Positions 1 through 27,104 of a stretch of 27,104 bases of DNA are shown here, in pieces (position 1 is the first letter of the stretch; each line of letters starts with the position of its first letter). Source of the stretch: a virus; IMG/VR virus record IMGVR_UViG_3300020578_000359, positions 1 through 27,104 of that record. The stretch is one strand, 5' to 3'. The position numbers and the translations under genes are program-made. The notes under the pieces were generated by a model. The model made no database searches. It saw only the letters and a list, made by a program, of their open reading frames with translations, and was not told the origin of the DNA.

Positions 1-82
1 TAGGTGGATTAGGTATGTTTTTCGGCTCACCTTTTTTATTTAACTTAATAAAAGGTGGCCGGCAATGTGTATAATTTTTCAT
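1..82 (-). CDS. Partial CDS, N-terminus of unknown protein leaving the window
   Basis: An open frame starts with ATG at 82 and stays open for 27 codons to the window edge. It begins MKNYTHCRPPFIKLNKKG. AAGGA lies about six bases upstream of the ATG, a spacing typical of this genome. Only the first 27 residues are visible, with one cysteine and many Lys and Pro, so no family can be named. It follows the 128..850 gene after a 45-base gap that carries an 11-bp repeat. The frame also contains an inverted repeat at 24..60, which I treat as coincidental. Confidence 0.45.
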   Translation of the reverse strand, partial: MKNYTHCRPPFIKLNKKGEPKNIPNPP

Positions 83-95
83 TATTTTTCCTTAG

Positions 96-126
96 TAATA
101 TATTAGTGATATATTAGGAATATATT
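96..126. repeat. 11-bp AT-rich tandem repeat upstream of the leftmost gene
   Basis: Two near-identical 11-base units (taatatattag, tgatatattag) and a third partial unit (gaatatatt) lie head to tail just upstream of the start at 82 and its AAGGA site. A period of about one helical turn would suit an operator or promoter element. In such an AT-rich genome it may also be slippage product. No regulator is known. Confidence 0.4.
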
Positions 127-127
127 T

Positions 128-850
128 TTACATTGGTAGCGTTGATTTGCTTAAATTAAAGCGTTGCAAACTCTTTTCTGCTAAGAATGACATACGATCA
201 TAATGCTCATTAAAGAATTCTCTTATGCTAATAGATGGGTTAACTTTTAGTTGTGTCATAAACAATTCTTTTAAAGAAAATTCTTGATTTTGCATATCTT
301 GATAATGCATTTTATATGCAGTATCTTCATAAACAGTATTCATAGCAGTTCCGACCATACTATAATTATGGATTGGAAATCCAAACATATGCTTTCTATT
401 TTCAATAAAACGCACCGTATTGCATTGTAAAATATGATTCATATCTCGCCAATACAAAAATGCTACATAAAACCAAAGCTTTGGCTTTATCTTATCGTGA
501 AGATTTTGCATTAATCCAAACAATGTTTCCATATCTGGATTTATGAATAAATTGGGATTTGAATTTTCTATTGCAGAAATAACTTCGGGAACATCTACTG
601 TGCTACCTTCAATAATTTCGTCATAAAATTTATCATTAATGATGCAACCTATGGCACATTTATAATTATTTTTACTACCACGATACCTACAATCTCCTAG
701 AAATAAATCTTCTGATCGTTCATTTTGAATCACTAAATGCTTAATGATTGCATCAAAAACTTGTTCAAAGTTGTTTACCGGGATATATTGATTTTTAATT
801 TCTTCATTTGATTGATTTGATTGATTTGATATCAATCCGTATATTTCCAC
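128..850 (-). CDS. CAIGC-motif phage protein, long paralogue (240 aa)
   Basis: Function unknown. Residues about 54 to 69 carry the signature CRYRG..CAIGC, followed by a D.FYDE.IEG segment and an LQNLHD motif. This pattern is shared with the products of 5405..5803 and 5791..6195, so the three are paralogues of a small phage family I recognise only as conserved hypothetical. Here the domain is extended by about 115 C-terminal residues that the other two lack. The start is GTG at 850, with GGAG six bases upstream. An overlapping ATG at 852 opens a frame that stops after six codons. The N-terminus contains an SNQSNQSN stretch encoded by a 9-bp repeat. The three spaced cysteines could bind metal, but no partner histidines are conserved, so this is inference. 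Confidence 0.8.
   Translation of the reverse strand: MEIYGLISNQSNQSNEEIKNQYIPVNNFEQVFDAIIKHLVIQNERSEDLFLGDCRYRGSKNNYKCAIGCIINDKFYDEIIEGSTVDVPEVISAIENSNPNLFINPDMETLFGLMQNLHDKIKPKLWFYVAFLYWRDMNHILQCNTVRFIENRKHMFGFPIHNYSMVGTAMNTVYEDTAYKMHYQDMQNQEFSLKELFMTQLKVNPSISIREFFNEHYDRMSFLAEKSLQRFNLSKSTLPM
807..830. repeat. 9-bp in-frame microrepeat (tttgattga)
   Basis: Two exact copies of a 9-base unit and two thirds of a third copy lie inside the start of the 128..850 gene. They encode the Ser-Asn-Gln repeat. Because the unit is three codons, copy number can change without breaking the frame. It lies outside the cysteine motif. Confidence 0.6.
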
Positions 851-892
851 ATTATTCTCCTTTTGTTATTTTTATTAATAATTATTTACTAT

Positions 893-1510
893 TTATACTT
901 TGCAACCAACTCTAATATCGCCAAAATCATGACCTAATATAATTTCTTCGTTCATAATTAAAGTTAGAGCTTTTACTGCTGTTTTATAATCTATAGAATT
1001 AAAACTAATTCCAATAGCATCATTTAGCCAATCGTCACAATCATCTGGATCTATATCTGTATCTTCTGATACTATTTTTAAATCAGGGAATTCTTTAAAG
1101 TGGTGAAATGCTAAATATTTCCAAATAGAATCTTCATCATTGTAATATATTTTTTTACCTTGACCTTCTGATAGTCCTAAAAATTTATTTGCTTCTTCTT
1201 CAAAAGAAACTTTATATTGATAGCCGCCAGTTTCTTTTTTCAACCATTCAGGCGTTTGCCAATCATTTGCTATTGCTACGGCAAATCCTGCAACACAACC
1301 TACTGAATTACAATTAAATATCTCTGTGGTTTGAACAGAAGACAACATATTGGTATTATACCAACTTGCTTCTCTTGTACCGTTTACAATTAACTTAGTG
1401 TAATCATCATTATCTATAGTCAACTGACCAATAAAAGAAGACATATTAAATCTGAATTTGCCATCTTTTTCAATTGCGTCAATTAGTTTTTGGAAGTTAT
1501 CTTTATTCAT
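893..1510 (-). CDS. CNSVGCVAG-family phage protein, copy 1 (205 aa)
   Basis: Conserved hypothetical. It begins MNKDNFQKLIDAIEKDGKF, has the core FNCNSVGCVAGFA with two cysteines four apart, then FLGL.EGQGKKIYYN..DSIWKYL, and ends in SIDYKTAVKALTLIMNEEII. All these blocks recur in 1507..2145 and 2412..3167, so the three form a local paralogue array. Related proteins with a C[NG]TxxCIAG core occur in many phages with no assigned function. The ATG overlaps the TGA of the preceding gene (ATGA), indicating translational coupling. Confidence 0.82.
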   Translation of the reverse strand: MNKDNFQKLIDAIEKDGKFRFNMSSFIGQLTIDNDDYTKLIVNGTREASWYNTNMLSSVQTTEIFNCNSVGCVAGFAVAIANDWQTPEWLKKETGGYQYKVSFEEEANKFLGLSEGQGKKIYYNDEDSIWKYLAFHHFKEFPDLKIVSEDTDIDPDDCDDWLNDAIGISFNSIDYKTAVKALTLIMNEEIILGHDFGDIRVGCKV

Positions 1511-2145
1511 TGCATTTTCCTTTCATTAATTTTAATGTCTGCTCCATATTCACCCAGTATAATTTCTTCATTCATAATCCTGGTCAAAACATCTACTGCT
1601 GTTTTGTAATCTATAGTAGAAAAATCAATTTCTAAATCAGAATCATCCCAATCAAAATTATCAATATCACAATCATCAGAATTAATATAATCAAGATCTG
1701 GATATCTATCTGGTTCGTAGTATCTAAGATATTTCCAAACACAATCATCTGTATTGTAATATAATTTATTTCCTTGTCCTCTGCTTAAACCAAGAAATTG
1801 ATTTGCTTCTTTTTCAAAATCCGGTGCCCAATTTTGATAACCTTGAAATAATTGTTTATCATAAGTTGTTGGCTTAATCCATTCAGGAGTTTTCCAATCA
1901 TTTGCTAATGCTGTAGCAAATCCAGCAATACAGCCTACTGAGTTACAATTAAATAAATCAGTAGTTTCAACCCAATCTAATTGACGAGCAGTAAAATCAC
2001 TTGCTGCATCAGTGCCATTAATAATAGAACTTTCAAAATGTTCTGAATCTAATGACAATTTGCCAATAAAACATTGCATATTAAATTTTGCTTTACCATC
2101 AAAATTGATGGCATCAATTACTTTCCGAAAGTTATCTTTATTCAC
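1507..2145 (-). CDS. CNSVGCIAG-family phage protein, copy 2 (212 aa)
   Basis: Middle member of the three-gene paralogue array. It carries FNCNSVGCIAGFATALANDW, FLGLSRGQGNKLYYN, VWKYLRYYEPDRYPDL and a terminal STIDYKTAVDVLTRIMNEEI. I chose the GTG at 2145 rather than the in-frame ATG at 2166. The GTG gives a start of NKDNF matching both paralogues, has AAGGAG six bases upstream, and leaves only an eight-base overlap with the gene at 2138..2410. The segment before the last block is rich in Asp, as in copy 1. Function unknown. Confidence 0.82.
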   Translation of the reverse strand: MNKDNFRKVIDAINFDGKAKFNMQCFIGKLSLDSEHFESSIINGTDAASDFTARQLDWVETTDLFNCNSVGCIAGFATALANDWKTPEWIKPTTYDKQLFQGYQNWAPDFEKEANQFLGLSRGQGNKLYYNTDDCVWKYLRYYEPDRYPDLDYINSDDCDIDNFDWDDSDLEIDFSTIDYKTAVDVLTRIMNEEIILGEYGADIKINERKMQ

Positions 2146-2410
2146 TGTATTCTCCTTGTTTTTCATTGTTTTGTGTATAATTACTTAATTTAATTTCTAA
2201 GTCGCAACACCAGTCTGCAATCTTAAAAACTACTTCAGCAAAATCTTCATTAAATGGATATGAGCCACCAAATGTTAAATCGTGCAGTATATTTCCAGTT
2301 CCTTCCCAAGTGTTAGCCAATTCCATTGCTGCACCTTTAAATTTTTTGAGATCTCGTAAAAACAAACCTCTTTCTTTTATAAATCGTTTAAACTGTTCTT
2401 CTTGATCCAT
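2138..2410 (-). CDS. Hypothetical protein (90 aa)
   Basis: Small acidic protein whose central part, GTGNILHDLTFGGSYPFNEDF.., followed by a helix ending in ADWCCDLE, resembles short phage proteins of unknown function that share an 'L..SYPF..[SD]F.E' core. This is a memory-level resemblance only. AAGGAAG precedes the ATG by a normal distance. The gene is inserted between copies 2 and 3 of the CIAG-type array, overlapping copy 2 by eight bases and following copy 3 after one base, so all four are probably cotranslated. Confidence 0.72.
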   Translation of the reverse strand: MDQEEQFKRFIKERGLFLRDLKKFKGAAMELANTWEGTGNILHDLTFGGSYPFNEDFAEVVFKIADWCCDLEIKLSNYTQNNEKQGEYSE

Positions 2411-2411
2411 T

Positions 2412-3167
2412 TTATTCTTCCTTTGTTTTTGGTGGATTTACTTTTATTTCTCCATAATGAGAACCGATTACAATTTCTTCATTTAATATTCTAGTTAAAA
2501 CATCTGCTGCGGTTATATAATTAATGCTTCCAAAATGAATATCCAATTCACAATCAGTCCAGGAGCAACTTCTATACCTTTCCAAATTTTCTTCCCTAAG
2601 AATTTCTTTATCTACATCGCCCCAACCACACTCATCTTCATAATCTTTTTCCCATTGCCATTGCAAAGATGGATATCTTTCAGATTCGTAATACCTTAAA
2701 AATTTCCAAATACTATCCCCTCTGTTATAATATAATTTTTCTCCTTGTTCCGGCGTTAATCCAAGAAATTTATTAGCTTCATTTTCAATACGAGTTGAAA
2801 ATGATCTAAGTTCAGACGAATGTTGATTTCTATGAAAAAATACAGAATTAGGATTTAGCCAACTAGGAGTTTTCCAATCATTTGATAATGCCATAGCATA
2901 TCCAGCAATACAAGCTACAGTATTGCAACTAAAAATATTTGTAGTTGTTATACTGCTACTTGTTTCTGGTTCATATTCACTAGCAAGAAATTTATTATTA
3001 AACTGACCTTGTTTTTCTAAATCAGATAAAGTTTGAAACTCAAAATCGTATGAAAAATTATCAATATCATCTTGAGAAAGATCAGAAATATATGCATGCA
3101 TATTAAATCTAAACTTCCCTGTAGTTTCAATTTCACTAATTAATGTTTTAAAATTTTCTTTATTCAT
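2412..3167 (-). CDS. CNTVACIAG-family phage protein, copy 3 (251 aa)
   Basis: Longest member of the array. It has the shared start MNKENFKTLISEIETTGKF, the core FSCNTVACIAGYA, the FLGL.PEQGEKLYYN..DSIWKFLRYYES block and the terminal SINYITAADVLTRILNEEI. It differs by two insertions: about 30 residues before the cysteine core and about 25 residues (EDECGWGDVDKEILREE region) before the last block. The order of conserved blocks implies a single domain with variable loops. The ATG has AGGAG upstream. Function unknown. Confidence 0.82.
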   Translation of the reverse strand: MNKENFKTLISEIETTGKFRFNMHAYISDLSQDDIDNFSYDFEFQTLSDLEKQGQFNNKFLASEYEPETSSSITTTNIFSCNTVACIAGYAMALSNDWKTPSWLNPNSVFFHRNQHSSELRSFSTRIENEANKFLGLTPEQGEKLYYNRGDSIWKFLRYYESERYPSLQWQWEKDYEDECGWGDVDKEILREENLERYRSCSWTDCELDIHFGSINYITAADVLTRILNEEIVIGSHYGEIKVNPPKTKEE

Positions 3168-3177
3168 TGCTGTCTCC

Positions 3178-3357
3178 TTAGACTAATTTTTTTATAAATA
3201 GGATAATATCTTTAATTGTTTTTGTATTAAGTATTACTTCATTATGGTTTTGAGCAATTCGCCACGGAAACATAACACCCACAAAATCTTGTAATTCTAT
3301 AATATAATCAATCAATTCTTCTTCTAATTGTTTTGGGGTTCGGCTATCCGTATCCAT
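3178..3357 (-). CDS. Small hypothetical protein (59 aa)
   Basis: A 59-codon frame starting MDTDSRTPKQLEEELIDYI and ending in IKDIILFIKKLV. AAAGGAG lies about six bases before the ATG. The ATG shares its A with the TAA of the upstream 49-aa gene (TAATG), and the TAA stop lies next to the AGGAG of the following gene. Gap-free packing and the good ribosome binding site support it. It looks like a small mostly helical soluble protein. No family recognised. Confidence 0.7.
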   Translation of the reverse strand: MDTDSRTPKQLEEELIDYIIELQDFVGVMFPWRIAQNHNEVILNTKTIKDIILFIKKLV

Positions 3358-3506
3358 TACTGCTCCTTTTGTGTAATATCTATTTCTTTTTCAATTATTG
3401 GCATTAAATTTTCATTTGAATTATGAAACAAACAAGGCTCTGATTGCTCCATAAACTTAATTAAATTACTAATTTGAATGTTTGTATTTATGGTTTTTGA
3501 TTGCAT
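3357..3506 (-). CDS. Small hypothetical protein (49 aa)
   Basis: A 49-codon frame starting MQSKTINTNIQISNLIKFM and ending EIDITQKEQ. Both ends use TAATG: its ATG overlaps the TAA of the upstream 76-aa gene, and its TAA overlaps the ATG of the downstream 59-aa gene. It therefore exactly fills the space between them. It has no separate strong ribosome binding site, as expected for coupled translation. No family recognised. Confidence 0.62.
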   Translation of the reverse strand: MQSKTINTNIQISNLIKFMEQSEPCLFHNSNENLMPIIEKEIDITQKEQ

Positions 3507-3736
3507 TACGCGGCATCAGTTCCGGGCAAAAAGAAAATGCTAACATTATTCTTAACATCTTTTCCAAATAAAGCACCAGGTCCATTTCCCTCTTCATCTT
3601 GAGATGGATAGATAATATTTCCATCATCTAAAAGCAAACCTATACAAGTATATGGAGTATCTTCCCACCCTTCTGCTTCTACAATATCTCTGCTCAAATT
3701 AATGATATCAACTATCTTTCTACCTATAATATTCAT
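3506..3736 (-). CDS. Conserved phage protein with YPSQDEEGNGPGALFG core (76 aa)
   Basis: Starts MNIIGRKIVDIINLS and carries the block GNIIYPSQDEEGNGPGALFG. I recognise this acidic and glycine-rich block from small phage and bacterial proteins of unknown function. The layout (short beta hairpin, LLLDDGNIIYPS strand, DEEGNGPG loop, final strand) suggests a compact beta-rich domain. It is linked by TAATG to genes on both sides. Confidence 0.75.
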   Translation of the reverse strand: MNIIGRKIVDIINLSRDIVEAEGWEDTPYTCIGLLLDDGNIIYPSQDEEGNGPGALFGKDVKNNVSIFFLPGTDAA

Positions 3737-4155
3737 TATTTTATATCTCCTTGTTTTATTTTATTTTTTAGATTATTTACTAACACTTCTAATTGCTCTG
3801 TGGTTGAAATACTAGACAATAGACCAACTAAATATTCTGTTGAATTATCGCCCCATATATATTTGCTAGAATCAACAATTTCTTGTTCTAATTGAGTTCT
3901 TTCATTACTTGATTTTCTTTTATTAACAATAGATTGAAATATTCTGTCGGCTACTTGCTCATTACAATGACCAAAGCCTTCTTGATAATTAAATTCATCT
4001 ACTGCATCTTCCCACTCTTCATCAGTTAAAGGACTTAATTTAGTATCTATAAACAGATTATTAAAATAATGTTTATCCCACCAACTAATGCAAATATCTT
4101 CTTCGGGATCATACAAATTACTTAACATATCTATTGCTACTTTTATTTTTGTCAT
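3736..4155 (-). CDS. Hypothetical protein (139 aa)
   Basis: Starts MTKIKVAIDMLSNLYDPEED, then CISWWDKHYFN and an acidic helical segment TDEEWEDAVDEFNYQEGFGH. The C-terminal 60 residues are mostly helical (IVDSSKYIWG, TTEQLEVLVNNLKNKI). Similar 'YDPEE.I.I.WW.K' starts occur in uncharacterised phage proteins. It overlaps its upstream neighbour by ATGA and its downstream neighbour by TAATG. Function unknown. Confidence 0.75.
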   Translation of the reverse strand: MTKIKVAIDMLSNLYDPEEDICISWWDKHYFNNLFIDTKLSPLTDEEWEDAVDEFNYQEGFGHCNEQVADRIFQSIVNKRKSSNERTQLEQEIVDSSKYIWGDNSTEYLVGLLSSISTTEQLEVLVNNLKNKIKQGDIK

Positions 4156-4358
4156 TTATTTCCTTTCAATTGCTCTTGATAATATTGATGAATAAAAGCC
4201 CAATGTTCATCTAATTCTTCCCAGCTGGCTTCAGATGTATCTATACCATTAGATATTAATGGTTCATAATCTAAAAGTAATTCTGCATATTCATCGCTAC
4301 ATTTAAGACCGTGCTTTACCATTTCTCTCCAGAAAGGTGGATATTTAAATTTTGCCAT
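4152..4358 (-). CDS. Small hypothetical protein (68 aa)
   Basis: Acidic aromatic-rich protein (PPFWREMV, EYAELLLDYEPL, SWEELDEHWAFIHQYY). AAGG lies about seven bases upstream of the ATG, and the TGA overlaps the next ATG. No family recognised. The helical acidic character would fit a protein-protein inhibitor or DNA mimic, but nothing specific shows it. Confidence 0.68.
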   Translation of the reverse strand: MAKFKYPPFWREMVKHGLKCSDEYAELLLDYEPLISNGIDTSEASWEELDEHWAFIHQYYQEQLKGNK

Positions 4359-4367
4359 ACAATAACC

Positions 4368-4712
4368 TTAAGCACTTTCTGGTTCAGTAAAGACATTTTC
4401 TTTTTGTAAAAGATCCAAAACTTTTTTCCAATCTTTTGGATTTTTATTTACTAACTCTTTAATATCTTTTTCTATCTTTTCTACAAGACCAATCTCTACA
4501 AGTAATTTAATGTGATCTATAAAATCTTGCTTATTGGTTTGAAAATGCCTAGTTGTGCCAGCAACTGGATTTTTTACATAAACATAATTACCGTCTTCGC
4601 AAGGTATAAATAAACTATACGGACTATTTAATGCTGCTTGAATTGTTAATTGTAATTCTGTTTTTGCATCTTTCTTTTCTACGAATTTTTTTGGTGATTT
4701 TTTACTTGCCAT
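4368..4712 (-). CDS. Hypothetical protein (114 aa)
   Basis: Lys-rich N-terminus (MASKKSPKKFVEKKDAKTE), then a compact mixed segment including PCEDGNYVYVKNPVAGTTRHF, followed by two charged helices. The basic tail could contact nucleic acid, which is inference from composition only. The ATG overlaps the TAA of the upstream 71-aa gene (TAATG). Confidence 0.7.
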   Translation of the reverse strand: MASKKSPKKFVEKKDAKTELQLTIQAALNSPYSLFIPCEDGNYVYVKNPVAGTTRHFQTNKQDFIDHIKLLVEIGLVEKIEKDIKELVNKNPKDWKKVLDLLQKENVFTEPESA

Positions 4713-4927
4713 TATGAAAAATAATCCTCATCTTCTTTATTAAGTTCAATATCTATAATTGCTGATTTTATATAATCTCTTTGTAACTCCGTTATTTCCG
4801 GAATAAATTCGATTAATTTTTCAATTGCTTCTGTTTCTAAAAGCGCGTCATCATCTTCTTCTGTTTCCCAAGCATTTATAAATACTGTATGATAATCAAA
4901 AGAAATATGTGCTGAAACCAAACTCAT
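4712..4927 (-). CDS. Small acidic hypothetical protein (71 aa)
   Basis: Starts MSLVSAHISFDYHTVFINAW and is followed by a very acidic stretch (TEEDDDALLETEAIEKLIEF) and a final helix ending EDEDYFS. AAAGGAG precedes the ATG. The TAA of the upstream micropeptide lies just in front of that ribosome binding site. No family recognised. Confidence 0.7.
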   Translation of the reverse strand: MSLVSAHISFDYHTVFINAWETEEDDDALLETEAIEKLIEFIPEITELQRDYIKSAIIDIELNKEDEDYFS

Positions 4928-4938
4928 CGTTTTCTCCT

Positions 4939-5007
4939 TTAATTATTAGCTAAAAAATACAATAACGATATAGTGAATAATGTAACTAATGTAACTCTAA
5001 ACGCCAT
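4939..5007 (-). CDS. 22-residue hydrophobic micropeptide, single membrane segment
   Basis: A 22-codon frame, MAFRVTLVTLFTISLLYFLA plus NN, fills the gap between the 128-aa and 71-aa genes. The ribosome binding site AGGAGG lies seven bases from the ATG, one of the best in the window. A nearer ATG at 5012 opens only eight codons and is too close to the site. Residues about 6 to 20 form one membrane-spanning stretch. Phages encode many such micro membrane proteins with roles in lysis or host takeover. Which applies here is unknown. Confidence 0.6.
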   Translation of the reverse strand: MAFRVTLVTLFTISLLYFLANN

Positions 5008-5021
5008 ATCATAACCTCCTT

Positions 5022-5408
5022 TTATGCGTTTTCTCCAAGCCATTCCATTGCTTCTACAATGATATGATAAATATCACCGTTTAACATTCCTACATCTAAA
5101 TGTTCAATTTCTCCATTTTCTTCTAAATAAGCGTCAAACCATGGATTATTCATCCATTGATCTTGATCAATTTTTTTAACATCTAAGTCTGTATAAATAC
5201 CAGCGTCATCTAATTGCGAATTATTTCTTACTCTTACTCCATTATGAGTAAAGTCCATTTCGCCATCGCAATAAATATGAATTGCTTTGTCTTTAAAAGA
5301 TATTTTTGCTACGTGATTATGTGTTGAACCATCAGCATAAAAAATATCTGTTCTTTGAAGTCCCGGTAATTCATAAGTAAATTCAATTTTATATTCTAAT
5401 GGATTCAC
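5022..5408 (-). CDS. Hypothetical phage protein (128 aa)
   Basis: The start is GTG at 5408, overlapping the TGA of the upstream gene (GTGA), with AAGG and GGAG upstream. The N-terminal half looks beta-rich (YKIEFTYELPGL, HVAKISFKDKAIHIYCDGEM) and is followed by NGVRVRNNSQLDDAGIYTD, DQWMNNPWFDAYLE and a closing helix. The 'NNPWFD.YL' motif is one I associate with uncharacterised phage proteins. No function assigned. Confidence 0.75.
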   Translation of the reverse strand: MNPLEYKIEFTYELPGLQRTDIFYADGSTHNHVAKISFKDKAIHIYCDGEMDFTHNGVRVRNNSQLDDAGIYTDLDVKKIDQDQWMNNPWFDAYLEENGEIEHLDVGMLNGDIYHIIVEAMEWLGENA

Positions 5409-5803
5409 ATCTCCGCCTTTACTGTTTGTTTTTCTACAATATATTCTTGATATACTATCTCTAATTGTTTTTCCCAGCTTTCTATTTCAAACCTATCGTG
5501 AATTTCTTGTAAAGCAGATAACAACTCCCAATTTGGTTTCCAATTTGGAAGAGATAGGCTTACAATTTTTTGTACAAATAAATCTATAATGCCTTTTTCT
5601 TCTACATCTTCAGTATAAAATTCATCACCAATTAAGCAACCTATTGCGCATTTAAGATTATCTCTACCCCTGTAAAGACATTTAACATCATCATCAAAAC
5701 CACCAACATAATACACCATAGATTTTTTACCTTGATTAATAAGATGTTGTTTAACAAAATTAAAAACACTCTCATCACTATTTAGTTTTTCTAATTCTTG
5801 CAT
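5405..5803 (-). CDS. CAIGC-motif phage protein, paralogue 2 (132 aa)
   Basis: Carries QHLINQGKKS, then CLYRGRDNLKCAIGCLIGDE, FYTEDVEEKG, PNWKPNWELL and LQEIHD. It is nearly superimposable on the next gene and clearly related to the longer 128..850 product. I chose the ATG at 5803 (MQELEKLNSDESVF) because it aligns with paralogue 3. A longer reading would need a TTG with no aligned counterpart. It overlaps the preceding gene by 13 bases. Function unknown. Conserved spacing C-x9-C-x3-C may indicate a small metal or disulfide site (inference). Confidence 0.8.
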   Translation of the reverse strand: MQELEKLNSDESVFNFVKQHLINQGKKSMVYYVGGFDDDVKCLYRGRDNLKCAIGCLIGDEFYTEDVEEKGIIDLFVQKIVSLSLPNWKPNWELLSALQEIHDRFEIESWEKQLEIVYQEYIVEKQTVKAEM

Positions 5804-6195
5804 AATACCCACACTTCCTTCCAATTTTCTTCTAATTTTTCTAATTTATTTTCCCATTCTTCTGGATCATATTCATCGTGAAGTTCTTGTAAATCTTGCA
5901 ACATATCCCAATTTGGTTTCCAATTCGGAAGAGAATGTTTTACAATATTTCTTACAACAACATTACTAATATCTTTTTCTTCCATATCTATAGTATAAAA
6001 AATATCATCAACTAGGCAACCTATTGCACATTTAAGATTTTCTGGACCTCTATAACGACATTGATTACCACTTTGTAACTCTTCTATCATTTCACTTTCA
6101 AATTCAACAACAGATTTTTGACCTTGATGAATAAGGTGTTGTTTAACAAACTCAAATACACCTTCATCACTATTTAACATTTCTAATACTTTCAT
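5791..6195 (-). CDS. CAIGC-motif phage protein, paralogue 3 (134 aa)
   Basis: Starts MKVLEMLNSDEGVFEFVKQH and has CRYRGPENLKCAIGCLVDD, FYTIDMEEKD, SLPNWKPNWDML and LQELHDEYDPEEWE. Tandem duplication with 5405..5803 is obvious from matching blocks in the same order, including the long shared PNWKPNW segment. The ATG overlaps the TAA of the upstream gene (TAATG). Function unknown. Confidence 0.8.
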   Translation of the reverse strand: MKVLEMLNSDEGVFEFVKQHLIHQGQKSVVEFESEMIEELQSGNQCRYRGPENLKCAIGCLVDDIFYTIDMEEKDISNVVVRNIVKHSLPNWKPNWDMLQDLQELHDEYDPEEWENKLEKLEENWKEVWVLCKN

Positions 6196-6422
6196 TATAT
6201 ATACCTCTGTTTGTATTTTTTTAGTCCGTTGTTATCTAAATATTCTTGTCTTTCTTTTTGTGCTGCTTTTACATCATAACCTTTGCTTTCAAGCAAGCAC
6301 CATATTTCTTCATTACATTCACCATCTGTATATAATTCACCCGGATGAGTTAATGCATTTATTATTCTTTCTATTATATATTCATAGCTTACTAGCTTTT
6401 TTATATCACTTTTATCTCTCAT
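6195..6422 (-). CDS. Small hypothetical protein (75 aa)
   Basis: Charged helical protein (MRDKSDIKKLVSYEYIIERI) with two cysteines in TDGECNEEIWCLLESKGYD and a Lys-rich C-terminus. Coupled by ATGA to the gene before it and by TAATG to the one after it. No family recognised. Confidence 0.7.
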   Translation of the reverse strand: MRDKSDIKKLVSYEYIIERIINALTHPGELYTDGECNEEIWCLLESKGYDVKAAQKERQEYLDNNGLKKYKQRYI

Positions 6423-6865
6423 TGAAATACTTTTTCTTGAAACTCTGTTTCTAGTTTTCTAAGTTTTGATGTTAATGTTTTAGATGTGTATTTAATATCT
6501 TTGTTATACTTAATTACATTTTGAACCCATTCTGAACGAGAACGATTATTTGCGTTAGTCTGCAAACCCAAATATTGAGTTAACATTTTTGGTTCAATTG
6601 TAATTTTTACTACTTCATCGCCTGTCCATTTTTGCCATAAACTATATTGATAAATTTCTTCACTTGCGATTAATCTTGCATACCATTCAGAAACATTTTT
6701 GTATGTTATTTCACTTAACCCAATTGTCATACTGGCAAATATTAATGACTTAAGATCCGGTTTAACATCTGTATATTTACCATTACCGTCATTATATTCA
6801 TGATACGCTAAATCAAAATTATCTTTAAATTGCGCTATATTGCTTAAATTATAAGTTAATGCCAT
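6419..6865 (-). CDS. Hypothetical protein (148 aa)
   Basis: Starts MALTYNLSNIAQFKDNFDLA and contains TVGL-like helices (FASMTIGLSEITYKNVSEWY), WQKWTGDEVVKITIEP and a basic C-terminal helix (SKTLTSKLRKLETEFQEK). The ATG has AGGAG upstream. No recognised domain. The leading position before several coupled small genes suggests it is cotranslated with them. Confidence 0.75.
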   Translation of the reverse strand: MALTYNLSNIAQFKDNFDLAYHEYNDGNGKYTDVKPDLKSLIFASMTIGLSEITYKNVSEWYARLIASEEIYQYSLWQKWTGDEVVKITIEPKMLTQYLGLQTNANNRSRSEWVQNVIKYNKDIKYTSKTLTSKLRKLETEFQEKVFQ

Positions 6866-6883
6866 TGCTGTTCTCCTTTATAT

Positions 6884-7225
6884 TTAATCTGTTTCGTGAG
6901 CATTATTTGACGGCTGTAATGAAGCAACAATAAATGGTACTTTTACACCGTCTTTTGTTATAATATATTTGTTATCTTGTTTTGTAATAAATTTATTTTT
7001 AATCATACTTTCTAATATGGCCTGTAAATTATCTTTTCTTTGAAATTTATGAGGAAAAAATTCTACAATTTCTTCAATTGAAACTGCTGGATTTTTCATT
7101 TTAAATCTCATAGTCAAATATTTTAAAAGCAAAATTTGCTTGCTGTCTCTAGATAATTTTGATTTTTTTATTCTATTAACAATGAATAAATCATCATTTT
7201 CCATAGACAATTTTTGCTGCAACAT
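6884..7225 (-). CDS. Possible winged-helix protein (113 aa)
   Basis: The middle reads SRDSKQILLLKYLTMRFKM, SIEEIVEFFPHKFQRKDNLQ and AILESMIKNKFITKQDNKYI. The helix, helix-turn-helix and beta-wing order is typical of winged-helix DNA-binding folds, with ITKDG as the likely wing end. This is a pattern-based guess. The start is uncertain: ATG at 7225 has GGTGGG six bases upstream but overlaps the previous gene by 32 bases, while ATG at 7204 overlaps by 11 and has no ribosome binding site. Confidence 0.65.
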   Translation of the reverse strand: MLQQKLSMENDDLFIVNRIKKSKLSRDSKQILLLKYLTMRFKMKNPAVSIEEIVEFFPHKFQRKDNLQAILESMIKNKFITKQDNKYIITKDGVKVPFIVASLQPSNNAHETD

Positions 7226-7445
7226 CACTTGCCCACCTTAAAGCATCTGATTCACAGGTTTCTCCAGAAAAAGATTTCTTTTTAATTTCACCTGTTACAT
7301 CATTTATTGCAAATGCGTGACTTAACAATTCAAGTCTATTAGTATAAATTTTTACAGTTGCATATTTTTTATCCCAAGTATCAGCTTTTTGAAAATCGTA
7401 TGCTAATTCCCAATCTTCTGTTTGATATTCTTTTAGTATTTGCAT
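7194..7445 (-). CDS. Small hypothetical protein (83 aa)
   Basis: Reads as a small alpha/beta domain: MQILKEYQTEDWELAYDF, DTWDKKYATVKIYTNRLE, then FSGETCESDALRWASDVAAK as a closing helix. AAAAGGAAA precedes the ATG. It follows an 84-base gap with a weak terminator-like hairpin, so a small transcript may start here. No family recognised. Confidence 0.72.
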   Translation of the reverse strand: MQILKEYQTEDWELAYDFQKADTWDKKYATVKIYTNRLELLSHAFAINDVTGEIKKKSFSGETCESDALRWASDVAAKIVYGK

Positions 7446-7517
7446 TGTTTTTTTCCTTTTGTGTTTTATTTATTATTGAACGCCCGTGTTTTTATTATTA
7501 TTAAACAATCAAAATTG

Positions 7518-7536
7518 AGTGTGCGCTAATCACACT
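7518..7536 (-). terminator. Short hairpin over the stop of the 67-aa gene, weak terminator candidate
   Basis: A six-base stem (AGTGTG with CACACT) and a seven-base loop contain the TGA of 7530..7733. On the minus strand the hairpin is followed by CAATTTTGATTGTTT, which is T-rich but not a clean T tract. The rest of the 7446..7529 gap shows no other signal. A weak terminator or a stop-codon structure are both possible. Confidence 0.3.
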
Positions 7537-7733
7537 TTCTTTTGAGATAACAAATCTGACATATGATCTATTGTTTTAACAACAACAGCCTGGTCATACC
7601 AAGTTTTTTTGTTTTTGTTAAAAACTTTAGCGTGTCTAATTACCTCTTCTTTCTTACCAACAAAAATTCTGACTTGAACCGGGAAATTTTCTTTTAACAA
7701 TACAATTGCATATTTACTGCCATAATTGACCAT
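7530..7733 (-). CDS. Small basic hypothetical protein (67 aa)
   Basis: Starts MVNYGSKYAIVLLKENF at ATG 7733 with AGGGG eight bases upstream. A longer reading would need a TTG start inside the previous gene. It alternates strands and basic residues (VQVRIFVGKKEEVIRHAKVF, NKNKKTWYDQAVVVK), suggesting a small beta-rich, basic domain. It lies 19 bases after the DUF3846-like gene. Function unknown. Confidence 0.65.
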   Translation of the reverse strand: MVNYGSKYAIVLLKENFPVQVRIFVGKKEEVIRHAKVFNKNKKTWYDQAVVVKTIDHMSDLLSQKKV

Positions 7734-7752
7734 AATTTTGCCCCTGTTAATT

Positions 7753-8088
7753 TTATGAGTTTTGATATACTTCAATGTGATCAATTATGTTATTGATTTC
7801 ATCTTGATTTAGACTTATTGTATCTCCATTATCATCACTTTTGGCAAATACAACATCGCCTACAATAAATCCTATTATTCGTTTTTGAAAATGACCATAA
7901 CTTGTTGCAAAACGATTAAATGGCAATTCCAAATTTATTCCATCTTCATTACAATACATTACTATGTTATCATCAAGATAAACTGGTTCAATACATCCTT
8001 TAACTGCTGCTTGAAGAGTATCCAATGTTATTTGTTTTTCGTTTATTATTTTCCAACTATCGTCAGCTCTCATTAATATTGCTTCCAT
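7753..8088 (-). CDS. DUF3846-like protein (111 aa)
   Basis: The layout ITLDTLQAAVKGCIEPVYL, DDNIVMYCNEDGINLELPFN, RFATSYG, then GFIVGDVVFAKSDDNGDTISL matches what I know of DUF3846. In that family an N-terminal helix leads into a 'V.L.D..VMY.NEEG.....P.N..A' core and a 'GDV.F.....DG....L' end. The family is common in actinophages and plasmids and has no known function. AAGGAG precedes the ATG. It is the first gene after the tRNA-like and hairpin locus, so its transcript probably starts after that terminator. Confidence 0.75.
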   Translation of the reverse strand: MEAILMRADDSWKIINEKQITLDTLQAAVKGCIEPVYLDDNIVMYCNEDGINLELPFNRFATSYGHFQKRIIGFIVGDVVFAKSDDNGDTISLNQDEINNIIDHIEVYQNS

Positions 8089-8117
8089 ATTATTTCTCCT
8101 TTTTTGTTTGTTTATAT

Positions 8118-8215
8118 AAAAAAAGCATCAAGTTATAATAGTATAAAAAAATATTAAAAATATACAAATTATATTAAAAGACATGAAAGGGAGTTAATGT
8201 CTTAACTTGATGCTT
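8118..8215 (-). ncRNA. Long inverted repeat with nested C-rich hairpin and T7 tail: terminator or small RNA
   Basis: A perfect 13-base inverted repeat (8123..8135 with 8203..8215) encloses about 67 bases. Inside, AGACAT (8179..8184) and ATGTCT (8197..8202) form a second hairpin whose minus-strand loop is TAACTCCCTTTC. On the minus strand the outer stem ends directly in seven Ts (8124..8118), the form of an intrinsic terminator. The large loop is unusual for a simple terminator. CTCCC in an exposed loop could pair with GGGAG-type ribosome binding sites, as some bacterial small RNAs do. The structure is seen directly. Small RNA function is inference. Confidence 0.55.
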
Positions 8216-8218
8216 AGT

Positions 8219-8287
8219 GCTTCTATTAGGTATTGAGCCTAAAACTACAAATGTAAAATTTGTCGTTATACTTTTAACTATAGAAGC
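8219..8287 (-). tRNA. tRNA-like cloverleaf with UUA anticodon (putative ochre suppressor)
   Basis: On the minus strand 69 nt fold as a full cloverleaf with only Watson-Crick stems: acceptor GCTTCTA/TAGAAGC, T8 A9, D stem GTTA/TAAC with loop AAAGTA, G26, anticodon stem ACAAA/TTTGT with loop TTTTACA, variable AGTT, T stem TTAGG/CCTAA with loop CTCAATA, and discriminator A. T33, A14, A21, T55, C56 and A58 are as expected. The loop reads anticodon TTA, which would decode UAA. Odd features are a six-base D loop without GG, C at 37, C instead of T at 54, and no encoded CCA. It starts eight bases after the stop of 8296..8748. It may be a working suppressor tRNA, a decayed tRNA or a tRNA mimic. Confidence 0.6.
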
Positions 8288-8290
8288 TAC

Positions 8291-8307
8291 CGTTACTATT
8301 CGTAACG
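8291..8307 (-). other. Perfect hairpin spanning the stop codon of 8296..8748
   Basis: CGTTAC and GTAACG form a six-base stem with a five-base loop across the TAG at 8298..8296. It lies four bases from the 5' end of the tRNA-like element, so it could help separate or process the transcript. It is followed in frame by TAA, giving tandem stops. Confidence 0.4.
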
Positions 8308-8748
8308 AATTACTGCTGTTTTTTCAATTAGTTCTTTACCATCAAAATACCATTGCCACATTAAATTATCTTCCCCCACCCAATTTATATAGCTTCCTGT
8401 ATTTATAAATGGGGCAATTGCTTTAAAGAATAAATCTTCTTGACCAATTTTGCTTGCATAAGCTAGATAAACAAGATTTCCTTCTTCATCACGATTGTAT
8501 TCAAATCCCAATGCTTCTAGAATATCCAAAAATGTTTTACAAGTTTCTGGATAATTCCAATCCATCCAAGAAAACCATTTATGTTGATCCCATTCATTGC
8601 CATTTACATATTGAATATCTTTACCATAAGCGCCGCCGCGTTTAATATCATTATTATTATTAAGCGCACACATTGCTTCGTAACACAACTCAAAGTTTTC
8701 TTTCTTAATAAACATTGAGTTTTCTGTTATATTTACATAGTATCCCAT
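8296..8748 (-). CDS. Conserved MGYY-type phage protein (150 aa)
   Basis: Starts MGYYVNITENSMFIKKENF and carries KRGGAYG, WFSWMDWNYPETCKTF, LEALGFEY, GNLVYLAYASKIGQEDLFF and INWVGEDNLMWQWYFDGKEL. I recognise this block order from a widespread phage protein with a WMDxNYPETC centre and a GQEDLF..IAPF end. No function is assigned. The near-complete block set and typical length suggest an intact gene. A GGGG site lies seven bases before the ATG. It is followed by tandem TAG TAA stops and the tRNA-like element. Confidence 0.78.
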   Translation of the reverse strand: MGYYVNITENSMFIKKENFELCYEAMCALNNNNDIKRGGAYGKDIQYVNGNEWDQHKWFSWMDWNYPETCKTFLDILEALGFEYNRDEEGNLVYLAYASKIGQEDLFFKAIAPFINTGSYINWVGEDNLMWQWYFDGKELIEKTAVIRYE

Positions 8749-8769
8749 TGGATACCCCTTTCTATTTGT

Positions 8770-9330
8770 TTATTTAAACGCCCAGGGTTTAGCACCATCA
8801 ATATCGTAAAGATATTTTGCAACTTTCAGATTGCAGTCAACATTAAGCAAACCATCTAAACTAGTTCCGCAGATTTGTTTAGTTAATGTTTTCCAACAAC
8901 TATTGATTTGTACTAAACCACGATCAATAGACCCATTTTTATTTAAAGTCCATATCACATTGCCGGCTTTATCATATTTAGCATTAATTGCTTTTTCATT
9001 ACAACCACTTTCTCTCCAAGCAATATATGAAAAAAGCTCAACAGGTAATCCAAATTCAATGAATTTGTATTCCCATTGAGGGCATCTTTTATTCAAATCC
9101 TTGGGGATTTGTTGTTTGATTGTTTTAGGTATTACTATCTCTTCTGTTGTTTCAACAGCTTTATCAATAACATCTAGTTTTGCTAAAGGCTGCATAGCAA
9201 CATAATTTATTTTTACATTTGGAATATTTTTGCTTCCATCAGCCAATACTGATGGATTACTAAAAACTATTAATAAACTTACATAAGCAATTGCAATAAT
9301 ATATCCGAGTGTTTTCTTATACATACTCAT
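8770..9330 (-). CDS. Exported SLT/lysozyme-like muramidase (186 aa)
   Basis: Probable peptidoglycan-cleaving lytic transglycosylase. The C-terminal domain has YIAWRESGCNEKAIN with the likely catalytic Glu107, DRGLVQINS (136 to 144) and a terminal KPWAFK. The helix-E-S, GLxQIN and PW order is typical of the SLT/goose-lysozyme fold. Residues 1 to 30 are a signal-type sequence: basic start, hydrophobic run 9 to 24, and a possible cleavage site after SVLA. Start ATG 9330 has GGAGG four bases upstream. The cysteines 83, 110, 145, 154 and 166 could form disulfides outside the membrane. It may be an export-dependent endolysin or a virion-associated muramidase. The 42-aa hydrophobic protein two genes upstream is a possible partner. 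Confidence 0.8.
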   Translation of the reverse strand: MSMYKKTLGYIIAIAYVSLLIVFSNPSVLADGSKNIPNVKINYVAMQPLAKLDVIDKAVETTEEIVIPKTIKQQIPKDLNKRCPQWEYKFIEFGLPVELFSYIAWRESGCNEKAINAKYDKAGNVIWTLNKNGSIDRGLVQINSCWKTLTKQICGTSLDGLLNVDCNLKVAKYLYDIDGAKPWAFK

Positions 9331-9446
9331 TTCTCCTCCATTTAGGTAATGTTTTGTGCTGCGACACATTAAATATCTATTTAGCGAAAAACGAAAGCAA
9401 ATCTACAACTCCTACTTACGCTTTTACTTATTATTGTTCTATAGTT

Positions 9447-9453
9447 ACCTCCT
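9447..9453 (-). promoter_or_regulatory. Orphan perfect Shine-Dalgarno AGGAGGT without a start codon
   Basis: AGGAGGT on the minus strand is followed by AACTATAGAACAATAATAAG, with no ATG, GTG or TTG in the usual window. The true muramidase start lies about 115 bases further on with its own GGAGG. It sits in the untranslated leader downstream of the predicted promoter. It could be a ribosome standby or regulatory element, or the remains of a lost leader gene. Confidence 0.35.
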
Positions 9454-9467
9454 AAAGGTCTATATAT

Positions 9468-9496
9468 ATTTTAACACAAAATAAAAAATATTACAA
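9468..9496 (-). promoter_or_regulatory. Sigma-70-type promoter candidate for the muramidase transcript
   Basis: On the minus strand TTGTAA and TAAAAT are separated by exactly 17 bases (9474..9490). They match the consensus at four and five of six positions. Transcription would start near 9460 and leave a leader of about 130 bases before the muramidase ATG. The 129-base gap is one of the few without genes in this region. AT-rich DNA produces chance matches, hence moderate confidence. Confidence 0.4.
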
Positions 9497-9498
9497 AA

Positions 9499-9834
9499 TT
9501 ATTCCTGCTCTTCTTCTAATAACAATTTAGTTACATCAGTAATATCTGGAGGCATCTCGCCCGTTTGTACTAAATCATTGTGATATTTAATATTTTTTGT
9601 AATCTCTCTAAATGAAGCAGAGTGGGGATTGTAAAAATATTCTTTTACATTCCCTGGCTCTTTTGACTTAACAGAATATTCAAATATTCTGGCATGCCAA
9701 TTATCTGGTTTAAATCCCATTTGTCTTTCACAAATCCGATTTGCAAAACCAACTGCTTCAGTAACAGTAGAAACATCATCTACTCTAATTGCGTAACGAT
9801 ATTCTACAATATAGTAATTATCAAATTTAGGCAT
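9499..9834 (-). CDS. Hypothetical protein (111 aa)
   Basis: Reads MPKFDNYYIVEYRYAIRVDD, then a helix with NRICERQMGF, WHARIFEYSVKS, VKEYFYNPHSASFREI and an acidic tail. The beta-alpha-beta opening and the 'A.IFEY..........YF.NP.S..FRE' block resemble uncharacterised phage proteins. The ATG overlaps the TAA of the hydrophobic 42-aa gene (TAATG). Function unknown. Confidence 0.72.
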   Translation of the reverse strand: MPKFDNYYIVEYRYAIRVDDVSTVTEAVGFANRICERQMGFKPDNWHARIFEYSVKSKEPGNVKEYFYNPHSASFREITKNIKYHNDLVQTGEMPPDITDVTKLLLEEEQE

Positions 9835-9962
9835 TAATCCAGCTTTGAACCTACTGCTATCAGAAATAATCCCAATGGCATAAAAAATAATATCGGGATT
9901 AATAATCCGGTAACTAATAAAAACAATATTGCAATAATTGCAACTGCAATGAAATCACTCAT
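9834..9962 (-). CDS. 42-residue membrane protein (holin-like candidate)
   Basis: A 42-codon frame that starts MSDFIAVAIIAILFLLVTGL, continues LIPILFFMPLGLFLIAVG and ends SKLD. About 34 of 42 residues form one long or two short membrane segments broken by Pro and Gly. The ATG overlaps the TGA of the ATPase-like gene (ATGA), and the TAA overlaps the next ATG (TAATG), so both ends are coupled. Its place close to the exported muramidase makes a holin or other lysis-accessory role possible, but size and hydrophobicity are the only support. Confidence 0.68.
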   Translation of the reverse strand: MSDFIAVAIIAILFLLVTGLLIPILFFMPLGLFLIAVGSKLD

Positions 9963-11632
9963 TTTTTCTCCTTATTGGTTTGTTTGATTACATCGTTTTT
10001 CCCTGTGTTTAAATCAAAGGGAATTCCCATTGTTTTACCATCACTAGACGGCACTAATTGACCAGACAATTCATTTGGCATTGAATTACTAGGTTCTGTT
10101 ATAATAAAATCAGAATCACCAATTTGCAACAAATATTTTCCAGGTCTTATTTGTTTAAGACTATATTGTAATGAAGTTAGTTGCGATAAATTGTTAATAG
10201 AAATCCAAAATCCTTGATCATTAACTGTAACCAAAGTTTGTTGATATAAATCACAAACAAGACGACCTATTCTTGAATCAGCAAGATTTCTAAATTCACG
10301 ATATGTGCTATCTGTAATACCAGTGCTATAATGATCATATTCATGAATTAATGTTGCAACTAATTCATAAACATTGGAATTTTCAACATGACTTTGATCA
10401 ATAATAATTTGACGCTCCGATTTTGATTTATTAATATTTAAAGTTTGACCTAGCGCGTCTGTTGTTTTTGATTTAAACACAGCAATAGGTTTATCCATCA
10501 AACTAAAAGATGGTTCATACGCAGTGCATATTTCAATTGCTTTTTGCAACTTAGGAAATTTTGTAAAGTCATAATTAAGATCGTAATTAAATTCTTCACT
10601 CACTATGTCTTTTGCCAAAGTTATATTAGTGTTTCTTAGTAATCTAAACAACAAATCAGAATGGCATCTTACAGCAACTTTGTCTTTGTTGGATAGAACC
10701 GAATCAATATTTGGAATTAATGATTCTTCTGGAGATAACAAGACAGCTTTTGATGTAAATTTTTGTCTAAATATTTTAGACCAGTTATCACTTGGAGTCA
10801 TATAACTATATGCGCCATCATATAGACCATAAAATTCCCAGGGTTTTTCTCTTTTAACCAAAACTGATTCAAATATGTTATCTACCATTTCATCATCGCT
10901 GATTTTGCTTATTACAAAAGCAACATTTGATTGTAACGAATAATTGTCTTTTACCTGTCTATCTTCATTCAAAGCAATATCATTACTTTGGTAGTTGAAT
11001 AAATGGTTTTTTACTTCTTTATTTTCATGAACTAAAACAGATTTACAATAAACACGTAATGGATTACCGTTGTTTACAATACTTTTCAATATTGAGGTAT
11101 GCCCATATTTAAACAATACAGTTTGATCGTCGCAAAAATAGGTTTCGTGATTATTGTATATATCCATCATTTTTGGCGATGCTGTAATATAAACACTAAA
11201 TTCACCTTCAATTGGTTTACCAATTTTTGTAACAATTGATCTATCCCAAATTCCACCATCTTTTGCATTTGATATTGCTTCACGGTATATTTGAAATTCA
11301 TCTTCCCAACTTAACATACCGGCTTCTAATGTAAATGAAGATGATTTTGGCTCAGAGTCATTGTATTGATAATAAATACAATTAATGCCAGATTCTTCTT
11401 TAACAATATAAGAAAGAGTATATGGACCTTGTTCATCATTCCCAACAAAAACCCATTTTAATCCCATTCTTAATGCCGCTATTGGAGCATATTTAATACC
11501 AGAACCAAATTGCCCAATAGTATCTGGATCATTTCTTTTTGTAGACAGACCTAATTTTTCAAGATTAAGTCTGTTAACAAAACCGGATTGATCTGAATTA
11601 GCAAAATTAGTTATTTTAATATATTTTTTCAT
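9959..11632 (-). CDS. Hsp90/MutL-like motif protein with HExxH zincin motif (557 aa)
   Basis: Largest accessory gene. Residues 28 to 50 read GLSTKRNDPDTIGQFGSGIK then YAP, close to the IGQFGxGF lid motif of Hsp90 and other Bergerat-fold (GHKL) ATPases. In those proteins an E/N box and DxGxG lie far upstream, whereas here only 38 residues precede the motif, so ATP binding is doubtful or the fold is shortened. Residues about 425 to 440 read LVATLIHEYDHYSTGIT, a helix with HEYDH, matching the zinc metallopeptidase HExxH consensus. The combination suggests a two-domain enzyme. I recall similar proteins only as uncharacterised phage ATPase-like proteins. Start ATG 11632 has GGGA upstream. An in-frame TTG at 11653 is less likely. 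Confidence 0.72.
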   Translation of the reverse strand: MKKYIKITNFANSDQSGFVNRLNLEKLGLSTKRNDPDTIGQFGSGIKYAPIAALRMGLKWVFVGNDEQGPYTLSYIVKEESGINCIYYQYNDSEPKSSSFTLEAGMLSWEDEFQIYREAISNAKDGGIWDRSIVTKIGKPIEGEFSVYITASPKMMDIYNNHETYFCDDQTVLFKYGHTSILKSIVNNGNPLRVYCKSVLVHENKEVKNHLFNYQSNDIALNEDRQVKDNYSLQSNVAFVISKISDDEMVDNIFESVLVKREKPWEFYGLYDGAYSYMTPSDNWSKIFRQKFTSKAVLLSPEESLIPNIDSVLSNKDKVAVRCHSDLLFRLLRNTNITLAKDIVSEEFNYDLNYDFTKFPKLQKAIEICTAYEPSFSLMDKPIAVFKSKTTDALGQTLNINKSKSERQIIIDQSHVENSNVYELVATLIHEYDHYSTGITDSTYREFRNLADSRIGRLVCDLYQQTLVTVNDQGFWISINNLSQLTSLQYSLKQIRPGKYLLQIGDSDFIITEPSNSMPNELSGQLVPSSDGKTMGIPFDLNTGKNDVIKQTNKEKK

Positions 11633-11653
11633 TTGTATCCCAGCTCTAATCAA

Positions 11654-12349
11654 TTATTCTTTTGGCAAGGCTTTCAATATAGCGTTCACCAAGCTGATTT
11701 GTTCACTATTCATTGATGGCATTTTACTAATTGTATTGTAAATTTCATCAAGAGTATATGAAGATTTAAGATTTCCAGTAAATGTAATGCTTGTGGAAAT
11801 ATTCTTAAGATCATTTTCAACAACTACTTTTTCTGGATACCCGGCTTTAGCCATTTCTTTAAGAATAATTTTTCTCAACAAATCAGTAGTTGTTCCAACT
11901 CCATTATCAGTTCGGTCTTCTTTCTCATAATAATAACACATAAGATCATAACGAATGGTATCAATTATTGCTTTATATGCCGCAACATTTGTTTCGCAAC
12001 CATTTTTTTCTGGTGAATAGTCATTAAGTAATCCGTAAATTTTATCAGAAATATCAACTCTATCTGCAGCATCTGAAGCAATATCGTCTGTATCAATATA
12101 GTCATTCAAATCTACATGATCTCGCAATTCTCTTGCTAGTTCCTCATAAGAAAGATTTCCTATAACTTTATCACAAAGTTCATCATCATCTATTTCTTCA
12201 ACAACATCTGTAGCCATAGATGAAAGATCAAATTGTTGATAAACTTTTTCTGATAATTCTTCATAATTTATTGGTGCTAACAATGCAATATCTTTGCTTG
12301 GAATTGATATTGTAACTTGTACTTTTTCTTCTTCGTTTATGTTTGTCAT
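11654..12349 (-). CDS. Hypothetical protein, acidic, coupled to the ATPase-like gene (231 aa)
   Basis: The N-terminal half is very acidic and repetitive in plan (VVEEIDDDELCDKVIGNL, LRDHVDLNDYIDTDDIASDA, DRVDISDKIYGLL), consisting of short amphipathic helices. The C-terminal half has a helical middle with YDLMCYYYEKED and a segment resembling ISTSITFTGNLKSSYTLDEI. No family recognised. It lies 21 bases before the Hsp90-like/HExxH gene, so a partner role is plausible but unproven. Confidence 0.74.
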   Translation of the reverse strand: MTNINEEEKVQVTISIPSKDIALLAPINYEELSEKVYQQFDLSSMATDVVEEIDDDELCDKVIGNLSYEELARELRDHVDLNDYIDTDDIASDAADRVDISDKIYGLLNDYSPEKNGCETNVAAYKAIIDTIRYDLMCYYYEKEDRTDNGVGTTTDLLRKIILKEMAKAGYPEKVVVENDLKNISTSITFTGNLKSSYTLDEIYNTISKMPSMNSEQISLVNAILKALPKE

Positions 12350-12370
12350 ATTCTTTCTCCTTTGTTGTTT

Positions 12371-12787
12371 TTATTTATTGTAATAAATTTCTTTACGATC
12401 TTCTAACATACCCATTACATAACGATAAATTGGTGATGTTTCGTTAACTTTTCTTTTTGCTCCGTCAAACCAATCTTGATAATGATAATATACATCTATG
12501 ATTTCATCATAAATATCAGTAATGACTTCAATAAAAGAAGCAGGCCCACCTGTTGATAAATGTATTCTATATGATTTGCGAATATCTACTCCTAATGGAT
12601 ATTCAAAAAGATCAGTGTCAACAATATCATTGTTATTAATATATCTTAACAATTCTACATCATCTGCATCTTCATCATCTAAATCATTTTGTTCATTAAA
12701 TGCTACAGTTAGCAATGCTCTAATATGCTGTTCTGTATGTTGCATATTTTCATCAATGCGCTGTTCGCAAGTTTGTTGTTTACTCAT
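12371..12787 (-). CDS. Hypothetical protein (138 aa)
   Basis: Starts MSKQQTCEQRIDENMQHTEQ and is helical with an acidic run (DLDDEDADDVELLRY). The second half has YRIHLSTGGPASFIEVITD and YHYQDWFDGAKRKVN. The segment 'LSTGGP..F.EV..D......YYHYQDWFDGA' is one I associate with uncharacterised phage and plasmid proteins. AGGAG precedes the ATG. It forms a compact group with 11654..12349 and 12806..13309. Confidence 0.74.
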   Translation of the reverse strand: MSKQQTCEQRIDENMQHTEQHIRALLTVAFNEQNDLDDEDADDVELLRYINNNDIVDTDLFEYPLGVDIRKSYRIHLSTGGPASFIEVITDIYDEIIDVYYHYQDWFDGAKRKVNETSPIYRYVMGMLEDRKEIYYNK

Positions 12788-12805
12788 ATATTCTCCTTTA
12801 TTTTT

Positions 12806-13309
12806 TTATAAATCGTGTATTTTAGTTGTTAACTCATCTAAATCATCTGGTGAACTTACTTTTTGTATTTCTTTATCTATTAAGTTAAACAAAGATTCTA
12901 TATCTTCAGCAAACAATAAAAATGTTTTAATTTGTGCTAAATATTCAATTTCAAAATTATCAGAATAATATTTAAGTGGTTTTATTTTTCTTGATGAGCT
13001 TTCATTTGTTTTATTATGCAAAAAAGGTTGAGCCCAACCATCACTTTTGCCTACTGGATAACAAGTAGCATACCCATAAGATATACCAATTTTATTTGCT
13101 TTCCACCAAAAAACACTTTTAATAATTTCATCAAACGCTTCTAATTCTTCTTCATTTAGGCTGTTAATAAAATTTTGATTTAAATGTGGATAATGCCATT
13201 TAACATTAACTGCTAAACTTCCATCTTGACGAAGATATTTATCTTCATCAATTAGATTTTTAGGTGTATGAAAATACATTACACGCAATAAATTTGTAGC
13301 AATAGTCAT
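12806..13309 (-). CDS. Hypothetical protein (167 aa)
   Basis: Starts MTIATNLLRVMYFHTPKNLI and has VFWWKANKIGISYGYATCYP then VGKSDGWAQPF in the centre. The C-terminus is a long charged helix pair. AAAGGTGAAA precedes the ATG, which lies only 26 bases after the strong hairpin at 13335..13374. It is therefore either cotranscribed past an incomplete terminator or controlled by it. No family recognised. Confidence 0.74.
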   Translation of the reverse strand: MTIATNLLRVMYFHTPKNLIDEDKYLRQDGSLAVNVKWHYPHLNQNFINSLNEEELEAFDEIIKSVFWWKANKIGISYGYATCYPVGKSDGWAQPFLHNKTNESSSRKIKPLKYYSDNFEIEYLAQIKTFLLFAEDIESLFNLIDKEIQKVSSPDDLDELTTKIHDL

Positions 13310-13334
13310 TATTTCACCTTTCGTTATTAAAGAA

Positions 13335-13374
13335 TTGTGGTTGGGTTAAATTGCATCTTTTAACCCAACCACAA
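13335..13374 (-). terminator. Strong 16-bp hairpin, terminator or attenuator after the ParB-like gene
   Basis: A perfect 16-base stem (13335..13350 with 13359..13374) carries an eight-base loop. It is by far the strongest stem in the window and is unusually rich in G and C for this genome. On the minus strand it is followed by TTCTTTAATAA, a poor T tract. It lies 10 bases after the TAA of the ParB-like gene. No promoter fits between it and the next ribosome binding site, so it may be a partial terminator or an mRNA-processing or stability element. Confidence 0.65.
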
Positions 13375-13384
13375 AACTAATTAT

Positions 13385-14335
13385 TTATTTCTTAATCCAC
13401 ACTTGCTGTGGCAATAAATTCATTGGAAAGTCGGGCAATCTATTTGATTTCAACTTTAAATTGTATTTTTGCACAATTAAATATGGAAGAGATGTGTATG
13501 TAATTGCATTACTGTTATTTGGCATCATAGCCTTAGCACTTGCCAACAAAGAAATTGGATTTCCAAATTTTATCAATGCATATACCAATCTTTGTTCATC
13601 AATCTTTTTGTAACGGTGCAAAATTACAGCAACTGCTGACATTAATTGATCTCTCATTACATCAGAATTACTACCATATGCCGCTTTAATAATTCTAATT
13701 GTTTGATCAAGAATATCTGCACCGGCATTAGCATAAATTCGCTTTAATGTAACCAAAGCTCTAATTTTATTATTGCCAGGTCCAACACCTACATAAAATC
13801 CATTCTTAACTAGAATGTCATTAATAGCTATTGTTAGTTTATCGCCAGAAACAATTCCGGCTTTAAAAATATCAACAGTTGATGGTTTGGTGTGTTCTTG
13901 ATTACTCAAAGCAAATATTTTTGCTTCGTCTTCAAGCGACAAGCCAATATAAACAAGAGCATTAATATTTAGATACTCAAGACCCATTTTTACTAATGCG
14001 TGATATCTATGACTACCATCAATGATTGCAATTTGACCATTTTCTCTCATTGAGCAAATAATAACACCCAACAAATCTGGATCAAAGGATTTTACAATCT
14101 TAGAAATTTTTGCTTTAAGTGGCTGTCTTTGGTATGTATAATCAACCATCAATTCTGATACTTTAATTTTTGATGTTATTTTTGATACATGACCATTATT
14201 AAATGTTGCTCCAATTGAAACATTACCTGATAATGATGGCAACTCGTTATTTGTAATGGGAATATTCAATTGTTTTTGAGCTTGGCGTGAATTTAACTTT
14301 TTGCTTACTGGTATTAACTGGTTATCGGTATTCAT
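13385..14335 (-). CDS. ParB/Srx-fold nuclease-domain protein (316 aa)
   Basis: Residues 57 to 70 (IKVSELMVDYTYQR) and 104 to 114 (IIDGSHRYHAL) are the paired motifs of the ParB/sulfiredoxin fold. In ParB proteins the second motif binds nucleotide. In phages, proteins with this domain act as site-specific nucleases, partition-like DNA-binding proteins or regulators. The rest (residues about 120 to 316) is helical, with KIRALVTLKRIYANAGADIL, and matches no DNA-binding domain I can name. AAGGAG precedes the ATG. It directly follows WhiB in the transcript and is ended by the strong hairpin, suggesting both belong to one regulatory unit. The domain call is firm, the role inferred. Confidence 0.78.
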   Translation of the reverse strand: MNTDNQLIPVSKKLNSRQAQKQLNIPITNNELPSLSGNVSIGATFNNGHVSKITSKIKVSELMVDYTYQRQPLKAKISKIVKSFDPDLLGVIICSMRENGQIAIIDGSHRYHALVKMGLEYLNINALVYIGLSLEDEAKIFALSNQEHTKPSTVDIFKAGIVSGDKLTIAINDILVKNGFYVGVGPGNNKIRALVTLKRIYANAGADILDQTIRIIKAAYGSNSDVMRDQLMSAVAVILHRYKKIDEQRLVYALIKFGNPISLLASAKAMMPNNSNAITYTSLPYLIVQKYNLKLKSNRLPDFPMNLLPQQVWIKK

Positions 14336-14344
14336 AATTGCTCC

Positions 14345-14668
14345 TTATTTTTTTGTTTTTATAGGTTTGTTTTTTATACTTTTGACAATAGTTTCATAAT
14401 CATAAACATGTAAATTTTTAACTAACGCGCTTCTTTCAACGCTAGTTAATCCTCCCCATATTCCGTATTCTATATTGTTTTCAATAGCATAAAATAAACA
14501 ATTTTTTTGCACAGGGCATTCATTGCAAATTTGTTTTGTTTTTGCGTGCTTTTTTCTAGATAAAGCCGACTGCCTTTCTGTTTCTGAAAAGAAATTTGAT
14601 ATATCCATTCCTTTGCAGGCTGCTCTTTCTCTCCATAATTCTTTTTCTATTTTGAATTTATTAGCCAT
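14345..14668 (-). CDS. whiB: WhiB-family iron-sulfur transcription regulator (107 aa)
   Basis: Contains the four cluster cysteines C18, C48, C51 and C57 in the WhiB spacing (RAACKG, then CNECPVQKNC) and the GIWGG turn at 69 to 73 followed by the basic C-terminus. WhiB proteins are restricted to Actinobacteria and their phages. They bind a 4Fe-4S cluster and act with the primary sigma factor. The mycobacteriophage TM4 WhiB is known to down-regulate host whiB2. The ATG at 14668 follows the preceding TAA after one base. An in-frame TTG at 14686 would add six residues. This is the main evidence for an actinobacterial host. Confidence 0.93.
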   Translation of the reverse strand: MANKFKIEKELWRERAACKGMDISNFFSETERQSALSRKKHAKTKQICNECPVQKNCLFYAIENNIEYGIWGGLTSVERSALVKNLHVYDYETIVKSIKNKPIKTKK

Positions 14669-14669
14669 T

Positions 14670-15020
14670 TTAATCTTTGTTTTCAAACAACGGCTCTATC
14701 ACCAGTTTTCTGAAATACTCAATGTACCCTTCTTTACTTTCGCTTTGTTGTAAACTTATAAAAAGTAATGACAAATGTGCACTCAATGCCAACGCTGTAT
14801 AAATAACGCGTCTTTCATCAAAGTTTTCTTCATCTGTAATCATATTTATGATATGCAATTGAAATCTTGTTCTATCGCTATCATCAGTAAAATCTATTTT
14901 TTCCATTAGATTAGTAACTGAAACAAGAGAACTCAAAAACTCCGCATTATCCATTAATTCTTTAGGAATTTGAGGTTGTTGATTATTATCAATATTATCT
15001 ATGTCATCCATTGAAAACAT
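14670..15020 (-). CDS. Hypothetical protein (116 aa)
   Basis: Mostly helical: MFSMDDIDNIDNNQQPQ, then FLSSLVSVTNLMEKIDF, FQLHIINMITDEENF, RRVIYTALALSAHLSLLF and a charged end. The Leu/Ile-rich helix at about 70 to 90 is amphipathic rather than a clear membrane span. GGTGA precedes the ATG, which follows the preceding TGA closely. It sits immediately before WhiB. No family recognised. Confidence 0.72.
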   Translation of the reverse strand: MFSMDDIDNIDNNQQPQIPKELMDNAEFLSSLVSVTNLMEKIDFTDDSDRTRFQLHIINMITDEENFDERRVIYTALALSAHLSLLFISLQQSESKEGYIEYFRKLVIEPLFENKD

Positions 15021-15024
15021 TTAG

Positions 15025-15513
15025 TCACCACCAAACCGATGAACCATTAGATGTTTTACCAACAAATTCCAACCACCAAATAGCGTAAGTCCAATCATTA
15101 ATATAATCTTTTATATTTGAATTTTGATCTTTTTCTTCTATATGTTTTTTTGCGTTAAAGGCAAATTGTTCTGTATTATCTCTCATCCATTTTGCCATAT
15201 CAAAACAATAATCAGTATCTAAACCATTATCATCTGATCCGTAAAAACTATATTCATAATCGTCAGTTCCATATTGATCAGCTTTATCGTGTAACACATC
15301 TAAAAGAAAATTACCGTATTTACCTCTATACCAACAATCAGTTCCAAAAATACCTGTAGTGGTTGATATATGTTTAACCATAGGATCACTTTCTCTTTTA
15401 TTTTGCCAAGTGCAATTACCTGCTTCTTGTGTTAAAACACAATCAATTTTGCCATCTGTTCTTGTTGCTTTTGCAGCACAAGGATATTCTCTAGGTATAT
15501 TATCTAATCCCAT
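15025..15513 (-). CDS. Conserved MGLDNIP-type phage protein (162 aa)
   Basis: Starts MGLDNIPREYPCAAKATRTD and continues GKIDCVLTQEAGNCTW, then GIFGTDCWYRGKYGNFLL and a C-terminal IWWLEFVGKTSNGSSVWW. I recognise the MGLDNIP.EYPC..... [ID]C.......C.W opening from actinophage proteins of unknown function. Cysteines at 12, 25, 35 and 50 could form a zinc site. The ATG at 15513 has AGGAGA seven bases upstream. A longer reading from 15564 lacks these features and overlaps the Api92-like gene. Function unknown. Confidence 0.78.
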   Translation of the reverse strand: MGLDNIPREYPCAAKATRTDGKIDCVLTQEAGNCTWQNKRESDPMVKHISTTTGIFGTDCWYRGKYGNFLLDVLHDKADQYGTDDYEYSFYGSDDNGLDTDYCFDMAKWMRDNTEQFAFNAKKHIEEKDQNSNIKDYINDWTYAIWWLEFVGKTSNGSSVWW

Positions 15514-15530
15514 AACGTTATCTCCTTTTT

Positions 15531-16097
15531 TTATGAAGTGAATCTGCCATTTTTTTCTTCCCATTCAAAATCTATATCATCAACTCCTTCCCTTGATTCT
15601 TCCATATTCCAAGAACGATTAGAAATAACTTTGCCGTTAGAGAAAACTAATTCTCCGGCAAAAGCCATACCTGGTTCTTCATATGATATTAAACCTTTAA
15701 TTTTAGGAAATTGTTTTATTATTGCTTCGCTTAATTTTTCATCACCTGGAGACCAAGCAGTATCATAATAAAAATCTAATACATACTCATTACCAGAACT
15801 ATTTTTTCTTGGAGGCGTTATTGAATTCATATCATAATCACCCCATTTAGTATCCCAATTATTAATGCACCAGTCATACCAATTATCTGCTCCATATTTA
15901 TCAACAAGTTCTTTATTTTTCCCTTTATCAGCAGTATTAACTGGAGATGTTGTATCATCTAATTCTTTTGGCATTGGTATCAATGATTTAAACAAACGAA
16001 TTTCATTTGTTATTGGATCGGTAACAAGTTTAAGAAATCTGTCCATTTCTTTTTTTGTTCCCATTATTGATAAATGATTATTGCAATGGTTTGGCAT
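15531..16097 (-). CDS. Api92-like (DUF1281-type) ferredoxin-fold protein (188 aa)
   Basis: Starts MPNHCNNHLSIMG and contains LFKSLIPMPKELDDT, WYDWCINNWDTKWG and FYYDTAWSPGDEKLSEAI. The MPNxCxN.L.I.G opening, P.P.EL and DWC..NWGTKWD-type block are diagnostic of the Api92/DUF1281 family. That family is found in phages and plasmids (YubB type) and is thought to adopt a ferredoxin-like fold. No biochemical role is known. The length fits the family and the gene appears intact. AAGAGAA precedes the ATG. Confidence 0.87.
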   Translation of the reverse strand: MPNHCNNHLSIMGTKKEMDRFLKLVTDPITNEIRLFKSLIPMPKELDDTTSPVNTADKGKNKELVDKYGADNWYDWCINNWDTKWGDYDMNSITPPRKNSSGNEYVLDFYYDTAWSPGDEKLSEAIIKQFPKIKGLISYEEPGMAFAGELVFSNGKVISNRSWNMEESREGVDDIDFEWEEKNGRFTS

Positions 16098-16118
16098 AAT
16101 ATTCTCTTTTGTTGTTAA

Positions 16119-16583
16119 CTATTGTGCTAGACTAATAAAATTTAAAATTGCATCATTTAATTGGCCCCGAGCATTTCCCCAATCAAATTCTGGATTATAT
16201 GGATTACTTTGAAATAAGATAGAACTACCTATTTGAGAATTTGTATTAGCAGTTACTAACAAACAAACTCTTTGTTTATTTGGATGCTGAGATGGGGCTA
16301 TTTCATTATTTTCTTCATTTTCATAATCTATTGCTGCTGCCCAACCACAAGTTTGTATTGTAATCAAATCATAATTTTTAACTTGATCAATTAATTCTGT
16401 ATTTTCTCCATCAAGCATATCATAGATATCTTTGTTAGAAGAAATTTGTTCAAATTGAATTTCATTTTGATCGTTAATCATAATTCCAAACATAAGTGCT
16501 TTTTTAGCATTAAAATCTGGTTTAAGTGCTGCTGGCATTTTTTTTACAATTTGTTTAAATTGTCTTTCATTTAATAGTTTCAT
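16119..16583 (-). CDS. Hypothetical protein (154 aa)
   Basis: Begins MKLLNERQFKQIVKKMPAAL, has an alpha/beta core (ALMFGIMINDQNEIQFEQIS, DLITIQTCGWAAAIDY) and then QRVCLLVTANTNSQIGSSIL and FDWGNARGQLNDAI. The 'TCGWAAP'-like and 'R.R....V......SV.RF' plan resembles phage proteins of unknown function. Coupled by ATGA to the 245-aa gene. Function unknown. Confidence 0.74.
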   Translation of the reverse strand: MKLLNERQFKQIVKKMPAALKPDFNAKKALMFGIMINDQNEIQFEQISSNKDIYDMLDGENTELIDQVKNYDLITIQTCGWAAAIDYENEENNEIAPSQHPNKQRVCLLVTANTNSQIGSSILFQSNPYNPEFDWGNARGQLNDAILNFISLAQ

Positions 16584-17317
16584 TTTGTTTCCTTTGGAAA
16601 TAGTGTTAATTGATTTTTATTGTTTTTAGATATTTCGTTTTCAAAAGAAGCCGGCATATCTAAATTATGTTTTTTACAAAACTCAACCCATTTTTCATAT
16701 TGAGCTTCATTTTGTAAACCTATATTATAAATTGCTTTATAAAAACTTTCATCTGACGGATATAATTGATTATAATCTTCAAACTCACAGTTCATTTTTA
16801 ACAATTCGTGATAAATGCTTTCTCTCCAATCTGGCAAATTTTCTTTGCAAATCATTCCAGGATAATCTAAATCCCACCCCTCAATACATTTTATTGCATC
16901 TTGATATTGTTTTTCGTAATAATCATTTTCATCAGCAACTGGATAATCATTTAATTGATCTTGCCATTTCATTGCTTCTACAAAAGCAGTAGTAATGTCT
17001 TCATATTTCAATTGATCAATAAATGGAATTTCTTGTTTAAGAATACGGCAGCATAATCTATCAACGCTACCTACTGCCCAATGATTATATGTTTCTATTC
17101 TAAAATCATTGGGGAATATAGACATTAAATCTTGTGTGATAACATCAAAATTAGATATTTCAAGAAGATTAGAATCTCTATTTTTATCAATCCCACAAAA
17201 ACCCCAAGTTTTAAACATATCTTCGTGGCCCCAATAACCAAAATCTTTTGGTTTTTCTAATCCGTCTTTAGCACATTTCAATATGTTTTCGCTGTAATTA
17301 AATGCGTGAATATTCAT
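16580..17317 (-). CDS. Conserved phage protein (245 aa)
   Basis: Carries MFKTWGFCGIDKNRDSNLLE, ISNFDVITQDLMSIFPNDF, RIETYNHWAVGSVDRLCCRI and WQDQLNDYPVADENDYYE. I recognise these blocks from actinophage proteins with unknown function, in which 'H.AVG..D.....' and 'DYP..DE.DY...E' are invariant. Residues past 150 (HELLKMNCEFEDYNQLYPSD onwards) look variable. The stop overlaps the next start by ATGA. Function unknown. Confidence 0.78.
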   Translation of the reverse strand: MNIHAFNYSENILKCAKDGLEKPKDFGYWGHEDMFKTWGFCGIDKNRDSNLLEISNFDVITQDLMSIFPNDFRIETYNHWAVGSVDRLCCRILKQEIPFIDQLKYEDITTAFVEAMKWQDQLNDYPVADENDYYEKQYQDAIKCIEGWDLDYPGMICKENLPDWRESIYHELLKMNCEFEDYNQLYPSDESFYKAIYNIGLQNEAQYEKWVEFCKKHNLDMPASFENEISKNNKNQLTLFPKETK

Positions 17318-17329
17318 TTTATTTCCCTT

Positions 17330-17707
17330 TTAAAGTAATCGTTGGATATGAATTAAATCCATATTTTTATTAATGTAATATAACGATATTATTTCTTTAT
17401 TTTGCATAAGATCGTTATTACCATTGTAATAATAATACAATTGAATTGCGTAATGATATTTATTTTGTTCAATATCAAAAGTTTTTGTGTTTTTTAACAC
17501 ATTTGTAATATTGTATTCACTATTAATATATTCTTTATATTTACCAATATAACAAATTTTTATTGCATTATTTTTCATTGGTTGAGGCTTGAAAAAATCT
17601 TTATTTTTCTTGTTAGACAACAACCAATTTTGCTCTAAATCTTTTACATAATTTATAAGCTCTGTTTTTGTGTTAATTTCTTCTTTTAATACTGTCGCGT
17701 TATTCAT
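17330..17707 (-). CDS. Hypothetical protein (125 aa)
   Basis: Start ATG 17707 (MNNATVLKEEINTKTEL) has AAAGGA about six bases upstream and overlaps the previous gene by eight bases. A TTG at 17731 is less likely. It is Lys- and Asn-rich with a Tyr-rich stretch (YHYAIQLYYYYNGNNDL). Repeated short beta-prone blocks suggest a small alpha/beta domain. No family recognised. Confidence 0.7.
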   Translation of the reverse strand: MNNATVLKEEINTKTELINYVKDLEQNWLLSNKKNKDFFKPQPMKNNAIKICYIGKYKEYINSEYNITNVLKNTKTFDIEQNKYHYAIQLYYYYNGNNDLMQNKEIISLYYINKNMDLIHIQRLL

Positions 17708-17924
17708 TAAATTCCTTTTCCCACAATTCAAAATCAGGATTTATGTCAGTATCTAATTCCCAATCATAAATTTTGTTTTTTTCTCGATCAGACAAAATTG
17801 GATACAATTCCATATTTTCGTAATTAATCAAACGACCTAATATAGATTGCTCTTCATTTTTGTGATTTTTTAGGCTTTCCAGAATAGCTTCTAGTTCTTT
17901 GCGTTTTTTTTCGTAAGGATTCAT
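17700..17924 (-). CDS. Small hypothetical protein (74 aa)
   Basis: Starts MNPYEKKRKELEAILESLKN, a highly charged helix, then a middle segment LGRLINYENMELYPILSDRE and an acidic end. The ATG overlaps the TGA of the 55-aa gene (ATGA). It has the look of a short coiled-coil protein. No family recognised. Confidence 0.68.
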   Translation of the reverse strand: MNPYEKKRKELEAILESLKNHKNEEQSILGRLINYENMELYPILSDREKNKIYDWELDTDINPDFELWEKEFNE

Positions 17925-18088
17925 TTGAATTTGTTTGCCATTTCGTTAAAAGCGGCATCCCTTTCTTTATGTGTTAATTTAGACATAATATATGTTGCTT
18001 GTTCATCGTTTAACTTGTGATAATGAGTATATACTTTTTTCTCATTATCATAATTTCCACCTGTAAGTGGGTCAATCTGTGTATTCAT
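17921..18088 (-). CDS. Small hypothetical protein (55 aa)
   Basis: A 55-codon frame starting MNTQIDPLTGGNYDNEKKVY and containing HYHKLNDEQATYIMSKLTH. GGAGA lies seven bases before the ATG and its TGA overlaps the next ATG (ATGA). It overlaps the end of the upstream 67-aa gene by 17 bases. These features make it a convincing gene despite its size. The 'LN.EQA.YI...LT..ERD' region reads as a short helical hairpin. No family recognised. Confidence 0.68.
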   Translation of the reverse strand: MNTQIDPLTGGNYDNEKKVYTHYHKLNDEQATYIMSKLTHKERDAAFNEMANKFK

Positions 18089-18275
18089 TTTTTTCTCCAT
18101 CTTTAAGTAATTTACATATTTGTATTATTTTTTTTGTTGTTTTATTATCTTCGTTATTGATCATTAAATTTCTTAAAATCCAATTGTAATCTTTACTTCT
18201 TAATGCTGGAATTTTAACTTGACTTGCTAATTTATCAAGTTCATTTAATAATAAATGTCTAGTGTAATTGTCCAT
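18072..18275 (-). CDS. Small hypothetical protein (67 aa)
   Basis: Starts MDNYTRHLLLNELDKLASQV and is followed by RSKDYNWILRNLMINNEDNK and a Lys-rich helix. Helical and slightly basic. It lies two bases after the zinc-finger-like gene and overlaps the 55-aa gene. No family recognised. Confidence 0.66.
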   Translation of the reverse strand: MDNYTRHLLLNELDKLASQVKIPALRSKDYNWILRNLMINNEDNKTTKKIIQICKLLKDGEKNEYTD

Positions 18276-18277
18276 TA

Positions 18278-18511
18278 TTAACTTTCTGATTGCTCTAGTA
18301 AATCTGCTCTTACATTTAATGTTTTTAGTTCTGATTTCTTAACCCAGAAATAATTACATTTGTGTAATAATGCTGGGGTATATTCTTTTCGAAATTCTCT
18401 TTGCATAAGATCAATTCCAATTTTTTGGCATTGATCACTTAAACAATAATCATACCCAGCTTCTTTTCTTTCATCTATGTAATTAGATGAGCAATAAATA
18501 CATATAGCCAT
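18278..18511 (-). CDS. Small zinc-finger-like protein (77 aa)
   Basis: Cysteines 4, 7, 23 and 28 in MAICIYCSSNYIDERKEAGY then DYCLSDQCQ form a C-x2-C, C-x4-C arrangement typical of a small treble-clef or zinc-ribbon fold. After this come basic and aromatic residues (REFRKEYTPALLHKCNYFWV). Zinc binding is a reasonable inference, the target is unknown. It is the first gene after the 18539..18578 terminator-like hairpin and has AAGGA before its ATG. Confidence 0.72.
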   Translation of the reverse strand: MAICIYCSSNYIDERKEAGYDYCLSDQCQKIGIDLMQREFRKEYTPALLHKCNYFWVKKSELKTLNVRADLLEQSES

Positions 18512-18538
18512 TTATGTCCTTTTTAATTTGTTTATATT

Positions 18539-18578
18539 AAAAAATATAACAAGGTTTTGTATTATGTTTTCCCTTGTT
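18539..18578 (-). terminator. Terminator-like hairpin between gene groups
   Basis: AACAAGG (18548..18554) pairs with CCTTGTT (18572..18578) across a 17-base loop. On the minus strand the stem is followed by ATATTTTTT. It lies between the genes ending at 18641 and starting at 18511, where a transcript end is plausible. Confidence 0.45.
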
Positions 18579-18581
18579 TTT

Positions 18582-18629
18582 ATCGGGAGAATTGAGAGAG
18601 ATAATGCGTTTATCTTTACATAACCCGAT
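18582..18629. other. Two-tier inverted repeat in the gap between 18511 and 18641
   Basis: ATCGGG (18582..18587) and CCCGAT (18624..18629) enclose a second perfect hairpin, AGATAA (18599..18604) and TTATCT (18610..18615), with a five-base loop. It is next to the terminator-like hairpin. A 16-base palindrome (18633..18648) covers the stop of the upstream gene. A small structured leader RNA or operator is possible. Confidence 0.35.
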
Positions 18630-18640
18630 TTAATATTTAA

Positions 18641-19063
18641 TTAAATATAACCTATTTTTGCTATTTGCTCGCGTATTGGTTTTCGTTTTTCTATATACGC
18701 AGTTTCTTCTTCCATTTTTCTTTTGAGAATTGCTTTAAGATTATCAATGTTTTGTTGATTAGACAATTCTGTATGTCCATCAATAACAACATCATAACCT
18801 TGATAAAGCAAACTAATTACTAGTTTGATTTGTTCAATTTTAGATAAATACAAAAATCTTCTGTCTTCACCTAAATCATAAACTTCGTTTTTTCTCATTT
18901 TTCTAATCATAGTAGAATTGATTAAGAAATCCATAAAATCAATTTCTACTTGAGTATTATACCAAAATAATTCTGGACTAAATGGTTTGCGGTTTTTTAC
19001 GCTAATTCCTTTAGTTTTTAATTGACCAGTTCTTACTAATGTATTTATATTGACTTTACGCAT
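18641..19063 (-). CDS. Hypothetical protein, possible distant ParB-like motif (140 aa)
   Basis: Begins MRKVNINTLVRTGQLKTKG, then KPFSPELFWYNTQVEIDFMD and QGYDVVIDGHTEL at about residues 88 to 100. VVIDGHTEL recalls the IDGxHR motif of ParB-like proteins, but the first motif is missing, so I do not assign the fold. The C-terminus is a long charged helix. It is part of a three-gene group read just after the large intergenic region. Confidence 0.68.
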   Translation of the reverse strand: MRKVNINTLVRTGQLKTKGISVKNRKPFSPELFWYNTQVEIDFMDFLINSTMIRKMRKNEVYDLGEDRRFLYLSKIEQIKLVISLLYQGYDVVIDGHTELSNQQNIDNLKAILKRKMEEETAYIEKRKPIREQIAKIGYI

Positions 19064-19065
19064 TG

Positions 19066-19446
19066 TTATTTCCTTACATCTAATTGACTTGGATGAATTT
19101 GAATACTAGAACCAATAAGTTTTGCAATTTGTTTTTTTCTTGGACCAAATACTCGTTTAGAATACTCTGAACCATCAGGATAAACTGTGCCTAAGTAATT
19201 GGGATTATCAAGCATTTTCTGTCTATCATTCATCATAATAAACAATTGCTCAATTACCGCGTAATCAATAGCATAGTCTTTATCTGTAATAGCATAATAA
19301 CGAATTTCTTGAGTTGTTATTTCTTCTTTGATATAAATAACAACTCCATAACTGACTTTACCAAAGTCAATTGCTAAGCCAATAACTTCGGTATTGATGA
19401 AATCATCTTCATCTATGTATTCTTTGCCTAATAATTTGTATGTCAT
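19066..19446 (-). CDS. Hypothetical protein (126 aa)
   Basis: Contains NTEVIGLAIDFGKVSYGVVI with a strand-Asp-Gly layout that loosely recalls RNase H/actin-like folds, followed by strand TTQEIRYYAITD and a helical segment EQLFIMMNDRQKML. The C-terminus has SKRVFGPRKKQIAKLIGSS. The resemblance is too weak to assign. The next gene's ATG lies two bases after its TAA. Confidence 0.7.
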   Translation of the reverse strand: MTYKLLGKEYIDEDDFINTEVIGLAIDFGKVSYGVVIYIKEEITTQEIRYYAITDKDYAIDYAVIEQLFIMMNDRQKMLDNPNYLGTVYPDGSEYSKRVFGPRKKQIAKLIGSSIQIHPSQLDVRK

Positions 19447-19460
19447 ATAACTCTCCCTTG

Positions 19461-19739
19461 TTATTTTTGACTACTTAACCATTGTTTTGCTAATTTTTCG
19501 CCATCTACAATTAAACGACGATTATATTCTTTTTCTCTTTCGTCAAATATATCTTGCATTTCTTTGATTTTGACTTTGTTTGGCAATGACCTTAATTCTA
19601 GTTCATCAATTCTATTTTGCCGTTCTATTTGGTCAGCGTTCCAAATTCTTTCACATTCCAAAACAAACATAGGTTTTGATTTTATTATTAACCTATTATC
19701 TTCGGTGATAAATAAATCACCATTTATTTCTTCATACAT
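19461..19739 (-). CDS. Small hypothetical protein (92 aa)
   Basis: First gene after the large gap. It has a short beta-rich start (MYEEINGDLFITEDNRLIIK) and then a long charged helix (ERIWNADQIERQNRIDELEL, EMQDIFDEREKEYNRRL) that could form a coiled coil. AAAGGGAAAG precedes the ATG. No family recognised. Confidence 0.7.
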   Translation of the reverse strand: MYEEINGDLFITEDNRLIIKSKPMFVLECERIWNADQIERQNRIDELELRSLPNKVKIKEMQDIFDEREKEYNRRLIVDGEKLAKQWLSSQK

Positions 19740-20343
19740 AAACTTTCCCTTTCGTATGTATATATTTTTTAGTTTGAAGTATGTAATAAATTACAAACTT
19801 TTTTATGATTACTTATTGTTATACTTTGTATCAGTAATAAACATTTTTTTTTGCGTGGCAAATTAGCACCCAATAAACGACCCAATTTAGCGAACAATTT
19901 ATCGCTAAAAAAAATTCGTAATTTTTCGGATATTAAAATTGCCATATCCCAAGTCTATCGTGAAGTAAATTGAAAATTACACGAAAGTGAAAGATACTTT
20001 TTAATTCTTTTTTTTGCGCGCTAAAAGGTGCGCTATAAGATCGGGGTCAATCCGCGAATATATTACGAATTACTTTCTAAATACTTTGTTAAGGCTTTAT
20101 AAAAGCACACACCGAAGCCGGCCTTAAAGGCTTAAATAAATACTTTTTGGCGGCATCATAAAGGGATGTATATTTAACTAAATTTTAGTATGCGTTTTAG
20201 ACACACAACAAATTATTTTAGAAAGTCTTAAATAAAGAACTACGCTGTATTTATTAATATTATTCTTAAAAATTGAGTACATATTTTTCTTACACTCTCT
20301 CCTGTAAAATAAATTGGGATTTCCCGGCGCAATTCTAAAATTT
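19740..20343. other. 604-bp gene-free region rich in inverted repeats
   Basis: No convincing gene on either strand. It contains: AGTTTG/CAAACT (19771..19799) followed by TTTTTT on the plus strand, a plus-oriented terminator shape; two CCCAAT-containing direct repeats (about 19869 and 19882); an 8-bp perfect hairpin TTTAGCGA/TCGCTAAA (19886..19909); the structured block 19913..20071; and TTAAGGC/GCCTTAA (20089..20127). It separates the packaging operon from the accessory genes, so promoters, an origin or a small RNA may lie here. I found no clear promoter for 19739. Confidence 0.6.
19913..20071. ncRNA. Candidate structured non-coding RNA closed by a 10-bp stem
   Basis: AATTCGTAAT (19913..19922) and ATTACGAATT (20062..20071) are perfect inverted repeats. 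Between them are GGATAT/ATATCC (19928..19949, 10-base loop), TCGTG/CACGA (about 19969..19985) with a GTAA/TTAC inside, and a GC-rich hairpin GCGCGCT-AAAA-GGTGCGC (about 20017..20034). GC-rich stems are rare in this AT-rich DNA and are clustered here. The strand is undetermined. An origin or protein-binding site is an alternative reading. Confidence 0.35.
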
Positions 20344-21168
20344 TTACTCAATATCAGCAATATCTTGTAAATAGGACAACATATTCCCTGCATATTTTAT
20401 ACGACCAATATGCACCATATTAATATTTGGGTCAACCCAAACTTTGCCGCCTATATCTTGCCAATATCTGCAAAACCCATAGTCTTCAGATAAAAATCTA
20501 TTTTTATGGGGGTCAATATATGAATTAAAAAATGCGTAGGTGTATTCTTTTTCTTGTTTTGTTAAAGAGCCGGTATCATCGTCATATTTAAGATGCGGAT
20601 ATTCCTTTATCAACTTCTCAAAACACGATCTTTTAATCAGCATAAATCCAGTACCTGCGTCAAAAATTTCTATTGCACCATTGTCAACTTTTAAAGTTGT
20701 TTGATTGTCGTTTTTTACTGGATTGACAACAAACCTTAAACCTTTTGACATTAGTTCATCATAACGAATATCGTTAACTACAGCCTCGTGTTTTATCTTT
20801 TTCCAATTAATTTGTTTAATAGGATAAGACCCGGTTATAATTTCTTTATTGTGCCATAGCATTTTAATGACATCTTCTGGCTCAAACCCAATATCTGCAT
20901 CAATAAACATCATATGGGTAAACTCGGAATTACTTAAAAACTTGGCTGTAATATTATTTCTAGCCCTGGAAATTAAACTATCACTAATCGTTGATATGGC
21001 AAATTTAATTCCACGATCTCGGCAATACATTGTCATTTTAATCAGCGACATCATTGTTGTTTCGCTTACTTGTTGATCATAGCACGGAATTGCAAACATT
21101 ATATACCATGATTCAAATTGTTCTTTTTCTATAACGATATTAGTTGACTCTACATTTAATTTATTCAT
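20344..21168 (-). CDS. GT-A-fold glycosyltransferase (family 2-like, 274 aa)
   Basis: Starts MNKLNVESTNIV. Residues 24 to 31 (MFAIPCYD) form the first strand. RARNNITAKFLS leads to FIDADIGF, with the DxD-type metal-binding motif at 90 to 92. Later come FDAGTGFMLIKR and SEDYGFCRYWQDIGGKVWVD, in which ED is the likely catalytic-base region. This order is typical of phage glycosyltransferases that modify DNA bases, host surface sugars or virion proteins. The acceptor is unknown. ATG 21168 was chosen over a GTG at 21183. A TATAAT six bases upstream of the ATG suggests its own, possibly leaderless, transcript. Confidence 0.85.
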   Translation of the reverse strand: MNKLNVESTNIVIEKEQFESWYIMFAIPCYDQQVSETTMMSLIKMTMYCRDRGIKFAISTISDSLISRARNNITAKFLSNSEFTHMMFIDADIGFEPEDVIKMLWHNKEIITGSYPIKQINWKKIKHEAVVNDIRYDELMSKGLRFVVNPVKNDNQTTLKVDNGAIEIFDAGTGFMLIKRSCFEKLIKEYPHLKYDDDTGSLTKQEKEYTYAFFNSYIDPHKNRFLSEDYGFCRYWQDIGGKVWVDPNINMVHIGRIKYAGNMLSYLQDIADIE

Positions 21169-21174
21169 GTTCTT

Positions 21175-21180
21175 ATTATA
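21175..21180 (-). promoter_or_regulatory. TATAAT -10 box six bases before the glycosyltransferase ATG
   Basis: A perfect TATAAT on the minus strand is followed by AAGAAC and the ATG. With the usual -10 to start distance, transcription would begin at or next to the ATG, giving a leaderless mRNA, a form common in Actinobacteria. The nearest GGAG is 14 bases from the ATG, too far for a good ribosome binding site. No convincing -35 box is visible. Confidence 0.4.
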
Positions 21181-21263
21181 CACTCCTTTGTGGTAAGAAA
21201 TCTTTTTGAGAAAAAAATTTTAGCGTCATTATTGGCCAAATTCAACTTACTAATTATGACATT

Positions 21264-23003
21264 TCAGAGATTGTCTAGCGTAAAATCAAAATTGCCATCA
21301 ACTTGTTTTTTGGCCGGATAAGTTGGGGCAAATTTTCCAGCATTATTATTATACAGGGATACTGTGCCAAAATCTTCTAAATCATCATATTTTTCTGAAT
21401 CAATATCAAAATTTAATATTTCTAAATCTATTTCATTATCTATCATAATATTTGAAGCAGCAGCAAATACTGAGCCGGCTAATGCGTCAGCCATATCTTT
21501 AGAACCATTATTTGGGTGATCAATTCTATTGTTAGAAAACAATCTCAATTTTAACAATTCATTTTCAACCAAATGATCCTCCCAATACCCGCGTAATCTA
21601 GTATCATATATTGCTGTCATTAAAGTATCATAATCTGTTTTTTTCACGCTATGAAAATCTGCATTTACTCCTAATGATCTAAGACTTTGAATCATTTCAA
21701 CAGATTGCCATCGATCAAAAGTAACTAAACCAACATCAAATCTTCGGCACAAATCAATAATCATTTGTCTAACAGATGCAAAATTAATTTCTTCACCGGG
21801 GTCGGCTTGCCAGGAATATATTAAATCAACATTTATCACTGGTAATTTCTCAATACCCATAGATGTTTTAATTTCTGTTATGCCGGAACAATGCGTCATA
21901 CATAAAGCCGATCTATCTCTTTTTAATCCTAGATCAACATGAATAAATCTTTTATGGCCATCTGAATTATTAAACCACGGATAAAAGCGCCCTTCTTCGT
22001 CTAAAGGATTGTCTGCATAATTAAAAGCTTTTCTAACTAAATTTTCATCTCTGAAATAAGCATCTTCCATATTTGGAGGATCGCATTCAAATCTTGCTTT
22101 TGCTTCAATTGGGTTTCTAACATATTCTGATTCTAATTGTTCTCTTTTAATTGTGGGATTAACTTCCCAAGTAGCAGCTTTAATTGTCCAAGTCTTTGGT
22201 TCTTTTTTTTCTCTTGAATTGTAATATCTTTGCTGAATAAAGTCTCCTTTATATCTAGGGAATGACAAAAGAATAACTTTGCCAACTTCAGGGAAACGAG
22301 ACATCACGGATAATTTACTCATATTATAAATTGCAGATGCAGAACCTTTTGCTCTAGTATCTCCTTTCAATTCAGAATCGGTTTTAAATGCAGCAATTTC
22401 GTCTAAAACAATTGTTAATACTTCGTAACCTTCCCAACCTTCACTTTCTGAGTGACCAGAGAATAATCTTACCGGGCGAGAAAAGAAAAATATTTCCGAC
22501 ACTCTTGGCTCAAAACCAACGCCATTAAAAAATGGAGAACCTAATAATAAATTTTTTAATGGTTCAAAAAATACTCTTTGAGCTTGCTGCGCATTTACAG
22601 CCAGATTTAATAAATCTATATAGACACCGTGAGCTTTCCCATAATAACCCAAAGGATCTCTCAAACAATGTAGTAAATATGACGCATAAGCAATAGATAT
22701 TCTGCTACAATGGTCTTTACCACTACCCTTACCGAGCATACAAATGACTTCATTATCTGTATAATTATTGTAATATTGAATTCCTTTTTCTTCACCCATC
22801 AATTTTATTAAAGTAGGCTTCCGAAAGATTTGAGTACTATGTTTAACAATTTCTTTTTGAATATCAGAAAGGTCTGGCAGTCCAAGATATTTTTTATCTT
22901 TGACAAAAACTTCAATAGAAACTGGTTCTTCTACAAGTTCATCTTGTTTCAAAAGTCTATCAAAATCTTCAAATTCAAGATTAACGCCAAGATAATCAGA
23001 CAT
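21264..23003 (-). CDS. terL: Terminase large subunit (579 aa)
   Basis: DNA-packaging motor and headful/cos nuclease. Walker A is GKGSGKD at 91 to 97 after a Q-motif-like IQKEIVKH. Walker B with catalytic Glu is LTIVLDE (196 to 202). The C-terminal RNase H-like nuclease has acidic residues in HVDLGL (Asp357), VTFDRWQ (Asp430) and SKDMADALAG (Asp503, Asp506). Length is in the normal range and all motifs are present. The ATG shares its A with the TAA of the repeat-encoded frame (TAATG), and terS lies just upstream. Unusually, it is followed by a glycosyltransferase and not by a portal gene. Confidence 0.95.
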   Translation of the reverse strand: MSDYLGVNLEFEDFDRLLKQDELVEEPVSIEVFVKDKKYLGLPDLSDIQKEIVKHSTQIFRKPTLIKLMGEEKGIQYYNNYTDNEVICMLGKGSGKDHCSRISIAYASYLLHCLRDPLGYYGKAHGVYIDLLNLAVNAQQAQRVFFEPLKNLLLGSPFFNGVGFEPRVSEIFFFSRPVRLFSGHSESEGWEGYEVLTIVLDEIAAFKTDSELKGDTRAKGSASAIYNMSKLSVMSRFPEVGKVILLSFPRYKGDFIQQRYYNSREKKEPKTWTIKAATWEVNPTIKREQLESEYVRNPIEAKARFECDPPNMEDAYFRDENLVRKAFNYADNPLDEEGRFYPWFNNSDGHKRFIHVDLGLKRDRSALCMTHCSGITEIKTSMGIEKLPVINVDLIYSWQADPGEEINFASVRQMIIDLCRRFDVGLVTFDRWQSVEMIQSLRSLGVNADFHSVKKTDYDTLMTAIYDTRLRGYWEDHLVENELLKLRLFSNNRIDHPNNGSKDMADALAGSVFAAASNIMIDNEIDLEILNFDIDSEKYDDLEDFGTVSLYNNNAGKFAPTYPAKKQVDGNFDFTLDNL

Positions 23004-23242
23004 TATTGTAATTCCAGATTGCTACCAATAGGGGAAAACAGTAGTCTCAAATTCTGGTCAACGCCAGTAATGGCAGAAAACAGTGGTCTCAAATTCTGGC
23101 CAACGCAGGTAATGGCAGAAAACAGTGGTCTCAAATTCTGACCAACGCAGGTAATGGCAGAAAAGGGTGGTCTCAAATTCTGGCCATTTATTATAATGGC
23201 AAGAATACCTGGTCTCAAATTATGAGACATTTTCTTCCCCAT
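23003..23242 (-). CDS. Repeat-encoded frame between terS and terL (79 aa)
   Basis: The 42-bp tandem repeat stays open in this frame and yields 14-residue repeats of the form GQNLRPLFSAITCV. ATG at 23242 (or 23230) lies inside the end of terS, and the TAA overlaps the terL ATG as TAATG. Its translation could therefore carry ribosomes from terS to terL. No domain is recognisable. The repeat may exist for DNA reasons, with the frame a by-product. The in-frame length of 42 (14 codons) and the exact coupling argue for real translation. Confidence 0.45.
   Translation of the reverse strand: MGKKMSHNLRPGILAIIINGQNLRPPFSAITCVGQNLRPLFSAITCVGQNLRPLFSAITGVDQNLRLLFSPIGSNLELQ
23031..23228. repeat. 42-bp tandem repeat between terS and terL, candidate packaging (pac/cos) site
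   Basis: The core gtctcaaatt starts at 23044, 23086, 23128, 23170 and 23212, exactly 42 bases apart each time. The first three units are nearly identical; the fourth diverges in its second half and the fifth is partial. 42 bp is four helical turns, so the cores face the same side. The last core forms GTCTCA/TGAGAC around the terS stop. Position between terminase genes fits recognition by the small terminase. Not CRISPR-like, since there are no spacers. Confidence 0.75.
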
Positions 23243-23801
23243 CTATTACAACATTTTCTTTACCCATAATTTGAAAAGCAATTTCCAATTCTCTTCTTAC
23301 TTCTTCAGCAATTGTTGGGTGCTTAGATATAACATCGCGCAAAATTTTTGAAAGTATTTGATTAACATTTTCGGCTTTTTGCATTCGTTGGATGTATTCA
23401 GTATCAGCCTGATTGCCGCCGCCCATTAATTTATGCAATTGAGCTTTTTTAGTAGCAATTTCCCCGGCTAACTTAATCGCCTGGATTCTTGCGGCGACCA
23501 TTCCGTGATCGGTTGCGATGTTAATTGTTTCCCAGGCTTCTTTGCTTAATTCGTCAAATTCTTGAAGCGCTTTAAGTGTGTTAAATTGTATTCTTTCAAG
23601 AAAATAAGGGTCTTCTTCCGCACTTTTGTTTAAAAACAATTTATATTCTTCAATATATTCTTTAACTTCATTAGGAGTTAAAGTCATCAATGTGCCTATT
23701 TCGCTTTTTGAATAACCTTTTACAAAAAGTAGCCCAACCTCTTCTATGTCTTTTATTTTATCTACAAATGTTTTTGTTTTAATAATTTCAGAATTTGACA
23801 T
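23220..23801 (-). CDS. terS: Probable terminase small subunit (193 aa)
   Basis: The N-terminal part (VGLLFVKGYSKSEIGTLM, TLTPNEVKEYIEEYKLFL) is a helix-turn-helix as in terminase small subunits, which recognise the packaging site. The centre is helical (EFDELSKEAWETINIATD, AARIQAIKLAGEIATKKAQL), as expected for the oligomerisation core. It is followed by a flexible GGGNQ link and a C-terminal segment that would bind the large subunit. The call depends strongly on position directly before terL, on size and on layout. The stop lies in a hairpin at the edge of the 42-bp repeat. Confidence 0.75.
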   Translation of the reverse strand: MSNSEIIKTKTFVDKIKDIEEVGLLFVKGYSKSEIGTLMTLTPNEVKEYIEEYKLFLNKSAEEDPYFLERIQFNTLKALQEFDELSKEAWETINIATDHGMVAARIQAIKLAGEIATKKAQLHKLMGGGNQADTEYIQRMQKAENVNQILSKILRDVISKHPTIAEEVRRELEIAFQIMGKENVVIDGEENVS

Positions 23802-23815
23802 AAATACTCACTTTA

Positions 23816-24577
23816 TTATTCATCTTCACGATGCCTAAACGCAATTTCCCCTCCGGCTTCGGAAGCCTCTTTTGTTAAACTTTCTACCGTCATACCGTGT
23901 TCTTTAACATAATGAACCCTATAATTAAACCAGCCCTGAACGGCTTTCCACATTTTATCATCAGTTGTTTCTTCAAGCTTTTTCATTTCCTCAACAGTAA
24001 GCAAAAAACTTAAAACACCTAATGGCATGTATACAACAGTGTCAAATGATTTATCTTTGTTTTTAGCAAATTGTTTTAATAAATTTTGAAATTGTATTAC
24101 TAAATCTTTAACTGGTTGACCGGTGTAAAAATCAATATTGCCATAAGCATTTCTTGCTCGGGGGCAATATTCATCAACATTAGTAATTGTGCCAAAAGAA
24201 CGGCACACTAAAGGCCTGTAACCGTATATTGTGCAGCCATTTTTATAAAAAGCACAACTGCGTTTTGTTTCTCCACCCCACACCCAGTCAGGATCGCTAA
24301 GAGCGTCTATAAGTGATTTTTTAACAGAATTAAACCATTTGCTGGCTTCGTGTTCACCTTTATTTTCAAGAATTAAATAATATTCTTTATTTAAATTGTA
24401 AGCAATATTGGCACATTCCATCATTGGCAAAATTAAACCGATGGTGCAACATTTGCCAGACCCTAGGCATTTAAATTTAGTTGTATTCTGCCTTGCCTCT
24501 AACACCCGTACTTGATTATAAACCATATCAAGTTCTGAAAATAAATGCACATCGCTTAAAGATACTGTTTTTTTCAT
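23816..24577 (-). CDS. YkgJ-family cysteine-cluster protein (253 aa)
   Basis: Cys37, Cys43, Cys44 and Cys55 in FKCLGSGKCC and MMECANIAY, then Cys108, Cys115, Cys125 and Cys138 in SCAFYKNGCTIYGYRPLVCR and DEYCP, match the YkgJ/CxxCxxCC putative zinc- or iron-chelating family, including its YxxRPxxCR block. The C-terminal 90 residues are helical and unassigned. The family has no settled function. Its coupling (ATGA with the helix-turn-helix gene) and position just before terS is unusual for this family and suggests a role in packaging-stage DNA or host metabolism (inference). Confidence 0.85.
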   Translation of the reverse strand: MKKTVSLSDVHLFSELDMVYNQVRVLEARQNTTKFKCLGSGKCCTIGLILPMMECANIAYNLNKEYYLILENKGEHEASKWFNSVKKSLIDALSDPDWVWGGETKRSCAFYKNGCTIYGYRPLVCRSFGTITNVDEYCPRARNAYGNIDFYTGQPVKDLVIQFQNLLKQFAKNKDKSFDTVVYMPLGVLSFLLTVEEMKKLEETTDDKMWKAVQGWFNYRVHYVKEHGMTVESLTKEASEAGGEIAFRHREDE

Positions 24578-24876
24578 TTTTTCCCCATACTTTTTTTCCT
24601 AGCCATGTTCATTTTTCTTTGCTCTCTCCTTCTTGCTTCAACTAATTTTTGCATTGGTGACTCCGGCTTTCTAGAGCCGGTTCCTTTATTAAGGTTACGC
24701 CCCTTGCCCCTGAATTTTAACAAATCATATTTTTTACACCAGTTATAAAGAGCCTGCGGGGTGATCGTAATATTGTATGTTTGATTTAAAAGTTTAACAA
24801 TATCTGTTAAATTCATACGTTTTTTTACATAATGCTCGTAAAGCCAAGTTTTATCTTTATAAGGGTCTAAAGTCAT
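24574..24876 (-). CDS. Helix-turn-helix DNA-binding protein (100 aa)
   Basis: Residues about 9 to 53 (TWLYEHYVKKRMNLTDIVKL, then LNQTYNITITPQALYNWCKK) form a homeodomain-like helix-turn-helix of the resolvase/transposase type. A basic C-terminus (EARRREQRKMNMARKKSMG) could add DNA contacts. Such small proteins occur near phage packaging and recombination genes. It might be a second small-terminase-like DNA recogniser or a regulator. Overlaps both neighbours by ATGA. Confidence 0.72.
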   Translation of the reverse strand: MTLDPYKDKTWLYEHYVKKRMNLTDIVKLLNQTYNITITPQALYNWCKKYDLLKFRGKGRNLNKGTGSRKPESPMQKLVEARRREQRKMNMARKKSMGKK

Positions 24877-25445
24877 TTCCTACCTACCATTAAATAATAC
24901 CATAATGCAATACCGATTGCGTCTACTATGTCATCATCACCAATATTATCAATTAAAAAATATTTTGAAACTATTTTGTTTACGCGATCTTTTCTTTCTT
25001 TTTTCTTTTTTGATTCAAAAGAACCTTTACTTTTGTCATTTTTTAATCTTTCTTTATCGTGCTTAGAAAGGTTAGTGTACCCAATACCCCTTTTCCAAAG
25101 CATAGGGTTGATATCCATAACTTTATGGCAGTGTCTGGACAACACGCCCCATGTGTAGCCTATTATATAAGATATAATCCTGCTTGTTTGAAAATTCTGT
25201 ATATACACTGATTGCTCAATTACAGCGACAGATGGCTTATATTTAGAGCAAATATCCGTCAACCCGGAGAATATCTGATCAAATTTAACGGAAACATCTG
25301 GGGTTTTGGTTAATGATATTTTCCCACAGGAAATTAACTCAGGTCTATTAATATCAACCACTGCCCAACCCAACGAATGCGATGATGGATCTATTGCAAT
25401 TATTCTTTGGGGATTTTGCGATAAAGAAATATTTTTTAAACTCAT
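24873..25445 (-). CDS. RuvC-like Holliday-junction resolvase (190 aa)
   Basis: RNase H-fold resolvase with all expected acidic residues: Asp19 in IIAIDPSSHSLGW, Glu77 in SVAVIEQS, and Asp172/Asp175 in DDDIVDAIGIALWYY. The INPMLWKRGIGYTNLSKHDK block matches the RuvC P..VK/W region. Phage RuvC-like resolvases trim branched DNA before packaging, which fits its place six genes from the terminase. It starts with TAATG after the zinc-finger gene. Length is slightly above bacterial RuvC because of a Lys-rich insert (about 132 to 154). Confidence 0.9.
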   Translation of the reverse strand: MSLKNISLSQNPQRIIAIDPSSHSLGWAVVDINRPELISCGKISLTKTPDVSVKFDQIFSGLTDICSKYKPSVAVIEQSVYIQNFQTSRIISYIIGYTWGVLSRHCHKVMDINPMLWKRGIGYTNLSKHDKERLKNDKSKGSFESKKKKERKDRVNKIVSKYFLIDNIGDDDIVDAIGIALWYYLMVGRK

Positions 25446-25753
25446 TATTTAAACTCTTCATTAAGACTGTTTTCATCCCAACCCCAACCGACTAATCTTT
25501 TAACAAATCTTTTTTGTTTATGAAGTTCACAAATATTTTCTTTATTGTAAGATGATAAAATTGTAGTGCATTTTTTTACTGAGCAAATTCTTTTTTTATT
25601 TTTATTTTTCTTTTTGCTATGGTAAGCAGCTAACAGTTTACTATTAGTTACTACACGACGACACTCCGGAGAGCAATATACGCTGTTATAAACTTTTGCA
25701 ACAAATTTTTTAGAACATTTCGTGTTCTTGCAAATTCTCTTTTCCGTTGTCAT
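25445..25753 (-). CDS. Double zinc-finger-like protein (102 aa)
   Basis: Cys8, Cys13, Cys27 and Cys31 (RICKNTKCSKKF, VYCSPECRR) form a first treble-clef-like finger, and Cys57, Cys62, Cys75 and His78 (RICSVKKCTT, ENICELHKQK) a second. The segment between is Lys-rich (SKKKNKNKKR), as for nucleic-acid binding. I start it at ATG 25753, which has GGTGA just upstream. An in-frame ATG at 25783 lies deeper in the nuclease gene. The remaining 44-base overlap with the nuclease is long for this genome. Function unknown. Confidence 0.7.
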   Translation of the reverse strand: MTTEKRICKNTKCSKKFVAKVYNSVYCSPECRRVVTNSKLLAAYHSKKKNKNKKRICSVKKCTTILSSYNKENICELHKQKRFVKRLVGWGWDENSLNEEFK

Positions 25754-26489
25754 TTTCACCAGACCAGCAAAGAGAGCGCACATTACAAGATTGACAATGC
25801 TTAGATGTTATCTTGTAAGGTCTCTCGGGGATAATTTGCTGGACAAAACTGCCATAAATTTCCCTATATTTTTTGAATAATTTATCTATAAAAACTTGAT
25901 CTTTTTCTATATATATTGACAATAACTCTTGATTGTTTTTATTTTCGTAAATAACAAAACCGCTATCAAGATTTAAACATTCCATATAAATTTGAGCTTG
26001 CCTATAGTGCTCATCTTTTGGTTTTTTATAAATCTGTCTATAGTGAAAACCTTCTGAACTAATAGATTTTAATTCAATTAATTTTTCACCATACCAATTA
26101 ATTATACCATCGGCAGTTCCCTCAATGGGTGGGGAGGCATAATTTACAGGTATTTCCTCATTAACCAATATACCCATTTCCCTAAAATATTTATAAAGCC
26201 TATCATGCACGGCATGACCATTATCAAAAATTCTGTGTGTTTGGGGTCTAAAATCAACATCAGTGTTAACGCCTTCAAACATATAATACCAATATCTCTT
26301 ACATTGGTTTGTATAACTTGGGTGGAAGCCGTTTACTTTTTTAAAAGACACTTCGTTTCTTTTAGAAAGATGATCGTCAATTGCCTGGACTAAGGATATT
26401 TCTAGATCGCTCCCAGAAATACTGCTTTCTGGTTCAATCTTTTCAACAACCTTTTCTTTCTTTTCTCTTAACGCTTTTAATGATTTCAT
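25710..26489 (-). CDS. PD-(D/E)XK nuclease with Cas4/AddB-like cysteine cluster (259 aa)
   Basis: Asp127 (EGTADGI), Glu139 and Lys141 (LIELKS) and Gln165 (HYRQAQIYME) are the PD-(D/E)XK core and QxxxY motifs. NGHAVHDRLY at 90 to 99 is the usual upstream helix. Cys63 (NQCKRYWYY) with Cys232, Cys235 and Cys241 (HCQSCNVRSLCW) matches the split 4Fe-4S site of Cas4, AddB and related exonucleases. It most likely processes DNA ends for recombination or host DNA degradation. No cas genes are present, so it is not a CRISPR protein here. Coupled to the 107-aa gene by ATGA. Confidence 0.87.
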   Translation of the reverse strand: MKSLKALREKKEKVVEKIEPESSISGSDLEISLVQAIDDHLSKRNEVSFKKVNGFHPSYTNQCKRYWYYMFEGVNTDVDFRPQTHRIFDNGHAVHDRLYKYFREMGILVNEEIPVNYASPPIEGTADGIINWYGEKLIELKSISSEGFHYRQIYKKPKDEHYRQAQIYMECLNLDSGFVIYENKNNQELLSIYIEKDQVFIDKLFKKYREIYGSFVQQIIPERPYKITSKHCQSCNVRSLCWSGENDNGKENLQEHEMF

Positions 26490-26809
26490 TGATTGAAACC
26501 GCCCTTTCCAGCAAGCTTTAATGCATTTATATTCTCTGCCAATGCCTCATACATGGTTTTCCATATATCATTAACAAATTTGTCTTGATCACCCATAACG
26601 GCTGATTTTCTTTTAAAAATTTGTGATTTTACAATCATTAATGTTCTATAAGCCGCCAATGTGTTCGCAGCCTTTATTGCCTGCATACCAAGATAGTGAT
26701 CCGGATTATCAATTATATCTTCTACAATACGGAGACATTCTAAAAATTCCTGCGCTTTGTCGCCCATCATTGCAGTAATGATGTCTTTATTTACAATAAT
26801 ATCTGCCAT
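26486..26809 (-). CDS. Hypothetical helical protein (107 aa)
   Basis: Helical throughout: MADIIVNKDIITAMMGDKAQ, FLECLRIVEDIIDNPDHYLG, QAIKAANTLAAYRTLMIVKS, then a region with DIWKTMYEALAENINALKLA. The 'A..LA.YR..M...........K......W..M..AL' plan recurs in uncharacterised proteins beside phage recombination nucleases. It is linked by TAATG to the CxxC micropeptide and by ATGA to the PD-(D/E)XK nuclease, so a partner or accessory role for that nuclease is plausible. Confidence 0.74.
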   Translation of the reverse strand: MADIIVNKDIITAMMGDKAQEFLECLRIVEDIIDNPDHYLGMQAIKAANTLAAYRTLMIVKSQIFKRKSAVMGDQDKFVNDIWKTMYEALAENINALKLAGKGGFNQ

Positions 26810-26883
26810 TACAAATCTTTTTTTAAATCTTCTGTCTTATAAGATAGTTTATCACAAAAAAAACAATATCTCCGTTTAAACAT
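26809..26883 (-). CDS. 24-residue CxxC micropeptide
   Basis: The frame reads MFKRRYCFFCDKLSYKTEDL plus KKDL. A YCFFC motif followed by a charged helix looks like half a zinc finger. The ATG overlaps the last codons of the methyltransferase by eight bases, and the TAA overlaps the next ATG (TAATG), so it fills the gap exactly. GGAG is 12 bases upstream, further than usual. One CxxC pair would need dimerisation to bind zinc. Confidence 0.5.
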   Translation of the reverse strand: MFKRRYCFFCDKLSYKTEDLKKDL

Positions 26884-27104
26884 TTTTAATTTTTTCTCCA
26901 ATCCATTTAGCAACTGGTGATGCTACCGCATTGCCACACATCTTATATCTGTTAGTGTCTGCAATAATTTTATCGTCATCACCATATTTAGTATGGTTAT
27001 CTGGGAACCCCATTAGTCTTTCACACTCAAGCGGAGTTAGTCTTCTTAAAACAAGATCGGATGTCATTACGCCATGCTGAGATATTGTATCTAATGTATA
27101 AGAT
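26876..27104 (-). CDS. DNA cytosine-C5 methyltransferase, C-terminal part (gene enters from the right)
   Basis: The frame is open to the window edge and ends at TAA 26876. It carries motif IX (RRLTPLECERLMGFPDNH) and motif X (YKMCGNAVASPVAKWIGE) of C5 methyltransferases. The catalytic PCQ and ENV motifs and the target-recognition domain lie outside. Upstream residues TLDTISQHGV match the usual sequence before motif IX, so the internal Met at 27067 is not the start. In phages these enzymes protect genomic DNA from host restriction. It heads the packaging and DNA-processing operon seen here. Confidence 0.9.
   Translation of the reverse strand, partial: SYTLDTISQHGVMTSDLVLRRLTPLECERLMGFPDNHTKYGDDDKIIADTNRYKMCGNAVASPVAKWIGEKIKNV

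Follow-up and report, generated by a model that had tools for sequence, protein, structure and literature searches.

An arginine tRNA-derived cloverleaf with a UUA anticodon in a phage contig may be kept for its shape rather than for efficient stop decoding

Codon supply, suppression, and evasion of defences that cleave tRNAs are the usual explanations for tRNA genes in phages. In MALAT1/mascRNA and in the tRNA-miRNA genes of murine gammaherpesvirus 68, a tRNA-shaped RNA lies by a conserved RNA and is kept for cleavage, not for decoding. Among described phage systems, mycobacteriophage tRNAs carry anticodon-loop changes that let them escape anticodon nucleases while the anticodon and decoding are kept (PMC10264068), and recoded phages that use code 15 encode suppressor tRNAs (tRNA-Sup), often adjoining theta ribozymes (PMC10879173). 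Here, we analyze a tRNA-like cloverleaf with a stop-reading anticodon in IMG/VR record IMGVR_UViG_3300020578_000359, whose 27,104 bases we refer to as the window; all window-wide results cover these 27 kb.

The window has a GC content of 30% and 53 called genes, which lie on the minus strand. Among these is a gene for a WhiB-family regulator (Pfam PF02467), and the top matches of its large terminase among annotated phages are Streptomyces phages, at ~41% identity; together, these two features make an actinobacterial host likely. WhiB-like genes have been reported from freshwater Nanopelagicales phages (PMC10202952). A host search through TerL in genomes returned a single short matching contig, binned as Flavobacteriales, which we regard as uninformative. 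Away from the tRNA, an ORF that overlaps the terminase start (23003-23242, minus) codes for a tandem repeat of a short peptide, QNLRPLFSAIT, likewise repeated but shorter in a related phage (genome G001), and three consecutive paralogous genes (893-1510, 1507-2166, and 2412-3167, within 128-3167, minus) have the motif FNCNSVGCVAGFA in common and occur in fewer copies in relatives. The locus itself consists of the following features.

8770-9369, transglycosylase-like gene, preceding the 150-aa gene
8296-8748, minus: upstream gene of 150 aa without a Pfam match, ending in TAG TAA; in relatives, tRNA-Arg comes after its homologue
8218-8287, minus: tRNA cloverleaf, positions 1-73, anticodon UUA (ARAGORN and Rfam RF00005)
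8269-8274, minus: D loop AAAGUA, 6 nt, without GG; 2 nt shorter than in orthologues (AAUGGAUA)
8247-8263, minus: anticodon arm ACAAA-UUUUACA-UUUGU, with A-U at 29-41 and 30-40, where most orthologues have G-C
8254-8256, minus: anticodon UUA within the loop UUUUACA (8252-8258), UCU in all orthologues; C37 at 8253
8231-8237, minus: T loop CUCAAUA (C54 U55 C56 A57 A58), UUCGAAU or UUCAAGU in orthologues
8123-8215, minus: long hairpin directly 3' of the tRNA, from its fold and its conservation in L236 and L001
8204-8215 and 8123-8134, minus: arms of that hairpin, AAGCAUCAAGUU (8215-8204) pairing with AACUUGAUGCUU (8134-8123), followed by a T run at 8122-8116
8178-8203, minus: inner hairpin AAGACAU-UAACUCCCUUUC-AUGUCUU, from its fold
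7753-8088, minus: downstream gene for a DUF3846 protein; its homologue follows the tRNA in L001 and L236

A first-pass annotation, made from the letters of the window, had described a complete cloverleaf with four perfectly paired stems and had proposed an ARAGORN run, which bears it out: the sole tRNA called in the window is a tRNA-Stop with anticodon TTA (8217-8287, minus). Rfam model RF00005 gives a full-length match at 8218-8287 (minus) that takes in all four arms and scores 54.8 bits against a gathering score of 29 (E = 2.1e-9). The stems comprise 7, 4, 5, and 5 pairs, of which 21 of 21 are Watson-Crick, and the listed invariant residues T8, A14, A21, T33, T55, C56, and A58 are all present, as is A73; the gene lacks an encoded CCA. 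That annotation was right in calling the short D loop (6 nt) and C37 atypical, and C54 and the lack of GG in the D loop are further oddities that it did not mention. In place of the conserved elbow (G18 G19 with T54 T55 C56), the window tRNA has A18 G19 and C54 T55 C56. In a set of 127 tRNAs extracted from phage loci, both related and unrelated to the window, the window tRNA alone has C54 and is the only one to combine C54, a pyrimidine at position 37, and a GG-less D loop; other phage tRNAs in this set have a pyrimidine 37 or a GG-less D loop alongside ordinary anticodons. The A-U at pair 30-40 is likewise absent from every other aligned sequence.

Two other observations concern unusual loops and antisense matches. 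In L196, a 187-kb phage contig (IMGVR_UViG_3300008267_000004), tRNA-Cys and tRNA-Ile have AG for GG in the D loop and GC for TC at T-loop positions 55-56; judged from these residues, the elbow pair 18-55 may have been exchanged. On the antisense strand of the window tRNA, an Rfam match to the Plastid-ycf2 5'UTR (30.8 bits, below the threshold of 65.7) was dismissed because this model matches the antisense of a tRNA remnant in a related phage as well (L089, described below).

The site of the cloverleaf is that of an arginine tRNA. A search with the upstream gene (8296-8748) found 13 related loci, and tRNA-Arg(UCU) comes after the upstream-gene homologue in 10 of the 13, with another RNA element intervening in some; the remaining three comprise L250, whose contig is truncated, and the distant relatives L246 and L249. 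In L001, which belongs to G001 and whose terminase is 90% identical, and in L236, a canonical tRNA-Arg(UCU) lies between homologues of the same two genes (8296-8748 and 7753-8088) and is followed by the same hairpin, but the anticodon there is UCU and that of the window tRNA is UUA. Among the tRNAs compared, the window sequence is nearest to the Arg(UCU) tRNAs of the L099/L125 type (52 of 73 alignment columns), with which it has the acceptor, D, and T stems and the 4-nt variable loop in common. From the tRNA-Arg(UCU) genes at this site in relatives and from this nearest sequence, we conclude that the window tRNA is a derivative of tRNA-Arg(UCU). Like the tRNA-Arg(UCU) genes of the same phage group (L099, L125, L164, L001, L236, and others), it has no encoded CCA and a terminator-like hairpin after it, and its genomic site is identical in L001 and L236; it differs from them in its UUA anticodon, C37, C54, GG-less 6-nt D loop, and A-U-rich anticodon stem. 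Descent from tRNA-Thr(UGU) was considered on account of a 7-nt D loop, an AGUU variable loop, and the same acceptor stem, and ranks second; it is less likely, given a global alignment score of 27.0 versus 35.5 for Arg and the Arg identity of the site in relatives. In L251, to which the downstream gene is most closely related, gene order differs and there is no tRNA at that place. A blastn search of the locus or the tRNA against annotated phages gave no useful match; in IMG/VR, an exact pattern of the D arm plus anticodon arm had 0 matches, and a looser lineage pattern with the UUA loop hit 84 stretches, 0 of which were tRNAs.

The manner in which this tRNA has diverged is the reverse of that in its kin. 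Canonical Arg(UCU) tRNAs of the group differ at 24% of stem sites and 6% of sites in the three loops; in the window tRNA, the stems are held and the loops are altered. Compared with L099, there are 5 changes at 42 stem sites, all of them pair preserving: at two pairs of the anticodon stem, G-C has been fully replaced by A-U, and one acceptor pair has gone from G-U to A-U. The other changes fall at unpaired sites, with 4 of 7 nucleotides altered in the anticodon loop and again in the T loop, and with a D loop that is both altered and 2 nt shorter. In total, 16 substitutions and a 2-nt deletion have broken 0 pairs, and the anticodon and T loops remain 7 nt long. Across ten sequences, 14 of the 21 pairs have changed on both sides (0 of 500 shuffles); the stems thus covary, the opposite of the broken and uncompensated stems in relatives that the first-pass annotation had named as evidence against a tRNA. 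Its view that chance is an unlikely origin is upheld by this covariation, by the Rfam score, and by the same-site orthologues.

Two nucleotides beyond position 73 of the tRNA, the long hairpin begins. The first 38 nt of this hairpin (its 5' half) are 89% identical to L236 and L001, compared with 58% for the tRNA. The loop of the inner hairpin is ACTCCCTTTC in the window and ACCCCCTTTC, TATCCCCTTTC, or TTCCCCCTTTC in relatives. A hairpin loop of the form C(U/C)CCUUUC behind tRNA-Arg is also present in L001, L236, L089, and L238, with a shorter form in L095, L098, and L244. This loop is complementary to Shine-Dalgarno-like GAAAGGG, found for example ahead of gene 8296-8748, and by that complementarity could be a small RNA seed; pairing with gene 8296-8748 specifically is unsupported, the Shine-Dalgarno sequence being different in L236.

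Many related phages have, immediately 5' of tRNA-Arg(UCU) and flush with its first base or nearly so, a compact pseudoknot RNA built from two hairpin loops that pair with one contiguous stretch ending at the tRNA. Its copies include the following.

L099, 1573-1641
L089, 1432-1500
L088, 1432-1501
L164, 6718-6786
L125, 9353-9421
L095, 1573-1645
L244, 3207-3279
L171, 7185-7270

The pseudoknot has 22 pairs, 96% of them standard, and 13 pairs have changed on both sides (0 of 500 shuffles). A model of it searched against 822 kb gave 20 matches, all adjoining a tRNA-Arg or a tRNA remnant; the model search found none in the window, and the element matches no Rfam family and could be an undescribed RNA family. 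L089 holds a second pseudoknot copy (within 1167-1282) that is followed at once by a tRNA remnant (1238-1282) of acceptor and T arms only, which scores 24 bits with RF00005 and is, by its predicted anatomy, a minimal RNase P-like substrate unable to decode. With hairpins or pseudoknots beside its tRNAs and with this remnant, the group therefore has tRNA-shaped units that adjoin conserved RNAs, at least one of which cannot decode.

The label "putative ochre suppressor" given at first pass is literally right, in that the anticodon is complementary to UAA, but nothing in these 27 kb supports it as a functional reading. As had been reported, TAA is the most frequent stop (one of the ends then listed, 3357, is actually the start side of ORF 3178-3357), and it terminates 35 of the 53 called genes in the window (66%), compared with 47 of 68 (69%) in G001 and 19 of 30 in L236, both of which carry tRNA-Arg. 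TAA is followed by another stop within 10 codons in 19 of 35 cases in the window and 26 of 47 in G001, and by an open extension of >50 codons in 8 of 35 and 8 of 47, respectively. A search for in-frame TAA in conserved genes, proposed at first pass, found none within the 27 kb: tblastn of relatives' proteins against the window detected no TAA-interrupted homologous gene, and the only stop-crossing alignment falls where a small repetitive ORF ends. The window has neither in-frame TAA in conserved genes nor avoidance of TAA as a terminator, the marks of a stop-recoded phage. The option of stop readthrough, or of a changed code, thus draws no support from these 27 kb, in which TAA is not depleted, lies inside no conserved gene, and is accompanied by no excess of back-up stops; the UUA anticodon is best taken as a stop-facing label, and active ochre suppression has no support in the window. 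AGA is as frequent in the window as in G001 (21.3 versus 20.4 per thousand), and therefore the need for a tRNA-Arg(UCU) persists.

We tentatively favor, with somewhat less than even confidence, the explanation that this tRNA-Arg-derived cloverleaf owes its retention to its shape, in the simplest case as a substrate that host tRNA-processing enzymes cut to trim the neighboring RNAs, and not to efficient stop decoding. The tRNA-Arg(UCU) gene would have lost arginine decoding in the window lineage while a tRNA-shaped RNA continued to be made, its four helices held by selection and its loops, the anticodon included, free or altered. Excision of this transcript-terminal cloverleaf by host tRNA-processing enzymes would define the 3' boundary of the upstream mRNA as well as the 5' boundary of the conserved hairpin RNA that comes next; the UUA anticodon would be a by-product rather than a working stop reader. 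We infer transcription, processing, the handle role, and the absence of efficient suppression from the sequence. In favor of this explanation are the arginine orthology of the site, the pair-preserving changes, the conserved hairpin, the unmoved stops, and the L089 remnant. Against it, the acceptor and T arms are most of what a pure handle would require, yet the D and anticodon helices are intact, and the invariant residues are kept as in a working tRNA; the double changes in the anticodon stem and the intact helices suggest that the entire tRNA form is important. The mimic listed among the first-pass options, or a role in shape only, is plausible and comes near to the favored explanation. That the tRNA has turned into a nondecoding processing handle, with the adjoining conserved RNA (the CCCUUUC-loop hairpin and, in relatives, also the pseudoknot) as the real product of the locus, we consider rather unlikely.

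The retained D and anticodon helices and invariant residues keep alive a weak but working ochre suppressor, charged and letting a small share of ribosomes pass UAA to yield C-terminal extensions or fusions, which we regard as unlikely, although it is the likeliest of the rivals. The exact UUA anticodon comes with U33, eight TAA-ended genes are open for >50 codons past the stop, and a pyrimidine 37 or a GG-less D loop, each found in phage tRNAs with ordinary anticodons, is in itself no bar to function; the charging enzyme would presumably be LysRS or GlnRS, our guess from U35 and A73 under Escherichia coli identity rules. Such a suppressor is, however, hard to reconcile with an undepleted main stop, with the absence of TAA within conserved genes of the 27 kb, and with extensions and back-up stops no commoner than in the Arg-carrying relative; moreover, both bacterial release factors recognize UAA, C37, a pyrimidine beside A36, is expected to weaken decoding, and, as 3 of the 64 anticodons read stops, drift would yield one by chance ~5% of the time. 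An early-decaying tRNA-Arg pseudogene whose helices are intact by accident fits the noncanonical anticodon, position 37, T54, G18, and D-loop length, the Rfam score of 54.8 bits compared with 65 to 77 for the Arg tRNAs of its kin, and the single known sequence. Yet, when 16 random substitutions were placed on the L099 form, all 21 pairs remained standard in just 5.5e-5 of 400,000 trials, a figure that serves as a guide because L099 stands in for the true ancestor and the UUA variant is represented by one sequence. Because random mutation so rarely keeps every pair, and with two anticodon-stem pairs changed on both sides and two loops still at 7 nt, plain decay, another option of the first-pass annotation, is disfavored, and we hold the pseudogene to be quite improbable. 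Least probable of all, to our minds, is a decoy or escape variant shaped by host enzymes, either nucleases or modification enzymes, whose targets are the anticodon or elbow loops of tRNAs, in which the helices are recognized and the loops change to hold or to evade the enzyme. Changes are indeed concentrated in the loops while the helices are held, and there is precedent in the mycobacteriophage tRNAs that evade anticodon nucleases (PMC10264068), but those variants retain their anticodon and decode, and the window tRNA, having lost its anticodon, would not restore arginine decoding.

Set beside known systems, the window tRNA resembles the suppressor tRNAs of recoded phages (PMC10879173) in being phage encoded and having a stop anticodon, but its stop is UAA, most genes of the window end in TAA, no recoded gene is seen, and no ribozyme has an Rfam match anywhere in the window. 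With the nuclease-escape tRNAs (PMC10264068), it has in common loop changes on intact stems, and it differs in having changed the anticodon itself along with two other loops. A "suppressor tRNA" predicted in a viral contig does not alone imply recoding; in this case, it is a converted arginine tRNA in a window whose stops have not moved. That every helix has been kept while the amino acid meaning was lost points to selection on shape, a role rarely tested in phages. The likeness to MALAT1/mascRNA and the tRNA-miRNA genes of gammaherpesvirus 68 is that of a tRNA shape beside a conserved RNA, here recognized from anatomy and conservation, and the difference is that those systems are known from eukaryotic nuclei; if the handle is real, it would be their counterpart in a bacterial virus.

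Follow-up and report, generated by a model that had tools for sequence, protein, structure and literature searches.

A short DNA element, repeated five times between the probable small terminase gene (terS) and the large terminase gene (terL) of this virus, is kept at the nucleic acid level at the terS-terL junction across a large group of actinobacteriophages. The element occurs again, in the same orientation, in noncoding DNA that corresponds in position to the left end of homologous phages, whose genomes carry long direct terminal repeats. From these comparisons we consider it rather likely that the units of the array are sites at which the small terminase subunit encoded by the phage, TerS, recognizes DNA. 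The array is probably an extra cluster and not the genome end, and would either regulate terS-terL or load TerS.

The window, a stretch of viral DNA of 27,104 bases, was scanned for the core GTCTCAAATT. Five cores were identified, at 23044, 23086, 23128, 23170 and 23212, with a constant step of 42 bp, and the core is absent from the rest of the window. The pattern GTCTCAAATTNTGR was likewise found five times, every copy inside the array, and the reversed-pattern control was found 0 times. TRF scored the array at 257, with a period of 42, 3.6 copies and 92% matches. The window count and TRF bear out the original prediction of five cores at 42-bp steps between probable terS and terL. The further description as an exact 42-bp tandem repeat holds for the spacing and the 10-bp core but not for whole copies, since the stretches compared with the first copy are 89, 87 and 67% identical. 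Read from terS to terL (minus strand), a unit consists of box A (CAKAATTTGAGAMC), a short spacer and box B (about GCCATTA). The array and the genes around it are as follows.

21264..23003, minus strand: terL, 579 aa (PHROG 17415, E 2.4e-14; 41.6% identity to Coruscant TerL by tblastn)
23003..23242, minus strand: 79-aa ORF that spans the array and is probably a translational-coupling leader, not the target of constraint
23025..23228, minus strand: five-unit array of box A, spacer and box B
23043..23056, minus strand: box A of the terL-proximal unit, with one mismatch
23085..23098, minus strand: box A
23127..23140, minus strand: box A
23169..23182, minus strand: box A
23211..23224, minus strand: box A of the terS-proximal unit, which includes the terS stop codon
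23220..23801, minus strand: probable terS, 193 aa with an N-terminal HTH (PHROG 9507; kept in relatives; hhalign to a Stanwilliamsviridae protein)

The AlphaFold model of TerS was poor (pLDDT 58.7, pTM 0.34) and Foldseek with this model gave no match at E 0.001 or better. The identity of TerS therefore rests on its position, on PHROG 9507 and on profile homology (hhalign 98.1%, E 1.2e-13) to the Stanwilliamsviridae protein whose gene lies upstream of terL. The 79-aa ORF, which the original prediction did not mention, starts within the end of terS, and its stop overlaps the terL start codon. A WhiB-family gene is located at 14423-14635 (minus strand, E 6.6e-24) and a tRNA at 8218-8287 (minus strand). 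WhiB was present in 16/16 records searched, which points to actinobacterial hosts. A host search among genome contigs generated only two MAG contigs with doubtful labels.

Two scans for TerL and TerS generated 142 sequences with both genes, the window among them, representing 80 distinct junctions. Separately, 2.9 million viral contigs were searched for two box-A cores 20-45 bases apart. All 62 matches (62/62) were at the terS-terL junction in the same orientation, all 62 carry the same TerS or TerL, and the array adjoins terS in every case. The array is therefore kept in related phages, where the original prediction proposed to look for it, and at one junction only. In most of the nearest relatives the terS-terL gap is 174 bases as compared with 216, exactly one unit fewer. 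Copy number and spacing were counted at the 72/80 junctions with a gap under 300. The core is present 0 times at 18 junctions, once at 2, twice at 17, three times at 14, four times at 18, five times at 2 and six times at 1. The 112 spacings were 42 (49), 45 (23), 35 (10), 36 (8), 40 (6), 34 (5), 43 (4), 41 (3), 46 (2), 30 (1) and 39 (1), and spacings of 34, 35 and 42 are mixed within some single arrays. The core is kept across junctions; the period and helical phase are not. The proposal that 42 bp, as four helical turns, presents every core on the same DNA face therefore fails, because the spacing ranges from 30 to 46 bp.

Among 79 junctions, 51 have box A, a further 22 have CATAAAG and 6 have neither, so that 73/79 have one form or the other as compared with 2.0% of shuffles. 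On the opposite strand of these junctions box A was found at 0 and CATAAAG at 8. In relatives whose TerS is 61-79% and TerL 75-78% identical, the element is present in a shorter form, CATAAAGG, and no more than once or twice; junctions with more distant TerL also hold one or two copies of CATAAAGG. Given these relatives, a multi-copy array is not needed. Transitional units, such as that of L043 (CATAATTTGAAACG...AGCTCCCATAAAGG), join box A and a CATAAAGG box. In some relatives a further gene (L066:458-1390) separates terS from terL; its product, about 310 aa long, contains an FSGGSDS motif and by eye looks like a PAPS reductase-type protein. The repeat boxes stay between this gene and terL. 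Gaps of about 0.9 kb also occur in L043, L057, L067, L068, L070, L071 and L120.

A box-A PWM was run over 14 long records. Besides the array itself, same-strand matches were found in noncoding DNA between convergent genes, 22.6-26 kb downstream of terL and just before a set of tandem genes on the opposite strand that was present in 8/8 records reaching far enough. In 5/8 of these the end-region score exceeded the best opposite-strand match of the same genome: G014 (28.1 bits), G007 (25.5), G011 (24.7), G013 (20.4) and G006 (12.7). The end-region scores of G001 (11.6), G012 (three degenerate sites, 9.4-14.0) and G015 (7.5) were below the best opposite-strand match. Further same-strand matches lie in coding DNA near terL (+1654, +2206 to +2235) and elsewhere. 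G017 has a variant array core, GAGTTGAGAA, and the matching variant in its end region. All 13 copies of CATAAAGG in G016 share one strand: one copy precedes terL, two come just after it, and ten are at +24.4 to +31.1 kb. In G022, the terL strand has two copies of CATAAAGG at the junction and further ones near +13.8, +23.0 and +23.9 kb, and the opposite strand has a single copy. The two-core pattern scan found the multi-copy array at terS-terL only; the end region has repeats of other kinds. Array and end-site variants co-varied modestly: in 8 genomes, with G012 (three degenerate sites) and G016 left out and shared ancestry not removed, 1404/40320 permutations reached the observed best-match score and 576 the mean score.

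Several other features were noted in and around the end region. A perfect palindrome, TGTTCCACGTGGAACA, which we take to resemble a bacterial parS site, is present in the end region of G006, G007 and G013, and ParB-domain genes lie in the terminal repeats of Coruscant and Yaboi. Right after the end region, 8/8 genomes have two or three tandem opposite-strand genes of a small family of about 100 aa (LVKRGRDA...; examples are L211:3227-4089, L221:230-1212 and L225:14138-15054), with conserved hairpins (GGTGTTCA...TGAACACC) beside them. G016 has many interspersed intergenic CTAACGTTAG palindromes from about +24.8 to +31 kb past terL, a presumed terminal-repeat block. In G001 (108,840 bases) one gene appears to be split over both contig ends, so this record is probably a whole circularly mapped genome.

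The end region was compared with the Stanwilliamsviridae (cluster BE: Coruscant, Yaboi, Mildred21), whose TerL is about 40% identical. These Streptomyces phages have homologous TerS and TerL and a collinear gene order: ribonucleotide reductase, portal and capsid, then replication genes, then TerS, TerL and WhiB. In terminase homology and collinearity the array phages resemble Stanwilliamsviridae-like long-terminal-repeat phages. In Coruscant, the start of an exact 12,244-bp terminal repeat falls within noncoding DNA where the genes downstream of terL converge with an opposite-strand block; the second site lies in the corresponding region. The available text of the source papers describes the Coruscant ends as called with PhageTerm (PMC7650747) and cluster BE1 ends as called by read-start pile-up (PMC5764925). 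The genes immediately flanking the end region had no detectable homology to their Coruscant counterparts, so the match is by layout. From this synteny we infer that the end region downstream of terL is probably the genome end in the array lineage. The original prediction had placed the DNA ends at the array and named ends mapping elsewhere as evidence against it; synteny with Coruscant puts the inferred end about 24 kb downstream.

Just inside their left end, the Stanwilliamsviridae also have a motif that is repeated on a single strand. In the first 1 kb of six Boydwoodruffvirinae, 16 copies of TCGTAAAG were counted on one strand as compared with 0 on the other. MindFlayer and MulchMansion have two copies each in 1.5 kb, again confined to one strand, and a single CATAAAG is present near the end of Wakanda. 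TCGTAAAG is absent from the left ends of BillNye, SparkleGoddess and Weasels2. Coruscant differs from the array phages in its 57-base terS-terL gap, which has no array, and the Stanwilliamsviridae differ in their motif, TCGTAAAGG. Although TCGTAAAGG resembles CATAAAGG, neither the array nor the end-region sites were found by a PWM built on the left-end motif of the Streptomyces phages, so the kinship of the two motifs is unproven. We therefore claim a correspondence in position and regard the likeness in sequence as a lead.

TerS was examined as the candidate reader of the element by comparing 43 sequences with box-A junctions and 19 with CATAAAG junctions. These are 62 of 67 TerS rows, 5 belonging to neither class and 1 more having been dropped before. 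Within residues 1-178, eight residues strongly separate the two classes, and 5/8 of these (32, 39, 45, 46 and 51) are in the HTH (residues 28-55; hypergeometric p 0.0027). None lies in residues 67-178. Because the motif classes are also clades, this signal may reflect ancestry, and we regard it as support and not as proof. For SF6 TerS, the available part of PMC4737164 describes an isolated DNA-binding domain with no preference for pac repeats.

One alternative is that the array codes for a small protein built of 14-aa repeats, which would make the DNA repeat a by-product. One frame stays open in 22/22 evenly spaced arrays as compared with 7.6 expected, although related arrays are not independent. 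However, in the clade of L098, L101, L103, L104 and L109 the first core reads EFEN and later cores QNLR, so that two frames are used for identical DNA. Furthermore, 4/35 arrays with three or more cores are closed in the ORF frame, the element recurs in noncoding DNA, and the array-encoded protein had no match in Pfam or PHROG. The core shows both CAG and CAT, which alters the amino acid, and by eye synonymous changes at other codons are hardly seen. Sequence comparison indicates that constraint acts on nucleic acid and not on the overlapping 79-aa ORF, which may be kept open for translational coupling of terL. The peptide-repeat idea was dropped on account of the two reading frames and the noncoding copies, and we consider it very improbable. 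Just as little probability is given to an RNA element in the terS-terL transcript that controls terL translation. The element is within the presumed mRNA, single CATAAAGG boxes are at a possible Shine-Dalgarno position, and the folding z was -2.07. This z-score is weak, the Rfam matches in the six stretches searched were tRNAs only, and the element also occurs in the end region with no same-strand gene after it. The RNA element was rejected on the folding and Rfam results.

The array might instead be the packaging initiation (pac or cos) site itself, with TerS binding the units and TerL cutting in or beside them. pac and cos sites are often in or near terS, and a repeated motif near terS, multi-copy and conserved, is what was found here, as in recognition sites of the cosB or SPP1 pac type. 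The available part of PMC6316719 places SPP1 pac over the start of terS. In the collinear map, however, about 24 kb separate the junction from the mapped left end of the homologous phages, the junctions of many relatives hold no more than one or two short boxes, and contig ends, used as a proxy for genome ends, gave no clear signal. Many relatives, and Coruscant, lack a multi-copy array, and end elements are present in G016, G022 and the Streptomyces phages; an essential start site at the array is therefore unlikely, and so is this reading as a whole. The packaging role originally proposed survives as a packaging-related one, given the conservation at one place, the end-region copy and the HTH difference, but not as a packaging site at this position. 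It is similarly unlikely that another phage protein reads the element, either a transcription or sigma factor or a replication initiator with origin sites and a titrating array. The end region has origin-like A-rich repeats, hairpins and a palindrome, and TTGAGA lies about 17 bases from a TA-rich box, a promoter-like spacing by eye. On the other hand, promoters spaced like the units, 34-46 bp apart, would overlap one another, conservation does not extend to the -10-like box, and GC skew singled out neither the array nor the end region. The HTH signal was found in TerS, and the TCGTAAAG cluster is absent from two satellites of BE phages. The accessible portion of PMC10690885 describes these satellites as lacking obvious replicases and encoding their own terminases.

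Under recognition by TerS, which we favor, TerS would bind the array units. Units at the genome end would guide TerL in initiating packaging, similar to lambda cosB, where several TerS-bound R sites lie just inside the left end. Lambda has one compact cos site, whereas the array phages have the element at two places about 24 kb apart. The cluster of 2-6 units at terS-terL would not be a cut site. It may let TerS control the operon, as a roadblock or by repression of terL, or alternatively serve as a loading site for TerS. SPP1/SF6 pac is similar in having direct repeats near terS, and SPP1 TerS is reported to repress its own synthesis, according to a title cited in PMC6316719. It differs in that these are headful phages, cut inside pac at the terS start. 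In searches of open-access literature, no record seemed to describe such an array or motif.

A fuller model, to which we give slightly less than an even chance, is that long-terminal-repeat phages use one terminase recognition element twice. At the genome end it would start packaging; in the 2-6 copy terS-terL array, bound TerS would throttle terL or be loaded, until concatemers with free ends appear. To our knowledge, DNA recognition by TerS is poorly known in phages whose terminal repeats span 10-13 kb (T5, SPO1, cluster BE). The comparisons supply a defined motif with two predicted sites, HTH residues 32, 39, 45, 46 and 51 of TerS as its predicted reader, and natural variants of motif and reader, so the question of TerS recognition is directly testable. 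They also link an uncultured actinophage group to cultured Streptomyces phages. If the model is true, the supply of terminase would be coupled to packaging through a single element and a co-evolving TerS HTH that reads it.
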